Assembly: GCF_024643285.1 (NCBI RefSeq)
Contig: NZ_JAMSLW010000001.1
Span: 865,239 to 929,238, forward strand
DNA: 64,000 nucleotides
Source of the DNA: Parapedobacter lycopersici
Lineage (GTDB): Bacteria; Bacteroidota; Bacteroidia; Sphingobacteriales; Sphingobacteriaceae
Direction: 5' to 3'
The notes under the pieces were generated by a model. The model was given only the letters and a program-made list of their open reading frames with translations, did not search any database and had not been told where the DNA came from. The stretch's first letter is position 1. The number at the start of each line of letters is the position of its first letter. Below, piece after piece: positions 1 to 64,000 of this stretch. The translations under genes and the position numbers were made by a program.

Positions 1-351
1 TCCATGACTTCCCTGAAAAAAAGCACGTTGTCCACGCGTGAAAAGGAACAGCTGTACATGGCCCGCGAATATGTGGAATCCAACATGCTCCACCCCATCA
101 GCCTGCGGAATATCTGCCAGGCAACAGGGCTGAATGACTTTAAACTCAAAAAGGGGTTCAAAACGCTTTTCGGCGTTACGGTTTTCGAGTACCTGTCCGA
201 CCTGCGGATGCGGCATGCGCACAAACTGCTCACCGATACCTCTTCCCCTGTGTTTGAGGTTGCCTATTCCCTGGGATACAGCGAGCCCTATAATTTCACC
301 AAAGCATTTAAACGGCATTTCGGTTACCTGCCCAGCAAGCTCAAGGCCTAA
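1..351 (+). CDS. AraC-family transcriptional regulator, C-terminal part (cut by window edge)
   Basis: The visible 115 residues are the DNA-binding end of an AraC/XylS regulator: two helix-turn-helix units (about residues 25-110), with the first helices in the stretch LRNICQATGLNDFKLKKGF and the family signature GYSEPYNFTKAFKRHFGYLP near the end. An ATG lies at position 4, but the frame is open to the first base and a 115-residue product would lack any sensor domain, so the gene most likely begins outside the window. The target is unknown. The next gene starts 98 bp downstream on the same strand and need not be its target. The domain assignment is secure; the PchR-like subtype is only an impression. 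Confidence 0.85.
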   Translation, partial: SMTSLKKSTLSTREKEQLYMAREYVESNMLHPISLRNICQATGLNDFKLKKGFKTLFGVTVFEYLSDLRMRHAHKLLTDTSSPVFEVAYSLGYSEPYNFTKAFKRHFGYLPSKLKA

Positions 352-449
352 AGGGTATCCCTGAAATCCGTGATTTTCATTTTCCTGCCACCGGCATTTA
401 CCATTTCCCCCTAAATTACAGTACATTCGCTTAGCTATAATCCAATACC

Positions 450-3400
450 ATGAGTAATACCCCGCTACCCATCCCGCGCAAAAATATCCTGATCACGGCT
501 GCCGTTGCGGCGGTGGTCATCGCGGCGGCCATCTTTGCGATATGGAAATACGGCCAGGCCGATACGGTAAACGCCGGCAATACGGCCTTTGCCCAATACA
601 TTGAAGGGTACACTACCGGGGTGATCTCCCGCGAAGGTACGGTGCGGGTACGGCTGGCCACACAGGTCAGCACACTGCACCAGCCCAACCAGGAGGAAAG
701 CCGTAAACTTTTCAACCTGAGCCCTTCGGTCAAGGGCAAAACGTACTGGATAGATGCACGCACCGTTGAATTCCGGCCGGACAAGCCGTTCGAACCCGGA
801 GAGACGTACGTCGCGACCTTCCAGTTGGACCAGGTGGCCGATGTCAGCGATGCGCTTAAGCAGTTTACGTTTGATTTTAAGATCATTGCACCATCCTACC
901 GCGTCGAATTCGACGGCCTGAAAGCACAGACCGGCAACTCGACCGACCGGATGAAATTTACGGGAACAGTACTGCTTGCGGATGTGGAGGAACCGGCAGC
1001 GGTCGAGAAAATCGTAAACGCAACCTATGGAGGCAAAGCAACGGCCATCAGCTGGCAGCACCAGCCCGGGTCGCGTACCGCGACATTCACGATTGATTCC
1101 CTTGCCCGCGGCAAACAGGCCACCAAGCTGACGCTGGCAATCGACGGCCGGCCGATAAGGTCAGAAAAGCAAAGCAAAAAGGAAATTGAAGTACCCCGGC
1201 TGGGCGATTTCAAGGTACTGGATGTCCGTGCCGTGCACGAGCCTGAACAGTATGTATTGGTCCAATTTTCCGATCCCCTGCTGGTTGCCCAGAACCTCGA
1301 CGGCCTCATCCAGATCAGTGAAACGAATGACACCCGCTATACCATTGACGGCAGTGAGGTAAAAGTATATGCGCCTGATTTACTGGAAGGCAGTTATTCC
1401 ATTGCCATCAACGAAGGGGTGGAAAACATCAATTCCCAGAAAATCAGCACGGCTTATGCGGCCAACGTAAATTTCGAGAACAGGCTGCCCGCGGTAAGCA
1501 TACCGGGTATGGGTACCATACTGCCGGGCTCCGACCGCCTGACCATGCCCTTTGAAGCAGTCAACCTGCGGGCGGTGGACGTAACCATTGTCAAAATCTT
1601 TGAAAACAACGTGCCGCAGTATTTCCAAAACACCTACGACAGCAAATACGAATTACGCAGGGTCGCCAAACCCGTGGTACAGACAACCATCGCACTTGAC
1701 ACCGACAAGAGTGTCAACCTGCGGCGCAAAAACCGGTTTTCTCTGGATATCGATCACCTCCTTAAAACGGAACCGGGAGCTATCTACCGGGTGCTTATCG
1801 GTTTCAGGCAAAGCTATTCCGTCTATCCCTGCAGCGATCAGGATATGGAGGCTATCCGGGAGGCAGAGGAAGCGTATCAGGGCAGCTATTATGCCGATAA
1901 TATTGATGAAGACGACGAATTCTGGGCACGCTATAACAGCTATTATCCATACGATTACGATTGGGATGAACGCGACAACCCCTGCCACAGCTCCTATTAT
2001 ACGACGGATCGATGGGCCAGCCGCGACATGCTGGCATCCAATATCGGCCTGATCGTCAAGGGGGGCAACGACAACAGCATGACCGTGGTTGCAACGGATA
2101 TCCTCACGGCACAGCCGATGGCAGGCGTCGAAGTCAAGGTGCTCGACTACCAGCAGCAGGTCATCCAGACGGCAACCACCGATAACGAAGGTTTTGCACG
2201 GTTCGACGTATCCCGCAAGCCATTCATGCTGATTGCTTCCCGCGGGGAGGAACGGGGTTACCTTAAGTTAGATGATGGTGCCGCACTTCCCCTCAGCCGG
2301 TTCGATGTAGGGGGCGATATTGTACAGAAAGGCATCAAAGGCTTTATTTACGGCGAGCGCGGGGTATGGCGACCGGGTGATTCACTATATATCGGATTTA
2401 TCATGGAAGATCTTTCGGCTAACTTACCCGAAGGGCATCCGGTTACCTTTGAACTGTATAACCCCAAGGGACAATTGAGTAAACGCCTTGTCGAATCCAA
2501 ACATACCAACGGATTTTACACCTTCCAAACCAACACCGAAAGCACCGCCCCCACCGGCAATTGGCTGGCCAAGATCAATGTGGGCGGCGCAACATTCCAG
2601 AAAACACTGAAAATTGAAACGGTAATGCCCAATCGGCTTAAACTCACGCTCGATTTCGGCAATAAAAAAATACTGGGCAGGGGCACCGATACCAATATCG
2701 GCTTATCGGCAAACTGGCTGTTCGGCGCCAGCGGCCGGAACCTGAAAGCCCGTGTGGAGGCCACGGTATCGCCCATGAAAACGGAGTTTCCGGATTTCAA
2801 ATCGTATACGTTTGACGATCCCACACGTGCTTACGCGACGGAAAGCCAGGTACTGTTCGACGGCACCCTGAATGAACAGGGAAAGGCTGCGTTCTCTTCG
2901 GATATCTCGGCCGTCAATAACGCACCGGGCATGCTGCGCGCCAGTTTCACCACGCGGGTGTTCGAGCCGGGCGGCAATTTCAGTATCGACAACGTGAGCA
3001 TGCCTTACAGTCCGTACAACAGCTATGTCGGCATCCGTACCCCCGAGGGCGACCGCCTGTCGGGCATGCTGCTCACCGATAAGGACCATGAGGTAAGTAT
3101 TGTCATTGCAGACGCTAACGGCAAGCGGATCAGTGGAAACCGGAACGTGCAGGTCGAGTTTTACAAGATCCGCTGGCAGTGGTGGTGGAACCAGGAAGGA
3201 GAATACCTGGGCAATTTCACACAGGACAAATACAACCAGCTGCTCAAAAAGGAAACCATTACTGTACGGAATGGAGCCGGTAAATGGAACCTCCGCGTCA
3301 ACTATCCGGACTGGGGGCGCTACCTGATCCGCGTGGTAGACCCCGAGAGCGGACACGCGTCCGGCAAGACACTGTATGTCGACTGGCCCGGATGGGCACA

Positions 3401-6047
3401 GCGCGAACAGCAGAACAATCCTACGGAAGCTTCCATGCTTTCATTCACATCGGACAAGGCGCAATACCAAGTGGGCGACGAGGTAACCCTGACCATCCCT
3501 TCATCTGAAGGGGGGCGCGGACTGATCAGTCTCGAAAATGGCAGCCGGGTACTCCGGAGCTGGTGGATCGACACCAAACAGGGACAAACGATACACCGGT
3601 TCAAGGTGGAAGAAGCCATGGCCCCCAACCTGTTTGTAAACGTGACCCTGCTGCAGCCGCATGCACAGACTGCAAATGACCTTCCGATCCGGATGTACGG
3701 CGTGATACCGCTGATTGTGGAAAACCCGAAAACCCAGCTGAAACCCCGGATCGATATCGCGGAAACACTACGCCCGGAAACAAAATCAAACATCACAGTA
3801 ACGGAAACGGGGGGCAAGGCCATGACCTATACCATCGCGATTGTAGACGAAGGGTTGCTTGACCTCACGCGGTTTAAGACACCCGATCCGCATGCGAGCT
3901 TTTACGCCCGCGAGGCACTGGGTGTAAAATCGTGGGATCTGTTCGATCAGGTCATCGGGGCATGGGGCGGCGACCTGGAGCGGATTCTCAGTATTGGCGG
4001 TGATGGAGACATCAACCGGAACGTAAATCCGGCGAAAGCCAACCGTTTTAATCCGGTAGTCAAATTCCTGGGCCCTTTCACACTCCGCAAAGGCGGCAAG
4101 AATACCCATGAATTTACACTGCCCCAATATGTCGGATCGGTGCGAGCGATGGTCGTGGCCGGTCAGGACGGGGCCTATGGATTCGCTGAAAAAGCCGTGG
4201 CGGTAAAGAAACCGCTGATGCTGCTGGCTACGCTTCCCCGGGTAGTCGGCCCCGGCGAAACATTCAAACTGCCCCTGACGGTCTTTGCCATGGAAGACCG
4301 CATCAAACAGGTTCAGCTGCAGGTAACCGCCAGTGGCGGCCTGTCAGTTACGGACGCCAACCAAACAGTTTCATTTGCGGAACAGGGTGAAAAAATGGCC
4401 TATGCCACCGTCAGGGCCGGCAACAGCACCGGGGTCGGTAAAATCAGGGCGGTCGCCAAAAGCGGCAATGAAACAGCGGTTTACGAGGTGGAAATTGACA
4501 TCCGTAATCCCAATCCGTTCATTACCGCCGTCAGTGAGTCGACGGTTAAAGGCGGGTCCGACTGGCAACAGGACATTAAGCCGCTGGGACCCGGAAACGG
4601 CAACAGCATGATGGTCGAAGTATCCACACTCCCGCCGATTAACCTGACCAAACGGCTGAGCTACCTGATCCGGTATCCGCACGGCTGCCTCGAACAGGTA
4701 ACGTCGGGCGTATTCCCGCAGCTGATGATCGACCGGCTGACGGCATTGACAGCAGACCAGAAACGTGCGGTGGATCGCAACATCAAAGCCGGTATCAACC
4801 GGATACGGGGATACCAATTGCCCCCGGGCGGATTCGGCTACTGGCCGGGTGCCAGCGATGCCGATGAATGGAGTACGAATTACGCGGGCCACTTCCTCCT
4901 GGAAGCCCAGGACAAGGGATACGCTGTCCCGGCCGGCATGCTCGATGCATGGAAACGGTACCAGCAGCGCATGGCGCAGCAATGGTCGCCCAACCAGTAT
5001 AACTGGCGGGGCGGCGACCTCGTACAGGCCTACCGGCTATACCTGCTTGCCAGGGCCAAAGCACCTGAAATGGGGGCAATGAACCGGCTGAAGGAATTCC
5101 CCTACCTTTCGGACGAAGCCGCCTGGCGCCTGGCTGCGGCATATCAACTGGCGGGCCAGGGCATCGTTGCCGGCCAGATGATCAAAGGCCGGAGCACGTC
5201 ATCCAAACCGTATGACCATGCCGGCTATACGTTCGGGTCGAACCTGCGCGACCAGGCCATGATCCTGGAAACGCTGGAGCTGATGGGCCGGAAACAGGAG
5301 GCGGAGAAGGTACTGCTGGCCGTGGCCGCCAGTCTGGGTAACGAAAGCTGGTACAGCACGCAGACCACTGCCTATGCCCTGCTGGCCATTGCCAAATTCG
5401 GCGACGGCGCAACCGGCAAAAACAGTTTTACCTATTCACTGAACGGCAAGGATACGCCGGTCGAAATGGAAACATACCTCCATCGGATTACGCTCGATGC
5501 ATCAAACCCGAACAACCGGATAGCCATCCGGAATCCGGGCGACAAGGCGCTGTATATCCGCGTGATCCGCGAAGGCCAGCTGCCCCCGGGTGAAAACCCG
5601 CCGCTGGACAATCATCCCGAACGCCTTTCCATGACGGTACGGTATACCACACCCCAGGGTGAGGTCATTAACCCGGCCCTGCTGACACAGGGCACGGATT
5701 TCGTTGCAGTTGTGACACTCAAAAATACGGGAAACATGGGTACGTATGAACAGCTGGCGCTGACGCAGATTTTCCCTTCCGGATGGGAAATTATCAACAC
5801 CAGGCTCAGCGATAACGATCCGGCATTGCAAAGTGCCCCGGCAACGTACCGCGACATCCGCGACGACCGTGTGCTCACTTATTTCAATATCCGGCAGCAG
5901 GAAACACTGACCTACCGCGTGTTGCTGAATGCGTCCTATACCGGCAGGTATTTTCTGCCACCGGTACATGCAGAAGCCATGTATGACAACCGCATAGGTG
6001 CTTCAACCACCGGCAGCTGGGTAGAGGTAGCGCCCGAACAGCGTTAG
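450..6047 (+). CDS. Bacterial alpha-2-macroglobulin family protein with intact thioester
   Basis: A 1865-residue protein of the bacterial alpha-2-macroglobulin (YfhM-like) family. These periplasmic proteins trap proteases by covalent capture after bait cleavage. A membrane anchor lies at about residues 13-33; there is no lipobox cysteine. MG-type domains, the A2M_N and A2M domains and the thioester domain follow. The thioester motif GCLEQ is intact, with Cys1413, and a YWPGASDADEWSTNYAGHF-type stretch follows in the alpha-alpha toroid. Residues about 460-525 form an unusual Tyr/Asp/Glu-rich insert with two cysteines that could form a disulfide. The usual partner pbpC (PBP1c) is not adjacent. 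The gene converges on ddl with a 4-bp overlap of the stop codons. TACATTCG at 422-429 is one base from the TAnnTTTG element, a weak promoter candidate. Confidence 0.93.
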   Translation: MSNTPLPIPRKNILITAAVAAVVIAAAIFAIWKYGQADTVNAGNTAFAQYIEGYTTGVISREGTVRVRLATQVSTLHQPNQEESRKLFNLSPSVKGKTYWIDARTVEFRPDKPFEPGETYVATFQLDQVADVSDALKQFTFDFKIIAPSYRVEFDGLKAQTGNSTDRMKFTGTVLLADVEEPAAVEKIVNATYGGKATAISWQHQPGSRTATFTIDSLARGKQATKLTLAIDGRPIRSEKQSKKEIEVPRLGDFKVLDVRAVHEPEQYVLVQFSDPLLVAQNLDGLIQISETNDTRYTIDGSEVKVYAPDLLEGSYSIAINEGVENINSQKISTAYAANVNFENRLPAVSIPGMGTILPGSDRLTMPFEAVNLRAVDVTIVKIFENNVPQYFQNTYDSKYELRRVAKPVVQTTIALDTDKSVNLRRKNRFSLDIDHLLKTEPGAIYRVLIGFRQSYSVYPCSDQDMEAIREAEEAYQGSYYADNIDEDDEFWARYNSYYPYDYDWDERDNPCHSSYYTTDRWASRDMLASNIGLIVKGGNDNSMTVVATDILTAQPMAGVEVKVLDYQQQVIQTATTDNEGFARFDVSRKPFMLIASRGEERGYLKLDDGAALPLSRFDVGGDIVQKGIKGFIYGERGVWRPGDSLYIGFIMEDLSANLPEGHPVTFELYNPKGQLSKRLVESKHTNGFYTFQTNTESTAPTGNWLAKINVGGATFQKTLKIETVMPNRLKLTLDFGNKKILGRGTDTNIGLSANWLFGASGRNLKARVEATVSPMKTEFPDFKSYTFDDPTRAYATESQVLFDGTLNEQGKAAFSSDISAVNNAPGMLRASFTTRVFEPGGNFSIDNVSMPYSPYNSYVGIRTPEGDRLSGMLLTDKDHEVSIVIADANGKRISGNRNVQVEFYKIRWQWWWNQEGEYLGNFTQDKYNQLLKKETITVRNGAGKWNLRVNYPDWGRYLIRVVDPESGHASGKTLYVDWPGWAQREQQNNPTEASMLSFTSDKAQYQVGDEVTLTIPSSEGGRGLISLENGSRVLRSWWIDTKQGQTIHRFKVEEAMAPNLFVNVTLLQPHAQTANDLPIRMYGVIPLIVENPKTQLKPRIDIAETLRPETKSNITVTETGGKAMTYTIAIVDEGLLDLTRFKTPDPHASFYAREALGVKSWDLFDQVIGAWGGDLERILSIGGDGDINRNVNPAKANRFNPVVKFLGPFTLRKGGKNTHEFTLPQYVGSVRAMVVAGQDGAYGFAEKAVAVKKPLMLLATLPRVVGPGETFKLPLTVFAMEDRIKQVQLQVTASGGLSVTDANQTVSFAEQGEKMAYATVRAGNSTGVGKIRAVAKSGNETAVYEVEIDIRNPNPFITAVSESTVKGGSDWQQDIKPLGPGNGNSMMVEVSTLPPINLTKRLSYLIRYPHGCLEQVTSGVFPQLMIDRLTALTADQKRAVDRNIKAGINRIRGYQLPPGGFGYWPGASDADEWSTNYAGHFLLEAQDKGYAVPAGMLDAWKRYQQRMAQQWSPNQYNWRGGDLVQAYRLYLLARAKAPEMGAMNRLKEFPYLSDEAAWRLAAAYQLAGQGIVAGQMIKGRSTSSKPYDHAGYTFGSNLRDQAMILETLELMGRKQEAEKVLLAVAASLGNESWYSTQTTAYALLAIAKFGDGATGKNSFTYSLNGKDTPVEMETYLHRITLDASNPNNRIAIRNPGDKALYIRVIREGQLPPGENPPLDNHPERLSMTVRYTTPQGEVINPALLTQGTDFVAVVTLKNTGNMGTYEQLALTQIFPSGWEIINTRLSDNDPALQSAPATYRDIRDDRVLTYFNIRQQETLTYRVLLNASYTGRYFLPPVHAEAMYDNRIGASTTGSWVEVAPEQR

Positions 6048-7057
6048 GCCACGTAAGCAGCCGCCTTCAATGCCTGCTCAATGAGCTCGCCATAGAAGGC
6101 GGATTCCTTCATGCCGGCCGCACGCACCTGCTGGGGGATAAAGCTTTGGGCAGTTTGCCCGGGAATGGTATTGATCTCAATGAAGTAAAACCGGTCCGTA
6201 CCGCGGTGGAAGAAAAAGTCTACCCGCACCATGCCTTTGCAGTTCAGCCGCAGGTAAATGGCTTTCACAATCCGTTCCACCCGCCCGCGCTGCTCGGGGT
6301 TAAGGTCGGCCGGGGTTACCTCCTTGGTCAGGCCCGGTAAATATTTGGCTTCAAAATCGAAAAACTCCCGATCGGTGATCACCTCTGTTACCGGCAGCAC
6401 CACCAGGTCATTGGCGCGGCGGTAGATGCCCACCGAAAACTCACGGCCTTCCACAAATTCCTCCACAATGACCTGCCGGCCGGTATTCGCAGCATTGAAC
6501 GCTTTTTCCACGGCTGCTTCCAGCTGGTCGTCCGCCGTTACCTTACTCATTCCGATGCTGCTGCCCCCCGCGTTCGGTTTTACGAAGTAAGGCAATGTCA
6601 GTCCGCCCAACAGTGCCGCCGCCGCGCCGCGCTGGGCATCAAACAGCTGCACGGATTTGGCCAGGTGCAGCTCAGGGATGCCGTTAAGCACGGCTTTCGT
6701 ATACGCTTTGTTCATGGTCAGTGCCGAAGTCAGTGTGTCGCACGACGTATAGGGCAGGCCAATCAGATCCAGGTATCCCTGAAGACGGCCGTCTTCTCCG
6801 GGAGATCCATGAACCATGATGAATGCTACATCAAAACGAATGGTTCGGCCAGCAATCGACAGGGTGAAATTTTCACGGTTTACCGGATATTTTTCTCCGT
6901 TTTCCGCCGGATGGTACCAGCCATCGGGTGTAATCACGACCGGATACACTTCGTACCGGGAAGCATCAAGCTGCCGGCCGACAAATTCGGCGCTTTTCAA
7001 AGAAACTTCGGCCTCGGCCGTGTATCCACCGGTAATTAATGCTATTTTTGTGCGCAT
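6044..7057 (-). CDS. ddl: D-alanine--D-alanine ligase
   Basis: A 337-residue cytoplasmic ATP-grasp ligase that joins two D-alanines for the peptidoglycan stem peptide. It shows the Ddl N-terminal signature GGYTAEAEVSLKSAE, the phosphate-binding loop VKPNAGGSSIGMSKV, the ATP-grasp stretch VEEFVEGREFSVGIY and the metal-binding C-terminal motif EINTIPGQT. The length is slightly under the usual 350-370, which is common in Bacteroidota. The start is the ATG at 7057, 20 bp downstream of a good Bacteroidota promoter. The gene is divergent from the PASTA protein gene, so cell-wall genes are grouped here. Its 3' end overlaps the alpha-2-macroglobulin stop by 4 bp on the opposite strand. Confidence 0.96.
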   Translation of the reverse strand: MRTKIALITGGYTAEAEVSLKSAEFVGRQLDASRYEVYPVVITPDGWYHPAENGEKYPVNRENFTLSIAGRTIRFDVAFIMVHGSPGEDGRLQGYLDLIGLPYTSCDTLTSALTMNKAYTKAVLNGIPELHLAKSVQLFDAQRGAAAALLGGLTLPYFVKPNAGGSSIGMSKVTADDQLEAAVEKAFNAANTGRQVIVEEFVEGREFSVGIYRRANDLVVLPVTEVITDREFFDFEAKYLPGLTKEVTPADLNPEQRGRVERIVKAIYLRLNCKGMVRVDFFFHRGTDRFYFIEINTIPGQTAQSFIPQQVRAAGMKESAFYGELIEQALKAAAYVA

Positions 7058-7077
7058 GGTCGTTCGTTGAGTTCAGG

Positions 7078-7108
7078 CAAACATAGCTAAACTCATTTTG
7101 ATATGCAA
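7078..7108 (-). promoter_or_regulatory. Predicted Bacteroidota housekeeping promoter for ddl
   Basis: On the minus strand TTG (7108-7106) is followed after 20 nt by TATGTTTG (7085-7078), matching the primary sigma consensus TTG-N19-21-TAnnTTTG. The start codon of ddl lies about 20 bp further on, giving a very short leader. The match is by eye; no transcript data are available. Confidence 0.6.
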
Positions 7109-7256
7109 GCAGGGATCCGGACCGATCAGCTGGAAATTTTCAGGATATGCAGCCGGCAGGCACGGGGTGCCCGGTGGATGATAAATTATGGCGTTAATAT
7201 TGCTATGACATACGCGATACGGATGTATCGGATAAATCGACTATGCAGGATTTGAT

Positions 7257-8015
7257 ATGAATAAATTCTTCCAATACCTAAGAACGGAAACTTTTAGGAA
7301 AACCCTTATTGCGGCGCTTATTGCCTTGGTTGTCTTCTTTTTAGTCATCTTTTTCGGGCTCAGGCAGTATACACGTTACGACGAATCGATACTCGTGCCG
7401 CAGCTCAAGGGCATGCTGATCAACGAAGCGGTTGAGAAGCTCGAATCGCAGGGCTTCTCATACGACCTGGATTCGGTGTACCAGATGGACGCACGGCCCG
7501 GACTGGTGATCGAGCAGGACCCGGATCCCAATACCAAAGTAAAAGAAAACCGGACGCTGTACCTGACGATCATTACGCGTACGGCACCCGAAGTTGCATT
7601 TCCGGACCTTGTGGAAAAAACGTTTATCGAAGCCAGGGCGATGCTCAACAGCTACGGCCTCAAACTGGGTGACACCACCTATATTCCGGACATTGCCCGC
7701 GACGTGGTGCTGGATGTCAAATTCGGCGGGGAAAAGCTAAATGCCGGACGGCCCATTCCCAAGGGATCGATCATCGACCTGGTCTTGGGCGATGGCCGGG
7801 GAGCCAATGAAGTGCAGGTACCCGACCTAACCGGACTAACCCTGGAACAGGCACGGTTTGCCCTCCGGGGCGTATCATTGACACTCGGCGCAACCAACTA
7901 CATGGGGCCCGTGGTGGACAGCCTCTCCGCGGTCATCGTATCGCAGACCCCCACACCGGAAAATCCCCGGGTAAGCATCGGAACGCCCGTTAACGTGGCA
8001 CTGACCAACCAATAA
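7257..8015 (+). CDS. PASTA domain-containing membrane protein
   Basis: A 252-residue protein with a short cytoplasmic tail, one transmembrane helix (about residues 16-36) and three PASTA repeats filling the rest (about 43-110, 112-180 and 183-252). Each repeat has the typical VPDLxGxxxxEAxxxLxxxGL pattern and ends in a QxPxPxxxV-like segment. PASTA domains elsewhere bind uncrosslinked peptidoglycan or serve as spacers on Ser/Thr kinases and penicillin-binding proteins. Here there is no kinase or transpeptidase domain. The gene lies 32 bp upstream of mltG in the same direction and opposite ddl, so a cell-wall role is a reasonable inference. The start ATG lies directly before the helix. Confidence 0.9.
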   Translation: MNKFFQYLRTETFRKTLIAALIALVVFFLVIFFGLRQYTRYDESILVPQLKGMLINEAVEKLESQGFSYDLDSVYQMDARPGLVIEQDPDPNTKVKENRTLYLTIITRTAPEVAFPDLVEKTFIEARAMLNSYGLKLGDTTYIPDIARDVVLDVKFGGEKLNAGRPIPKGSIIDLVLGDGRGANEVQVPDLTGLTLEQARFALRGVSLTLGATNYMGPVVDSLSAVIVSQTPTPENPRVSIGTPVNVALTNQ

Positions 8016-8047
8016 TCACCATAAGGAGCCCCAACCAAATCAGTCAT

Positions 8048-9094
8048 ATGGGAGAAAAAAAGAAAGGGAATATTGTCAAGATCAGCGTAGCCGTGCTGAT
8101 CGTCGCTGTTGCAGTCGGCGGCTTTATTGCATTTAAGTTTTACCAGCGTTTTTTTGCACCCAACGTCACCGACAGGGAAACGTACCTGTATATTCATTCC
8201 GGCTGGGACTTTGAAGACCTCATAGCCAGCATGGGCCAGCTCGGAATCGTGCAGGATACCGCATCTTTCCGCTGGGCGGCTGAAAAAATGGATTACCCCG
8301 GCCGGGTCAAAGCCGGCAGGTACAAGCTGGAACCCGGAACAAACAACCGTACTTTAATCAATAAGTTGGGCGGCGGATTCCAGGATCCGGTGCAATTGCG
8401 GTTTGCAAACGTTCGGTTAAAGGAAAATTTCGCAGCGTTGCTGGCCAGCCAGCTGGAACCGGATTCCCTTGCATTTATTAACCTGCTCAACAGCGACAGC
8501 GTAGCGGCAAAATACGGGTTTACCTCCCAGGATTTTTTCAGCATGTTCATCCCCAACACGTATGAGGTGTACTGGAATACGTCCGCGGAAAGCTTCATCG
8601 ACCGGATGGCTACGGAGTACAACAAATTCTGGGACAACGGACGACGGGAAAAAGCGGCCAGCCTGAACCTCACGCCCTCGGAAGTCAGCACACTGGCGGC
8701 GATCGTCAAGGGTGAAGCCCTTCACGTAGCCGAAATGCCCACGATCGCCGGGCTATACATCAACCGGCTGCACCGGGGCATGCTGCTGCAGGCCGACCCT
8801 ACGGTCATTTTTGCTGCCAATGACTTCACGATCAGACGGGTATTGTATCGGCACCTGGCCCTGGATTCGCCCTACAACACGTATAAATACACCGGACTCC
8901 CTCCCGGCCCCATCATGATGCCCAGTATTGCGTCCATCGATGCCGTACTCAATTATCAGAAGCACGACTACCTGTATATGTGTGCGAAAGAAGACTTTTC
9001 GGGCTACCACAATTTCGCGGTTACGCAGGCTGAGCACAACATCAACGCCCGGCGGTTCCAGCAGGCCCTGAATGAACGAAATATCAAGCGCTAA
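8048..9094 (+). CDS. mltG: Endolytic peptidoglycan transglycosylase MltG
   Basis: A 348-residue YceG/MltG-family enzyme anchored by an N-terminal helix (about residues 10-30). It cuts nascent glycan strands and so sets glycan length. The catalytic region reads AIVKGEALHVAEMPTIAGLY followed by INRL and LQADPTVIFA, which aligns with the E. coli motif. Glu223 is the likely catalytic acid. The downstream GLPPGPI motif is also present. Its stop codon shares an A with the start of the next gene (ATG at 9094), indicating translational coupling, and it follows the PASTA gene by 32 bp. An AAGGAG lies 17 nt before the ATG, too far to be a convincing ribosome binding site. Confidence 0.95.
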   Translation: MGEKKKGNIVKISVAVLIVAVAVGGFIAFKFYQRFFAPNVTDRETYLYIHSGWDFEDLIASMGQLGIVQDTASFRWAAEKMDYPGRVKAGRYKLEPGTNNRTLINKLGGGFQDPVQLRFANVRLKENFAALLASQLEPDSLAFINLLNSDSVAAKYGFTSQDFFSMFIPNTYEVYWNTSAESFIDRMATEYNKFWDNGRREKAASLNLTPSEVSTLAAIVKGEALHVAEMPTIAGLYINRLHRGMLLQADPTVIFAANDFTIRRVLYRHLALDSPYNTYKYTGLPPGPIMMPSIASIDAVLNYQKHDYLYMCAKEDFSGYHNFAVTQAEHNINARRFQQALNERNIKR

Positions 9095-9501
9095 TGTTTA
9101 CCTTTGAGACAAAAGTAAGGGTTCGATATGCGGAAACCGACCAGATGGGTTATGTTTATTACGGCAACTATGCCACCTATTATGAGATCGGCCGCGTAGA
9201 AATGATGCGCAGCCTGGGCACGTCATACAAGGCACTGGAGACGGGCGGCGTCATGCTTCCCGTGCTGGAGATGCAAACCCGGTTTATCAAGCCGGCCAGA
9301 TACGATGAAGCGCTGGTAATCCGGGTTCATTTAAGGGAAATGCCGACTGTAAAAATCGCATTTGATTATGAATTGTTTAACGAAGCAGGCGAACTGATCA
9401 ATACAGGCAAGACAACGCTGGCCTTCATCGACATGAAGCGCAACAAGCCCTGCAGGGCACCCGCCGATTTTACCGAACGCCTGCAACCCTATTTTGGATA
9501 G
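9094..9501 (+). CDS. YbgC/FadM-type acyl-CoA thioesterase (hotdog fold)
   Basis: A 135-residue single-domain 4-hydroxybenzoyl-CoA-thioesterase-like protein. The family signature is RYAETDQMGYVYYGNYATYY, with Asp16 in the position of the catalytic aspartate of YbgC, followed by EIGRVEMMRSLG. It is expected to hydrolyse acyl-CoA in the cytoplasm; the chain-length preference cannot be read from sequence. The start overlaps the mltG stop by one base and the BrkB-type gene follows after 5 bp, so PASTA-mltG-thioesterase-BrkB look like one operon. Confidence 0.9.
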   Translation: MFTFETKVRVRYAETDQMGYVYYGNYATYYEIGRVEMMRSLGTSYKALETGGVMLPVLEMQTRFIKPARYDEALVIRVHLREMPTVKIAFDYELFNEAGELINTGKTTLAFIDMKRNKPCRAPADFTERLQPYFG

Positions 9502-9506
9502 TAAAC

Positions 9507-10499
9507 ATGAGCTGGGTACACCGCAATTTACTGAAATTCAAACCCTACTATCAATTTTTGGAGTGGACGAAGGTCGTGGTGCTTCCCGGTTTCGGCTCCC
9601 TCCCGCTGTATACCGTTGCCACCTTTTTTTTTCAGGAAATTGCCCGGGAATCCATCCTCAATAAGGCTTCTTCGCTGGCTTATAATTTTATGCTGGCCAT
9701 TTTTCCGGGAATCATTTTTTTATTTACGCTGATACCGTACATCCCCATCACGAATTTCCAGGAAAAACTGCTTGATTTCATTGAAGTCGTTATGCCCCGC
9801 AATGCCTTCCTTGCTGTAGAGACTACGCTTGAGGACATCGTGCGGAACCAGAACAGTGGGCTGCTGTCGGTAGGTTTTATCCTGGCTACGTTCTTTGCCA
9901 CGAACGGGGTGGGTTCGCTGATGCTTGCCTTCAATAAGGCTTCCCTGGTCAGGGAAAGCCGCAGCTGGGGGCGCCAGCGGGTGGTAGCCATCGGGCTAAC
10001 CATCATGATCATTATTGCATTGGCCATCGGCATGACTATATTTACCGCCGCCGGATATATTATCGGATATCTCCGTGAAAACATCCATATCAATGCGGCT
10101 TTCTGGGGTTTTGTTATTGCCGCTTCACGATGGCTTATCTTATTCGGGATCTACTTTCTTACGGTCAGCATCCTGTATAAATTCGGACCCGCTTCATCGA
10201 GAAGATGGAAATTTTTCAGTCCGGGCGCCATGCTGGCAACCATACTGGCCATCCTTACCTTCTCGGGCTTCGCTTTTTACATCAACCAGTTCGGCGCGTA
10301 TAACAAGCTCTACGGCTCTATCGGTACCCTCATTGTGATCATGATCTGGATTTACCTGAACTCCCTGATCCTACTGGTCGGCTTTGAACTGAATGCCAGC
10401 ATCGCGCTGTCCAAACAGAGCATTAAAATCGTCAAGCCCCGGAATTACAATACATTCAAAGCCAGTCAGCAGGCTGCACAGGAGCATAAAACCAACTAA
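9507..10499 (+). CDS. YihY/BrkB family inner-membrane protein
   Basis: A 330-residue integral membrane protein with about six hydrophobic helices and the YihY/BrkB signature ASSLAYNFMLAIFPGIIFLF near residue 55, FFATNGVGSLMLAFNK near 135, and KFGPASSRRWKFFSPGAMLA near 235. The family was once called ribonuclease BN, which is now known to be wrong; its function is not established. It starts 5 bp after the thioesterase gene and is probably the last gene of the operon that begins with the PASTA gene. A large 11-bp-periodic inverted array begins about 65 bp after the stop codon. Confidence 0.9.
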   Translation: MSWVHRNLLKFKPYYQFLEWTKVVVLPGFGSLPLYTVATFFFQEIARESILNKASSLAYNFMLAIFPGIIFLFTLIPYIPITNFQEKLLDFIEVVMPRNAFLAVETTLEDIVRNQNSGLLSVGFILATFFATNGVGSLMLAFNKASLVRESRSWGRQRVVAIGLTIMIIIALAIGMTIFTAAGYIIGYLRENIHINAAFWGFVIAASRWLILFGIYFLTVSILYKFGPASSRRWKFFSPGAMLATILAILTFSGFAFYINQFGAYNKLYGSIGTLIVIMIWIYLNSLILLVGFELNASIALSKQSIKIVKPRNYNTFKASQQAAQEHKTN

Positions 10500-10563
10500 T
10501 GATGAACAAGGCTACGGACGGTTACTGTCCGTTATTATTTCCAATGGGCTCACCCCGCCGGTA

Positions 10564-10816
10564 TACGGGTATGCATTGACAGGTATTCGGGATTTTTACG
10601 GGATTCCTTCGGGGTTGCCTCGGGACTTGTTCGGCACTTGTTCGAAGCGCTTCGGAATGCAAACGGTTGCACCCGAAGCAGTGTCGAAGCGGAGTCGAAG
10701 CCCGGTCGAAGCCATCCCGAACAAGCGTCGAACAAGTCCCGAAGGAATCCCGAAGCCCCCTCGAACAAGGGTCGAACACTCCCCGAAGCCCAGCCGACAC
10801 CGCGCCGAACAGGCTT
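10564..10816. repeat. Large inverted array of 11-bp degenerate units (TTCG arm / CGAA arm)
   Basis: The right arm has a CGAA core at exactly 11-bp steps from 10674 to 10806: thirteen units, one of which reads CGAC (10795). Most units read YCGAA followed by G or C, then mostly C or A, with variable filler. The left arm carries the reverse-complement core: TTCG, TACG or CTCG at 10586, 10597, 10608, 10619, 10630 and 10641, again at 11-bp steps. A further core at 10651 is out of step by one base, and a fainter outlier lies at 10564. At the centre, CTTCGG (10650-10655) pairs with CCGAAG (10673-10678) around TGCAA-ACGG-TTGCA (10658-10671). The whole array can therefore fold as a long imperfect hairpin. 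Eleven is not a multiple of three, which argues against coding. I do not recognise it as a named family. Confidence 0.9.
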
Positions 10817-10909
10817 TTATATCGTCACCGGACACCCCCCGAACGGGAATCACCTGTCACAGATTACGAAAAAAACAACGAATAACTACCTAGTAATAAA
10901 ACTTTTTCA

Positions 10910-10917
10910 TACCTTTG
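10910..10917 (+). promoter_or_regulatory. Predicted -7 element of the rpsA promoter
   Basis: TACCTTTG matches TAnnTTTG exactly and lies 41 bp before the rpsA start. No clear TTG sits 19-21 bp upstream, so this is a one-box match. Transcription would begin at about 10923, right at the leader hairpin. Confidence 0.5.
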
Positions 10918-10921
10918 CAGT

Positions 10922-10937
10922 CCCGATAAAAATCGGG
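10922..10937 (+). promoter_or_regulatory. Perfect stem-loop at the 5' end of the predicted rpsA leader
   Basis: CCCGAT (10922-10927) and ATCGGG (10932-10937) form a 6-bp perfect stem with an AAAA loop, followed by AAAGGAG (10938-10944) and 13 nt to the rpsA ATG. The hairpin sits where transcription is predicted to begin. It could stabilise the messenger or be a site for S1 autoregulation; neither is shown by the sequence alone. Confidence 0.45.
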
Positions 10938-10957
10938 AAAAGGAGACAAATCAATTA

Positions 10958-12901
10958 ATGGCAAAAAAACAAGAAGTAGAAAAAGAACTGGCAGCAAAAA
11001 AAGCTGAGCTTCAGGGCGCCGAGGACACCTTGGTGAAAGAACGGGAAGACATCGAATCAGAAGCTGATTCGAATCTGATCGATGAAATCAAATCGACCGC
11101 CTGGAGCACCCCTGATTCCGATTTCGATTGGGAAAAGGACGACAAAGGCTTCAGCAACTACAGCGACGAAGAGCGCTCGAAGTTGGAAGAATTGTACGCA
11201 GGCACATTTAACTCCATCAACAAGGGTGAAATCGTGCAGGGTACCGTGGTATCCATCAACAACAAGGATGTGGTATTGAACATTGGCTTCAAGTCAGACG
11301 GTTTGGTATCGCTTTCCGAGTTCCGCGACACGCCCGATTTAAAAATCGGCGACGCCGTGGATGTGTATGTGGAATCACAGGAAGACGCCAACGGACAGCT
11401 GGTGTTGTCACGCAAGCGGGCAAAAACCCAGAAATCCTGGGAAGAAATCAACGAAGCGCTTGAAAATGATACCATCATTGATGGCTTCGTGAAAAGCCGT
11501 ACCAAAGGTGGCCTGATTGTGGACATCAAAGGTGTGGAAGCATTCCTGCCCGGATCACAGATTGACATTAAGCCGATACGCGACTACGATATTTACGTGG
11601 GTAAAACCATGGAGTTCAAAGTGGTCAAAATCAATCACGAATTCAAGAACGTGGTTGTTTCGCATAAAGTACTTATTGAAGACGACCTGGAAAACCAAAA
11701 ATCCGAGATCGTCTCCAAACTTGAAAAAGGACAGGTGCTTGAAGGAACCGTTAAAAACATCACTGATTTCGGTGTGTTCATCGACCTTGGTGGCGTAGAC
11801 GGCCTGTTGCACATTACCGATATTTCATGGGGCCGCATCGAGCATCCGCGTGAGGTATTGGCCCTGGATCAAACCATTAACGTGGTGGTACTGGATTTTG
11901 ACGACGAGAAAAAACGCATTGCACTCGGCCTGAAACAACTTACCGAACATCCTTGGGAATCCCTGGATACCGCATTGGAAATAGGTTCCAAAGTAAAAGG
12001 CAAGATTGTAACGGTAGCCGATTACGGAGCATTCCTCGAAATCACACCGGGTGTGGAAGGATTGATCCACGTATCCGAAATGTCTTGGTCACAAAGCCTC
12101 CGCAGCCCGCAGGAATTCCTGAAAGTGGGCGACGAAGTGGAAGCCGTGATCCTCACACTGGATCGCGATGACCGCAAGATGAGCTTGGGTATCAAACAAT
12201 TGACCCCTGACCCTTGGAAAAACATCGCCGATCGTTACCCCATTGGATCGAAGCAAAAAGCCGTTGTTAAAAACATGACCAACTTCGGTGTGTTTGTAGA
12301 ACTCGAAGAAGGAATCGACGGCCTGATCCACATTTCCGACCTTTCCTGGTCCAAAAAGATCAACCACCCCAATGAGTTCACCAAAGTTGGTGAAGAGCTG
12401 GAAGTGGTCGTATTGGAACTCGACGAGGAAAACCGGAAGCTGAGCCTGGGACACAAGCAGTTGGAGGAAAACCCATGGGATACTTTCGAAACCATTTTCA
12501 CACTGGATTCCATCCATCAGGGAACGGTAATCAAAGTAGGTGAAAAAGGTAACATCGTATCACTGCCCTACGGCGTTGAAGGTTTCTGCCCGGCTAAACA
12601 CAGCGTGAAAGAAGACGGAAGTTCCCTGAAACTGGATGAAACGGCTGATTTTAAAATCATCGAATTCAACAAAGAGAACAAACGTCTGGTGATTTCGCAT
12701 TCCCGCATCTGGGAAGACCAACGCGCCGAAGCACGGATGGAGGATTTCAACAACCGTAAGAAAGAAGCCAAAGCTGCTTCCTCTGCCGTGAAGAAAGTGA
12801 AAGAATCCGTTGAGAAGTCCACTTTGGGCGACCTGGATGTGCTTGCACAGCTGAAAGAGCAGTTGGAAGACGAAGAAAGCGCTAAAAAAGCGAAAAAATA
12901 A
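10958..12901 (+). CDS. rpsA: 30S ribosomal protein S1
   Basis: A 647-residue S1 protein with six S1 RNA-binding repeats, roughly at residues 85-157, 170-240, 255-325, 342-412, 428-500 and 515-585. Repeats 3-5 are the best conserved (for example GVFIDLGGVDGLLHITDISW). An acidic, partly coiled-coil N-terminal extension of about 80 residues and a charged lysine-rich tail complete it, as is usual in Bacteroidota, where the protein is longer than the 557 residues of E. coli. It recruits mRNA to the 30S subunit. An AAGGAG about 13 nt before the ATG is one of the few Shine-Dalgarno-like sequences here. It is monocistronic, ended by a strong terminator. Confidence 0.97.
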   Translation: MAKKQEVEKELAAKKAELQGAEDTLVKEREDIESEADSNLIDEIKSTAWSTPDSDFDWEKDDKGFSNYSDEERSKLEELYAGTFNSINKGEIVQGTVVSINNKDVVLNIGFKSDGLVSLSEFRDTPDLKIGDAVDVYVESQEDANGQLVLSRKRAKTQKSWEEINEALENDTIIDGFVKSRTKGGLIVDIKGVEAFLPGSQIDIKPIRDYDIYVGKTMEFKVVKINHEFKNVVVSHKVLIEDDLENQKSEIVSKLEKGQVLEGTVKNITDFGVFIDLGGVDGLLHITDISWGRIEHPREVLALDQTINVVVLDFDDEKKRIALGLKQLTEHPWESLDTALEIGSKVKGKIVTVADYGAFLEITPGVEGLIHVSEMSWSQSLRSPQEFLKVGDEVEAVILTLDRDDRKMSLGIKQLTPDPWKNIADRYPIGSKQKAVVKNMTNFGVFVELEEGIDGLIHISDLSWSKKINHPNEFTKVGEELEVVVLELDEENRKLSLGHKQLEENPWDTFETIFTLDSIHQGTVIKVGEKGNIVSLPYGVEGFCPAKHSVKEDGSSLKLDETADFKIIEFNKENKRLVISHSRIWEDQRAEARMEDFNNRKKEAKAASSAVKKVKESVEKSTLGDLDVLAQLKEQLEDEESAKKAKK

Positions 12902-12931
12902 CGCAGACAGCGGAATATAATACCACTGTTG

Positions 12932-12970
12932 AAACTCCCACTACGCCCTGTGCATAGTGGGAGTTTTTTT
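12932..12970 (+). terminator. Intrinsic terminator of rpsA
   Basis: AAACTCCCACTA pairs perfectly with TAGTGGGAGTTT around an 11-nt loop and ends in a run of T (12964-12970). It lies 30 bp after the rpsA stop codon. Confidence 0.9.
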
Positions 12971-13093
12971 ATGCGCGATGCGCTGGTTTTCATGGAAACT
13001 TTACCGAAGTTTGTTTAACGATAACGGAACGCTCTGCTACGCCGGCTCCGTGGTTACCTGGAGCCGGTCAGTGAAGCACATGAATGACACGAT

Positions 13094-13654
13094 ATGCAGG
13101 AACGCTGGAAAGAAGAACTGGAGCTGCTGCTGGCCATCCTCCGAAAAACACCGATGGTAGAAACTACCAAATGGGGCATACCGGTATTTACATTCAACGG
13201 ACGGAATGTCGTGGGAATCGCCGGTTTCAAGTCCCACTTCACGCTGTGGTTCTACAACGGCGTGTTTCTCCGGGACAGCCACCATGTGCTCACCAATGCA
13301 CAGGAAGGTAAGACAAATGCCCTTCGTCAGTGGCGGTTTACAGCACGTGAGCAGATCAACGAAGCGCTGATCCGCGCCTATGTTGAGGAAGCGATGGCGA
13401 ATGAGGCCGAAGGAAGAACCTGGAAACCGCAGCCGAAAGGAAAACTGCCCATCCCGCCCCAACTTGAGGATGCGTTAGCGGACGATGCCCTTCGGCGGCA
13501 TTTCGAAAACCTGAGCCCATACCGGCAGAACGAATATGCTGCCTATATTTCCGAGGCCAAGCAGGAAGCCACACGGTTATCCCGGATCGAAAAAATCAAG
13601 CCGCTGATCCTGCAGGGGATTGGACTTCACGATAAGTACAAAAACAAAAAATAG
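13094..13654 (+). CDS. DUF1801/YdeI (OmdA-associated) family protein
   Basis: A 186-residue cytoplasmic protein. Its first two thirds resemble the DUF1801 fold (WGIPVFTFNGRNVVGIAGFKSHFTLWFYNG region). Its end resembles the bacteriocin-protection YdeI/OmdA helix bundle (LEDALADDALRRHFENLSPYRQNEYAAYISEAKQEATRLSRIEKI, where the pattern of short helices ending in RIEKI is typical). The biochemical role is unknown. It lies 5 bp upstream of another DUF1801 gene, with which it probably forms an operon. The start ATG at 13094 gives a normal N-terminus. Confidence 0.82.
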   Translation: MQERWKEELELLLAILRKTPMVETTKWGIPVFTFNGRNVVGIAGFKSHFTLWFYNGVFLRDSHHVLTNAQEGKTNALRQWRFTAREQINEALIRAYVEEAMANEAEGRTWKPQPKGKLPIPPQLEDALADDALRRHFENLSPYRQNEYAAYISEAKQEATRLSRIEKIKPLILQGIGLHDKYKNKK

Positions 13655-13659
13655 CTTCG

Positions 13660-14091
13660 ATGGCCAATACAGCGAATAAAACCGTGGAAACCACGGAAAA
13701 TGTGTTCAATTTTATCCGCACCGTGGCCGATGACACCCGGCGGGAGGATAGCCTGCGGCTAATTGCCATCATAACGTCCGAAACCGGTCTGGAACCCCGT
13801 ATGTGGGGTACGAACATCGTGGGTTTCGGCCGGTACCATTACCGGTACGACAGTGGACACGAGGGTGATGCACCCCTCGTCGGTTTTTCGCCACGCAAGC
13901 AGGAACTGGTGCTCTACCTCGCCGCTGACTTTGAGGGGCGGACAGCATTGCTGCACGATTTAGGCAAGCACCGGAGCGGAAAGGCCTGTGTCTACCTGAA
14001 AAAGCTGGCCGATGCAAATGAACAGGTGTTGCGGAAGATGATTACTGCCACGGTGGACTGGATAGGCAGGCACTACCCGGATGGCCGCTGA
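13660..14091 (+). CDS. DUF1801 domain-containing protein
   Basis: A 143-residue protein made of one DUF1801 domain. The recognisable core is EPRMWGTNIVGFGRYHYRYDSGHEG followed by LVGFSPRKQELVLYL and LGKHRSGKACVYLKKL. These are the phosphate-like-loop and basic patches seen across the family. No function has been assigned to the family, to my knowledge. It starts 5 bp after the YdeI-like gene, so two members of the same superfamily lie in tandem, possibly from an old duplication followed by divergence. Confidence 0.85.
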   Translation: MANTANKTVETTENVFNFIRTVADDTRREDSLRLIAIITSETGLEPRMWGTNIVGFGRYHYRYDSGHEGDAPLVGFSPRKQELVLYLAADFEGRTALLHDLGKHRSGKACVYLKKLADANEQVLRKMITATVDWIGRHYPDGR

Positions 14092-14134
14092 CGGCGCCCA
14101 TCGCTCCGAAACAGCTACCCGCGCGATATGGACA

Positions 14135-14168
14135 TAAAAAAGGAGCTTTCCGTTATCCGGAAAGCTCC
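14135..14168 (-). terminator. Intrinsic terminator of icd
   Basis: On the minus strand GGAGCTTTCCGG (14167-14156) pairs with CGGAAAGCTCC (14152-14142) and is followed directly by a T run (14140-14135). It lies 22 bp after the icd stop and faces the DUF1801 gene. Confidence 0.85.
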
Positions 14169-14189
14169 CTTATGGAAAGAACCTCTTAT

Positions 14190-16505
<2,316 letters not shown>

Positions 16506-16518
16506 GAGGAAATAGGTA

Positions 16519-18420
16519 TTAACCTGTGCGCTGGCGCAGGGAATAACGGCCGTCTTCGGCCCTGACCCTGCCCTGATCCAGGTATTGCCCCAGTATGCGG
16601 ACCCAATCCGCTTCATCGCCAAGCTGTGCCTTCGATACCAGCTCGTGAACCGTCATCGGACCATGTGTTTCCAGCAGCTGGATGAGCTCCCGGCCGATTT
16701 TCTCTTCGTCGCCCGCTTTCTTCTGCGAACGGATACACCGGTCGCAGCTTCCGCATGGCGGGGCATCGGATTCATCAAAATAGGTCAGCAGGTAACTGCT
16801 CCGGCAGCCGGCCGTCTCGAGGTATCCAAACACACTGTCAAGCTGTCCGCGTTTGACGGTTTTACGCGTTTCAATGTATTGCCGGTCGATATGCAGGTGC
16901 CGGTTATCTACGCGCGGACGGAGAAAAGTCAGCTGGGGGTGGTCCGTTTTAGGTAAATAGCTTATTATTTCAAGCTGTTGAAGCTGCTCCAGGGATTGCA
17001 CCACCGCTTTGTAGCTGGTTCCGGTCCGTTTTGCCAGCTCCTGTTCCCGGATCGGAACGTAATGGTCGAACGCTCCGCCGTAACTTCGCAGCAATGTTTT
17101 GATGAGGTTGTCGAACCGGGCATACTGCACCTGAAATTTATACAGTTCCTGTGCATTTGTCTCCATTTTTACCCGTGATGGCAGGTATACACTGTCGGAG
17201 ACGCTGATCCAGCCGTCGCGCTCCAGGAATTTCAGGGCATTGAGTGTCTGGATTGCATCCAGTTTGTATTTATTGCAGAAATCGCCGATATCAAAATCGA
17301 GCACCAGCTGCTCACCTGCTCCGTAAGCCAGCTGGTAGTAATTCCCAAGCCGCTGGTAGACCATGGCGATGAAATCGACCGGAGGAAAGCTTAACGTAAA
17401 TGCGTTTTCCAGCCGGACACGGTCGCTCTTGTGGTAGAGCAGCACGGTATGTGCCTTCCGTTCGTCGCGGCCTGCCCTTCCGGCCTCCTGGTAATAGGCC
17501 TCCAGCGTATCCGGCAGGTCAAGGTGGATGACAAACCGGACATCGGGTTTGTCGATGCCCATGCCGAACGCATTCGTCGCCACAATAACGCGGGTGTGGT
17601 TGTTTTTCCAGGCCGCCTGTTTCTCCATGCGCAACGGTGTTTCGAGGCCTGCGTGATAGAAATCCGCCGAAATTCCTTCATGGAGCAGGAAGCGGGTTAC
17701 CTCCTGTGTTTCCCGGCGGTTGCGCACATACACGATGCCGCTGCCGCCGATCCGGCGGATGATGCGGAGCATCCGGCCCATTTTATCCTCTTCTTCAAAG
17801 ACCATGTAAGCCAGGTTTCCGCGGAAGAAACTTTTCCGGAACACCTGCTTTTGTGAAAACGCCAGCTTTTCCTGGATATCGGTAACAACTTCGGACGTAG
17901 CGGTGGCTGTCAGCGCAAGGAAAGGTACCCCGGGGTGCAGCAGCCGCAGCTGTGCGATGTTCAGGTAAGCGGGACGAAAGTCATAACCCCATTGCGAAAT
18001 GCAATGTGCCTCGTCTACCGCATAGAGGTTGACCCGCATGTGGCGTATTCTTTCCTGCACGATGTCGCTCGAAAGCCGCTCGGGTGAGAGGTACAGGAAT
18101 TTAACCGATCCATAGATGCAGTTGTCGAGTGCGATGTCCACCTCCCGCTTTGTCATTCCGGAAAAAATGGCGACGGCGGAAATCCCCCTGGCCTTAAGCT
18201 GTTCCACCTGATCTTTCATCAGTGCTATCAGCGGCGTGATGACCACGCATATCCCGTCACGTGCCAGCGCGGGAACCTGAAAGCAGATTGATTTGCCCCC
18301 GCCGGTTGGCATCAGCGCAAGCGTATCCCGTCCGTCCAGTACCGATTGGATAATCGACTCCTGCAGGGGGCGGAATGCGTCGTATTGCCAGTATTTTTTG
18401 AGGATAGCGGCGATGTTCAT
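16519..18420 (-). CDS. recQ: RecQ-family ATP-dependent DNA helicase
   Basis: A 633-residue 3'-5' superfamily 2 helicase acting in recombination and replication-fork repair. Walker A is TGGGKS at 39-44, the Walker B box DEAH at 136-139, followed by CISQWGYDFRPAY (aromatic-rich loop), and motif VI is QEAGRAGRDE. The RecQ zinc-binding cysteines are clear (CGSCDRC near residue 555), with a winged-helix region around them. The C-terminus is short and no HRDC domain is evident, as in several Bacteroidota RecQ proteins. Its ATG overlaps the comEC stop codon by 4 bp, so it is translated behind comEC from a common message. Confidence 0.95.
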   Translation of the reverse strand: MNIAAILKKYWQYDAFRPLQESIIQSVLDGRDTLALMPTGGGKSICFQVPALARDGICVVITPLIALMKDQVEQLKARGISAVAIFSGMTKREVDIALDNCIYGSVKFLYLSPERLSSDIVQERIRHMRVNLYAVDEAHCISQWGYDFRPAYLNIAQLRLLHPGVPFLALTATATSEVVTDIQEKLAFSQKQVFRKSFFRGNLAYMVFEEEDKMGRMLRIIRRIGGSGIVYVRNRRETQEVTRFLLHEGISADFYHAGLETPLRMEKQAAWKNNHTRVIVATNAFGMGIDKPDVRFVIHLDLPDTLEAYYQEAGRAGRDERKAHTVLLYHKSDRVRLENAFTLSFPPVDFIAMVYQRLGNYYQLAYGAGEQLVLDFDIGDFCNKYKLDAIQTLNALKFLERDGWISVSDSVYLPSRVKMETNAQELYKFQVQYARFDNLIKTLLRSYGGAFDHYVPIREQELAKRTGTSYKAVVQSLEQLQQLEIISYLPKTDHPQLTFLRPRVDNRHLHIDRQYIETRKTVKRGQLDSVFGYLETAGCRSSYLLTYFDESDAPPCGSCDRCIRSQKKAGDEEKIGRELIQLLETHGPMTVHELVSKAQLGDEADWVRILGQYLDQGRVRAEDGRYSLRQRTG

Positions 18421-20561
18421 GGCAACGGTGCTTCAGTTGGCCAAACATACGCAAAATTGCGCTTCAATACATAAACGGGAACACCTGCGCTTTTCGCTTC
18501 CGCGGTAAAACGGGCAATGGTACGGTCGTAATTGGAACCATCCAGTACCAGTTGCCGGAAAGAAAATACCTGCCGCAGTTCATCCAGTCCTACGTGCGGA
18601 TTATTCCGCAACAGCAGGATATCCACATCCAGCCGACCATGATACGACTTTTCATTATCGTAAACGAGGACGCGCCTGTCGCCGAACTGGATCAGGCCTG
18701 ACCGGATATAGAGCCGGTCGTCCCGGTATCTGCGGTCCTGCCGTATAAAATGAATGCGGTTGGCGGCAACAGCGGATTCCAGCTCCGGCATTACCCGGAA
18801 CCGGATGGTAGGGTGATCGGCAGCAGGCAGGTCACTGTAGAGCCACGCGTCATCCGGTCCGATAAAACCGATTGCCATATGACGGCCTGTATTAAACAGC
18901 ACTACTTCATGCCTGCCGACCTTTCCGGATTCACTTAGGCTGGACGAAAAACCCAGCAGCAGGATAACTCCAAGCGCGCCATACAGCATGCGCTTACTGC
19001 GCCCGGAGCATGCCCGCACAAACAGGATAATACCCAGGTAAAGCAGCAGGCTTTCCCACCAGGACATCCGGATGCCGGCAATACGCGCCAGGGGCCACTG
19101 GGCCATGCTGTCCAGGAGCCAATAGGTCAGCAAAATCAGGTATTCCAGCAACTGTCCGATCCAGGTTAAATATTCGCCGTAAGGCAGTAACAGCAGGGCA
19201 AACCCCAGGTACATGATGGCGCTTACCGGCAGGACGATCAGCAGGTTGGCCGGTAGGAAATAAAGCGGAAACTGGTGAAAGTAATAAGCTGCCAGTGGCC
19301 CTGCACCGGCCTGTGCAGCAACGGACATTCCTGCGTAGTCTGCTACCGGCCTGAGGTAAGGATGACGGAGGGGAAACATACGCTGCAGGGTGGGAAGCAG
19401 GAAGACCATGCCCAGCACAGCCAGATACGACAGCTGAAATCCAATATCAGCCAGCCATTTGGGATGGTACCACAACAGGAGAAATGCCGAAGCAGCAATG
19501 CTGTTATATTGCTGGTGTGACAACCCAAAGCCGGTCGCCAACACGATCATACTGATCATCATGGAAGCCCGCAACACGGCAGGTGAAAAACCGGTGAGCA
19601 GCGCATAGCCCCAGATCCCGGCGAGCAGCAGCATCAACCGGGCAATCCGGCCGTAAGTACCGCCGCCCATCCGGCCAAGTAGTTTGGCCAGCAGCCAGCA
19701 TACGATAACCACATGCATGCCGGATACACTTAACACATGGATGGTACCTGTGACGGAGAATGAATCAATCAGTTCCGGACTCAGGGTTGCCCGGTAGCCC
19801 AGGATCAGCGTGGACGCCACCGAAAGGGCAACACTGTCGGAGAGGCAACGGGCAAATTTAGCAACCATGCGCGCACGCAGCGCCAGCGCACGGGCGACCA
19901 GGGGGTGGCCACCACGCGAATCCAGTTTATGTACATCCATAGCGGGCAAATAGGCCTGGTGCCAGGTATTCTGATTGGCCAGGTAGCGCCTGTAATCCAT
20001 CTCACCGGGGTTATACGGTGGTTCGACCGCTTCGTAATCCGCGGGAATGACCAACCGGTCGCCATAGGCAAATGGCGACCGTCCCATACGGTCTTCGCGG
20101 CGGATGGTCAGCATCAGCATACCTGAACAACCCATAAGCGTATCCGCCCCCTTGCAATGGGTTATGGCCAAGGGAAACCGGATATGCCCGTCACGGACCG
20201 AAGGTTCATCTGCAATATAGCCCAGCAGTGCTGTGGACCGGGCACGACTGAAATGCGTGGCATCAACCGCCGGATCGGGCTGCCATACACGCACCCAGCC
20301 CGAAGCAGCGAGGAACAGGAGAAAAAAAACTCCGGGTATCCCAGCGTACCGGTGGCCCCATAACCTACCAAAGCAGGCTATTGCCAGAAAAATAACCAGG
20401 GAGGCCAGGCATACCGTTACAAGGGCTGCATAAACCACGTGTGTCGGAGCGATCAGGTTCCCCGCGATGATTCCGGAGGAAAGCGCTAACAGGAACCGGA
20501 CAAAGGGAATGTGTCCGCTATAAACCGCACGATCCGGCGTTATTTCGGTTGGTTGAAACAA
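18417..20561 (-). CDS. comEC: ComEC/Rec2 family competence-type membrane channel
   Basis: A 714-residue multi-helix protein with a DUF4131-like N-terminal region (residues 20-200) and the Competence domain (about 225-500) containing HVLSVSGMHVVIVCWLLAKLL. In naturally competent bacteria ComEC passes single-stranded DNA through the inner membrane. The C-terminal 150 residues do not show the HxHxDH metal site of the metallo-beta-lactamase domain found in longer ComEC proteins. The frame starts with TTG at 20561 and has no in-frame ATG near it, so a non-ATG start is likely. TACCTTAG at 20610-20603 (minus strand) is one base from a -7 element. recQ overlaps its end by 4 bp. Confidence 0.9.
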   Translation of the reverse strand: MFQPTEITPDRAVYSGHIPFVRFLLALSSGIIAGNLIAPTHVVYAALVTVCLASLVIFLAIACFGRLWGHRYAGIPGVFFLLFLAASGWVRVWQPDPAVDATHFSRARSTALLGYIADEPSVRDGHIRFPLAITHCKGADTLMGCSGMLMLTIRREDRMGRSPFAYGDRLVIPADYEAVEPPYNPGEMDYRRYLANQNTWHQAYLPAMDVHKLDSRGGHPLVARALALRARMVAKFARCLSDSVALSVASTLILGYRATLSPELIDSFSVTGTIHVLSVSGMHVVIVCWLLAKLLGRMGGGTYGRIARLMLLLAGIWGYALLTGFSPAVLRASMMISMIVLATGFGLSHQQYNSIAASAFLLLWYHPKWLADIGFQLSYLAVLGMVFLLPTLQRMFPLRHPYLRPVADYAGMSVAAQAGAGPLAAYYFHQFPLYFLPANLLIVLPVSAIMYLGFALLLLPYGEYLTWIGQLLEYLILLTYWLLDSMAQWPLARIAGIRMSWWESLLLYLGIILFVRACSGRSKRMLYGALGVILLLGFSSSLSESGKVGRHEVVLFNTGRHMAIGFIGPDDAWLYSDLPAADHPTIRFRVMPELESAVAANRIHFIRQDRRYRDDRLYIRSGLIQFGDRRVLVYDNEKSYHGRLDVDILLLRNNPHVGLDELRQVFSFRQLVLDGSNYDRTIARFTAEAKSAGVPVYVLKRNFAYVWPTEAPLP

Positions 20562-20637
20562 AATGACGATAGCAGGCAGGGCCTGGTTTAGGTGACTTCC
20601 TGCTAAGGTAAAAAATATACCGGAGAGATGAAAATGG

Positions 20638-20661
20638 AAAGGGGCTTTACAAAGCCCCTTT
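20638..20661 (-). terminator. Probable terminator of the lactate-permease gene
   Basis: AAAGGGGCTTT and AAAGCCCCTTT form an 11-bp perfect inverted repeat with a 2-nt spacer, so in practice about 9 bp with a small loop. It lies 5 bp beyond the permease stop codon. The following minus-strand sequence is only moderately T-rich. Confidence 0.65.
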
Positions 20662-20665
20662 CGTT

Positions 20666-22444
20666 TTACTGTTGGTTATTTTTCGGGATCAGATCCTCGT
20701 TCCGTGAAGACAGCCAGATCAGCAGGCAGATTATCGCCAGTAAGACGGCGAAAACGCCCAGATACAGACCACCGTCGGCTACGTTCGGCGAGGCTGCTGC
20801 AGCGTGTTGTACCGCCGACATTTCCGAATATGCCGGAATGATCCAGTCGATCACATAAGCCTGCAGACAAACGATACAGCAGACAAAGAAGAGCATGATA
20901 AAACTGTGCTTTACGGTAAAGCGGAAAAGTTCGGATTCGCGCCCGATAAGTCCGCCCGCACCGGCAGCTACCGCAATGGACTGGGGCGAGATCATCTTCC
21001 CGACGACTCCGCCCGAAACATTCGCGCTGACAGCGACAACCGGGTCTACGCCGATCGACGTTGCCGTAACGGACTGCAACTTGCCGAACAGTGCATTGGC
21101 CGAAGTATCCGAACCGGTGATAAAAACACCGAGCCATCCGAGTACCGGGGCGAAAAATGGAAATAACGGACCGGTGGAAGCCAGCACATAAGCCATGCTG
21201 ATTGTCATACCTGAATCGTTCAGTATGTAAGCAAACCCCAGCACGGCGCCCACGGTAATAATAGGGAATTTCAACTGGTTCAGCGTATCGGCAAACACGC
21301 GGCCGGCCTGTTTCAGGCCAAAGCCGATCAATGGCAACGAGAGAAACACCGAGAAGAGAATGGCCGTTCCGGCAGCGGACAGGTAATTGAACTTGAACGT
21401 ATGGGGCATGGGATTTCCCTCAACGTCAAGGATCGAAAGGTGAATTCCCGGAATTTCAAATGTGACGGCACCCCATTGATCAAGTATTGTTTTAATGGGA
21501 CCTATCCCCCAGCCGATCACCATGATGGTCAGGATAATAAACGGCGACCATGCCCGTAAAATCTGTCCGGTTGAATAAACCTGCAGTTCCCGCTCCTGCG
21601 CCGGATCCTCGTGTTTGAATTTCCACGCCTGCCGGGGCTTCCAGAACTTGAGAAAAATAATCAGGCTAACGGTGGCACCCAGCCCGGAAATGATATCGGG
21701 CAGGTTGGGACCCAGAAAGTTGGAGGAAAACCACTGCAGGCCGGCAAACGAACCGCCGGTAATCAAAATCGCCGGCCATACTTCAACTGTTTTCCGGAAC
21801 CCGGCCATAATCATTACCAGATAAAAAGGCACCAGCAGCGACAGGATTGGCAGCGTACGGCCAACCATTTGCGAAATGGCCATTTCCGGTATATCGGTCA
21901 CCTGTGACGCCACCAGGATCGGCGTACCGATCGCACCGAACGCCACGGGGGCGGTATTCGCAATGAGGCAGATTCCGGCTGCATAAAGCGGGTTGAAGCC
22001 GAGACCGACCAGCATGGCTGCGGTGATCGCAACGGGAGCACCGAAGCCCGCTGTACCCTCCAGGAACGAACCGAAGCAAAAGGCTATAATCAGTGCCTGT
22101 AATCGCCTGTCGTCAGTAATGGATGCCATGAAATGCTTGATGATTTCGAACTGGCCGCTTTTGACGGTAACATTAAACAGGAATACCACGGTAATAACAA
22201 TCCAGCAAATGGGAAATAAACCATATAATACGCCGTGCCCGGCCGAGAGCAGCGCCAAATTAACGGGCATGCCGTAGATCGCAATGGCAACGACGAGGGC
22301 GGCGGCCGTAGCCAGCAGGCTGGCCTTATAGCCCTTCATCTTTTTGATGATAAGTGCCCAAAACAGCAAAAGTATGGGAATGACCGCGGCAATGGCGGAT
22401 AAGACCATATTGCCTAACGGGTCGGTTGTCTGTGTCCAAGTCAT
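20666..22444 (-). CDS. lldP: L-lactate permease (LctP/LldP/GlcA family)
   Basis: A 592-residue inner-membrane transporter with about 13-14 hydrophobic segments. Family signatures include FCFGSFLEGTAGFGAPVAIT, GSDTSANALFGKLQ and MISPQSIAVA, the most conserved parts of the LctP family. These proteins import L-lactate, D-lactate or glycolate with protons; the family alone does not decide among them. It lies at the far end of a minus-strand series beginning with an amidohydrolase and a SusC/SusD pair, 197 bp after the lactonase gene, with a hairpin between. Import of a small hydroxy acid fits the glycerate-type enzymes at 37-43 kb, but that link is inference. Confidence 0.92.
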   Translation of the reverse strand: MTWTQTTDPLGNMVLSAIAAVIPILLLFWALIIKKMKGYKASLLATAAALVVAIAIYGMPVNLALLSAGHGVLYGLFPICWIVITVVFLFNVTVKSGQFEIIKHFMASITDDRRLQALIIAFCFGSFLEGTAGFGAPVAITAAMLVGLGFNPLYAAGICLIANTAPVAFGAIGTPILVASQVTDIPEMAISQMVGRTLPILSLLVPFYLVMIMAGFRKTVEVWPAILITGGSFAGLQWFSSNFLGPNLPDIISGLGATVSLIIFLKFWKPRQAWKFKHEDPAQERELQVYSTGQILRAWSPFIILTIMVIGWGIGPIKTILDQWGAVTFEIPGIHLSILDVEGNPMPHTFKFNYLSAAGTAILFSVFLSLPLIGFGLKQAGRVFADTLNQLKFPIITVGAVLGFAYILNDSGMTISMAYVLASTGPLFPFFAPVLGWLGVFITGSDTSANALFGKLQSVTATSIGVDPVVAVSANVSGGVVGKMISPQSIAVAAGAGGLIGRESELFRFTVKHSFIMLFFVCCIVCLQAYVIDWIIPAYSEMSAVQHAAAASPNVADGGLYLGVFAVLLAIICLLIWLSSRNEDLIPKNNQQ

Positions 22445-22576
22445 GGGATGATTTCAAATGCACGCCACCACGATTCAGTAGTGAGTGGGTTTTTATTAAT
22501 TGGTTAAAAAATTAATCTTCGGTTACATTGGGGGCTGCCAATATGCTGCTTGGCATTGCAGGGTTATTTAAAATCA

Positions 22577-22617
22577 CATTGGCCATTTTTCCCGTGTTCC
22601 GGTTAAAATGGCCAATG
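22577..22617 (-). terminator. Inverted repeat after the lactonase gene (terminator-like)
   Basis: CATTGGCCATTTT and AAAATGGCCAATG form a 13-bp perfect stem with a 15-nt loop, 25 bp beyond the lactonase stop codon. On the minus strand it is followed by TGATTTTAAA, a weak U-tract. It separates the lactonase from the permease gene. Confidence 0.5.
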
Positions 22618-22641
22618 ATCAAAAGCGTGTAATTACATCCG

Positions 22642-23778
22642 TTAATTAACTGCTACGAACTTGAGGCAGACCGGCCGCCCTAATTCAAGCTTGTTATCTG
22701 TCAACGTAAGTAATCCCGTTTCTTTATTACGTTTAAACACGTAGATATCATCGGTATTCTGGTTGGCAACCAGCAGGAAATTACCCGTGGGATCAATGGC
22801 AAAATTACGGGGGTGGTTACCCATTGACGATTGCCGTCCTACGAATGTCAGCTTACCGGTTGACTGATCTACCGAATAAATCACGATTTCATTTAAATCC
22901 AATCGGTTGGAAGCATAAACAAACTTACCGTCAGGAGAAACATGGATATCCGCCGCACCGGTTTTGCCTTCGAAATTATCGGGCAGCATGGTGATCGTCT
23001 GAACCGGGGTCAGCTTACCGTTATTATACGTAAACGCGGTAATGTTCGCATCGAGCTCATGCACCGAATAGGCAAATTTGCCATTGGGATGAAAATCAAA
23101 ATGGCGCGGACCGCTTCCCGGTTCCAATGATACGAACTCCGGATCAGCCGGGGTTAACGGATGGCTTTTCTTCGTGGCATCAAAATGGTAAATACCGATT
23201 TTATCGGTTCCCAGGTTAGACGCAATCAGGAATTTGTTTTCCGGATCCATCACCACGGAGTGCATCCGGGGACTTTTTTGTGAAGGTTTTACCATACTCG
23301 CGCCGGTATGATCGATCTGCTGCAGGTCCGGACCCAAGGATCCATCTTCCAGTACCGGCACCGCGGCCAGACTTCCACTGCCATAGTTCGCCGTAAAAAC
23401 AAACTTTCCGGTGTGGTCAATCTCTACGTAGCACGGTCCTCTGCCTCCGGAAGGTTGCTTATTGATAAAAGACATAGCTCCGGTAGCCACGTCATAATTA
23501 AATGCCGATACCGAACTATTCTCTCCTGATTCGGAAATAGCGTAAACAAATTTCCGATCCGGCGAAACCGTAAGGTACGACGGGTTATCGACATTGCCAA
23601 CCTTATTTTTATAGGTCAACGCGCCGGTTTCCTCGTTGAAAGAGTACACATAAATTCCTTCGCTTTTACCGGTATTGGTATACGTACCGATAATGACGTC
23701 GTATTTCTTCTGTGCACACGCCGTGCCCATAAATAATAACACTGCTGCCCCCAAGGCAGATAACTTTGTTAGTTTCAT
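22642..23778 (-). CDS. Seven-bladed beta-propeller lactonase (6-phosphogluconolactonase-like), exported
   Basis: A 378-residue lactonase-family protein with a signal peptide (about residues 1-22, ending in MGTACAQ; a lipoprotein cysteine is possible). The propeller repeats are plain: NPSYLTVSPDRKFVYAI, GPCYVEIDHTGKFVFTANYGSGSLAA, GPRHFDFHPNGKFAYSVHE, AADIHVSPDGKFVYASNR and HPRNFAIDPTGNFLLVANQ. Members hydrolyse sugar lactones such as 6-phosphogluconolactone. With an export signal this one more likely acts on extracytoplasmic lactones, for example aldono- or aldaro-lactones (inference). It lies 118 bp after a SusD gene and 197 bp before the lactate-family permease. Confidence 0.88.
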   Translation of the reverse strand: MKLTKLSALGAAVLLFMGTACAQKKYDVIIGTYTNTGKSEGIYVYSFNEETGALTYKNKVGNVDNPSYLTVSPDRKFVYAISESGENSSVSAFNYDVATGAMSFINKQPSGGRGPCYVEIDHTGKFVFTANYGSGSLAAVPVLEDGSLGPDLQQIDHTGASMVKPSQKSPRMHSVVMDPENKFLIASNLGTDKIGIYHFDATKKSHPLTPADPEFVSLEPGSGPRHFDFHPNGKFAYSVHELDANITAFTYNNGKLTPVQTITMLPDNFEGKTGAADIHVSPDGKFVYASNRLDLNEIVIYSVDQSTGKLTFVGRQSSMGNHPRNFAIDPTGNFLLVANQNTDDIYVFKRNKETGLLTLTDNKLELGRPVCLKFVAVN

Positions 23779-23807
23779 AATTGATTTTTTAATCCAGCAA
23801 TAATAGC

Positions 23808-23815
23808 CAAATATA
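23808..23815 (-). promoter_or_regulatory. Predicted -7 element upstream of the lactonase gene
   Basis: TATATTTG on the minus strand matches TAnnTTTG and lies 30 bp before the lactonase ATG. There is no good TTG box at the right distance, and the surroundings are AT-rich, so chance is possible. If real, the lactonase can be transcribed apart from the susCD pair. Confidence 0.4.
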
Positions 23816-23850
23816 AAATATATTTAGAGAACCGGTGGATTATACCAAAG

Positions 23851-23891
23851 TTTTTACGGAGCTGCCGATTCTGTTGGCAGCTCCGTAAAAA
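23851..23891. repeat. 16-bp perfect inverted repeat between susD and the lactonase gene
   Basis: TTTTTACGGAGCTGCC (23851-23866) is the exact reverse complement of GGCAGCTCCGTAAAAA (23876-23891), with a 9-nt loop. It lies 5 bp after the SusD stop codon. Because the T and A runs are inside the stem, there is no free U-tract on either strand. It may act as a processing or stability hairpin, or as a bidirectional terminator of atypical form. Confidence 0.7.
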
Positions 23892-23896
23892 CCGGA

Positions 23897-25192
23897 TTAA
23901 AATGCGGGATCTGCCGGTGTATTCGGATTCTGATCACGCTCAGCAAACGGGTAGTTCACAAAATTCCGTTTGCGTTCTTCCTGCGGGCGCTCCATCCGAC
24001 GTGAATCTTCCAGACGCAGGCCGGACATGAACAGCTCAATGGATTTGTGCTTGTAGATCGCGGCCAATAACCCTTCCGGTGAAAGCGATTCCAGTGGTGA
24101 TAAGCCGGCACCAACGCCAAAGGCATCTTCGGCAGGTGTCTTGGTCACCACCTTGTTCAGTTCGAGCAGGGCATTCACGTAATCCGGTGAAGCCTTGCGC
24201 GCATACGCCTCAGCCTTAATGAGGGTCACTTCACCCGGCAGGTATACCGGCCAGGCACGGTCCAGGGCATCGCCAAAACCACCTACCCGGAAACGGGGGG
24301 AAATTTCTTCGTTGATGTCCAGGTAAAACGGAATCCGCTGGTCATCCGCATCCGGTTGCAATCCTTCAGGTAAGCCCAGGGAATCGTCAATCGGCTGCCA
24401 GATGTTATTGGTGGATGTCACCTGTGAGAAAATAGGATTCTGCGCCAGGGCATCGTAGTTAAACGTCGACGGTTTCGTCAAATCAACAGATTCAGCTGCC
24501 GCCAGCGCCAGGTCGTAATCCTCGGCAAACAATGCATACCGTGCTTTCAGTGCCCGCAGGGTATTCGGAATATCGATACCTGCCGGAATGGTGTTCAGGA
24601 ACGCGCTGCTGATCGGGTTGGCATCAATACCAGCCAAAGCCTCGTCAATTGCGGCAATCGCACGCACATATCCATCTTTCCGCGGAATAAAAGTAACGTT
24701 CTCGCCGGTACCATTCGGGATCTGTTCCCAGAACATGGCCAGATCGCCGATGGCCAGCGCCTTAAAAATCGTGGTATAAGCCACGATGGCACGGGCTACC
24801 GACTGGTCACTTAAGTTGTTGGCATTGGTGATGATCAGGTCGGCATCACGGATGATCTTGTTGCTTCTCGACCACAGGCCAGCCAACAGCGTGTTCCGGC
24901 CATCCAGCTCATCGCCGCCAACACTCAGCTGATATTCGGCCGTGTTACCCTGATTCAGCAGAAATAATTCACCGGTCAAAAATCCGCTTGCCGTTACACG
25001 GTTATACAGGTTGGTACGGTCCACGGAGTACGACCGCTGTAAACCAGCTGCGGCTCCCGTGAGGCCCTTTACATCGGCAATCAGCTGATCTTCGGTAGCG
25101 CGTCCCGGATCCACGTAATCTTTCACACAACTTCCGGTTGTCAACGCAATCGCAATGGCCAAAACCGGTATATTAAATAGTTTCCTTTTCAT
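23897..25192 (-). CDS. SusD/RagB-family outer-membrane nutrient-binding lipoprotein
   Basis: A 431-residue lipoprotein: signal peptide with lipobox TGSC (Cys22), then a SusD-type helical scaffold. Recognisable parts are the TPR-like helices around residues 95-140, and near the C-terminus EVTLIKAEAYARK (the typical LIxAEA helix) and HKSIELFMSGLRLEDSRRM (the usual ERxxELxxEGxRxxDLxR helix). It should cap the SusC channel encoded 11 bp upstream and bind its ligand. Both are in the branch with no nearby sigma/anti-sigma pair. The ligand cannot be read from sequence. Confidence 0.93.
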   Translation of the reverse strand: MKRKLFNIPVLAIAIALTTGSCVKDYVDPGRATEDQLIADVKGLTGAAAGLQRSYSVDRTNLYNRVTASGFLTGELFLLNQGNTAEYQLSVGGDELDGRNTLLAGLWSRSNKIIRDADLIITNANNLSDQSVARAIVAYTTIFKALAIGDLAMFWEQIPNGTGENVTFIPRKDGYVRAIAAIDEALAGIDANPISSAFLNTIPAGIDIPNTLRALKARYALFAEDYDLALAAAESVDLTKPSTFNYDALAQNPIFSQVTSTNNIWQPIDDSLGLPEGLQPDADDQRIPFYLDINEEISPRFRVGGFGDALDRAWPVYLPGEVTLIKAEAYARKASPDYVNALLELNKVVTKTPAEDAFGVGAGLSPLESLSPEGLLAAIYKHKSIELFMSGLRLEDSRRMERPQEERKRNFVNYPFAERDQNPNTPADPAF

Positions 25193-25203
25193 GATTGTAA
25201 TAC

Positions 25204-28200
25204 TTAGAATTTAGCTTGAATACCTAAATTGAAACTTCTTGGCACAGGCACCGCACCGAAGTCGATGCCACGCTGCAAGGTACTTTGACCGCTTGAATTA
25301 ACTTCAGGGTCATAACCTACGTAGTTATCCCACGAATACAGGTTCCGGCCCGATACGTTGACGGTTAGGCTGCTGAACGGTTTCAGGTTACCGAACGTGT
25401 AGGCAAAAGAAACATCCCTCAGCTTCACGTAAGATCCCTGATGCACGCGCCATTCCTCTACGTTATATGCCCCGGCAATATAGCCCCGTGGCAATTGTCC
25501 TAAGTATTCCATTTCCGAAATTTTACCTGAGCCAACACCCTGTGCGGTCCGCCAGTCGGCATTCCACATGTTGCCGCCCTGCTGGGTATCAAACTGTACC
25601 CGGAAGCTCAGCCGCTTGTAGGAAAGTTCACTCACGAACGAGCCGTTCCAGTCCGGATTCGGGTTGCCGATTACTTTCCGCAATACCTCACCTGTCGGCT
25701 GGCCGTTTTCATCACGCTGTGGTGTCGGGTTCAGCAGGTCGGACTGCACACCGCGCTCCGTCTGCGGTGCACCGCTCGGCGTTAACAGCAGGTCGCCTTT
25801 TTCGTCGCGCGCAAAGTACGTGCCGTAGAAAATACCAACCGGCTCTCCGTTAACGATAGCCACCGGTGCAGAAGATCCGGGTGTAAAGAAGGTAACGCCT
25901 TCACCGATATCCAGCGCCTTGTTCCGATTGCGGTTGTAGATGAACGTCAGGTCCCAGTTCCAGTCGGTATTCCGTACGGGAGCTACCTGTAACAGGACTT
26001 CAAAACCGTTGTTCTGCATGCTGCCGAAATTATCCAACCGGCTGGTAAAGCCTGTGGTTGGTGCCACCTGGCGGTTCAGCAGCATGTCGGTTACCTTTTT
26101 ATGGTAAACGTTGACCGTTAAGCCCAGCCGGTTTTGCAGGAAGGACAGGTCAGCACCGTATTCCAGTTCGCGCTGGCGTTCGGGCATTACGGTCTCATTT
26201 GCCTGTACAAAGCTCGACGAGAACGATGTTTTTCCGAGGTAAGACAGCGTAGAATATGCATTGAATCGGTCGTAAGCACCAATGCCCGTCAGGTTACCTG
26301 ACTCGCCGTAAGCCAACCGCAGTTTCAGCAGGTTCCACCAGGAAGAAACAGCCATGTTTTCCCAGAACCGGGTCGAGGAAACCACATAGCTACCGCTACC
26401 TTTCAGGTAAACCTGGTTCCGCTGGTCGACACCAAACATGCTGGAGCCATCCAGACGGACAGCACCGGTGATGAACAGCTGGTTGTCGTATTTAAAGGTC
26501 TGCTGGAAATAGCCGCCAGCAACAGAAAACTCACTGCGGTTATCCTGGCTCTGGCCCGGTGTGCTTGCACCCTCTACCGTTTCGACGAATGGAGCTAAAC
26601 CCCGTCCGTTTACTTCGCTGGCCGTTTCATTCTGGTATTGGTATGAATAACCCAACTGGCTGGTTGAAGCCCATTTATCGGAAATATCAATGTTATAAGT
26701 GATGTTCAGATCGGTGTTGAACATGTACTGCGACGCCGCAATTTTCCGGGCATAGCCATTCAGGGAAGGATCCAGTGTCGGGCCTCCGCCGTATGAGCCG
26801 CTGCCGGTACTTACGTTATAGGTGTATGGGGGAACCAGCAAGGTACCGATAGCAGAAGAGTTATCAACCCCTACATTGTAATCGATGATCAGGTTTTCAA
26901 TCGGGGTGAGTTTTACACCTAAATTGGCTAATACCCGGTTATTTCCCTGCCGTTGCTTAAAGTCCTCGATAATGGATACCGGATTCACACGGCCGCGTTC
27001 GCCCACCGCTTTCAGGTTGCCCAGTTCGTCGCGATCCCAGATGTTGTGGAAGTTGGCAATGATCCATTGGATACCTACCGGTGTCATCAATCCGTTTCCA
27101 TAGGGTTTTTCATTGGCATCACTGCGCACATAGTTGATACCGGCACGTACCGTTGCCCAGTCCGTCAGTACCTGATCCAGGTTGGCGCGCAGGCCAAAAC
27201 GGGTATAATCGGTATTTTGCACGATCCCCTGGTTATCGAAGTACGATGCTGAAGCATAGTATTTCGTTCCTTCCGTACCACCGGCAATGGACACGTTGTT
27301 ATCCGTACCGAATGCATTCCGGAAGATATAATCCTGGTAATCGTACCGGGTTACTTCCGTTGTTGTTGTCTGAAGCGGCGCAGTGATCAGGTCCTGGGTG
27401 AAGGCACCCGGACCATCCGTCGGGCCACCGAATTTAATGGGTGCCATGTTCATCGGCAGCTTTTTACGCAGCTGGTTGGCCATCAAGGTGGTTGAGAACG
27501 TTACCGAAGGCTTTCCGGCTGTGCCGCGCTTGGTAAATATCTGTACCACACCCGCATTTGCGCGGGAACCGTAAATGGCCGCCGCCGCTGCACCGTTCAA
27601 TATTTCGATGCGGTCAATATCCGCCGGGTTAATGTCAACCAGGCGGTTTTGCTGGTTGTCAGTTACACTTGAAGTGGAATTATTGGCAATTACCCCGTCG
27701 ATAATATACAACGGTTCAGAAGAAGAGCTGATGGAGCTGATACCACGCAGGCGAACCGAAATTCCGCCTGCCGGATCGCCCTGGTTCTGGGTAATCTGTG
27801 CACCGGCGACCTTGCCCTGCAGGCCGGTCAATACGTTTCCGGCCGCGCCTTTGGTCAATTCTTCCGCGCTTACACTCCCCACGTAGTTACCCAGTTGCCG
27901 CCGTGTAGTACCGGCCGATGTTCCGGTCACGATCACTTCGTCAAGTCCCACGACATCCTGGGCCAATTGTGCATCGACCCTTACCGTGGTGCCGCTACCG
28001 AATTCAACTGCTTGCGCCTGCCGTGAATAGCCCACGGAAGAGAAGGAAACGGTATGTGTGCCTGCGGCTACGGATGTAGTAATGGTGAACTGGCCGTTGT
28101 CATCCGTAGATGCAGCGGCGTTTGTACCCTCCAGGCGCACGGCTACCCCCGATAAGGGATTGCCTGTTCTGCCGTCTGTTACTAATCCACTGATCGTGTA

Positions 28201-28308
28201 ATTAGCTGTCTGTGCCTGTACGTGACTGCACAAGGCGGTGACCAACAGTATTCCGGAGAGGACATACCATAATTTTGTCCAGTCAGAAAAGTAGTTTTTA
28301 GTCATCAT
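25204..28308 (-). CDS. SusC/RagA-family TonB-linked outer-membrane transporter without STN domain
   Basis: A 1034-residue TonB-dependent transporter: signal peptide (about 1-32, ending HVQAQ), a carboxypeptidase-regulatory-like domain (about 36-115), the plug with the SusC signature GAAAAAIYGSRANAGVVQIFTKRG (about 235-260), and a long barrel ending in FNLGIQAKF. Unlike the other three SusC proteins here it has no N-terminal secretin/STN signalling domain, so it should not speak to a FecR. It is therefore probably controlled with the amidohydrolase, whose stop codon is 113 bp upstream. The partner SusD follows after 11 bp. Confidence 0.95.
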   Translation of the reverse strand: MMTKNYFSDWTKLWYVLSGILLVTALCSHVQAQTANYTISGLVTDGRTGNPLSGVAVRLEGTNAAASTDDNGQFTITTSVAAGTHTVSFSSVGYSRQAQAVEFGSGTTVRVDAQLAQDVVGLDEVIVTGTSAGTTRRQLGNYVGSVSAEELTKGAAGNVLTGLQGKVAGAQITQNQGDPAGGISVRLRGISSISSSSEPLYIIDGVIANNSTSSVTDNQQNRLVDINPADIDRIEILNGAAAAAIYGSRANAGVVQIFTKRGTAGKPSVTFSTTLMANQLRKKLPMNMAPIKFGGPTDGPGAFTQDLITAPLQTTTTEVTRYDYQDYIFRNAFGTDNNVSIAGGTEGTKYYASASYFDNQGIVQNTDYTRFGLRANLDQVLTDWATVRAGINYVRSDANEKPYGNGLMTPVGIQWIIANFHNIWDRDELGNLKAVGERGRVNPVSIIEDFKQRQGNNRVLANLGVKLTPIENLIIDYNVGVDNSSAIGTLLVPPYTYNVSTGSGSYGGGPTLDPSLNGYARKIAASQYMFNTDLNITYNIDISDKWASTSQLGYSYQYQNETASEVNGRGLAPFVETVEGASTPGQSQDNRSEFSVAGGYFQQTFKYDNQLFITGAVRLDGSSMFGVDQRNQVYLKGSGSYVVSSTRFWENMAVSSWWNLLKLRLAYGESGNLTGIGAYDRFNAYSTLSYLGKTSFSSSFVQANETVMPERQRELEYGADLSFLQNRLGLTVNVYHKKVTDMLLNRQVAPTTGFTSRLDNFGSMQNNGFEVLLQVAPVRNTDWNWDLTFIYNRNRNKALDIGEGVTFFTPGSSAPVAIVNGEPVGIFYGTYFARDEKGDLLLTPSGAPQTERGVQSDLLNPTPQRDENGQPTGEVLRKVIGNPNPDWNGSFVSELSYKRLSFRVQFDTQQGGNMWNADWRTAQGVGSGKISEMEYLGQLPRGYIAGAYNVEEWRVHQGSYVKLRDVSFAYTFGNLKPFSSLTVNVSGRNLYSWDNYVGYDPEVNSSGQSTLQRGIDFGAVPVPRSFNLGIQAKF

Positions 28309-28421
28309 GTGTGTTTAGTTAGTTAAGTTAATAAAGCGATTTGTCCTGTACCACTACTAAAATTTAAACGTGTTACCATGTGTGAAATAATTGGATTGCA
28401 AATTCATATGTGTGTTATGTA

Positions 28422-29717
28422 TTAATTGGAAGCGTCCCACAGCGGTGCCGATATTCCATTAAGATCCCATACGATCTTTCCGTCCTTTACGGTCATTTCC
28501 GCTTCGATTTTGTATTTACCCATCATTTTGTTGATGCCTGTTCGTTCAGCAAAACCAAAATCACCCTCCAGCACGTTAAAGACTGTAATATCGGCAACTG
28601 CACCCTCACTTAAATGGCCCAGTTCGGGATGATGGATCACATTTGCCGGTTTCCAGGTGGAAGCGGTGATCACCTCGTTAAGCGTCATACCCATGTTTAA
28701 AAATTTAGACATCACATTGGTCATGCTTTTCATACCGCTCAGCACGCTCCGTCCGTGGGCATCGGTGCTGATGGTATTTGGCTTAACTCCAGCCGCCAGC
28801 GCCGGCACGGCATTGGCATAAGAAAAGCTGGCGCCACCATGACCCACGTCAAATATTACACCCCGCTTTTGGGCATCCAGCAGGAAAGGACGTACGTTTC
28901 CATTCTCATCCAGCACGCCCTGGCGCCCGCCGCTGCCACCACCATAAATGTGGGTGTAAATATCGCCTGGACGGAATTTCTCCATAAACAATGTTTCGAG
29001 GGATAAAGGGGGATTTGCACTTCCGAAATCAACCATTACGGGCAGTTCAGCAAGCTTACCGGCTTCGATCAGCCTGTCCACCGGCGTCCAGTCGTGACCG
29101 TTGTAGTGCGCCAGTTTAAAACCGACAATATCTTTCCGGTACTGACGGGCGACGAGTGCAGCCATTTTCGGGTTCATATCTTCGATGTTCTGCTCGTGCA
29201 CACCGGACATCCCGTGTCCAACAATGTTGAGTATGGCAAAAATACGGGTCTGCACCCGGTCAATTACCTGCTCCTTGAACTGCACGAAATTCCGCCAGCC
29301 GGAACCGCCGGTTTCCACAGCGGTGGTAACGCCAGCCGGAAGGGTAAATTGATCCGGATTCAATGCGTTGAACCCATTGCTGTATTCGGTATGCGGGTTA
29401 GTGCCGTGAAAATAGTGACCGTGTATGTCAATAAATCCCGGGCTGACATACAGCCCTTTTGCGTCAACCACTTTTACGCTTTCCGCAGCGGGGATATCCT
29501 TGGCTACCCGCAGGATATGGCCATCTTTCACACCGACGTCCATAATGCCGTCGATGTTGTTTTTAGGATCAATTACGTGACCGCCCTTAATCAGCATATC
29601 GTATTGCTGCGCATGCAGCATTAATACGGAGCAAAGCAGGGTAAGACCTGATAGCATGATGCGTTTAAAAGCAACAGCGGCTACACAGGATGTGATTGGT
29701 TTGAAAAAAATCATCAT
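28422..29717 (-). CDS. Exported amidohydrolase/deacetylase-family metallohydrolase
   Basis: A 431-residue amidohydrolase-superfamily enzyme of the dihydroorotase-like branch that includes the EF_0837/AHA_3915 proteins. Metal-ligand motifs visible are DIHGHYFHG (family HxH), VGHGMSG, HIYGGG and ISTDAHGRS (the final Asp). A hydrophobic N-terminus ending in MLHAQQ is a signal peptide, so unlike cytoplasmic relatives it is probably periplasmic; the ATG 20 codons downstream is an alternative start. Related genes elsewhere lie beside D-glucosaminate-type ammonia-lyases, absent here. It separates two SusC/SusD pairs. The substrate is unknown; an N-acyl or amide bond is expected from the family. Confidence 0.85.
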   Translation of the reverse strand: MMIFFKPITSCVAAVAFKRIMLSGLTLLCSVLMLHAQQYDMLIKGGHVIDPKNNIDGIMDVGVKDGHILRVAKDIPAAESVKVVDAKGLYVSPGFIDIHGHYFHGTNPHTEYSNGFNALNPDQFTLPAGVTTAVETGGSGWRNFVQFKEQVIDRVQTRIFAILNIVGHGMSGVHEQNIEDMNPKMAALVARQYRKDIVGFKLAHYNGHDWTPVDRLIEAGKLAELPVMVDFGSANPPLSLETLFMEKFRPGDIYTHIYGGGSGGRQGVLDENGNVRPFLLDAQKRGVIFDVGHGGASFSYANAVPALAAGVKPNTISTDAHGRSVLSGMKSMTNVMSKFLNMGMTLNEVITASTWKPANVIHHPELGHLSEGAVADITVFNVLEGDFGFAERTGINKMMGKYKIEAEMTVKDGKIVWDLNGISAPLWDASN

Positions 29718-29763
29718 TCGTGTTCGTTAATTTGTTTATTGTGTCTATTAGTTAGCGATAGAT

Positions 29764-29799
29764 AAAAAACGAAGTAATCATAAGGCATTTACCTTATGA
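29764..29799 (-). terminator. Terminator-like hairpin between susD and the amidohydrolase gene
   Basis: On the minus strand TCATAAGG and CCTTATGA form a perfect 8-bp stem with a 6-nt loop (one mismatch if extended to 12). A T run (29769-29764) follows after 8 nt. The gap between stem and T run weakens the case. Confidence 0.5.
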
Positions 29800-29866
29800 C
29801 TACCTTGTTATTCCCGACAAAACTAATCATTTCTCAATGGTTTGGGAAACGATTTCAGGTTTCGGG

Positions 29867-31324
29867 TCATTTATAGTCCGGGTTTTGCTCCAATTTACCG
29901 TTATTGTCAATTTCAGATTCCGGAAGCGGATAGAATCGATGCTTAGCCTGGTACCCCAACGGGCCAAATACCGTTTCACCCAGTCCCCACCGCCTGACAT
30001 CATGCAGCCGATGGTACTCAAAGGCGAGTTCTACCCGGCGCTCATGTACAATGGCTTCGAAAATCTCTTCTTTATTACCTACGGGAAATTCGGCCGTGGG
30101 CAGTTCGGGCATTTCGACACTGGGCCGGCTCCTCACCTTGTTAATGGCGGCAATCGCTTCATCGGGTTTGTTATTTTCATTGGCGGCTTCCGCGTACATC
30201 AGTATGACATCGGCCAGCCGGATAACAGGTACATTCCGCCAGCCATACGTATTGTTGGTCCGTTCAACCGGATACAGTCCTTTCTTCATGGTGAAACCCG
30301 TAGGCGTCCAGGCCGACTGATAAACCGGTGAAACATCGTCATAAGGATCGCCCTGCCGGAATATAGTGTAGTAAAGCCGGGGATCCGCACCGTTAATGGC
30401 TGTCGGCCCGTCGTAAGCTTCGTATTCATCGACCAAGTCCTGTGTCGGAAGCAGGTTAGCATAGCCGCCCTGTCCCTGCGGGTAATTATTCACCATACGG
30501 ACGCTTCCCTGATTAATCAGGTCGGCAAACTGCACTTCAAAGATGGACTCGGGATTATTATCCACCACAAGCAGGTCGGCAAAATCAGTTACCAATTGAT
30601 ACTCCTGTGAATTCATTACGTTGCCCAGGTGTGTTTCGGCCATCGGGTAATTTTTGGCGTATAAGTAAACTTTTCCCAGGAGCGCTTCCGCCGCCGCCTT
30701 AGAGGCCCGGCCGATATCGGCGCTGCTGTACTCAGCCTGTTTAGGCAATAATTCGTAGGCCTGTTTCAGATCGGCAACCATAAAATCGTACAGATCGGCT
30801 AACGCGCTTTTGGGCACCACGGCTTTATCGGCATCCGTCGGGTCTGCCTCGGTAATCATCGGTACCTCACCGAACAATGCCGTCAGGTGCCAGTAATATA
30901 ATGCCCGTAAGAAATAGGCCTCTCCCAGCATGCGTCCTTTTGCCGCTTCGTCTATCTCCATACCCGGCAGCTTCTGCAGGGCAATATTGGCCCGGAAAAT
31001 GCCTTCATAGCAAGTCTGCCAGACATCGTCAATAATCGCGTCATTGGTTGCAAAACTCCAGGAATCGAGTGAAAGTCCTTGGGTATTGTAGATGATGGCA
31101 TCATCAGTCGGGGCATCCGTCACTTTGGCGTAGTTGTTATTATAAAGCCCCGCAGCCCGGAGCGGGTTATAGGCAGCGGTGATTGTTGCTTTCGCATCCG
31201 TCAGCGTTTTGAAAAATGAATCCTCAGTTAATGAAGAGGTAGGGGTAATATCCAGGAAGTCGGCACTGCATCCGGCCAGCAGGCTTCCGGCTAACGCGAC
31301 TCCGGCAATTATATTCGTTTTCAT
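29867..31324 (-). CDS. SusD/RagB-family outer-membrane nutrient-binding lipoprotein
   Basis: A 485-residue SusD homologue with lipobox LAGC (Cys19). The N-terminal region starts DFLDITPTSSLTEDSFFKT, the standard opening of this family, and the C-terminal half has LADVILMYAEAANENNKPDEAIAAINKVRSR and VHERRVELAFEYHRLHDVRRWG, both diagnostic. It pairs with the STN-type SusC encoded 29 bp upstream. A hairpin follows it before the amidohydrolase gene. The ligand is unknown. Confidence 0.95.
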   Translation of the reverse strand: MKTNIIAGVALAGSLLAGCSADFLDITPTSSLTEDSFFKTLTDAKATITAAYNPLRAAGLYNNNYAKVTDAPTDDAIIYNTQGLSLDSWSFATNDAIIDDVWQTCYEGIFRANIALQKLPGMEIDEAAKGRMLGEAYFLRALYYWHLTALFGEVPMITEADPTDADKAVVPKSALADLYDFMVADLKQAYELLPKQAEYSSADIGRASKAAAEALLGKVYLYAKNYPMAETHLGNVMNSQEYQLVTDFADLLVVDNNPESIFEVQFADLINQGSVRMVNNYPQGQGGYANLLPTQDLVDEYEAYDGPTAINGADPRLYYTIFRQGDPYDDVSPVYQSAWTPTGFTMKKGLYPVERTNNTYGWRNVPVIRLADVILMYAEAANENNKPDEAIAAINKVRSRPSVEMPELPTAEFPVGNKEEIFEAIVHERRVELAFEYHRLHDVRRWGLGETVFGPLGYQAKHRFYPLPESEIDNNGKLEQNPDYK

Positions 31325-31353
31325 GATAAGTATCTTTTGTTATCGCAAGTCAG

Positions 31354-34300
31354 TTAAAATCCAAGTTGAAGCCCTGCTTCGAAGGTGCGCGGGATGGGAT
31401 ACATCCCGAAGTCAATCCCCCGGGTCAGTGAACTTCGACTGCCCTCGGTCAGTAATCCGATTTCGGGATTATATCCTTTGTAATTGGTGAAGGTAGCCAG
31501 GTTATTAGCGGCGATATAAATCCGAAGCGATGCATTCCACCGTTTTAAAGCATCCTTCAGGTCATATCCCAGCTGTACATTCTGTATGCGCAGGAATGAT
31601 CCATCCTCAAGGAACCGGGTGGAAGGGCGCGTGTTCTGCCCCGGGTTTCCGGTTACCGCCCGCGGAATAACGGTATTAGGATTGGCTACCGACCACCGGT
31701 TCAGCATCTCGGTGGTGGCATTGTTATCCCCTTCACCCTCATTCAGGTCGGACCAGATCAAATTATACAACTGGTGTCCCTGCTTTCCATTCAGGGCGAT
31801 GGACAGATCAAAGGCTTTGTATAAAAAGTTAAAGTTAAAGCCATAGGTAAAGTTGGGGAACGGGCTGCCGATTGTCGTCTGGTCGTTGGCATCAATCACA
31901 TTATTTCCATCCAGATCACGGTATTTGATATCGCCGGGAGCGGAACCCGACTGGCTGGCATGTCCATTCACTTCGTCCCAGTCCTGGAAAATCCCTTCCA
32001 TGATGTAGCCATAAAATGCACCTACTTCTCCACCCTCCTGTGTAATGGTAAGGGCTGATTGTTTGCCACTGTTCAGCTGGGCAATAATGGGTTTACCCGC
32101 ATTAAGACTGGTAATCCGGTTCTTATTCGTAGCGAAATTGCCGGACAATGAATATTCAAAATCGTTGATCCGATCCCGGTAGGTAGCCGTAAGCTCGAAG
32201 CCTTTATTCTGCAACGATCCGGCGTTGACAAATGCTCCCTCGTTCCGCCGGATTCCCGATGTGGTGGGTACCGGAAGCCGCAACAGGATATCATCGGTAT
32301 TTTTGATGTAGTAATCCATCACCAGGGAAAGCCTGTTATCGAGAAATCCGGCATCCAGCCCGATATTGGTCTGGGTAGTCACCTCCCATTTCAGGTTTGG
32401 GTTGCCCATGCTCAGGTAAGCGGAGCCCGACGATAGCGACTGATCGATGCCAAACACATAGTTCACCGCCCGTTCCACTACGGCATATTGCGCGAAGTTA
32501 CTGATCTCCTGGCTTCCCACCTGGCCGTGGCTGGCCCGGAGCGTTAATCCGGAGATGGCGTTTACATTTTCCAGGAAATTTTCACGCTTCAGGATCCAAC
32601 TACCCGACACCGAAGGAAATACACCATAGCGGTTATTTTTTCCAAACCGGGATGATCCATCGCGCCGCACGGTAGCCATCAGGTTATACCGCTGTTTATA
32701 CGAATAGCTAACCCTGCCCAATTGCGAACGAAGCGCCCAGCTGGTCTCGTTGCCAGTGATGTTCATATTTTCAAATGAGGCTCCGATGGTGCGCAGGTCA
32801 TTATTGGGAAAATCGCGCACCGCAACGCCGATATTCTTAATCCATGATTTCTGCTGTGATAAACCGGCTACCACGGTAAGGTCGTGTACCTCGTTGAAAG
32901 TCTTCTTGTAGGTCAATACATTTTCAATAATGTAGGAACTGTTCGAACCGTTGTCTTCATTTAACAGCGCCATATTATTTACCCGGTCCCCCATCCGGTA
33001 GGTGGGTATGAATTCAAATACGTTATTGAATGTCATCTCGCCGCCTGCGGAAAACCGGTTGGTCAATCCAGGCAGGATGTCTACCTCAACGTATGTGTTC
33101 CCCATCACTTTGTTGTCGGAATTCCGGCTGTCGGTTAACGCCAGCGTGCCAATGGTATTCTGCCGGCCTACCGGCGAATATTCCAGTCGGGGCCCGTCAT
33201 AACCACCTAGGGCATCGGGGTCATACACAGGCACCGTGGGCGACTGCTGTAGCAACTGGCGGATGGTATAGGACGCCTGGTTAAATGTACCGGTCCACTT
33301 ATTCCGGCTTAGCTCCACGGTTTCGCCTACCCGTACACGCTTTCCGATCTTAAAATCGGAATTGATACGTGCAGAATAGCGGTCATAGCTACTGTTAGGC
33401 AACGTGCCGTCCTGGCCGAGGTAACCCAGCGAGAAGGAGTAATTGGACGATTCGTTACCCCCGGAAATGCTTAGCCAATAATTCTGGCTCGCCGCCCGCT
33501 TGAACCCTTCTTCCTGCCAGTCGGTATTTGTCTGGAGGTTTTTTGATTTTAGGGGCTCCACCAATGAAACGGGGATCGTTCTCCCTGCATTCTGGTAGGC
33601 TTCCGTGGCATAATCAATGTATTGCGCCGAGTTCATCAATGGCAGGAATTTAGTCACGTCCGAAAACCCCGCAGTCGCTTTAAACTGCACCTGTGTGGCG
33701 CCGGCTTTGCCCCGGTTGGTTGTGATGATTACCACACCGTTTGCAGCGCGGGCACCATAAATAGCCGATGCGGAAGCATCTTTCAGTATTTGCATGGATT
33801 CGATATTCTCCGGATTCAGCGAAGCAAGCGGATTAAAATTCCGGCTTGAACCCTCGGTCAATACCGGGATTCCGTCAATCACGAAAAGCGGATTCCCATT
33901 CCCGAAGGTAGTGACCCCCCGGATATTCATATCCAACGCTCCCCCCGGCTGTCCACTGGTGGGGGTGATATTGACGCCGGCAATTTTTCCCTGCAGCGCT
34001 TCCTGGAAGCCCCCGGCCGTAACGCGGTTAATTTCTTCACCGCTAATAGAAGAAATTGCTCCGGTGATTTCACTGCGGCGCTGCGTACCATAGCCGATCA
34101 CCACTACCTCATCCAGGTCGCTTACCGATTCCTGAAGCGTGGCATTGACAACAGCGGCAGTACCAACTGCCAATTCCCGCGTCTCATACCCAATAATGGT
34201 AAAAACCAGGGCTGCATCCGACTGGCTTACGGCGATCCGGTATGTTCCTTCCTCATTTGTGGTGGTGGCTGCCGTAGTACCCTTTACGGATACCGTTACA

Positions 34301-34701
34301 CCCGGCAGCGGATTCCCCTGTGCGTCGGTCACCCTGCCCGTAATTTCCTGCTGTTTCGGAACAGCGGGCTTAAAAACGATGATTGTATTATCCCGGATCC
34401 GGTATTGTAAAGGGGTATATTTAAAACATTCCGTCAACAGTTCTTCAACGGTGCGGCCCACCGCATGAACGTTGATGAGCGGTGCTTTTCCCAAATCTTC
34501 GTTGTTGTAAATGAACTGATAGTTCGTTTCCTGTTGAATGATCTGGAATAGCTTGACGAGTTTTTCATTTTTTAGCGTTACGGTCAGTCGATGCTGGGAT
34601 CGGGCAACGAGATTGGTCGCCAGCAGCATTGCGGCGAGCACAAGCACCCAGCTACGCATAACCTTGCCCTGAAGAAAACAGGTGTACTGATTTTTTATCA
34701 T
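31354..34701 (-). CDS. SusC/RagA-family TonB-linked transporter with STN signalling domain
   Basis: A 1115-residue outer-membrane transporter. After the signal peptide comes an STN domain (about residues 35-110), which in FecA-type systems touches the anti-sigma factor. A carboxypeptidase-regulatory-like domain (about 118-195), the plug with DASASAIYGARAANGVVIITTNRG, and a 22-stranded-type barrel ending FEAGLQLGF follow. The order sigma, FecR, SusC, SusD fits ligand-triggered activation of its own transcription. A terminator at 34789-34820 separates it from fecR, so it should have its own promoter in the 87 bp between that hairpin and its start. Confidence 0.95.
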   Translation of the reverse strand: MIKNQYTCFLQGKVMRSWVLVLAAMLLATNLVARSQHRLTVTLKNEKLVKLFQIIQQETNYQFIYNNEDLGKAPLINVHAVGRTVEELLTECFKYTPLQYRIRDNTIIVFKPAVPKQQEITGRVTDAQGNPLPGVTVSVKGTTAATTTNEEGTYRIAVSQSDAALVFTIIGYETRELAVGTAAVVNATLQESVSDLDEVVVIGYGTQRRSEITGAISSISGEEINRVTAGGFQEALQGKIAGVNITPTSGQPGGALDMNIRGVTTFGNGNPLFVIDGIPVLTEGSSRNFNPLASLNPENIESMQILKDASASAIYGARAANGVVIITTNRGKAGATQVQFKATAGFSDVTKFLPLMNSAQYIDYATEAYQNAGRTIPVSLVEPLKSKNLQTNTDWQEEGFKRAASQNYWLSISGGNESSNYSFSLGYLGQDGTLPNSSYDRYSARINSDFKIGKRVRVGETVELSRNKWTGTFNQASYTIRQLLQQSPTVPVYDPDALGGYDGPRLEYSPVGRQNTIGTLALTDSRNSDNKVMGNTYVEVDILPGLTNRFSAGGEMTFNNVFEFIPTYRMGDRVNNMALLNEDNGSNSSYIIENVLTYKKTFNEVHDLTVVAGLSQQKSWIKNIGVAVRDFPNNDLRTIGASFENMNITGNETSWALRSQLGRVSYSYKQRYNLMATVRRDGSSRFGKNNRYGVFPSVSGSWILKRENFLENVNAISGLTLRASHGQVGSQEISNFAQYAVVERAVNYVFGIDQSLSSGSAYLSMGNPNLKWEVTTQTNIGLDAGFLDNRLSLVMDYYIKNTDDILLRLPVPTTSGIRRNEGAFVNAGSLQNKGFELTATYRDRINDFEYSLSGNFATNKNRITSLNAGKPIIAQLNSGKQSALTITQEGGEVGAFYGYIMEGIFQDWDEVNGHASQSGSAPGDIKYRDLDGNNVIDANDQTTIGSPFPNFTYGFNFNFLYKAFDLSIALNGKQGHQLYNLIWSDLNEGEGDNNATTEMLNRWSVANPNTVIPRAVTGNPGQNTRPSTRFLEDGSFLRIQNVQLGYDLKDALKRWNASLRIYIAANNLATFTNYKGYNPEIGLLTEGSRSSLTRGIDFGMYPIPRTFEAGLQLGF

Positions 34702-34788
34702 AATGTCAATTTATAAGTGTTAGTTACGGGAGTTTCCCCCGATTATGGAATAGAAACAACAGGAGGGATTAAACGGGTGACAGGAAAG

Positions 34789-34820
34789 AAAAAAACGGCC
34801 CCTGTTTTTTTAACAAGGGC
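34789..34820 (-). terminator. Intrinsic terminator between fecR and susC (first sigma module)
   Basis: On the minus strand GCCCTTGTT (34820-34812) pairs with AACAGGGGC (34806-34798), nine pairs including one G-T, around a loop of five A. The stem is followed by CG and seven T (34795-34789). It lies 35 bp after the fecR stop and 87 bp before the susC start. Confidence 0.75.
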
Positions 34821-34854
34821 ACATATAAAAACCAATACCAATTTTATGAACCGG

Positions 34855-36090
34855 TTACGGGTGTATTTTATCGATTGACAGGATACCGTTTCGCAGGGTA
34901 AACTGCACTTTTGAAGTTTCGGCAATGATATCCAGCAGGAACTGGATATCCGTATAGCGCCGCAACCGGCCGGTAAAATGATAGTTTTTCACCTCATTGT
35001 CGGCAAATTGCGCTTTTATGCCATACCATGTTGCCAATTCATGCATCAGGGATACAAGCGATTCATTTTCAAAAATGAAAAGCCCGTCTTTCCAGGCAAG
35101 CACCTTCCGGGCATCGGCCTTATTTACAACCATGGCTGCTTCACCCGTTACCACTGCTTCATAACCGGGTTGCAGCAGGGTCGACTGTGTACCCTGACGG
35201 GAAGAGACCTGTAATGAGCCGTCCAGTAATGCGGTGCGGTCGGTTTTGTCTTCCGGATAGGACTTTACATTGAACCGGGTACCCAGCACCCTGATCTGTG
35301 ATTGTTCCGTCACGACAATAAAAGGTTTATCGCGGTCGTGTGCCACTTCAAAATACGCTTCCCCTTTTAATGTCACCCGCCGTTCCTCGCCATCAAATGC
35401 CGTCGGATACCGGATCGCGGAGGCCGCGTTCAGCCATACCCGCGTTCCATCAGCCAATGTTAAATGATAAGTCCGTGCCACGGGAGTTATTACCGTATTC
35501 ATTACGGCGGGCAGCTGCGCGGACCGCTTTTCGGTTGCATAGGCAAGCCCACTGCCGGTTTCCGTGATCTGTGTACCATCCTGCTCATGCAATAAATCCG
35601 GGTTGTCGCCCAGCGCAACGGTTTTCCCATCGCCCATAATCAGCGTAATCTCGTTGGCAGCGGCCGGCGGGACAAGAATCTCCGGAACAGTCACTTGCTG
35701 CGGGGCAGTGTCCGGTGTTTCCCGGTGCGCTGCTGACAGCGGATCCGCCTGTTGAAAAACACCATAGTAAACGGATAATCCCGCCATCGCAAATACCGCT
35801 AACGCGGCGGCATATGCAAAAATACGTTTTAAGGGAAATCTCCGCTGTTTACCGGTTGTTGCGCGCTGTACCTGTGACCACAGGGTATCCGATCGGGTAT
35901 CGTCAGGCCATTGCCGTAATTGAGTGCCGGCATAGTCTACATTCGTTAACCTTGCCCACAGCTCAGCATGGGTATGATGCGCTTCCCTCCATTTTTCCAA
36001 TACGAGCAGCTCCTCTTCCTGAATATCATTACGGAGGTATTTATCGATCAACGCCGCGATTTCAAAATCTATATGGTCGTCTTTTATCAT
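34855..36090 (-). CDS. FecR-family anti-sigma factor / sigma regulator
   Basis: A 411-residue inner-membrane protein. The N-terminal part (about 1-88) is cytoplasmic and should hold the ECF sigma factor. One transmembrane helix lies at about 90-110. The periplasmic FecR domain (about 190-290) has the conserved LADGTRVWLNAASAIRYPTAF, VTLKGEAYFEVAHDRDKPFIV and RVLGTRFNVKSYPED. The DUF4974 domain follows (about 335-405). It receives the signal from the STN domain of the SusC encoded downstream. The cognate sigma gene ends 41 bp upstream. Confidence 0.94.
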   Translation of the reverse strand: MIKDDHIDFEIAALIDKYLRNDIQEEELLVLEKWREAHHTHAELWARLTNVDYAGTQLRQWPDDTRSDTLWSQVQRATTGKQRRFPLKRIFAYAAALAVFAMAGLSVYYGVFQQADPLSAAHRETPDTAPQQVTVPEILVPPAAANEITLIMGDGKTVALGDNPDLLHEQDGTQITETGSGLAYATEKRSAQLPAVMNTVITPVARTYHLTLADGTRVWLNAASAIRYPTAFDGEERRVTLKGEAYFEVAHDRDKPFIVVTEQSQIRVLGTRFNVKSYPEDKTDRTALLDGSLQVSSRQGTQSTLLQPGYEAVVTGEAAMVVNKADARKVLAWKDGLFIFENESLVSLMHELATWYGIKAQFADNEVKNYHFTGRLRRYTDIQFLLDIIAETSKVQFTLRNGILSIDKIHP

Positions 36091-36131
36091 GCTGCTTCAG
36101 TATAACAATCAATTTCCCGATCAGGGTTACA

Positions 36132-36701
36132 TCATCGATGGAATATTTCCGTTATCAGGAGAAAAAGGCCCGGCGACAAGTTCTTTAAAAATACCCGCAG
36201 GCTGCGCAATGCACGCAGTTTCTGCGTTTTCACTGTATTAATCGAGACATCCAGGGCATCCGCCACTTCCTGATTGCTCATTTCCGCAAAATACCCAAGA
36301 TAGATCACATCCTTACAGCCATTAGGTAGTTTTTCAATGGCATCATACAACCCATTGAACACTTCTGTCTCAATGATTTTTGATTCAATAAACTGTTCTT
36401 CTATCTGATTTCCCTGCCGGGAGATATATTTGTCGACGACCTTGGTGTGCTTGTAGGCATTACGGCATGAGTTTTTAACACACAGGTAGAGAAATGCCTT
36501 AATGGATAAAAGGTCAGCGAAACGTTCCCTGCGGCACCACAATTTCACAAAAGCCTCTTGCACGATATCCTCGGCAACAGCCGTATCCAAAACTATTTCC
36601 GTAGCTAAGTAGAGAAGGCGCTTGTTAAATAAGTCAAAAACCGACTTAAAGGCCTTCTCATCCCCATTTTTGACTTGAAGCACTAACTGATGTTGGTCCA
36701 C
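36132..36701 (-). CDS. ECF RNA polymerase sigma factor (FecI-like)
   Basis: A 189-residue sigma-70 factor of the Bacteroidota SusC-linked ECF group. Region 2 is seen in FKSVFDLFNKRLLYLATEIV and DIVQEAFVKLWCRRE (about 20-70), and region 4 in LPNGCKDVIYLGYFAEMSNQ followed by EVADALDVSINTVKTQKLRAL (about 123-170). It should direct transcription of the susCD genes downstream when released by its FecR partner. It starts the first sigma module. TATATTCG in the 101-bp gap upstream is one base from a -7 element, which is weak. Confidence 0.94.
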   Translation of the reverse strand: MDQHQLVLQVKNGDEKAFKSVFDLFNKRLLYLATEIVLDTAVAEDIVQEAFVKLWCRRERFADLLSIKAFLYLCVKNSCRNAYKHTKVVDKYISRQGNQIEEQFIESKIIETEVFNGLYDAIEKLPNGCKDVIYLGYFAEMSNQEVADALDVSINTVKTQKLRALRSLRVFLKNLSPGLFLLITEIFHR

Positions 36702-36802
36702 CCTGTTTGTCTCTTTTCAAGCACGCTTGCCGTAAATAATTTAGTTCGTTATAATTAGGGCACGAATATAGGGAAATTTCGATCAGCTGTTTCTATTTTT
36801 TC

Positions 36803-37774
36803 TCATCGGTTTACGACATTCTCCGGCGCACCGTCCAAGAAAGCCGTCAGATTATTAACAACACTGTTCATTAAGCGTACTCTTGCCTCTTTTGTCGCCC
36901 AGGCAATATGTGGAGTGATCACACAATTTTTAGCCGTAAAAAGTGGGTTTCCAGCCGGAGGGGGCTCGGTTGATAGCACATCCAATCCCGCTCCGGCTAT
37001 GTGTCCTTCATTCAGTGCTGTGGCCAGGTCCTCTTCCACGATAAGCGGCCCTCTCGACGTGTTCACCAGAAACGCAGTTTCTTTCATCTTAGCCAAGGTA
37101 TCCTTATTAATCAATCCGGCCGTCTGTGGGGTAAGTGGGCAATGAATACTGACAACGTCTGATTGGGTCAGCAGCTCATCCAGCGTACCCCATTGGAAGT
37201 TTCCGCGATGGGACTGATCGGTTTGGGTACGGCTGTGGCCGATGATGTTCATACCAAATGCGGATGCTACGTCGGCCACTTTCTGCCCGATATCCCCAAA
37301 TCCAATGATTCCAATGGTCTTATCCATCAGCTCAACCAATGGATAGTCCCAGAAACAGAAATCGGGGGAGCGCGACCATTTTCCTTCCATCACACTGTCA
37401 CTATGCCGCTGAACACGGTGGCAAAGTTCCAGCAACAACGCAAATGTCAGCTGAACAACCGATGAGGTGCTGTATCCAGGCACATTGGTTACAACAATTC
37501 CCCGTTTTTTTGCTTCGTCAATATCAATGATATTATAGCCCGTGGCGAGCACGCCTATATAAGTAAGTTTGGGCAATTGTGCCAAAACGGTAGACCTTAT
37601 AGGTACTTTATTGGTAAGAATTACGTCGGCATCGGCTGCGCGTTCCACAATTTCCGCTTCCTTTGTCCGGTCAAATACGGTCAGCTGGCCGTATTTCTCC
37701 AGTGCACTCCAATCAAGATCACCCGGATTCAGACCATACCCGTCCAATACCACTATTTTTTTGATGTTTATCAT
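36803..37774 (-). CDS. D-2-hydroxyacid dehydrogenase (glycerate/hydroxypyruvate type)
   Basis: A 323-residue NAD(P)-dependent oxidoreductase of the D-isomer-specific 2-hydroxyacid dehydrogenase family. Nucleotide-binding GFGDIG lies at 158-163. The catalytic triad is Arg241 (VNTSRGPL), Glu270 (LDVLSTEPP) and His289 (ITPHIAW). The spacing and the N-terminus IKKIVVLDGYGLNPGDLDW are those of glycerate dehydrogenase/hydroxypyruvate reductase, but the substrate could be another 2-oxoacid. An in-frame ATG 24 bp further upstream (37798) is possible. It follows glycerate kinase by about 150 bp and may have its own promoter there. It fits a role in balancing hydroxypyruvate and glycerate. Confidence 0.9.
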   Translation of the reverse strand: MINIKKIVVLDGYGLNPGDLDWSALEKYGQLTVFDRTKEAEIVERAADADVILTNKVPIRSTVLAQLPKLTYIGVLATGYNIIDIDEAKKRGIVVTNVPGYSTSSVVQLTFALLLELCHRVQRHSDSVMEGKWSRSPDFCFWDYPLVELMDKTIGIIGFGDIGQKVADVASAFGMNIIGHSRTQTDQSHRGNFQWGTLDELLTQSDVVSIHCPLTPQTAGLINKDTLAKMKETAFLVNTSRGPLIVEEDLATALNEGHIAGAGLDVLSTEPPPAGNPLFTAKNCVITPHIAWATKEARVRLMNSVVNNLTAFLDGAPENVVNR

Positions 37775-37812
37775 TAGCTTTTTGATTTTAATGTTCAATA
37801 TTAAAGATAACT

Positions 37813-37851
37813 TTCATCAAAAAGTAAAAGCAATTATAAATTCATCAAAAA
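37813..37851. promoter_or_regulatory. Direct repeat upstream of the hydroxyacid dehydrogenase gene (possible operator)
   Basis: TTCATCAAAAA occurs at 37813-37823 and again at 37841-37851, a 28-bp centre spacing, in the AT-rich 128-bp gap between glycerate kinase and the dehydrogenase gene. A TTG-N21-TATCTTTA on the minus strand overlaps it. It may be a regulator site, or simple AT-rich repetition. Confidence 0.3.
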
Positions 37852-37926
37852 AATACATTACGATCCGGTAAATGCAGTCCAGTAATCCGGCGGGCGCTCC
37901 GACGGCAATAAAAAGGACAACTGGAT

Positions 37927-39066
37927 TTATGGTCGGCCAAATTGCGCAATTAAATCGCCGAGCTGCGTGGCTGAGCGCACCAGGTTTTGGGAAGTGGTAC
38001 GCAGCGCTTCCTCCAACGGAACAGGACCATTGCCGATAGCGAGCAGTACGTCAAAATATTGTTTCAGGGCGGGATGATCTTCAACGGGTACCTTACCAGC
38101 CAGTCCGATCACCGGAATATTACGGTTCTTAGCCCTACTGGCTACGCCAAATGGTCCCTTCCCTTCCAATGTCTGTGTATCGATACTCCCTTCCGCTGTA
38201 ATCACCAGATCACTTTTTGCGAGCGATTCATCAAACCTGGTCAGGTCCAGAAAATAATCGATCCCATTGGCCAATGTGGCTTCCAACAGGCCGTATAATC
38301 CTGCACTTGCGCCGCCGGCAACCCCACCGGAACGGATATCGGCAAGATTAATCCCTGTTTCGGCAAAAATCACTCCAGCATAGTGCCGGAGCGTATCCTC
38401 CAGTTGTTCAACCATCTCCGGGTTGGCACCCTTCTGGGGACCAAAAATGCGGGCCGCACCGTTTTCACCAAGCAGTGGATTCAGCACGTCGCACAGTATA
38501 GTAATCCGGCAATTTTTTAAGCGCTCGTCGACCGCGGATCGGTCAATTGCGTGCAATCGTTGAAGTCCGTAAGGAAGGTCCAAGATGGGCTGACCCTGAC
38601 GATCCAAAAAACGCACACCCAATGCCGCCAATATGCCGCTGCCGCCATCAACCGTAGCCGATCCACCCATTCCGATGACGACGTGTGTTACACCTTTATC
38701 CAACGCCGCACGAACCAATTCGCCAGTGCCGTAAGAGCTGGCATGCAGCGGATTCAGCGTCTCCGGCGTTAACAGGTGCAAACCCGAAGCGTCTGCCATC
38801 TCGATTACAGCTGTCCGTCCGTTTTCAATCAACCCGAAAGAAGCGGAAACAGGCCTGCCCAACGGGTCTTTTACCCGGGCATGGATAAATGTCCCCTTGC
38901 ATCTTTCGATAATTAACCTACCGGTGCCGTTGCCCCCGTCGCCAATCGGAAAGCATTCGGCGGTACAGGAAAGCTGACTGGCGGCCAGGCCCTTTTGTAT
39001 ACTGGCCGCCACATCAGGTGCGTCAAGCGCATGTTTAAAGGCATTGGGAGCAATGAGAATATGCAT
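37927..39066 (-). CDS. glxK: Glycerate kinase (GarK/GlxK family)
   Basis: A 379-residue member of the glycerate kinase type 1 family, which phosphorylates D-glycerate, usually to 2-phosphoglycerate. Family marks are the start HILIAPNAFKHALDAPDVAASI, GDGGNGTGRLI, VIGMGGSATVDGGSGILAALG, GGVAGGASAGLYGLL and ITAEGSIDTQTLEGKGPFGVA, all in the expected order, and the length is normal. It follows the tartronate-semialdehyde-reductase-like gene by 19 bp, the same pairing as garR-garK in E. coli, which strongly suggests that glycerate is a pathway intermediate here. Confidence 0.95.
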   Translation of the reverse strand: MHILIAPNAFKHALDAPDVAASIQKGLAASQLSCTAECFPIGDGGNGTGRLIIERCKGTFIHARVKDPLGRPVSASFGLIENGRTAVIEMADASGLHLLTPETLNPLHASSYGTGELVRAALDKGVTHVVIGMGGSATVDGGSGILAALGVRFLDRQGQPILDLPYGLQRLHAIDRSAVDERLKNCRITILCDVLNPLLGENGAARIFGPQKGANPEMVEQLEDTLRHYAGVIFAETGINLADIRSGGVAGGASAGLYGLLEATLANGIDYFLDLTRFDESLAKSDLVITAEGSIDTQTLEGKGPFGVASRAKNRNIPVIGLAGKVPVEDHPALKQYFDVLLAIGNGPVPLEEALRTTSQNLVRSATQLGDLIAQFGRP

Positions 39067-39085
39067 TGGTGAAGCTATTATTTGG

Positions 39086-39961
39086 TTATTCTATCCCTGA
39101 AAGGTGTTCCAGCAGCTGGGCCAGCACGCTGTGATCTGATTCACCCTTGCCCAACGCAATGGCAGCATCCATTTGAGCCGCTACCTGGGCAGCTCCTGAA
39201 AGCGGTACTGCAAGCTCCTTACCTGCCTGCAATACAATATTCATGTCTTTCCTATGCAGGTTTAACCGGAACCCCGGAGTGAAATTACGCTCTATAATCC
39301 GGTTTCCGTGAAGGTCCAGTATCCTGCTTTGCGCAAATCCACCGAGTAGCGATTCACGTAGCTTCTTCAGGTCTACTCCTGCTTTTCTGGCCAGCGTGAA
39401 TGCCTCAGCAACTGCCTGGATCGTCATGCCCACCACCAATTGATTGCATGCTTTGGCCGTTTGACCGGCACCCTGTTGCCCTACATGTACAATATTTTTG
39501 CCCATCGCCTGCAATATCGGCAATGCCCGGGAAAATGCATGATCATCCCCCCCTGCCATCACCGACAATGAAGCAGCCTCCGCCCCCACCTGTCCGCCCG
39601 ATACCGGTGCATCCAATGCCGCTACGTCCTTCTGACGCAATGCTTCATATAATCTGATGGCCATGGCTGGAGAAATAGTAGACATATCAATAAAAAGTGC
39701 CCCGGCTGCAATACCTTCCAGCACTCCGTTTTCACCGAAGACCACCTCCTCTACCTGCGGCGAGTCGGGAAGCATCGTAATCAGTACATCGCTGTGCCGA
39801 GCGATGGCCGCATAGCTATCAAACAGCTGGGCCCCTGCCGACGCTAACTCTACTGCGGCCTTGCTCTGTTTGAGTACCGCAAGGGGATAACCGGCCTTAA
39901 TTAAATTGTGTGCCATGGGTTTCCCCATAATACCCAAGCCAATGAAACCTATTTTTTCCAT
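39086..39961 (-). CDS. garR: Tartronate semialdehyde reductase-like beta-hydroxyacid dehydrogenase
   Basis: A 291-residue NAD(P)-dependent enzyme of the 3-hydroxyisobutyrate/tartronate-semialdehyde reductase family. It shows GLGIMG (8-13), the substrate signature DAPVSGG (117-123) and the catalytic lysine Lys170 in GAGQTAKACNQL. In the GarR role it reduces 2-hydroxy-3-oxopropanoate to D-glycerate. The frame extends 21 codons further upstream (to 40024), but the ATG at 39961 gives the normal family N-terminus. Neighbouring glycerate kinase and an HpcH/HpaI aldolase in the same transcription unit support the GarR assignment over the other substrates of the family. Confidence 0.88.
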   Translation of the reverse strand: MEKIGFIGLGIMGKPMAHNLIKAGYPLAVLKQSKAAVELASAGAQLFDSYAAIARHSDVLITMLPDSPQVEEVVFGENGVLEGIAAGALFIDMSTISPAMAIRLYEALRQKDVAALDAPVSGGQVGAEAASLSVMAGGDDHAFSRALPILQAMGKNIVHVGQQGAGQTAKACNQLVVGMTIQAVAEAFTLARKAGVDLKKLRESLLGGFAQSRILDLHGNRIIERNFTPGFRLNLHRKDMNIVLQAGKELAVPLSGAAQVAAQMDAAIALGKGESDHSVLAQLLEHLSGIE

Positions 39962-40032
39962 ATTAATTCCATTCATTATGCATACCGGTCCGGATGTATC
40001 CGGACCGGTACAGCAAACTTCCATAAAATATT

Positions 40033-41169
40033 TTAAACTTCATCCGATACGGCCTGTAAAAGCCCCTTGATATAACCGTAACAAAAAGCAAATGCCTGGG
40101 CATTGCTCCCCTCAGCGGCGTGTACCGGAACATGATCAGGCATCACCATGCCATCAAAACCTACATCGCGCAGCGCACGGATTACCTGGAAAAAATCCAT
40201 GTCGCCATTATCAGGATAGACTTCCTGAAAATTGTCCCACCCTCCTTTGATGTTCCGCAGGTGAATATTGAATATTTGATTCCGTTCTCCCACCCATTTG
40301 ATAATCGGTAAAATTTCGGTTTTCGGATCTTTGAGCCCTTCGGCAATGGAACCGATACAAAAATTAAACCCGTGGTATTCGCTGTCGGAAAGCTGCGCAA
40401 ACCGCTTAATGCCTTCAAACACGTCGGGACTGTTCCACCGGGTAATCCCCCGATAACCGGGGTGGGTCGGCGGATCCGCGATGTGATTTCCCAGCTTCAC
40501 TTTGTATTCTTCTGCCACAGGCAGCACCCGATCAAGAAAATAAGCAATCCGTTCAAACATGTCATCGATGGAAACATCGCCGGCGACGGTCTTCGGATCA
40601 TTGTTTTTGACTGCCTCTTCGTAATTCCACGTACTATATGAGGCATTGCCCCGTTTAGGATCGACTGTCCTGCCCGTACGTAATACCGGAAGTATCGTGG
40701 TATTGTAATTTAACAATTTGACACCAGTCTTCCCGGCCACCTCGATCATCTGCTGGATGATTTCGATTTCCCGGTCCCGTTCGGGACTTTTTCCCAGCAT
40801 AATATTGGGGTACAGCACCCGATCGATGCCTGCAGAGGTGAGCGGCAAGTGATAAGCATCCAGGCTGATGCCGTACTTTTCGCAGGCCTCACGTTTAGCC
40901 ATGGAATCTTCGAGATCCCACCCCACACCATCGATCACTTTGGGCATCCCGCCGTCAATATTGTACACCCCATGCCGGGCTTTAAATTCGAGGTTCTCGA
41001 TGGTGGTCCCCCCCGACTGGCACCCCACCTTCATCAGTACCTTCTTCTTGGCTGACGCGGTGTTTTCAGCCACAGGTGTATTGCAGCTCACCGCCGCCGT
41101 GCCTACAGCACCGCCCAACACAGCAGCACCCATGGTACCGGCGGTTATCACAAACTTTCTTCTTTTCAT
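40033..41169 (-). CDS. Mannonate-dehydratase-like TIM-barrel protein with Tat/lipoprotein signal
   Basis: A 378-residue protein of the xylose-isomerase-like TIM-barrel superfamily, resembling UxuA (mannonate dehydratase) in GNHIADPPTHPGYRGITRW, FNFCIGSIAEG, NIHLRNIKGG and MVMPDHVP (metal-binding His, Cys and Asp positions). UxuA is cytoplasmic, but this protein begins MKRRKFVITAG with a twin-arginine-like start, a hydrophobic stretch and a lipobox-like VSCNTP, so it appears to be exported and perhaps lipid-anchored. The function may therefore be a related isomerase or epimerase instead. It lies 37 bp after the GntP-type permease and 71 bp before the garR-like gene. Confidence 0.78.
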   Translation of the reverse strand: MKRRKFVITAGTMGAAVLGGAVGTAAVSCNTPVAENTASAKKKVLMKVGCQSGGTTIENLEFKARHGVYNIDGGMPKVIDGVGWDLEDSMAKREACEKYGISLDAYHLPLTSAGIDRVLYPNIMLGKSPERDREIEIIQQMIEVAGKTGVKLLNYNTTILPVLRTGRTVDPKRGNASYSTWNYEEAVKNNDPKTVAGDVSIDDMFERIAYFLDRVLPVAEEYKVKLGNHIADPPTHPGYRGITRWNSPDVFEGIKRFAQLSDSEYHGFNFCIGSIAEGLKDPKTEILPIIKWVGERNQIFNIHLRNIKGGWDNFQEVYPDNGDMDFFQVIRALRDVGFDGMVMPDHVPVHAAEGSNAQAFAFCYGYIKGLLQAVSDEV

Positions 41170-41206
41170 CGTTTCATTATTTATGGTAAATATTCAGTTA
41201 ACTAAA

Positions 41207-42673
41207 TCAGATCAGCGGCAGCAGCTGTGCGGCGATGAGGATAACGATCAACCCGGTTACCCCCATGATAATGCTCATCGGCATGAAGGTTTTCAATGCC
41301 TCCTGCTCCGTGAGATTACTCATCTTGCACACAATCCAGAAGCCGGCATCGTTCATCCAGGGAACCAGCTTGGCGCCACAGCCGATGGCCAGGCCCAGGT
41401 AGAGGTGGTGGTATTCGAGGTGACCGGTATTAGCCATACCAGACAGGATGCCGGACGCCGTAATAAGTGCAACCGTGGCCGAACCCTGTGCTGTACGGAC
41501 TACCGCGGCGATAAAAAACGCCAGCGGGATCAGCGCCATCTGGTAACCGCGGGTCATTTCCACGATGGTGGAGCTGATGCCGGTATATTGAAGCATACTA
41601 CCGAAAGCGCCGCCTGCGGAGGTAATCAGGATAATCCCACCACCGCTCATTAGTGCCGCCTGCACGAAGGCCGTCATGCCTTCTTTACTTTCCCTTTTCT
41701 GCTTCACCAGCAGGATCAGTGCAACCAGTCCACCGGCAATCAGTGCGATATTCTTGTCGCCAAGAAAGTTAATCAGGGAGATGGTGGCCGAAAGCACAGC
41801 CGACGGTGCCGCAATGCTTTCGGCGGGCAATAACGAATGTACGAACGTATGTGCACAGATGAATACCAGCGGAATCAGCACCGGCAACAGCGACCAGCCC
41901 AATGAAGGAAGTTGTTTATCATCCTTTTCCGCGTTGCTCCGGATATCTTCCAAACGGGCATCCAGCGAATCCCGGACGGGAATAGTCCACTTCCGATTCG
42001 CCCAGGTGGCAAACAGGTAGCCTGAAGCGCTGGTAACGATTCCCAAAAGCGCCCCGGCAATCATCATCAGGCCGATGGGTATCTGCATCTCCCCGACCAG
42101 AAAGAGCGGTCCGGGAGCAGGGGGCACCAGCGAATTGGCCATTACGGCGCCGGCAAGGATGGCCAGCACAAGCAACAGGTAATTTTTCCCGATACGCATC
42201 GACATGGTTTTCGCCAGCGGCATCATCAGAAAAATAACCGTATCGAAGAATACCGGTATTCCAATGAAAAAACTGCTGATCAGGAATCCGATTGGCGCAC
42301 GCTCAATGCCGGTCATACGCAGCATGGAACGTACAATCTTTTCGGCAGCACCGCTATCCAGCATGCATTTGCCAATAATGGCAGCCATCGCAATCAGGAT
42401 ACCGATTTTGCCGCACGTATTACCAAATTCCACGGCGATCCGCTCACCAATGCTACGCTCCGACAGCTGCAGCGCAGCATCTGCGGACAGCCCCTTATCC
42501 AGTCCAAACTGTTCGATCGCCGCCGCGGGCGTCATCCAGGCGACCACGAAAGCGCCCAGCAGCAATGCCAAAAAAGGATGGAGCTTCATTCCGATAATCC
42601 CGCCCACCACGATAAACATGCCGATGAGCAGGATAAATATGGGATCGGCTATCAATTGGGTGATGCTCATCAT
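41207..42673 (-). CDS. GntP-family gluconate/sugar-acid:H+ symporter
   Basis: A 488-residue inner-membrane transporter with about 12-14 helices and GntP family marks: GIMIGIPVFFDTVIFLMMPLA-like (here FFIGIPVFFDTVIF) near residue 155, LVPPAPGPL near 205 and the C-terminal GSATVALITASGI and GCGAKLVPWMNDAGFW. Family members import gluconate, idonate, fructuronate, glycerate or similar acids. It overlaps the aldolase gene by 4 bp (ATGA) and replaces the MFS transporter GarP of the E. coli gar operon. A glycerate, aldarate or aldonate substrate is therefore likely, but not resolved. Confidence 0.92.
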   Translation of the reverse strand: MMSITQLIADPIFILLIGMFIVVGGIIGMKLHPFLALLLGAFVVAWMTPAAAIEQFGLDKGLSADAALQLSERSIGERIAVEFGNTCGKIGILIAMAAIIGKCMLDSGAAEKIVRSMLRMTGIERAPIGFLISSFFIGIPVFFDTVIFLMMPLAKTMSMRIGKNYLLLVLAILAGAVMANSLVPPAPGPLFLVGEMQIPIGLMMIAGALLGIVTSASGYLFATWANRKWTIPVRDSLDARLEDIRSNAEKDDKQLPSLGWSLLPVLIPLVFICAHTFVHSLLPAESIAAPSAVLSATISLINFLGDKNIALIAGGLVALILLVKQKRESKEGMTAFVQAALMSGGGIILITSAGGAFGSMLQYTGISSTIVEMTRGYQMALIPLAFFIAAVVRTAQGSATVALITASGILSGMANTGHLEYHHLYLGLAIGCGAKLVPWMNDAGFWIVCKMSNLTEQEALKTFMPMSIIMGVTGLIVILIAAQLLPLI

Positions 42674-43452
42674 GTTCGATTTAAGGGTTTGGAAATAAAT
42701 GAATTTAGCTTGTCAGCCGTCTGACGGGCACCCTGGGCTACGAATGTCGCATCCGCACCACAGGCAATCAACTGGATGCCCATTTCGTGATAAGTGGGAA
42801 AGTCAGCTGGATCAAACAACAGGATTCCCGTGGCTTTACCTGCTTTTTTCGCGGCATTTACCGTGGCCCGGATGGCGTCTTTAAAGATTGGGTGGTCAAA
42901 CTGTCCGAAAATGCCAAGCGCCATGGACAGGTCTGCCGGTCCGATAAAAAGCACGTCTACCCCATCCAGGGCAGCAATGCCGTCGAGGCAGTCAAGGGCG
43001 CCGGGCGTTTCAATCTGGACGATACCCAACAGGTTGTCTTTGGCAGTTTCCCGATATTCGGAGAAACGCGTACCGAAATTAGTGGCACGTACCATTTTGG
43101 CTACACCACGGACACCTTCGGGCGGATAAAATAACCCATCGACAACGGCCTGGGCTTCTGCCACGTTATTTATCCGTGGACACATAATGCCTTCAGCGCC
43201 TAGGTCGAGCACCCGGTGCAGCCGTTGCCGTTCAAAGCTCTCCACCCGCACTATAGCAGCTGCCTGGGTGTGGGTCAGCGCCTGCAGCTGAAACAGCAGG
43301 TCTTTGCTTTCTCCGGCACCGTGTTCGAGGTCAATCAGTACCCAGTCAAATCCGGACAGGCCTACAATTTCAGCGGTGACCGAACTTCCCAGGTTCAGCC
43401 AGCAACCGGTGAGTGTTTCTCCCCGTTTAAGTCTTGTTTTTAAGTTTTTCAT
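42670..43452 (-). CDS. HpcH/HpaI-family aldolase (2-dehydro-3-deoxyglucarate aldolase-like)
   Basis: A 260-residue class II, metal-dependent pyruvate aldolase. It has the active-site segment LIDLEHG with His44, Arg69 in IVRV, metal ligands Glu148 (QIETPGALD) and Asp174 (IGPADLSMALG). GarL of this family cuts 2-keto-3-deoxy-D-glucarate into pyruvate and tartronate semialdehyde, and HpaI acts on a related C7 acid. The reductase and glycerate kinase downstream favour the GarL reaction. The frame continues upstream to 43530, but the ATG at 43452 (MKNLKTRLKRGE) fits the family. It begins 62 bp after a SusD gene and overlaps the permease gene by 4 bp. Confidence 0.88.
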   Translation of the reverse strand: MKNLKTRLKRGETLTGCWLNLGSSVTAEIVGLSGFDWVLIDLEHGAGESKDLLFQLQALTHTQAAAIVRVESFERQRLHRVLDLGAEGIMCPRINNVAEAQAVVDGLFYPPEGVRGVAKMVRATNFGTRFSEYRETAKDNLLGIVQIETPGALDCLDGIAALDGVDVLFIGPADLSMALGIFGQFDHPIFKDAIRATVNAAKKAGKATGILLFDPADFPTYHEMGIQLIACGADATFVAQGARQTADKLNSFISKPLNRT

Positions 43453-43514
43453 TAGCCTAATTTTTTGGTTTTTTGCTGTTAGTGGCATCAATGGGGCCGC
43501 GGATTTAATGTCCG

Positions 43515-45053
43515 TTAGGGAGTATCCCACCAGACACGTGTATCCAATAGATCGGGTCCCTGCCGTGTAATTGCCTGTTGTACGTTTTCCTGGTTTACAT
43601 TTAATTCCGAGTCCGGGTAAGTAATACGGCGTATAAAATCTTCCGATTGCAGGTCGCTGCCCGGATAAGGATTGGGTGTTAGTTCCGGGTAGCCACTCCT
43701 GCGGAAATTAGCAAACGCTTCCGGGCCATTTAAAAAGGAGGCCACCCAGTATTCCGTATTGATCTGCTCCATGGCCGCACCCGCATCCAGCGGATGAGCT
43801 GCCAGATAAGTAGTAATCGCATCTTCACTGATTGCAGTACCGCCCCCGTATGCAGCCAATTGCTGCATGTGTGCCCTTACACCGTCGGCATATAAGGCAG
43901 CTGCATCATCCGAAATCCAGCCCCGTACAGCGGCTTCAGCAAGCAGCAGCCGGGTCTGTGCATGCGTTACCAAAAAACTCGGCGCCTGCGGGTCAGCCAT
44001 GCGCGTACGGTCAAGCTGGCTATAATCCCACAGGCTGGCCAGGCCACTTGCCGCCACGGCCTCCGATACGGTGGTGTTATCATATCCCTGGGGCATTCCA
44101 ATCTGTACGTCAACCGACCGGTCGGCCACTCCCTCCGTCTGGTCGGCTCCGCTGGTGGCACCGATGTAGCGGACAGCAATGGACATAAGGCGCGGATCGT
44201 CATTCATCTTAAGGTAATCCACAAAATCCTCGGTAAGGTAATAGAAGGCCGATTGGCCACCATTCAGCTGACTGCCAATGGGGTTGTTAAAATTGGCATT
44301 GTGGCGGATTATGGCGTTGTCGTCATTTGATTCCATTACTCCCCCGGCAACGGCCCGTGCGGCATAGTCGGCTGCTTTACCGGGGTCTACCTTGGAAAGC
44401 CGCATTGCTGCCCGCAGCAGCAGCGAATTCCCCAAACGCCTCCACTTTGTAATGTCCCCTCCATAGAGTACTTCACCTGATACTGGCTGACCCGCGGGAT
44501 CCAACGCGGACGAGGCCCCTTCCAGCTCATTCAGCAGATCGGCATAAATGGCTTCCTGCGCGTCGTATACCGGGTTCGACACATTCTCCAGGTAGCCCTG
44601 CCCTGCACTGAAATAGGGAATATCCCCATATGTATCGGTTAATACCATAAAGGCAAATGCCCTCCATATCCTCGCGATATGGTATAAGTTGGCCTGAGCA
44701 GGGTCGTCCTGGGTACGGTTGATGACGTCGACCAGGTTTTTGATCAGGTTACGGTAACCGTTCTCCCAGTTTCCGGCAGCTACATTCCGATTATCCTGAT
44801 TGAAATTGGCCGCGGCGCCGACACCACTGAACGGCGTAATCATCTGCTTGACGATCGTTGTCTCATAACTCAGGTTACCGTATGTCGGTGCGCTGGAAAC
44901 AAGCGCACTGTTTAGCTGGAATACCGGTTCCACATCGGTAAGGGCGATGGGATTGATATTCATCTCGTCAAACCCGCTGTCGCACGAAACGCATACGGCA
45001 AGGGAGAGCATACCGCCTAATATATATGTGTTAATCCTTTTCATGTTATCCAT
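43515..45053 (-). CDS. SusD/RagB-family outer-membrane lipoprotein
   Basis: A 512-residue SusD homologue of the larger SusD-like subgroup. The signal peptide ends in a lipobox-like VSCDS; an ATG three codons in is equally possible as start. Typical segments are FDEMNINPIALTDVEP, IARIWRAFAFMVLTDTYGDIPY and RLLLAEAAVRGW near the C-terminus, with YWVASFLNGPEAFANFRRSGYP as the variant of the final signature. It follows its SusC by 34 bp and precedes the aldolase by 62 bp, so uptake and catabolic genes are probably on one message. Confidence 0.93.
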   Translation of the reverse strand: MDNMKRINTYILGGMLSLAVCVSCDSGFDEMNINPIALTDVEPVFQLNSALVSSAPTYGNLSYETTIVKQMITPFSGVGAAANFNQDNRNVAAGNWENGYRNLIKNLVDVINRTQDDPAQANLYHIARIWRAFAFMVLTDTYGDIPYFSAGQGYLENVSNPVYDAQEAIYADLLNELEGASSALDPAGQPVSGEVLYGGDITKWRRLGNSLLLRAAMRLSKVDPGKAADYAARAVAGGVMESNDDNAIIRHNANFNNPIGSQLNGGQSAFYYLTEDFVDYLKMNDDPRLMSIAVRYIGATSGADQTEGVADRSVDVQIGMPQGYDNTTVSEAVAASGLASLWDYSQLDRTRMADPQAPSFLVTHAQTRLLLAEAAVRGWISDDAAALYADGVRAHMQQLAAYGGGTAISEDAITTYLAAHPLDAGAAMEQINTEYWVASFLNGPEAFANFRRSGYPELTPNPYPGSDLQSEDFIRRITYPDSELNVNQENVQQAITRQGPDLLDTRVWWDTP

Positions 45054-45087
45054 ACTTAAGTGTTGAAAAATTAGTTGCGGCGATTCA

Positions 45088-48000
45088 TTAGAATTTCACA
45101 TTCAGGTTGAATCCTACACTCCGGGTAATGGGCAGTCCGGTTGCCTCCAGGCCCACCAGGTTATCTGATGGAAACCCGAATTGATCCGGATGGATATTAG
45201 GCACCCATTTTTTCAAAACAGCCACATTATTCACCACGACACTCAGCCTGAGACCATCTATAAACCGCACCTGATTCAGCAGTTTTGAAAAATCATAACC
45301 CAGTGTCACCTGCCTTAGCTGCCAAAGCCCGGCGTTGTATACAAACTGCTCGGCGATGTTCTGGCTTCGCACCGTTTCATAGAATGCCTGCAATCCCGAA
45401 GCGGTGGTATTGGGCTGTCCATCTTCGTTAACGCCACTGCCCACCACTACATTTTCTTCCCTTCCGGGCAATGTTCCTTGATGCAGACCGTGCCGCCAGG
45501 CATTGAAGTTCGTCCCCGAGATCATCTTATGTCCCAGCTTAAAATCAATCAGGAAAGAAAAGGTCAGGTCTTTGTACCTAAAGCCGTTGTTGATCCCGCC
45601 CACCCAGAGCGGCAGCGCGCTGCCAAAAGCGATTTGTGAGGGTGTCCGCAGCGGACGTCCGTTTCCGCTGTCAAAAACCTGCCGGCCCTGATCATCTCTC
45701 AGGTATCCAAAACCATACAACTGCCCCATGGCTTGTCCAACTACCTGCCGGAGCTCGCCGGTAAACTCACCGGTACCGACCGTGATCATATCATCGCTCA
45801 CATCCTTCCCTAGATTCAGCACCTTGGTCACGTTATAAGCCGCATTAAAACTGGCGTTCCATTCAAAATGTTCCCTTGCTACCGGCGTGCCCGTAACCAG
45901 CATTTCCAGTCCACGGTTCCGGCTTTGGCCGACATTCACCAGTTGATTAATGTACCCCGAGGCATCTGAGATCTGTGCCTGCAAAATCTGGTCGGACGAT
46001 AGCTTATCGTATCCCGTTAACTCAAAGCCCAGTCGGTTGGCAAAAAACTGCATTTCGATGCCCACTTCTTTTTCGGTGACCCGCATGGGACGGAGATTGG
46101 GATTCGGAACGACCGTACCATTGATGTTGGCCAATGTCCGGGCAGAACCATCAGGACCGGCGAACTGCAACGGGTTAATGAAATAAAAGAGGTTATTGGA
46201 ATAGGGCTGCACATCGGTGTCGCTACCTACTTCGGCATATGCCGCCCGCAGCTTACCAAAAGAAATCCAATCCGGCAGTGATTCACGCAGGGCCTGGGAA
46301 AAAACGAAACTGGCCGTGACGGATGGATAACTGATGCTTCTGTTCTCAGGTGACAGGGTAGAAAACCAGTCGTTCCGCAACGTACCGTTCAAGTATAAAA
46401 ACTCCCGATACGAAACCTCAGCGGCGCCATATATCGAGTTTACCTGTCTTTCGCTAATGCTGTAGATCGGGCTAAGCTGCCGGCCATTACCCAGCGTATA
46501 CAGACCACGCGTATAAAAATCATCCACCAATACATTATTGTTGGTCAGTTTGCGATACATCTGGTTACCCCCCAGCGTCAGGTTAACACCAAAATCACCG
46601 AAAGTACGCGTTGCATTGATTAGGATGTCTGCGTTAATCTCCCTGAAATGGCGAACATCCTGCACGTATTCACCGTTAACGAATCCCGGGGGAGCAGGTG
46701 CCTGCCGCTGGCTGCCCGTAGGCAGGTTATATTCCTGATCCCGGGCATAATAATCCTGTCCCACACGCCCTTGCAGGTAAAGCCAGTCGGTAAAATTATA
46801 GCGCGCAGTGATGTTGCCAAATATGCGGTCACGGTCGATATTGTCGAAACGCGTTAACGCAAAATACGGATTGGTCCGGTTGGTAAATCTTGACCACAGG
46901 TATTCATTTCCGTTTTCGTCGGTGGCGTACTGTTTCAATAGGTCCAGCGGCATGGAATTGGCCAAGTTGTAAATGACTACCGGGCTGTAGTCCTGTTCAG
47001 CAATATTCGGCGGATTATGCCGCCGTTCATTAGAGTAATTGATATTGCCGGAAACGGTCAGTTTATCGGCAAATGTATGGGTAAAGCCCAGGTTCACCGT
47101 TTTCCGGTCATAATCCGATCCGGGTAAAATGGCGTTGCTGTTCATATTGGAAACCGAAAGGTTAAAGCCACCGAATTCACCCCCAGAAGAAAGGGTTACG
47201 CTGTTGGTGAAGTTAAAACCGGTCCGATAATAATTGGTGATCTGGTCCCTTTGCGGGGCATACGGTACTTCGACCCCATCAAACAGTATCTGTGTCATTC
47301 CCGGTTCAAACCGTTCCCCGAAACTCCATTGGCCTGAAGTGGGGTTTGGTGCCGTAGGCCGTACCCCATTTTCTCCTTGGCCGTAATCATATTGGTAATC
47401 GGTATAATCCAGCGGTGTATCGTGCGTGAAGTTGGTATTATATTCCAGGCCGATACCCCCACCGGCATTCCGGCTCTTCGTGGTAATCATGATCACTCCA
47501 TCCTTAGCCCGCGAGCCGTACAACGCAGAAGCTGCCGCTCCCTTCAGTACGGTCATACTCTCAATGTCATCGGGGTTAATGCTGCTCAGGCCGTCACCAC
47601 TGTCCGATGTACGGTTACTGCCGCGTTCACTCACATCGCCCCGCGCACCGAAATTGGTGTTGTCTATCGGCACCCCGTTGACCACAATCAACGGTGAATT
47701 GTTCCCGCCGAAAGACGACTGGCCCCGGATCCGTATCTTACTTGTTCCCGCCGTTCCCGAACCCATTGACGTAATGTTTACACCTGCCATTTTTCCCTGC
47801 AGGGCATTCATAAAATTCGAGGTACGGTTCACGGTTACTTCCTCAGGAGCGGCAGTGGCAGTGGAATAGCCCAGGCTTTTTGCTTCCCTTTTGATACCCA
47901 ACGCGGTTACCACCACTTCACTGAGCGCCTGCTGGTCTTCCTCCAGGCTGATGTTGACCGTCCTTTGAGAACCGATGGCAATTTGCCGTTCCAGGTAACC

Positions 48001-48558
48001 GATATAAGTAAAAACAAGCGTACTGTTTTGCGCAACATTCAGTGAGTATCGTCCATCCGCATTGGTAGTAGTACCCTGATTGGCGCCCCGGACCCGGATG
48101 CTGACCCCCTGAAGCGGGTCACCCTGCTGGTTCGTAACACGGCCACTTACCTCCTGTTGCTGCGAGGGTGTTACCGGTGTCTTGTTAGGTGCCTTTTTGG
48201 AAATGATTACGCTATTGTCGCGGATCACATACCCAAGGGGCAGTCCCTTCAGGCATTGATCAAGCGCCTCCGTTACCGTAACGCCAGCCACATGGATACT
48301 GACGTTCGGTGCATTGAGCAATGCGCCGGCGTCATACAGAAAATTATAGCCACTTTGCCGTTTAATTTCCTTAATCACCTCGGTTAGTGAGACATTTTTC
48401 TCGTCAAGCGTAATTTTTTGCGCAATGGCAAATACGCTTACGTGCATGCCGACAATCAGCAATATGAAAAACAATCGCATAATTATTGGCGAGTTAATAA
48501 AATTGGTTAGTGTATTGCCATAGTGGTTTACGGCAATTTTTTTATACTTTTGCATCAT
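45088..48558 (-). CDS. SusC/RagA-family TonB-linked transporter with STN domain
   Basis: A 1156-residue outer-membrane transporter. A 50-residue leader with the signal peptide (core about 27-45) is followed by an STN domain (about 48-120), a carboxypeptidase-regulatory-like domain (about 135-215), and the plug with SMTVLKGAAASALYGSRAKDGVIMITTK. The barrel ends ITRSVGFNLNVKF. It is the transporter of the module that carries the aldolase, permease and glycerate genes. A plus-strand TACTTTTG element (48545-48552) overlies its start codon region. The ATG at 48558 is used; MRLFFILL at residue 27 is an alternative. Confidence 0.94.
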   Translation of the reverse strand: MMQKYKKIAVNHYGNTLTNFINSPIIMRLFFILLIVGMHVSVFAIAQKITLDEKNVSLTEVIKEIKRQSGYNFLYDAGALLNAPNVSIHVAGVTVTEALDQCLKGLPLGYVIRDNSVIISKKAPNKTPVTPSQQQEVSGRVTNQQGDPLQGVSIRVRGANQGTTTNADGRYSLNVAQNSTLVFTYIGYLERQIAIGSQRTVNISLEEDQQALSEVVVTALGIKREAKSLGYSTATAAPEEVTVNRTSNFMNALQGKMAGVNITSMGSGTAGTSKIRIRGQSSFGGNNSPLIVVNGVPIDNTNFGARGDVSERGSNRTSDSGDGLSSINPDDIESMTVLKGAAASALYGSRAKDGVIMITTKSRNAGGGIGLEYNTNFTHDTPLDYTDYQYDYGQGENGVRPTAPNPTSGQWSFGERFEPGMTQILFDGVEVPYAPQRDQITNYYRTGFNFTNSVTLSSGGEFGGFNLSVSNMNSNAILPGSDYDRKTVNLGFTHTFADKLTVSGNINYSNERRHNPPNIAEQDYSPVVIYNLANSMPLDLLKQYATDENGNEYLWSRFTNRTNPYFALTRFDNIDRDRIFGNITARYNFTDWLYLQGRVGQDYYARDQEYNLPTGSQRQAPAPPGFVNGEYVQDVRHFREINADILINATRTFGDFGVNLTLGGNQMYRKLTNNNVLVDDFYTRGLYTLGNGRQLSPIYSISERQVNSIYGAAEVSYREFLYLNGTLRNDWFSTLSPENRSISYPSVTASFVFSQALRESLPDWISFGKLRAAYAEVGSDTDVQPYSNNLFYFINPLQFAGPDGSARTLANINGTVVPNPNLRPMRVTEKEVGIEMQFFANRLGFELTGYDKLSSDQILQAQISDASGYINQLVNVGQSRNRGLEMLVTGTPVAREHFEWNASFNAAYNVTKVLNLGKDVSDDMITVGTGEFTGELRQVVGQAMGQLYGFGYLRDDQGRQVFDSGNGRPLRTPSQIAFGSALPLWVGGINNGFRYKDLTFSFLIDFKLGHKMISGTNFNAWRHGLHQGTLPGREENVVVGSGVNEDGQPNTTASGLQAFYETVRSQNIAEQFVYNAGLWQLRQVTLGYDFSKLLNQVRFIDGLRLSVVVNNVAVLKKWVPNIHPDQFGFPSDNLVGLEATGLPITRSVGFNLNVKF
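48545..48552 (+). promoter_or_regulatory. Antisense TAnnTTTG element at the susC start
   Basis: TACTTTTG lies on the strand opposite to susC, directly over its first codons. No good TTG box lies 19-21 bp upstream. It is placed to start the candidate antisense RNA that ends at 48658. Confidence 0.4.
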
Positions 48559-48658
48559 ACAGGTTTATTAAAATCGTTAGCTATACATTTTGATAAACTG
48601 AATTCGGCCTAAGGGCTTGGATAATCTTCCGGAAGCGTTCCCCCGCTTCCGGTTTTTT
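48559..48658 (+). ncRNA. Candidate antisense small RNA in the fecR-susC gap
   Basis: An about 100-nt plus-strand unit bounded by a TAnnTTTG element at 48545-48552 and a strong terminator ending at 48658. It is antisense to the predicted 5' untranslated region of the susC message. Short antisense RNAs near susC homologues are known from Bacteroides fragilis polysaccharide loci, where they lower susC expression. The ends are predicted, not measured, and no plus-strand protein-coding gene explains the terminator. Confidence 0.4.
48629..48658 (+). terminator. Plus-strand intrinsic terminator in the fecR-susC gap
   Basis: CCGGAAGCG (48629-48637) and CGCTTCCGG (48644-48652) form a perfect 9-bp stem with a 6-nt loop, followed by TTTTTT (48653-48658). 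The T run is on the strand opposite to all neighbouring genes. On the minus strand the stem has no U-tract after it. Confidence 0.75.
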
Positions 48659-48680
48659 ATTCAGCCGCCGATGTGAACGG

Positions 48681-49898
48681 TTATTCCATAATGACGACCC
48701 TACCTCCTTCCATTTTATAGCGCAGCAGGCCCGTGGCCATCAGCGCGTCCATGAGTTCATTTATTTGCGCAAACCGCGGAATAGTGCCGCCGATGCGCTT
48801 ACCAGCCATGCCGTCCTGGTAAACAACTTCCACATCGTACCAACGGCTCACTTTCTTCATGATTTCGCTGATCTCCTCATTATTGAATACGAACAGGTTT
48901 TCTTTCCATGATACTGCTTCATAAGGGTCTATCGCATCTACATTGATGGCCTCCTTATTTAAATAGGTGGTCGCTTGCTGACCGGGCTTTAATACAGTTG
49001 ACGGCTCATGCGCATTGGGGCCATTTCCCGGCCGAACCAAAGAGACTTTCACGCTCCCTTCCACCAATGTCGTTTTTGCTTTTTGATCCCCGTCATAAGC
49101 ACTCACATTAAAATGCGTGCCCAGTACCTCCACCTGTTGTGTTTTTGTCTTTACAATAAATGGCCAGTTCGCTGCTTTCTGCACTTCAAAATAGGCCTCT
49201 CCACTAATTTCAACCACACGTTTATCACGATCAAACTGAACCGGATAAGTCAGCGTCGTCGCTGCATTCAGCCACATTTTGCTGCCATCGGGGAGAATGA
49301 CCTGATATTGACGGCCTTTGGGTGTTATGATCGTATTTTTCAGTGTTTTCCCTTCGGCATCTTTTGTATCCCCGCCTTCATAATGCAGCTGATTGCCTTC
49401 CAACGTAATCTGCATGCCATCTTCCAATGCCAATACACCGCCGGCCACACTATCGAGGTTGATTACACGGCCATCAGCCAGCCGCAACACAGGGATATCC
49501 GAAGGTGCAGTTGTGACCGTCCGCAGAACGGGCGTCCGGTTGTTCCCTTGTAATGAGCCCGTTTCCGAGTAGCGGGATCCCCCAACGCCCCAGAAAAAAA
49601 CACCCGCAACCACGAGGACGGCGGCGGCGGCACCCACCCACTTCCAGTACCTTCTTTTTTTGAATATCGGCTGCCGATTAAACTGCGAATGGCTGATTAT
49701 GCGTTGGTATAATGCCGCTGAGTCAACAGCTGTTTCCGGATCCGGCGCCAGGTCAAGCAATGACTCATTCATCAGCTGATCCAGCTGTACACCGTTTTCC
49801 TTTGCCGCCACGTAATCCAGCAGCATAATCAAATCGGGCTTACTGATCGTTTCTGCCATATAATCGGCCAACAGCTGTCTCAGCTTATTTGTATCCAT
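48681..49898 (-). CDS. FecR-family anti-sigma factor / sigma regulator
   Basis: A 405-residue protein: cytoplasmic N-terminal domain (1-80), transmembrane helix at about 88-104, periplasmic FecR domain with LPDGSKMWLNAATTLTYPVQF, VVEISGEAYFEVQKAANWPFIV and VEVLGTHFNVSAYDG (about 200-270), and a C-terminal DUF4974 domain (about 325-403). The partner sigma gene ends 92 bp upstream. It should pass the signal from the SusC at 45088-48558 to that sigma factor. Confidence 0.94.
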   Translation of the reverse strand: MDTNKLRQLLADYMAETISKPDLIMLLDYVAAKENGVQLDQLMNESLLDLAPDPETAVDSAALYQRIISHSQFNRQPIFKKRRYWKWVGAAAAVLVVAGVFFWGVGGSRYSETGSLQGNNRTPVLRTVTTAPSDIPVLRLADGRVINLDSVAGGVLALEDGMQITLEGNQLHYEGGDTKDAEGKTLKNTIITPKGRQYQVILPDGSKMWLNAATTLTYPVQFDRDKRVVEISGEAYFEVQKAANWPFIVKTKTQQVEVLGTHFNVSAYDGDQKAKTTLVEGSVKVSLVRPGNGPNAHEPSTVLKPGQQATTYLNKEAINVDAIDPYEAVSWKENLFVFNNEEISEIMKKVSRWYDVEVVYQDGMAGKRIGGTIPRFAQINELMDALMATGLLRYKMEGGRVVIME

Positions 49899-49990
49899 GT
49901 TGAAGCATTCAAGGTTATGGGACCGTGCCCATGAACTGGTTATATAGGGGAATACGTACGAACGGATAGGATGGGTAGTGGGAATTTCTT

Positions 49991-50578
49991 TTATGCGATG
50001 AAATACAGAAAATACAGGTAGAGGATGCCGTGTTCACTAAAGTGTGCCCGCAGCACCTTCAACGCATTCATCAGATGGTATTTTACCGTGTTCTTGGAGA
50101 TGTGCAGCTGTTCGGCAATTTCTTCATAAGACAATCCTTCATATCGACTTAATGCAAACACCTTTTGCTGTTGTTCGTTTAGTTTTTTCAGGGCATCCTG
50201 GGTGATGCGTTCCAGTTCCGCAGCAAACAGCTTTTCTTCCACATCATTGCTCAACTCCGATTCCATTCTCGCAATCAGCCGGCGCCGGAAGTTTTCCGAT
50301 GAAGCCGCTTTGCGCCAGGCATCCACCAGCATACGCCTGGCAATGGTAAACAGCAACGGGGCAATCGGCAGGTCCGGTCTGAGGTTCTCTCGGTGCATCC
50401 AAAAATTCAAAAATGTATCCTGGACAATCTCCTCACTCCGTTCCTTATCTTTAAGAAAGCTGAAAACAAACCGATAAATTTTAGGGTGGAAGCGGTCAAA
50501 CACATTACGGAACGCCCACTCATCACCTGCTAATAAGTGCTGTACAAGGTCAGGCTCCGGAAAATGCTTCGTGACCAT
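49991..50578 (-). CDS. ECF RNA polymerase sigma factor (FecI-like)
   Basis: A 195-residue sigma factor. Region 2 reads AFRNVFDRFHPKIYRFVFSFL and EIVQDTFLNFWMHRE, and region 4 LNEQQQKVFALSRYEGLSYEEIAEQLHISKNTVKYHLMN when read across two lines of the helix-turn-helix (about 135-180). It heads the second sigma module. A full Bacteroidota promoter lies 50 bp before its start. Another ECF sigma gene lies 96 bp upstream on the same strand but appears to belong to a different module. Confidence 0.94.
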   Translation of the reverse strand: MVTKHFPEPDLVQHLLAGDEWAFRNVFDRFHPKIYRFVFSFLKDKERSEEIVQDTFLNFWMHRENLRPDLPIAPLLFTIARRMLVDAWRKAASSENFRRRLIARMESELSNDVEEKLFAAELERITQDALKKLNEQQQKVFALSRYEGLSYEEIAEQLHISKNTVKYHLMNALKVLRAHFSEHGILYLYFLYFIA

Positions 50579-50627
50579 TTTGGAAAATTGGTTAATTGGT
50601 TCGGCCCGCTATTTCAACAGGCTTATG

Positions 50628-50657
50628 CAAACTTAACCAAAAAAAGGAAAAATGCAA
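50628..50657 (-). promoter_or_regulatory. Predicted housekeeping promoter of the second-module sigma gene
   Basis: On the minus strand TTG (50657-50655) is followed after 19 nt by TAAGTTTG (50635-50628), a full match to TTG-N19-21-TAnnTTTG. It indicates that the sigma-fecR pair is transcribed by the primary sigma factor, with the susCD genes left to the ECF sigma factor. Confidence 0.65.
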
Positions 50658-50660
50658 ATC

Positions 50661-50679
50661 GGTAGACCGGGGGGCTACC
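50661..50679 (-). terminator. Weak terminator-like hairpin at the end of the third sigma gene
   Basis: On the minus strand GGTAG and CTACC form a short 5-bp stem overlapping the stop codon at 50675, followed by a T-rich stretch toward 50640. The stem is short, so this is a tentative call. Confidence 0.35.
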
Positions 50680-51310
50680 AGAGTTTGTATATACCTAACA
50701 TAACGATGATAAGCAGAACAGAAAGCAGAGTTCCCAGTTTGATACGTAAGACTTTTAAGGCATTATTTACCTGCTTTTTTACCGTTGCTTCAGAAAGGTC
50801 CAGTTTTTCCGCGATTTCTCTATGGCTGAAATTCAGCTGCCGGCTCATGTGGAAAATTTTACGCATTTTCGGCGGCAGTCCGTTTACTTCCTTTTCGATC
50901 AGCCTTTTCAATTCATTTTCTCTCAATTGATGATCCGTCATTGTCGGCTCACATGTGTAAGCACCTATCATCGCATCCATATAAGTCATTTCCAGTTTTT
51001 TACGAGACAGTATATTGATTATTTTATAGCGGATGGCACGGTATAGATAGGCGGACAGGTGTGAGTGCAGTGTCAGCGTATTGCGATTATTCCAAAGTGA
51101 AATAAATAATTCCTGAATGAGGTCTCTAGCCTCCTCCCTGTCGTTGAGTTTTCTGCGTGCATGAAGGTAAAGCACTCCGGCATATCGGTTGTATATCTCC
51201 CGATATGCTTCGTGATTGTCCTCCGAAATTAGGTAGACCAGCTCAATATCCGTGCAGGATTGATATAATGTAATTCTGTTCTTCATTTTGAAGCCGATTT
51301 GAGCCAACAT
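50675..51310 (-). CDS. ECF RNA polymerase sigma factor at the distal end of the DUF4838 module
   Basis: A 211-residue sigma-70 factor: region 2 in AYREIYNRYAGVLYLHARRKL and DLIQELFISLWNNR (about 35-85), region 4 in LPPKMRKIFHMSRQLNFSHREIAEKLDLSEATVKKQVNN-type helices (about 140-185), plus a hydrophobic C-terminal tail (LSVLLIIVMLGIYKL). It is the only sigma gene left over for the FecR at 58931-60079, yet it lies about 7.6 kb away, after the DUF4838 gene, instead of directly before fecR as in the other modules. A 13-bp hairpin lies in the 150-bp gap upstream. Pairing with that FecR is inference. Confidence 0.93.
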   Translation of the reverse strand: MLAQIGFKMKNRITLYQSCTDIELVYLISEDNHEAYREIYNRYAGVLYLHARRKLNDREEARDLIQELFISLWNNRNTLTLHSHLSAYLYRAIRYKIINILSRKKLEMTYMDAMIGAYTCEPTMTDHQLRENELKRLIEKEVNGLPPKMRKIFHMSRQLNFSHREIAEKLDLSEATVKKQVNNALKVLRIKLGTLLSVLLIIVMLGIYKLW

Positions 51311-51419
51311 GGGGAGTGGGCCCTTTTACTTCATTGGTCTATATCTGGTTCTGATCACCTGCTGTACGCAAACAGGCTTAAAAAATTATCGCGGTACGCC
51401 AGCCGTAACTAACGTTATT

Positions 51420-51453
51420 CGTCCGGGAATATCCGATGGAATATTCCCGGACG
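51420..51453. repeat. 13-bp perfect inverted repeat after the DUF4838 gene
   Basis: CGTCCGGGAATAT (51420-51432) and ATATTCCCGGACG (51441-51453) form a perfect stem with an 8-nt loop, 7 bp past the DUF4838 stop codon. No U-tract follows on the minus strand, so it may be a 3'-end stability or processing hairpin that separates the DUF4838 message from the sigma gene. Confidence 0.7.
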
Positions 51454-51460
51454 ATGTACG

Positions 51461-53773
51461 TTACTTTACTACGATCTCATCAGTGAAAATACTGACCGGG
51501 TTACCTGCGCGTATATGCCACGACGGCATCTTCAACAGGTTTTCCGCGTGCACTTTAATGTAACGGGCTTTTCCGTTCGTATCGGCCCGAAACGATTGAA
51601 TAGAAACCTTGCTGATGTCCGGATTTTCAAACGGGTTGGGGTTATGCGGATTGTCAATCCGAATGGGGCTGCCATATGTTGTACCATCGGCAGATAGCGC
51701 ATAAGTCACGTATTTTGGAAGCGCCATCAGGTGCCAATCCGGCTGAGCCTGTGGATTAAGAAAATCCATATTGATGGAATTGACCGGCATAACCTCACCC
51801 AGGTCCAGCACAAAATCCATATGTACGCCTTCATAGGATATCCAGTTAGTATCTGCTTTCTGCCAGGATTCATAGGATGCAAAAATGCCGTCGGTTAATG
51901 CTTCTACACCTTTCGATTTACTACTCGGCTGCGTGATGGCGGTCACTTTCTTGCCAAAAGACTTAACAGAACCGGTTTCCTCCATATTCGTGAAAATCCG
52001 GTTATAAGATTCCAGGAAGTGATCAGGGGTACCTGCCCGTTCCCGTACAAGCGCTACCTCCTCCTTTTTACAGCCCGCCACAAATTGTTCCACCAATGCT
52101 TTCATTTCGGGTTTGGCTATGATAGTACCATTGTCGGCATGTTGGTACATGCTGCGTGGCGTATCAATCTCCGTCCGCCCGATCTGGATTTCAGCGTACA
52201 TGATTGGTAATCGTGCCACATGTACCCGCTGGAGCAGTTCGGGGTCGCTCTTCACTGCATTTTCGGCCTGGTCAAACAATTCCTTATATTTTCCCATTTT
52301 TTCGGCCGATAAAAAGGCGTCCTTCGCATCAATGGGGTCGCCGAAAATATCCAGTTGCATGCCGCTTTCGGTAAGGGCCTGATGCAGGGCATCAATGTAT
52401 TGCCTGATATACGGTCCGGCAGCGCCGTAATAACCGTTTACAAATTCGTCTATGATTGCCTGGTCATCGGCATCCGGGTCCCACATCAATTTGTAAATCA
52501 GGTAACCCCGGAGCAATGCCATTTCAGCCGCAGCCTCATTATTTGCCTGCATATACAGGGCGTTCACGCTATGGTCGGTGTAAAACTTGATATTCGGCTT
52601 AATGGTAAAAAGGTTGGGGAAAGGCGCAAAGAAATTCGTAAACTGGATATTGTAATCCCAGATTAGAATATCGTTTGTAAGGCTGGCCCAGTCTTTCAGG
52701 TCATTGGAAAATGCCGGGTCCGTTTCATAGACGGGTGCCTGCCGTTTACTTTCAATATTACAGAGCATAATATTGACATTCGGTTCCGGTTTGATATTTT
52801 TCGGCGCCTTCCGGGTATACCAGTAAGCCAGCGTGGAGATGATTTTGTCCGGCACCTGTTTTGCCACCTCATTGACGAAATAAACCATCGAACCACTGGG
52901 TACATCTCCGTATTTTTTATTCAGCGCGGTACAGGCGGCACACTGGCAATACTGGTCGTTATCATTCTGACTTACTGACCAATAAGTAGCTTCTGGATTT
53001 TCGGCAATTTCCTTTTTCAGGTTTGCCACTACGATTTCCACCACCTTTGCATTGGAGAGACAGAGCTGGGTACCCGGGAGCCGCGTCCCGTTGATCAGTG
53101 AAAAATACTCCGGATGCGTTTTACCGTATTCTTCCGGCGACAACAAGGTATTGAATGTGTGCACAAACAACCCCCAGTCGTCCCGCGAAGAAACTTTATG
53201 CCAATCGGAAAGCTGCTGGTCGCCCATCCGGCTGTACGATGTTGTCCGATAGGTCACTTTCGGTGCAACAACCCTTTCCGCTCCCGGGAATGCGGCAGCA
53301 TCGTCTTTCGGCATATAAGTATAATCGGGTGAATACATCCGGAAGCCCACGGCCTCCAATAGGTCATAGACCCCATAAAGCAAGCCCTTTTTCGCTCCAC
53401 CGGCAATAATGATATGATTTCCCACCGGTTTATAGCTGTATCCGCCATCCGCTAACTGGTCGGCGTTTACCCCTTGGGTTTTTGCGTAATCGGTTTGCCC
53501 GAGATAAATGGCATGGGTGCCCTGAAATCCACTTTCTTCCACGACCTGTATAGCAGCACCAGAGATTTCCGACAGGTAATGCTGCAATCGTTCTGCGGCT
53601 TCCTTTTCTACCGGGTCAGCACCGGCACGGATAACAAGTTGGTATTTTTTGAGGTCACTGCCCGATCCGCAGCTGATAAATCCCGGGAGAAATGCCAATC
53701 CGGCCGCCATAAACCCCGAAGTTCTCAGAAAATCAAGTCTGGAGATGTCTTTGTTTTTAGTCGTGCTCATCAT
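51461..53773 (-). CDS. DUF4838 domain lipoprotein, alpha-glucuronidase-like N-terminus and discoidin-like C-terminus
   Basis: A 770-residue exported protein with a lipobox-like FISCGSG after a hydrophobic start (a Tat-like region, but without the second arginine). Residues about 45-160 resemble the non-catalytic N-terminal domain of GH67 alpha-glucuronidases (VEKEAAERLQHYLSEISGA, GGAKKGLLYGVYDLLEAVGF). Residues about 210-480 are the DUF4838 domain, with the cysteine-rich YWSVSQNDNDQYCQCAAC near 270-280. Residues about 620-765 look like an F5/8 type C (discoidin) carbohydrate-binding domain. A glycoside hydrolase role is plausible but unproven. It is the only likely polysaccharide-active enzyme in the region and follows its SusD by 63 bp. 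Confidence 0.85.
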   Translation of the reverse strand: MMSTTKNKDISRLDFLRTSGFMAAGLAFLPGFISCGSGSDLKKYQLVIRAGADPVEKEAAERLQHYLSEISGAAIQVVEESGFQGTHAIYLGQTDYAKTQGVNADQLADGGYSYKPVGNHIIIAGGAKKGLLYGVYDLLEAVGFRMYSPDYTYMPKDDAAAFPGAERVVAPKVTYRTTSYSRMGDQQLSDWHKVSSRDDWGLFVHTFNTLLSPEEYGKTHPEYFSLINGTRLPGTQLCLSNAKVVEIVVANLKKEIAENPEATYWSVSQNDNDQYCQCAACTALNKKYGDVPSGSMVYFVNEVAKQVPDKIISTLAYWYTRKAPKNIKPEPNVNIMLCNIESKRQAPVYETDPAFSNDLKDWASLTNDILIWDYNIQFTNFFAPFPNLFTIKPNIKFYTDHSVNALYMQANNEAAAEMALLRGYLIYKLMWDPDADDQAIIDEFVNGYYGAAGPYIRQYIDALHQALTESGMQLDIFGDPIDAKDAFLSAEKMGKYKELFDQAENAVKSDPELLQRVHVARLPIMYAEIQIGRTEIDTPRSMYQHADNGTIIAKPEMKALVEQFVAGCKKEEVALVRERAGTPDHFLESYNRIFTNMEETGSVKSFGKKVTAITQPSSKSKGVEALTDGIFASYESWQKADTNWISYEGVHMDFVLDLGEVMPVNSINMDFLNPQAQPDWHLMALPKYVTYALSADGTTYGSPIRIDNPHNPNPFENPDISKVSIQSFRADTNGKARYIKVHAENLLKMPSWHIRAGNPVSIFTDEIVVK

Positions 53774-53836
53774 AATTATTTATTATCTGTTATTTACCAA
53801 TATTGGAATACTAATCCACGTGACAATAGCTATGGT

Positions 53837-55246
53837 TTATTCTCTGGGATATCCAGGGTTTTGTTCAAGATTAGGATTATTTCTTAAATCATACAAGGGA
53901 ATGGGCCATAAATAATCGTCTTCACTGAAGTTTATCTGATATTCTTCCCGGACCTCGTCTTTCAATATCCGTTTCCGGATCAGATCAAACCACCGCTTTG
54001 GACCTTCGAAGCACAACTCCCAATTCCGTTCCGCTATTACCTTTTTATCAAATACGGCCTGACTCATCGAACGTGTGGCCAACGGATCAGCTGCGTTGTC
54101 TTCATGACCATTTGCCCGGTCAATAACCTGGTTAATTGCCCAAACTGCATCATCGGTCGGTCCTCCATTGGCCATGTTTGCTGCTTCCGCATAGATCAGC
54201 AAAACATCGGCATAGCGCATGATCGACATGTTTGCCGTGAGGAGTCCGGTTTCCACATTACCGGCATACAGGTATTTCTTCATACTGGGGTTGATACCCA
54301 CATCTAAATAATAATTCCCCTCAAGATCCGTAAACATAAACCATGCGGATTTACGCGGCTGCTCCGGAAATCGGCCCAGCCATTCGAGCGATACTCCGAA
54401 ATTATACCAGGTACCGGCTTCAATCGACGGATCGTTCTGTGTGGCATAAAACCCCCACATCATCTCTTTCCCGTGTTCCTCTCCCGCCGTAAACAGTCGG
54501 TTTACATCCTCCACCAATGCGTATTTCCCTTCGCTGATTACTTCCCATGCATATTCAGCCGCTTTACTGTAATATTCCGGTTTGTTCATTGGGTAACTGG
54601 CCATGGTCAGGTACGTTTCCGCCAACATGGCCTTTGCCACGCCCCTGCCCGGCTCTCCCTGGTTTACCGTAGCGGGGATGTGCCCAATGGCATATTCAAA
54701 ATCACCAATGATAAAATCATATATTTCCGTAATCGGTGATCTCGCCAGGTCACCTGCATAGTAGTTCTCCGTTGCGTCGGTCAGCAAGGGAAGCGGGCCA
54801 TAATACCGGACCAGCTGAAAATAATTCCAGCCGCGCAGAAACCGCGCTTTGCCCATTAACCCGTCCATCACTTCCGGCGATTCGTCGCGTAACCCCTTTT
54901 CGTTCATCGACCGGATAATATGATTCAGGTCATTTATCGCCTTGTAATGTGAAGTCCACATTCTGTTCCCATGCGTTACCGGGATAATCAGGTTCCCGTC
55001 AGCATATTGATCGTCAAAAATTGAATACTCATAATGGGAGTCGTATGGGCCCCAGCCGCCATAGAGGTAGTTCATGCAATTCGCAAAAACACCTTCGATC
55101 TGCCGGGCATTGGTATAAAAATCCGTTGCGCTCACAAAACTCTTTGGTGTTTCCTGCAATAAGTCCTTTCCACATCCGCTGGCTAGAAACGTCAGCGAAG
55201 CTAACAGCGTGAAAGACGTTATGTATTTTCTTTTGATGTATTCCAT
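53837..55246 (-). CDS. SusD/RagB-family outer-membrane lipoprotein
   Basis: A 469-residue SusD homologue with lipobox ASGC (Cys25). Diagnostic parts are LLQETPKSFVSATDFYTNARQ at the start, GKARFLRGWNYFQLVRYYGPLPL, MRYADVLLIYAEAAN and IAERNWELCFEGPKRWFDLIRK, ending in the usual LEQNPGYP. It pairs with the SusC encoded 15 bp upstream and is followed by the DUF4838 gene, so this module probably brings in a product of that enzyme. Confidence 0.95.
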   Translation of the reverse strand: MEYIKRKYITSFTLLASLTFLASGCGKDLLQETPKSFVSATDFYTNARQIEGVFANCMNYLYGGWGPYDSHYEYSIFDDQYADGNLIIPVTHGNRMWTSHYKAINDLNHIIRSMNEKGLRDESPEVMDGLMGKARFLRGWNYFQLVRYYGPLPLLTDATENYYAGDLARSPITEIYDFIIGDFEYAIGHIPATVNQGEPGRGVAKAMLAETYLTMASYPMNKPEYYSKAAEYAWEVISEGKYALVEDVNRLFTAGEEHGKEMMWGFYATQNDPSIEAGTWYNFGVSLEWLGRFPEQPRKSAWFMFTDLEGNYYLDVGINPSMKKYLYAGNVETGLLTANMSIMRYADVLLIYAEAANMANGGPTDDAVWAINQVIDRANGHEDNAADPLATRSMSQAVFDKKVIAERNWELCFEGPKRWFDLIRKRILKDEVREEYQINFSEDDYLWPIPLYDLRNNPNLEQNPGYPRE

Positions 55247-55261
55247 GTCAGAATCATTTAA

Positions 55262-58200
55262 TTAAAAGCCAATAGTTAAACCAAGGCTAACGGTCCGGGC
55301 AACCGGATAATTCACAACAGAAAACCCCTGACGTGTTGCTTCACGGAAGGCGCTTACCGAGGGATTGAAGCCGCTGTAATTCGTTATCGTAACCAGGTTT
55401 TCACCTTCAAGATAGATGGTAAAATTCTTTAGCCTATCCGGTTTAATTACCGTGCCGGCCAGGTTATAGGACAACCGGACGTTTCTCAGCCGGACGAATG
55501 AACCGCTCTCCAGAAAACGGGTTGTGGCACCGAACATGGTATAGGGAATATTGATTGTCGTCGGATGACCTGCCGTTTCCGCAGCCCGCGTGCGTTCATC
55601 AATGATAGCGGGGATATTTGTTTGCTGGTTTGTTTCCGTCCAACGGTTGCTGTACAGTTCATCCAGCAGTACGTCACCATTCATCCGTTCCTGGTTCATG
55701 ATTTTATTTCCCGCAACACCGTTTATATTGAAAGAAAAACCAAAATTCCGGTAGGTCATCTGTGAATTAATACCGAAATAGACATCCGGGTTAATACTGC
55801 CCGACCGGACACGGTCCTGCTCATCAATAATACCGTCGTCATTGACATCCAGGTATTTGGTATCACCGGGCAGCTGCCCATACCGGAGGGCCTGTTGCCG
55901 TTCATCGGTTCCCCAGGTACCCTGATCCACCCATAGGTAAAACTGGCCGAAACGTTCACCCTTAAACATGAAAACGACCTCTTCATTCGCACCGTATCCG
56001 CCGGTGCCGCCGTTATAGCCTATTTTGTCGTCACCACCCAGATCCAGGACCTTAATGTAATTTTTGGTGAAATTGACATTCGTGCTCATGGTAAAATCCC
56101 CCGAACGGAAAGAATAGCCGAAGATGGTCTCAACACCGGTATTGCTTATTTTCCCCGCATTGCCGATAATGGTACTTACACCGGTGTATTCTGCCACTTC
56201 CCGCGGCATCAGCATATCACGTGTTATCTTATGGAAATAGTCGCCTACGAAAGTGAATTTGCCCTGAAACAACGAAAGGTCGATACCCACATTCTGCTGT
56301 TCCGTTTCTTCCCATTTAAGGTCGGGGTTTTCCGGTCGCAATATACCATAGCCGGGTATATCCGAACCGTTTCCATACAGCGGGTACCTGCCCGTTGTAC
56401 CGATTGCGCTCAGCGATTGGTAGGGAGCGATGGCCTGATTTCCCGTAATCCCCCATTCGACGCGAAGCTTCAGCTCGGTGAGGGCGTCCACATCGCTGAG
56501 AAACTGTTCCTCGGAGATCCGCCAGCCCAGCGAGGCAGAAGGGAAATACCCCCATTTATTATCGGCACCAAAAACCGACGAACCGTCTGCCCGGTAGCTG
56601 ACGCTCGCCAGGTAGCGATCGTCAAAATTATAGTTGACGCGACCGGCCCAGGAACGTATGTAAGACGCCAGAGCCGCCGATCTTGTCACCTGGTTCAGCG
56701 TTGAGCCCAGATCGTTGATATTGGTTTCCGGGGTCGGAAAATTCCGGTTCTCAAGTGTCACCTGATAATTCTGGTCGTGTTTCTGCTCATAGATACCTGT
56801 AAATTCCAGGTTATGCCGGTTGAATTGCTTTCGATACCTTAAAATATTCGTGTTCTGCAAAAACCGGGAAGAAAGGTAATTAATGGAGCTTCTTCCATTT
56901 GAACTGGCGCCCTGAAACGTTTTAGTATTATTATAATTCAAAAAATTATATTCGTTGAACCGGGCACCTGCATGGATTTCCAGCGACAGGTCCTCGTCCT
57001 TAAACGGCGTAAATATGATGGATGTATTGACATTGTTTGTCGTGTTTTTCCCCCGGTTGATGGGTTCAAGTGCCGTTGCCACGGGATTAAAGCTCCAGAA
57101 CGGGGCTCCGCGGTCATTTCTTACATCGGTATAATTGCCGTCTTCGTCATACACCGGATAAACCGAAGGATAAATAAGTGCATTATACAGGGGATTCATG
57201 AGTTTGTCACCTATACCGCCACGCAGGTTATTCTGCTGGTCGGTTTTAACGCCCAGCCAGTTTACATTGAGTTGCATCCAGCGCAGCAGGTCGAAGCTCA
57301 AATTAGTCTGTAACGTATAACGCTTATTTCCCGAATTCAACGCCGTACCCTGCTGATCCAGGTACCCTCCCGAAAACAGGTAATTAATCTTTTCTCCCCT
57401 CCCGCTGATACTCAACGCATTATTAAAAGTAGATCCTCCCCGGAAAATGGCTTTCATCCAGTCGGTCCCACGGGTATTCTCAAATGCGGCGATCTGTTCG
57501 TCCGAATAAATAGGCAACGGATCACGATCGAGGTTGTCAGCCAGCTCCCTCAGATTGGCATACCTGGCAAACGTAGCGGCGTCCATTAGTTGGTAAGCAT
57601 TGGTGTTGACGGCCGCGTACGTGTAGCTGCTTGAAAAGCTCACATCAGGTGCAACCGTTTTTCCTCGTTTTGTAGTAACCAAGATGACACCGTTAGCTCC
57701 TTCTGAGCCATAAATCGCCGTTGCAGCGGGCCCTTTCAGCACTTCCATCGATTCGATATCCGAGGGATTCAAATCGCCGAGGTTTCCCCGTTGCAGTCCG
57801 TCCACCACAACCAATGCTTCGTTACTGCCCAGCAACGACGTGGCGCCCCTGATCCGGATAATCGGATTGCCCCCCGGCGTCCCTTCGTTGTTCTGTACAC
57901 TGAGTCCACCCACCTGTCCCTCCAGCATGTTACCCGCATTTGCCGTAGAAGAAGACCGCAATTCCCCGCCATCAACGGTACTGCTGGCCGTCGTTTGATC
58001 CTGCCGGCGCTGCGTCCCGTATCCGACTACCACCACTTCCGCCAGGTCACTGACCGCTTCGGTTAACACGGTATTAATTACCGATGCCGAACCAAGCGGG
58101 ATTTCCCTGGACTCGTATCCAACAATGGTAAATACGAGCGATGCTCCGTCCTGCGGACGCGTTATGCGGTAATTCCCCATTTTGTCAGTTGTCGTCGCAG

Positions 58201-58732
58201 CCGCGGCCCCTTTTACGGATACCGTCACTCCTTCCAACGGGTTTCCCCGCTCATCTTTCACATTTCCGGTAATATCCCGTTGGATCTCAATATCGGCTCC
58301 CCTTATGGGATTTGACAGCCGCTCCTGCCTGATCAGGATGTTATTATTGATAATCCGATAGGAAAAGGGAAGTCCAGCCAGGCAATCCGCCAATACCTCC
58401 TCCACAGTACCGTGTGTAACGGCAAGATCAATTTTCACATCCTTAAGGCTTTCGCTGTTATAGACAAACACATAGCCGGTCTGTGCCTTGATTTCCTGAA
58501 ATATTTTTTCCATCGGCGCGTTCCGCATCCGGATGGTTATATACTGTGCAACGCTGGTTGCACTCACCTGGACAAAAGCGACCGACAGAATGCCGACAAT
58601 TAAGTAGAACCGCATAATAACCTTCCGTTTATCAACAAGTAAATCGGTTAGTTTTTTCCATTTTACATACGACAGAAATCGCAACGCCAGCACATTGAGT
58701 ATAGCGCCTGTTGCACACCAATTAAATTTCAT
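55262..58732 (-). CDS. SusC/RagA-family TonB-linked transporter with STN domain
   Basis: A 1156-residue outer-membrane transporter. A long leader (1-60) with signal core MRFYLIVGILSVAFVQVSA is followed by an STN domain (about 65-140), a carboxypeptidase-regulatory-like domain (about 153-230), a plug with GPAATAIYGSEGANGVILVTTKRG, and a barrel ending VSLGLTIGF. The ATG at 58732 gives the long leader common in this family; the ATG at 58615 (MRFYLI) is an alternative. A plus-strand promoter-like pair (58711-58740) overlaps its 5' end. FecR lies 198 bp upstream. Confidence 0.94.
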   Translation of the reverse strand: MKFNWCATGAILNVLALRFLSYVKWKKLTDLLVDKRKVIMRFYLIVGILSVAFVQVSATSVAQYITIRMRNAPMEKIFQEIKAQTGYVFVYNSESLKDVKIDLAVTHGTVEEVLADCLAGLPFSYRIINNNILIRQERLSNPIRGADIEIQRDITGNVKDERGNPLEGVTVSVKGAAAATTTDKMGNYRITRPQDGASLVFTIVGYESREIPLGSASVINTVLTEAVSDLAEVVVVGYGTQRRQDQTTASSTVDGGELRSSSTANAGNMLEGQVGGLSVQNNEGTPGGNPIIRIRGATSLLGSNEALVVVDGLQRGNLGDLNPSDIESMEVLKGPAATAIYGSEGANGVILVTTKRGKTVAPDVSFSSSYTYAAVNTNAYQLMDAATFARYANLRELADNLDRDPLPIYSDEQIAAFENTRGTDWMKAIFRGGSTFNNALSISGRGEKINYLFSGGYLDQQGTALNSGNKRYTLQTNLSFDLLRWMQLNVNWLGVKTDQQNNLRGGIGDKLMNPLYNALIYPSVYPVYDEDGNYTDVRNDRGAPFWSFNPVATALEPINRGKNTTNNVNTSIIFTPFKDEDLSLEIHAGARFNEYNFLNYNNTKTFQGASSNGRSSINYLSSRFLQNTNILRYRKQFNRHNLEFTGIYEQKHDQNYQVTLENRNFPTPETNINDLGSTLNQVTRSAALASYIRSWAGRVNYNFDDRYLASVSYRADGSSVFGADNKWGYFPSASLGWRISEEQFLSDVDALTELKLRVEWGITGNQAIAPYQSLSAIGTTGRYPLYGNGSDIPGYGILRPENPDLKWEETEQQNVGIDLSLFQGKFTFVGDYFHKITRDMLMPREVAEYTGVSTIIGNAGKISNTGVETIFGYSFRSGDFTMSTNVNFTKNYIKVLDLGGDDKIGYNGGTGGYGANEEVVFMFKGERFGQFYLWVDQGTWGTDERQQALRYGQLPGDTKYLDVNDDGIIDEQDRVRSGSINPDVYFGINSQMTYRNFGFSFNINGVAGNKIMNQERMNGDVLLDELYSNRWTETNQQTNIPAIIDERTRAAETAGHPTTINIPYTMFGATTRFLESGSFVRLRNVRLSYNLAGTVIKPDRLKNFTIYLEGENLVTITNYSGFNPSVSAFREATRQGFSVVNYPVARTVSLGLTIGF

Positions 58733-58740
58733 TACCTTTG
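58711..58740 (+). promoter_or_regulatory. Antisense promoter at the susC start (DUF4838 module)
   Basis: On the plus strand TTG (58711-58713) is followed after 19 nt by TACCTTTG (58733-58740), a full match to the Bacteroidota promoter, pointing away from susC towards the terminator at 58808-58839. The TTG box lies inside the susC coding region on the opposite strand. Confidence 0.6.
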
Positions 58741-58746
58741 TGATGT

Positions 58747-58840
58747 TTGAGTTAATAATGAATTCACTTACAAGAATTTATCCTTTCGGAATAGACTTAA
58801 ACATTTTACGTCTTCTGATGGCCGTCAGGAGACGTTTTTA
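58747..58840 (+). ncRNA. Candidate antisense small RNA in the fecR-susC gap (DUF4838 module)
   Basis: An about 94-nt plus-strand unit with a full promoter match upstream and a canonical terminator at its end. It begins about 14 bp from the susC start codon and covers the region from which the susC leader should be transcribed on the other strand. Layout and size equal those of the candidate at 48559-48658, though the two sequences show no evident similarity. No plus-strand reading frame of note lies within it. Confidence 0.5.
58808..58839 (+). terminator. Plus-strand intrinsic terminator in the fecR-susC gap (DUF4838 module)
   Basis: ACGTCTTCTGA (58808-58818) pairs with TCAGGAGACGT (58825-58835), eleven pairs including one T-G, around a 6-nt loop, followed by T (58835-58839). 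All annotated genes here run the other way. Confidence 0.7.
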
Positions 58841-58930
58841 ATTAGCTATCTTCCGATCAGTTCCGGCTTAGGGAATTTTTCCGCTTTTCATTCTTTGTCT
58901 TCTCATTGGTTAATAATTAGTTGGTTTACA

Positions 58931-60079
58931 TTACGTGTAGATAATAATTTTCCGCTTGCCGCTATTGTTCGTTTCTATCCGGTATTTTAAATCAAAATAG
59001 GCCAGCATATCCAACACCTGTGAGGCGCTGGCATTCCGGTATGCCTCACCCCAAAGTTTAATATCCGGCTTGCTGCCTTCGAATTCCACTTCCACATCGT
59101 ACCACCTGGCGAACTGCCGCATGATGGCTTCAATGTCTGAGTTTTCAAAGCGGAATAGCCCATTTTTCCAGGCCACGGCATCGTTAATATCAATCTGTCG
59201 TACGGATAACTGGCTTTCCTTGTTGAGCGATGCCTGCTGGCCCGGACGCAACATCACCGCCTCGTCAGTCGCATGTCCCACAATCTTCACCGATCCCTCA
59301 AGCAGCGTAGTTTTCACAGCCGGTTCATCCGGATAACTGTTCACGTTAAAATGTGTTCCCATTACTTCAACGGTCTGCCGTGGCGTAATCACGCGAAATG
59401 GCCTTCCGTTGGACTTTGCAACTTCAAAATAAGCTTCCCCTTTCAACTGCACAACCCGTTCTCCGCTGTTGTCAATGGCTGCGTAGGTCAACGACGAAGC
59501 TGCATTTATCCACACTTGGGTACCATCAGGCAATGTAACACGGTACTGCCCGCCGCGCGGTGTGGTAATTGTATTCAGCGGAATAGCCCGTTTATTTCCG
59601 GTTTGTGTTCCTTCGGAAAGATAGGTCAGCTGGCCGGCTTCATTTTTAAATACGATGCTGTCCCGCTGTGTCCCTGCATTTCCGGCCGAAATATCATCCA
59701 GCACGATGTGCCGGCCATCGGCCAGCGTAAGCGTGGCTTTATTACCACCTGGCATAATATCGGCTGCTGTTATTGGATGGTGGGTGCTGTCGGATAATCC
59801 GTTCCGCTGAACCATCAGCAAATAAGCGACCAGCGTGGCAGCTATCAGTGTGGCTGCCGCCACATACCGGGTCTTAAAAAACCATCGTTGTCTTCGGGCG
59901 GCGGGCAGTTGTTCACCGACAGTAAGCAGGTCCTGCTCAATTTCATCATATGGTATGTCAGCTGGATCGGTAGCCCGGTGTATTTGATACCACTGTTCAA
60001 CCAAAGCACGTTCGGACTCATTGCATTTACCTGCGAGGTATCGTTGCAAAAGGGATTTTATTTTTTGCTCTCCGTTCAT
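58931..60079 (-). CDS. FecR-family anti-sigma factor / sigma regulator without adjacent sigma gene
   Basis: A 382-residue protein with a cytoplasmic N-terminal domain (1-68), transmembrane helix at about 71-90, a FecR domain with LPDGTQVWINAASSLTYAAI, VVQLKGEAYFEVAKSNGRPFRV and VEVMGTHFNVNSYPDE, and a DUF4974 C-terminus (about 305-380). The frame continues upstream to 60160, but the ATG at 60079 (MNGEQKIKSL) gives the normal N-terminus and avoids the preceding gene. Directly upstream, 73 bp away, is the helix-hairpin-helix barrel gene, not a sigma gene, which is unusual. The nearest unpaired sigma gene is at 50675-51310. Confidence 0.93.
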   Translation of the reverse strand: MNGEQKIKSLLQRYLAGKCNESERALVEQWYQIHRATDPADIPYDEIEQDLLTVGEQLPAARRQRWFFKTRYVAAATLIAATLVAYLLMVQRNGLSDSTHHPITAADIMPGGNKATLTLADGRHIVLDDISAGNAGTQRDSIVFKNEAGQLTYLSEGTQTGNKRAIPLNTITTPRGGQYRVTLPDGTQVWINAASSLTYAAIDNSGERVVQLKGEAYFEVAKSNGRPFRVITPRQTVEVMGTHFNVNSYPDEPAVKTTLLEGSVKIVGHATDEAVMLRPGQQASLNKESQLSVRQIDINDAVAWKNGLFRFENSDIEAIMRQFARWYDVEVEFEGSKPDIKLWGEAYRNASASQVLDMLAYFDLKYRIETNNSGKRKIIIYT

Positions 60080-60152
60080 GTTATTTTTCCTTTTCCGTCC
60101 GCTTACTGGTATAGTCAAACAACTCCGGTGCTGGGCGTAGAAAAAAAATAAA

Positions 60153-62210
60153 CTAATCAAATTGAATCCGTAACTGGACGGTCAGCTCCGAACGCTGATT
60201 CCCTGTACTAGCATTTAATCCGGTTCCTACCTCATCCACTCCCCGGTAGATAAATGTGGCGTAACGTAACCAAAGGTCTATCTTCCGTTGCAACCGACAC
60301 CTTACATTGACATAGGCGCGTATACCACGGTTATGGTATACGGGGAACGAATACGCGTACAGTACATTGTTTTCAAAAGCATAGATTCTGGACTGATAGC
60401 TTGGCGTACCGAACATGGCCACCCGTACATTGCCACTGAATCTCGAGCTCATCGGTTTATAAATCACATCGTGGTACCACAGCCAGCCAATTTCCGTTGG
60501 GGTTCCCTCCTTCCGGTAATGTGAAAATTCCACCCGGCTGCGCATACGCCAGCGGTCGTCGAGTGTATATTGCCCGTCGATCCGCAACTGTTGCCGGTTG
60601 ACGTCCACCACCCGGTTTTCAGGCAGGTCCAACGCAGCATTTTCAGCCTTGCGGCGATACCGATAACGAATGCTTGCCTTTGCCCGCTTGTACCATTCGT
60701 AGGTAAACTGCGTCAGCATGTCCATCCCGCCTGACGGCGCATTTACCCGGTAACGAAGCCAGGGAAAACGAAATACATCCACATAGCCCACCCATTGCAC
60801 GCGCCTGCCAAGCTGATAAGCTAAACCCGAATAAAACCCCCGTTCATTAACTGCCGCGCTCCCTGCGGCAAATGCCTGGTTATAAAAAGAATGATACTCC
60901 CGGTGAAAATCCCGATGGAGCAAGACCAGTGAAAGGCGGTGATGCAGGTTCAGCATCGCGCCATTAAGGAAAGCGAAGCCACGGCCGATGCGATGAGCCG
61001 CCTCACCGAAAAAATACACGTTGCGAACCGTGCCGCTGTAATACAAACTGGCATTCCATAGCGAACGGCCCCGGAATGCATACCGTGTATACAGCCGCGG
61101 ACGTGGCTTGATCGAAGCATCGAATTCCGTGCGGAACGCCGTTGCACCAAGCGTAAACCGGCGGCGTGCATACTGGATATTGAGCCCGTATACCCATTGT
61201 TGGAGCGCATTCCGGTTTGCGGCTTCCGAGGGCGTTCGGTGCAGGCCGGTCTGACCGAGGGAACCAACGAGCTGTGTACTGTCAGCAGCGTGCTCCATGG
61301 AGCCATCCAGTTTACGCCACGACACAAAAGGGGTAACCGACAGGTTGGGCTTCAGGGCGATGGTTGCTGCGGCCCCACGCAAAAACAGCACCTCGTTGGA
61401 TGATGTATACGGGCGAAGCCCGGTGCCCTGCTTGGCTACCTGCTGCAGCGTAGCCCCTTTCCCGAATCCGAGTCCCGACCACATGGCCAGTCCCTGGCCG
61501 AACTGCAGCGCATAATCGCCAATAACCAGGTCCCGGACATGCCCCTGGTTACGCATATATACACTTCCGGAATAAAAGTCAAACCCCTGGCGCTGTGCGC
61601 CGGAAAAAAAACGTTCCCCGGCGTCCTTTTTCATATTTACCGCTACCCGCAGGTCCCGGTTAAAATGATAGCGGTACCGGACAAACATGCGATCCGGCGA
61701 ACCCAGGTAGCGCGAGCGCGCGGTATCGCGGATGGCATAACCCCGCTGCCTTTGCAGCATACGTCCATACCTGACCATCAGGTCATGCGCACCTTCCGAT
61801 AGCAGCTCCCGGGCACGAACTTCGGATAGCGAACCGGGGGTATTTACTTCCACAAAGGGAATAAGCATCCGCAGCAGCTCCAGGTCCATCCCTTCAATCG
61901 CCTGTAACTCGTACACGGAAACCAGTCTGCCCGATGCATGCCGGTGGGCCAGCAGGTTACCGATGAACAACTCAGGTACAAACAATAGCTCGCGAAGTTC
62001 CGATCCGTCGGTCCGGTTCAGGTCGATCGGATGCTGCCGGTAAAATTCCAGCCGTTCGGCTAATTCCGTAAAATCAAAGTTTTCATCCCTGTCTTCGGCA
62101 TAAAATTCACCCAGGTGTTCGATGAGCGCCGCATTGTCCGTTTGCCCGTATAACGAACAAGTCAGCAGCAGGCTGCCCAGCACCGTGCAGCTATAACTCC
62201 TAAAACGCAT
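60153..62210 (-). CDS. Helix-hairpin-helix domain protein with predicted outer-membrane barrel
   Basis: A 685-residue secreted protein (signal peptide 1-22, ending LYGQ). Residues about 45-125 contain two helix-hairpin-helix repeats of the ComEA type (IDLNRTDGSELRELLFVPELFIGNLLAHRH, then LVSVYELQAIEGMDLELLRMLIPFV when read across the two helices). The remaining 540 residues alternate short aromatic-rich strands with Arg/Tyr, like an outer-membrane beta barrel, ending in SELTVQLRIQFD. The helix-hairpin-helix domain usually binds DNA, but in this family the role is unknown. Its start overlaps the end of the PorV-like gene by 11 bp, so the two are translationally linked. Confidence 0.8.
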   Translation of the reverse strand: MRFRSYSCTVLGSLLLTCSLYGQTDNAALIEHLGEFYAEDRDENFDFTELAERLEFYRQHPIDLNRTDGSELRELLFVPELFIGNLLAHRHASGRLVSVYELQAIEGMDLELLRMLIPFVEVNTPGSLSEVRARELLSEGAHDLMVRYGRMLQRQRGYAIRDTARSRYLGSPDRMFVRYRYHFNRDLRVAVNMKKDAGERFFSGAQRQGFDFYSGSVYMRNQGHVRDLVIGDYALQFGQGLAMWSGLGFGKGATLQQVAKQGTGLRPYTSSNEVLFLRGAAATIALKPNLSVTPFVSWRKLDGSMEHAADSTQLVGSLGQTGLHRTPSEAANRNALQQWVYGLNIQYARRRFTLGATAFRTEFDASIKPRPRLYTRYAFRGRSLWNASLYYSGTVRNVYFFGEAAHRIGRGFAFLNGAMLNLHHRLSLVLLHRDFHREYHSFYNQAFAAGSAAVNERGFYSGLAYQLGRRVQWVGYVDVFRFPWLRYRVNAPSGGMDMLTQFTYEWYKRAKASIRYRYRRKAENAALDLPENRVVDVNRQQLRIDGQYTLDDRWRMRSRVEFSHYRKEGTPTEIGWLWYHDVIYKPMSSRFSGNVRVAMFGTPSYQSRIYAFENNVLYAYSFPVYHNRGIRAYVNVRCRLQRKIDLWLRYATFIYRGVDEVGTGLNASTGNQRSELTVQLRIQFD

Positions 62211-62991
62211 AACTGATACCCATTTGTGGAGAAATCCCTAAGCGGGGATGAAACGTAGTGGCAACATCTACGACCATGTGATCCCAGGCAAGGCCAAATC
62301 CCGCATATTGTTGCAGGGGGTATAATGAAAACCCTCCCCTGAGCCATAATGCCGCTGTCAGCGCATACTCCAGGCCCGCGCGGCCATCCAGGGTCCGCGT
62401 CAGATCATACACAGCGTCCGAAGTGAGTATCACTTTACCCAGCTGATAACCCACCCCGATACGCAGTGTTGATGGAACGACACCGTATACCCGTTCGTAG
62501 CCCATGTTACCTATGTTCTGATAGTGTATCCCTACGACCAGGTCTTCACGTATATGGTATTGCAGACCGGCGTCAGCCGAAAAGGATCGGTCAACGCGAT
62601 ACGCGGGAATACGTAACTGATGGAAATTAACGGATATCGCCAACGCTAATTTCGGACCAAGTGGCTTGGCATAAACAACACCTCCATGCAGCGCCTCATA
62701 GGCATCCTGTAAGCCATACCGGTGGATCCTAACCCCCATGTTGCCCAACCGGGTCGGGATACCCAAAAGCGCCGTCTGACCTGTAATTTCAGTAGAAAGA
62801 AAATGCTGCCGGTATGCGACATGCACGACGACCTGATCCAACCGGGTCAATCCGGCCGGATTTGCCGTAAGGCTGTATATCTCCTGAAGGGCAGTGCCCG
62901 TGCCTCCCATTGCTTGATGACGTGTTCCGGTGTAGGTTTGGGTATAGGCTTTGGTGGAGATCAGCAGGAGTATGAGCCACCTTCCAATCAT
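62200..62991 (-). CDS. PorV/PorQ-like outer-membrane beta-barrel protein
   Basis: A 263-residue protein with a signal peptide (1-18) and the opening RHQAMGGTGTALQEIYSLTANPAGL, which matches the GGxxxAxxxxxxxxxxNPAGL pattern of the PorV/PorQ/UPF0164 barrels. The rest is a run of amphipathic strands ending in an aromatic residue (SPQMGISYAF). PorV and PorQ are type IX secretion components, but many relatives in Bacteroidota have no known role, and no other secretion gene is in this window. It overlaps the helix-hairpin-helix barrel gene by 11 bp. TACCTTCA, resembling a -7 element, lies just before the start codon. Confidence 0.75.
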   Translation of the reverse strand: MIGRWLILLLISTKAYTQTYTGTRHQAMGGTGTALQEIYSLTANPAGLTRLDQVVVHVAYRQHFLSTEITGQTALLGIPTRLGNMGVRIHRYGLQDAYEALHGGVVYAKPLGPKLALAISVNFHQLRIPAYRVDRSFSADAGLQYHIREDLVVGIHYQNIGNMGYERVYGVVPSTLRIGVGYQLGKVILTSDAVYDLTRTLDGRAGLEYALTAALWLRGGFSLYPLQQYAGFGLAWDHMVVDVATTFHPRLGISPQMGISYAF

Positions 62992-63129
62992 GAAGGTGAA
63001 GGTACTAAGAAAAAATTATTTTTTCATAAAAAGATTCAACAGCTAAACTGCATTATAGCCACAGCTAAAGCCGGATGCGTGTATGTGCAATGCGTAACTT
63101 GTGATTATGCAGCATTTTTTCGGAATTTT

Positions 63130-64000
63130 CTATTTAGCAAATTTCCTGGTGCCTGCCACACATAGAATGACCCCAAGCGTTACGGCAATCATACCTATAC
63201 TTACTTTTTCATGAAGCAATAAACCGGCTAATGCAAGACCAAAAAACGGTTGCAATAACTGTAATTGTCCAACGGTTGCAATGCCCCCCTGTGCCAACCC
63301 CCTGTACCAAAAAATGAAACCGATGAACATACTGAACAGCGATACATAAGCCAGACCCGCCCAGGCCTCCGTACTAATGTCTCCAAACGACACAGGCATA
63401 TAGCAACACATAAGCGGCAGCATTACGGGCAAAGAAAGCACCAACGCCCAGGAAATAACCTGCCAGCCACCCAGCGCGTGGGTGAGTTTTGCTCCCTCCG
63501 CATAACCCAGTCCACAAAGCACAATAGCGCCAAGCATGAGCAGATCACCCTTCGGTGAAGCCGTAAGCCCCTGTGCTACCGCATAGCCCGTCACCAACAG
63601 GCTGCCAATGACAGAAAAAATCCAAAACACAGGTTTGGGGCGTTCACCGCCACGGATAATACCGAATACAGCCGTTGCCATGGGCAGTATGCCCAGAAAA
63701 ACAATCGAATGAGCCGACGTAATATATTGCAGCGCCAGCGCACTTAATAATGGAAAACCGGCCACCACACCAAGAGCTACAATAACCAATGGAAAAATCT
63801 GTTTTCGTTCCGGGCGTTTTTGCTTAAATACCAACAGGGCGATAAGCGCAAGTATTCCGGCGATGGAAGCCCTGGCAACGGTTAGAAACACGGGGTTAAA
63901 TTCCAATACGGCCACCCTGGTGGCTGGCAATGACCCGCTGAACAATACCACACCGACAAAGCCATTTAACCACCCTTGTGAGGTGTTTTCTTTTATTTTT
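63130..64000 (-). CDS. EamA/DMT-family transporter, N-terminus cut by window edge
   Basis: An inner-membrane transporter of the drug/metabolite superfamily with two EamA halves. At least nine hydrophobic helices are visible, including VALGVVAGFPLLSALALQYI and AQGGIATVGQLQLLQPFFGL (second-half signature) and ending in LGVILCVAGTRKF. A GTG at 63951 could be read as a start, but the frame stays open to the last base of the window. The upstream residues (ENTSQGWLNGFVGVVLFSG) look like the normal first helix, so the gene almost certainly begins outside. The substrate is unknown. It lies 138 bp upstream of the PorV-like gene. Confidence 0.9.
   Translation of the reverse strand, partial: KIKENTSQGWLNGFVGVVLFSGSLPATRVAVLEFNPVFLTVARASIAGILALIALLVFKQKRPERKQIFPLVIVALGVVAGFPLLSALALQYITSAHSIVFLGILPMATAVFGIIRGGERPKPVFWIFSVIGSLLVTGYAVAQGLTASPKGDLLMLGAIVLCGLGYAEGAKLTHALGGWQVISWALVLSLPVMLPLMCCYMPVSFGDISTEAWAGLAYVSLFSMFIGFIFWYRGLAQGGIATVGQLQLLQPFFGLALAGLLLHEKVSIGMIAVTLGVILCVAGTRKFAK

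Follow-up and report, generated by a model that had tools for sequence, protein, structure and literature searches.

A dispersed family of inverted arrays with 11-bp phased core words, mostly between genes, in Parapedobacter lycopersici and related Bacteroidota

The window analysed here, a 64,000-nucleotide stretch of a Parapedobacter lycopersici contig, carries two inverted arms of short core words, phased at 11 bp and joined by a central apex, between a putative BrkB gene and a putative rpsA (Table 1). On the right arm, CGAA occupies 12 of the 13 positions at 11-bp steps from 10674 to 10806, with CGAC at 10795, exactly as a preliminary description made from the sequence had reported. The left arm was described as TTCG-type cores in the same step, and here the phase holds but the exactness does not: the in-phase positions from 10586 to 10641 read TTCG, TACG, TTCG, CTCG, TTCG and TTCG (four exact, two variants), and an additional TTCG at 10651 lies one base off the left-arm phase. 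The hairpin noticed in the middle of the array corresponds to the apex at 10650-10678, TTCGGAATGCAAACGGTTGCACCCGAA. The fillers between the cores differ among themselves in sequence. Chance does not produce such phasing readily: the longest exact CGAA run at step 11 comprises 11 units versus a maximum of 2 in 20,000 mononucleotide shuffles, and a three-unit pattern has nine matches in the window versus none in 100 dinucleotide shuffles. When 15 lags were scanned across the window without reference to any core, lags 11 and 22 alone gave hits at threshold 0.5.

Table 1. Features of the array locus, with positions in the window
Feature	Positions	Strand	Basis
Upstream gene, putative BrkB (name from the preliminary description)	9507..10499	+	ORF; orthologues in 9/9 genus genomes, own included
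Terminator-like hairpin, 3' of the upstream gene and 5' of the array	10513..10534	+	Folded, -10.6 kcal/mol; tail TTATTTCCA
Left (inverted) arm; TTCG-type cores spaced 11 bp apart, 10586-10641	10586..10645	-	4/6 exact; aligns with other copies
Apex/dyad TTCGGAAT-GCAA-ACGG-TTGC-ACCCGAA, joining both arms	10651..10677		GCAA-N4-TTGC apex in 17/21 genome loci
Right arm; 13 YCGAA-N6 units spaced exactly 11 bp apart, one with CGAC	10673..10815	+	Sequence
TACCTTTG, match to TAnnTTTG, between the array and rpsA	10910..10917	+	Motif match
Downstream gene, putative rpsA (name from the preliminary description and by eye)	10958..12901	+	ORF; orthologues in 9/9 genus genomes, own included

At least 21 such loci, the window included, are present in the 3.6-Mb genome, a lower bound drawn from the listed two-armed places, arm starts and arm ends. 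Genome-wide, the four-unit YCGAA-N6 pattern matches at 75 forward and 96 reverse places, and its backward reading matches nowhere; the looser patterns used for listing arm ends gave 12 and 16 real matches versus two in each reversed control. The arrays span about 80-250 bp, and their neighbouring genes, named by eye, include rpsA, rplC, rimP, ileS, metA, gdhA and yqgE, a diversity of neighbours over at least 21 loci that speaks against the originally suggested role tied to rpsA. Copies within the genome share sequence along much of the element, and the GCAA-N4-TTGC apex is lacking at four loci (L036, L042, L044 and L220). Twelve apex copies align across 171 columns with one single-base insertion in total, and their 105 right-arm units comprise 72 distinct 11-mers, a count to which two copies contribute one unit each owing to the register setting of the script. 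An extra GCGGAGTCGAA word lies immediately outside one array (L034, near 4140-4160), and the same word is found again in several arrays.

Across the family, 49 of 301 genomes, counting this one, carry the five-unit pattern; they cover 5 of 25 genera, and no reversed-control match is among the rows listed; in a draw of 60 genomes of relatives, seven carried it, own included, and the outgroup genome G048 gave three reversed-control matches. The search for 11-bp YCGAA arrays that the preliminary description had proposed therefore returned copies both in the same genome and in relatives, and the absence of any other phased array, which it had named as evidence against its reading, did not occur. 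A species collection yielded at least 112 matching stretches, and the matches listed, assigned to taxa by hand from record titles, fall into 27 from Sphingobacteriaceae, 46 from other Bacteroidota and 39 from outside the phylum. Among these listed matches, mean filler identity is 0.41 in Sphingobacteriaceae, 0.68 in other Bacteroidota and 0.82 in non-Bacteroidota, and an inverted arm accompanies 19/27, 6/46 and 0/39, respectively. The YCGAA-N6 pattern is thus also matched by 11-bp VNTRs in other phyla, but these consist mostly of near-identical units (filler identity below 0.5 in 3 of 39 non-Bacteroidota matches listed); with filler identity below 0.5 in 24 of the 27 Sphingobacteriaceae arrays listed, the present arrays are not VNTRs in that sense. 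Searches of open-access papers listed neither a description of such arrays nor a family name. With many loci, many genomes and no name listed in that literature, the family appears, as had been supposed, to be an undescribed one in Bacteroidota, outside REP/RAYT, Rfam and VNTR memberships.

Core-blind scans of other genomes gave less distinct signals. At threshold 0.5 no lag-11 hit was found in the small samples from G013 (100 kb) and G037 (60 kb), though G037 did give a single hit at lag 22, with several others among lags 7, 14 and 28. In 280 kb of G007, six lag-11 hits at threshold 0.48 compare with up to five at other lags, which is nothing distinct, and at threshold 0.55 a single lag-11 hit equals lags 7, 9, 21 and 24. 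Weak 11-bp phased GTGG words (GTGGCTAATAC) lie near 2850-3010 of locus L232 in this genome and possibly represent a further core family.

Orthologous sites suggest a recent arrival of the YCGAA copies. None of 18 orthologous stretches (six gene starts in each of the genus genomes G001, G004 and G008) holds a YCGAA array, and the rimP anchors, 360-388 bp apart in P. lycopersici, are separated by 32 bp in G004, 46 bp in G008 and 186 bp in G001. With all 18 sites empty and the rimP gap longer here, it was probably the P. lycopersici genome that gained copies. At relatives' sites without YCGAA, TTACC/GGTAA arrays came to light, revealing a second family in Parapedobacter relatives with GGTAA or GGTAT cores, the same 11-bp step and the same inverted layout (L240-L257, L097, L089, L259, L262). 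The GGTAA pattern is found in 6 of 9 genus genomes and is absent from P. lycopersici, and its control had no match. Twenty such arrays were examined, among them five ileS orthologues and a pair of near-copies from a single genome; measured from GGTAA, the closest inverted TACC falls at 9 mod 11 in every one, and some further TACC words in the left arms are out of phase. Two GGTAA copies in G003 have both ends in common and differ in the units between.

Upstream of two genes, GGTAA/GGTAT arrays stand where P. lycopersici has YCGAA: ileS, in 5 of 8 relatives, and rpsA, in 2 of 7, G008 being excluded from the latter by a contig end; the five ileS arrays may descend from one ancestral event. Upstream of rplC, three of eight relatives have degenerate 11-bp signals, and G001 is stronger at another lag. 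The words there (L071, L266, L073) are TCCGG, TCGA and GGGA, perhaps decaying arrays or more core families. At yqgE, metA, gdhA and rimP, no relative has a clear array, and since these are four of the seven own-array sites tested, most sites are not shared. The lag-11 threshold was passed in 11 of 53 relative regions, or 10 after discounting the AT-rich gdhA region of G008; of the other lags, 16 exceeded threshold four times, 7, 14 and 17 once each, and 8, 10, 13, 19 and 20 never. Background upstream regions, taken from G004 and G007 only, passed in 6 of 146 cases versus 10 of 53 (p 0.002, the genomes being related); a single array approached from its two sides accounts for two of the six background hits, and others look AT-rich. 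A tentative and rather unlikely extension is that the arrays form a class of chromosomal boundary elements that keep their architecture and some of their genomic sites by inheritance but exchange the core word, as YCGAA and GGTAA at ileS and rpsA would illustrate. If true, lineages would exchange the DNA-binding protein that reads the arrays, and the arrays would be rewritten along with it.

Comparison of orthologous arrays separates core from filler. In four orthologous pairs (three between the Parapedobacter genomes G005 and G006, one from Sphingobacterium), CGAA changed at 3 of 160 positions versus 45 of 280 at the unit's other seven positions (Fisher p 7e-7), and the sole array indel was exactly 11 bp, one whole unit. 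Fillers in these pairs change faster than flanks (45/280 versus 81/976, the flanks including part of the opposite arm). This count draws on four of the eight pairs run, the remaining four pairing copies from the same genome or species. Taking all eight together, core changes number 3/316 versus 90/553 elsewhere; three pairs have array gaps of 11 columns and five have no array gap. Since the core is kept and the filler is free, selection appears to act on the spaced word; slippage alone would have homogenised the fillers too. The earlier view that spacing and not filler is selected is thus corroborated by the 12-copy alignment and by the core constraint.

The arms are also fixed relative to each other. 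In 42 arm pairs, each side holding three or more exact units (array L190 counted as two pairs, and not all pairs independent, because some are orthologues or within-genome copies), the distance between the final TTCG and the initial CGAA is 12 bp (9 pairs), 13 (19), 44 (5), 55 (3) or 66 (1), with one pair each at 18, 22, 23, 46 and 68; altogether, 28 of the 42 have an offset of 12 or 13 bp, and another 10 have one divisible by 11. The window array, with a distance of 33, falls short of the three-exact-unit filter and lies outside these pairs. Such a near-fixed offset places both arms in mutual register, and, judging from sequence comparison, spacing and mirror layout rather than the full sequence seem to have been kept by evolution.

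With respect to genes, 18 of the 21 loci are clearly intergenic by our reading of the ORFs, and at the other three (L041, L222 and L219) an open frame crosses the array into the following gene; we take the true gene start there to lie 3' of the array, so that these arrays are possibly in leaders. Fifteen loci lie between same-direction genes (14 scored loci plus L223), two between convergent genes (L034, L040) and none between clearly divergent ones, and the orientation of the neighbours is ambiguous at four (L041, L219, L220, L222). Between the array and the downstream gene, TAnnTTTG, which we take to be the Bacteroidota -7 promoter motif, is found at 9 of 14 tandem loci versus 2 of 14 for the reversed motif (Fisher p 0.02). 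This count dropped seven of the 21 loci: the convergent pair, L041 and L222 (array in leader, open frame through), L219 and L220 (ambiguous neighbours) and L223, which is tandem with its left neighbour 595 bp off. A convincing terminator-like hairpin 5' of the array is present in just 2 of the 14 scored loci, the window and L032. Because this hairpin precedes the window array and the rpsA promoter motif comes after it, the array in the window may not be transcribed.

An RNA-level role was considered in the preliminary description as a rod or attenuator, and a structured RNA or bidirectional terminator, whose transcript would form a long rod, accords with the 11 bp per turn of A-form helix and, at L044, with a first core about 7 bp past the stop codon. 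Folding of both transcripts, which had been proposed as a check, gave structures stable against dinucleotide shuffles (plus strand MFE -110 kcal/mol, z -5.8; minus strand -115.5, z -4.8), in part because TTCG faces CGAA; pairing specific to a copy's own arms did not emerge over 17 copies, in which joining a left arm to its own right arm brings no significant average gain in stability over joining it to that of another copy (mean residual -1.4 kcal/mol, z -1.2). Single copies vary both ways: in the window, L033 and L043 the own pair is more stable than 15 of 16 swaps, and in L219 than all 16, and for L031, L035, L041, L221 and L223 14-16 of 16 swaps are at least equally stable. Filler covariation between facing units was not seen at unit offsets -4 to +7 in 12 copies, so compensatory arm changes do not appear overall, and Rfam returned no family for window positions 10300-11100, the best match of 16.5 bits lying beneath the gathering threshold of 60. 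Since the arms of these copies neither covary nor fold better than swapped arms, and the window array lies between a hairpin and a promoter motif, we consider an RNA rod quite improbable. A decayed coding sequence or an ordinary VNTR is less credible by far, close to dismissal: open frames do cross the array and near-perfect 11-mer tandems in unrelated taxa match the same pattern, but 11-bp array indels are not multiples of three, constraint tracks the 11-bp phase and not codons, and the fillers are diverse.

The arrays could instead be a selfish or passive dispersed repeat (MITE- or REP-like), inserted or copied between transcription units where it is least harmful, with the phase maintained by whole-unit gain and loss through slippage. 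The likeness of the own-genome copies along much of the element, the 18 orthologous stretches without YCGAA arrays, the longer rimP gap and the two G003 copies with the same ends around different units all agree with this. Neutral slippage, however, would homogenise the filler, and mean identity among the matches listed is 41% in the 27 from Sphingobacteriaceae versus 82% in the 39 from outside Bacteroidota; core constraint between orthologues and the absence of a Y1/RAYT transposase from the genome likewise weigh against it. Inspection of rimP, ileS and rplC by eye showed no target duplication and no terminal inverted repeat common to the three; a possible outer inverted pair, CTGACCCGG/CCGGGTCAG, is present at rimP and was not seen at ileS or rplC. 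On this evidence we rate a selfish origin as unlikely, though a contender to be taken seriously. Under intrinsic curvature or supercoil buffering, the DNA would be bent or underwound by its own phased AA/TT steps, with no need of a dedicated protein, as has been suggested for A-tract clusters. This draws on the AA at each 11th base in both families (CGAA and GGTAA) and on 10-11 bp A-tract periodicity, a known prokaryotic signal (PMC3940949). Entire core words are kept, not AA alone, and bending does not need an inverted dyad with a fixed offset, which makes this explanation distinctly unlikely in our judgement.

Among the roles originally raised, a scaffold for a putative protein reads best, and we propose, in even balance between confidence and doubt, a phased DNA-protein boundary array nucleated at the dyad. 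The constant word, the constant step, the fixed dyad, the interchangeable core word and the lack of overall arm pairing point to duplex DNA read by a protein that repeats once per turn, and a constant core at a constant helical step, the mark of a phased nucleoprotein array, is what the loci display. The element, dispersed intergenic DNA with two inverted arms of cores once per 11 bp around a central dyad of fixed geometry, would most likely act as DNA: an oligomerising protein with sequence-specific DNA binding would dock on the dyad as a dimer and spread outward along both arms, one protomer per helical turn, to form a nucleoprotein array that is stiff or wrapped. Situated after one transcription unit ends and before the next promoter, such an array would be a boundary, as a supercoil or read-through insulator or an anchoring point. 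We infer the protein, its oligomerisation and the boundary role from this layout. Against the proposal count the unshared state of most sites, the possible single origin of the five ileS arrays, the seven loci dropped from the promoter count, the hairpin at just 2 of 14 loci, the own-arm folding in the window, L033, L043 and L219, the open frames in L041, L222 and L219, and the helical step itself. The preliminary description placed all cores on one face of the DNA at about one helical turn; the near-turn step stands, but relaxed B-DNA has 10.5 bp per turn, and since the 11.0-bp step is not exactly one such turn, the face drifts by about 0.6 turn over 13 cores unless the DNA is underwound. To our knowledge, nucleoid organisation and transcription-unit boundaries are little studied in Bacteroidota. 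A DNA element whose identity lies in its spacing and symmetry, and which can use at least two core words interchangeably, would represent a novel type of cis-acting element on the chromosome.

Several known systems resemble the arrays in part. Iterons and type II partition centromeres (for example ParR/parC of plasmid R1) are short direct repeats about one turn apart that are cooperatively bound, and by their short helically spaced repeats the arrays may be likened to them in mode, a parallel for which searches of open-access papers returned no paper. Unlike these, the arrays occur in at least 21 dispersed chromosomal copies with inverted arms and variable filler. Pneumococcal BOX and other modular intergenic repeats have a variable number of central units between conserved parts and share this variability with the arrays; we know of no BOX-type repeat with an 11-bp phase or two interchangeable core families. 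REP/BIME/REPIN elements (GTAG REPs with RAYT, and CGTC REPs) are likewise dispersed, extragenic and inverted between genes, but a REP is a palindrome of 20-40 bp that has a pairing stem and carries a terminal tetranucleotide tag, whereas the arrays are about 80-250 bp of 11-bp units, and their arms do not covary overall. A link to RAYT was rejected: PF01797 is absent from the P. lycopersici genome and found in one of nine genus genomes, G007, which is without the YCGAA five-unit pattern. That sole Y1 transposase match (L239) has stops inside the matched stretch. CGTC REPs, which PMC3733652 reports from Bacteroidetes, apparently without a dedicated transposase, are set apart by size and layout. 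A-tract clusters and the 10-11 bp genome periodicity (PMC3940949) share phasing near the helical repeat and a possible nucleoid role; the arrays differ in being separate elements, each with a dyad and a conserved word of 4-5 bp, not a statistical A/T signal. The family suggests that phased arrays can escape repeat finders relying on sequence identity.

Some arrays recur in particular gene contexts, recognised by eye. The P. lycopersici arrays L041 and L222 each occupy the leader of a large gene; their short upstream frames resemble each other (M-x-Q-x-LLEGEG), and the right flank is common to both. In G005, G006 and G008, several YCGAA arrays (L051, L052, L053, L055, L056, L060) lie in the leader 5' of thioredoxin-like-looking genes, which precede SusC-like genes; an open frame, mostly beginning MKQNLRL or similar, runs through these arrays, and about 260 bp of leader is most closely common to L051, L053, L055 and L056. 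At L049, L054, L057, L058 and L061, arrays lie 5' of a conserved gene starting MAVFKKGINGAFSGTIG or similar, which we take to resemble DUF6266 and which in some loci is followed by a DUF5675-like and a holin-like frame.
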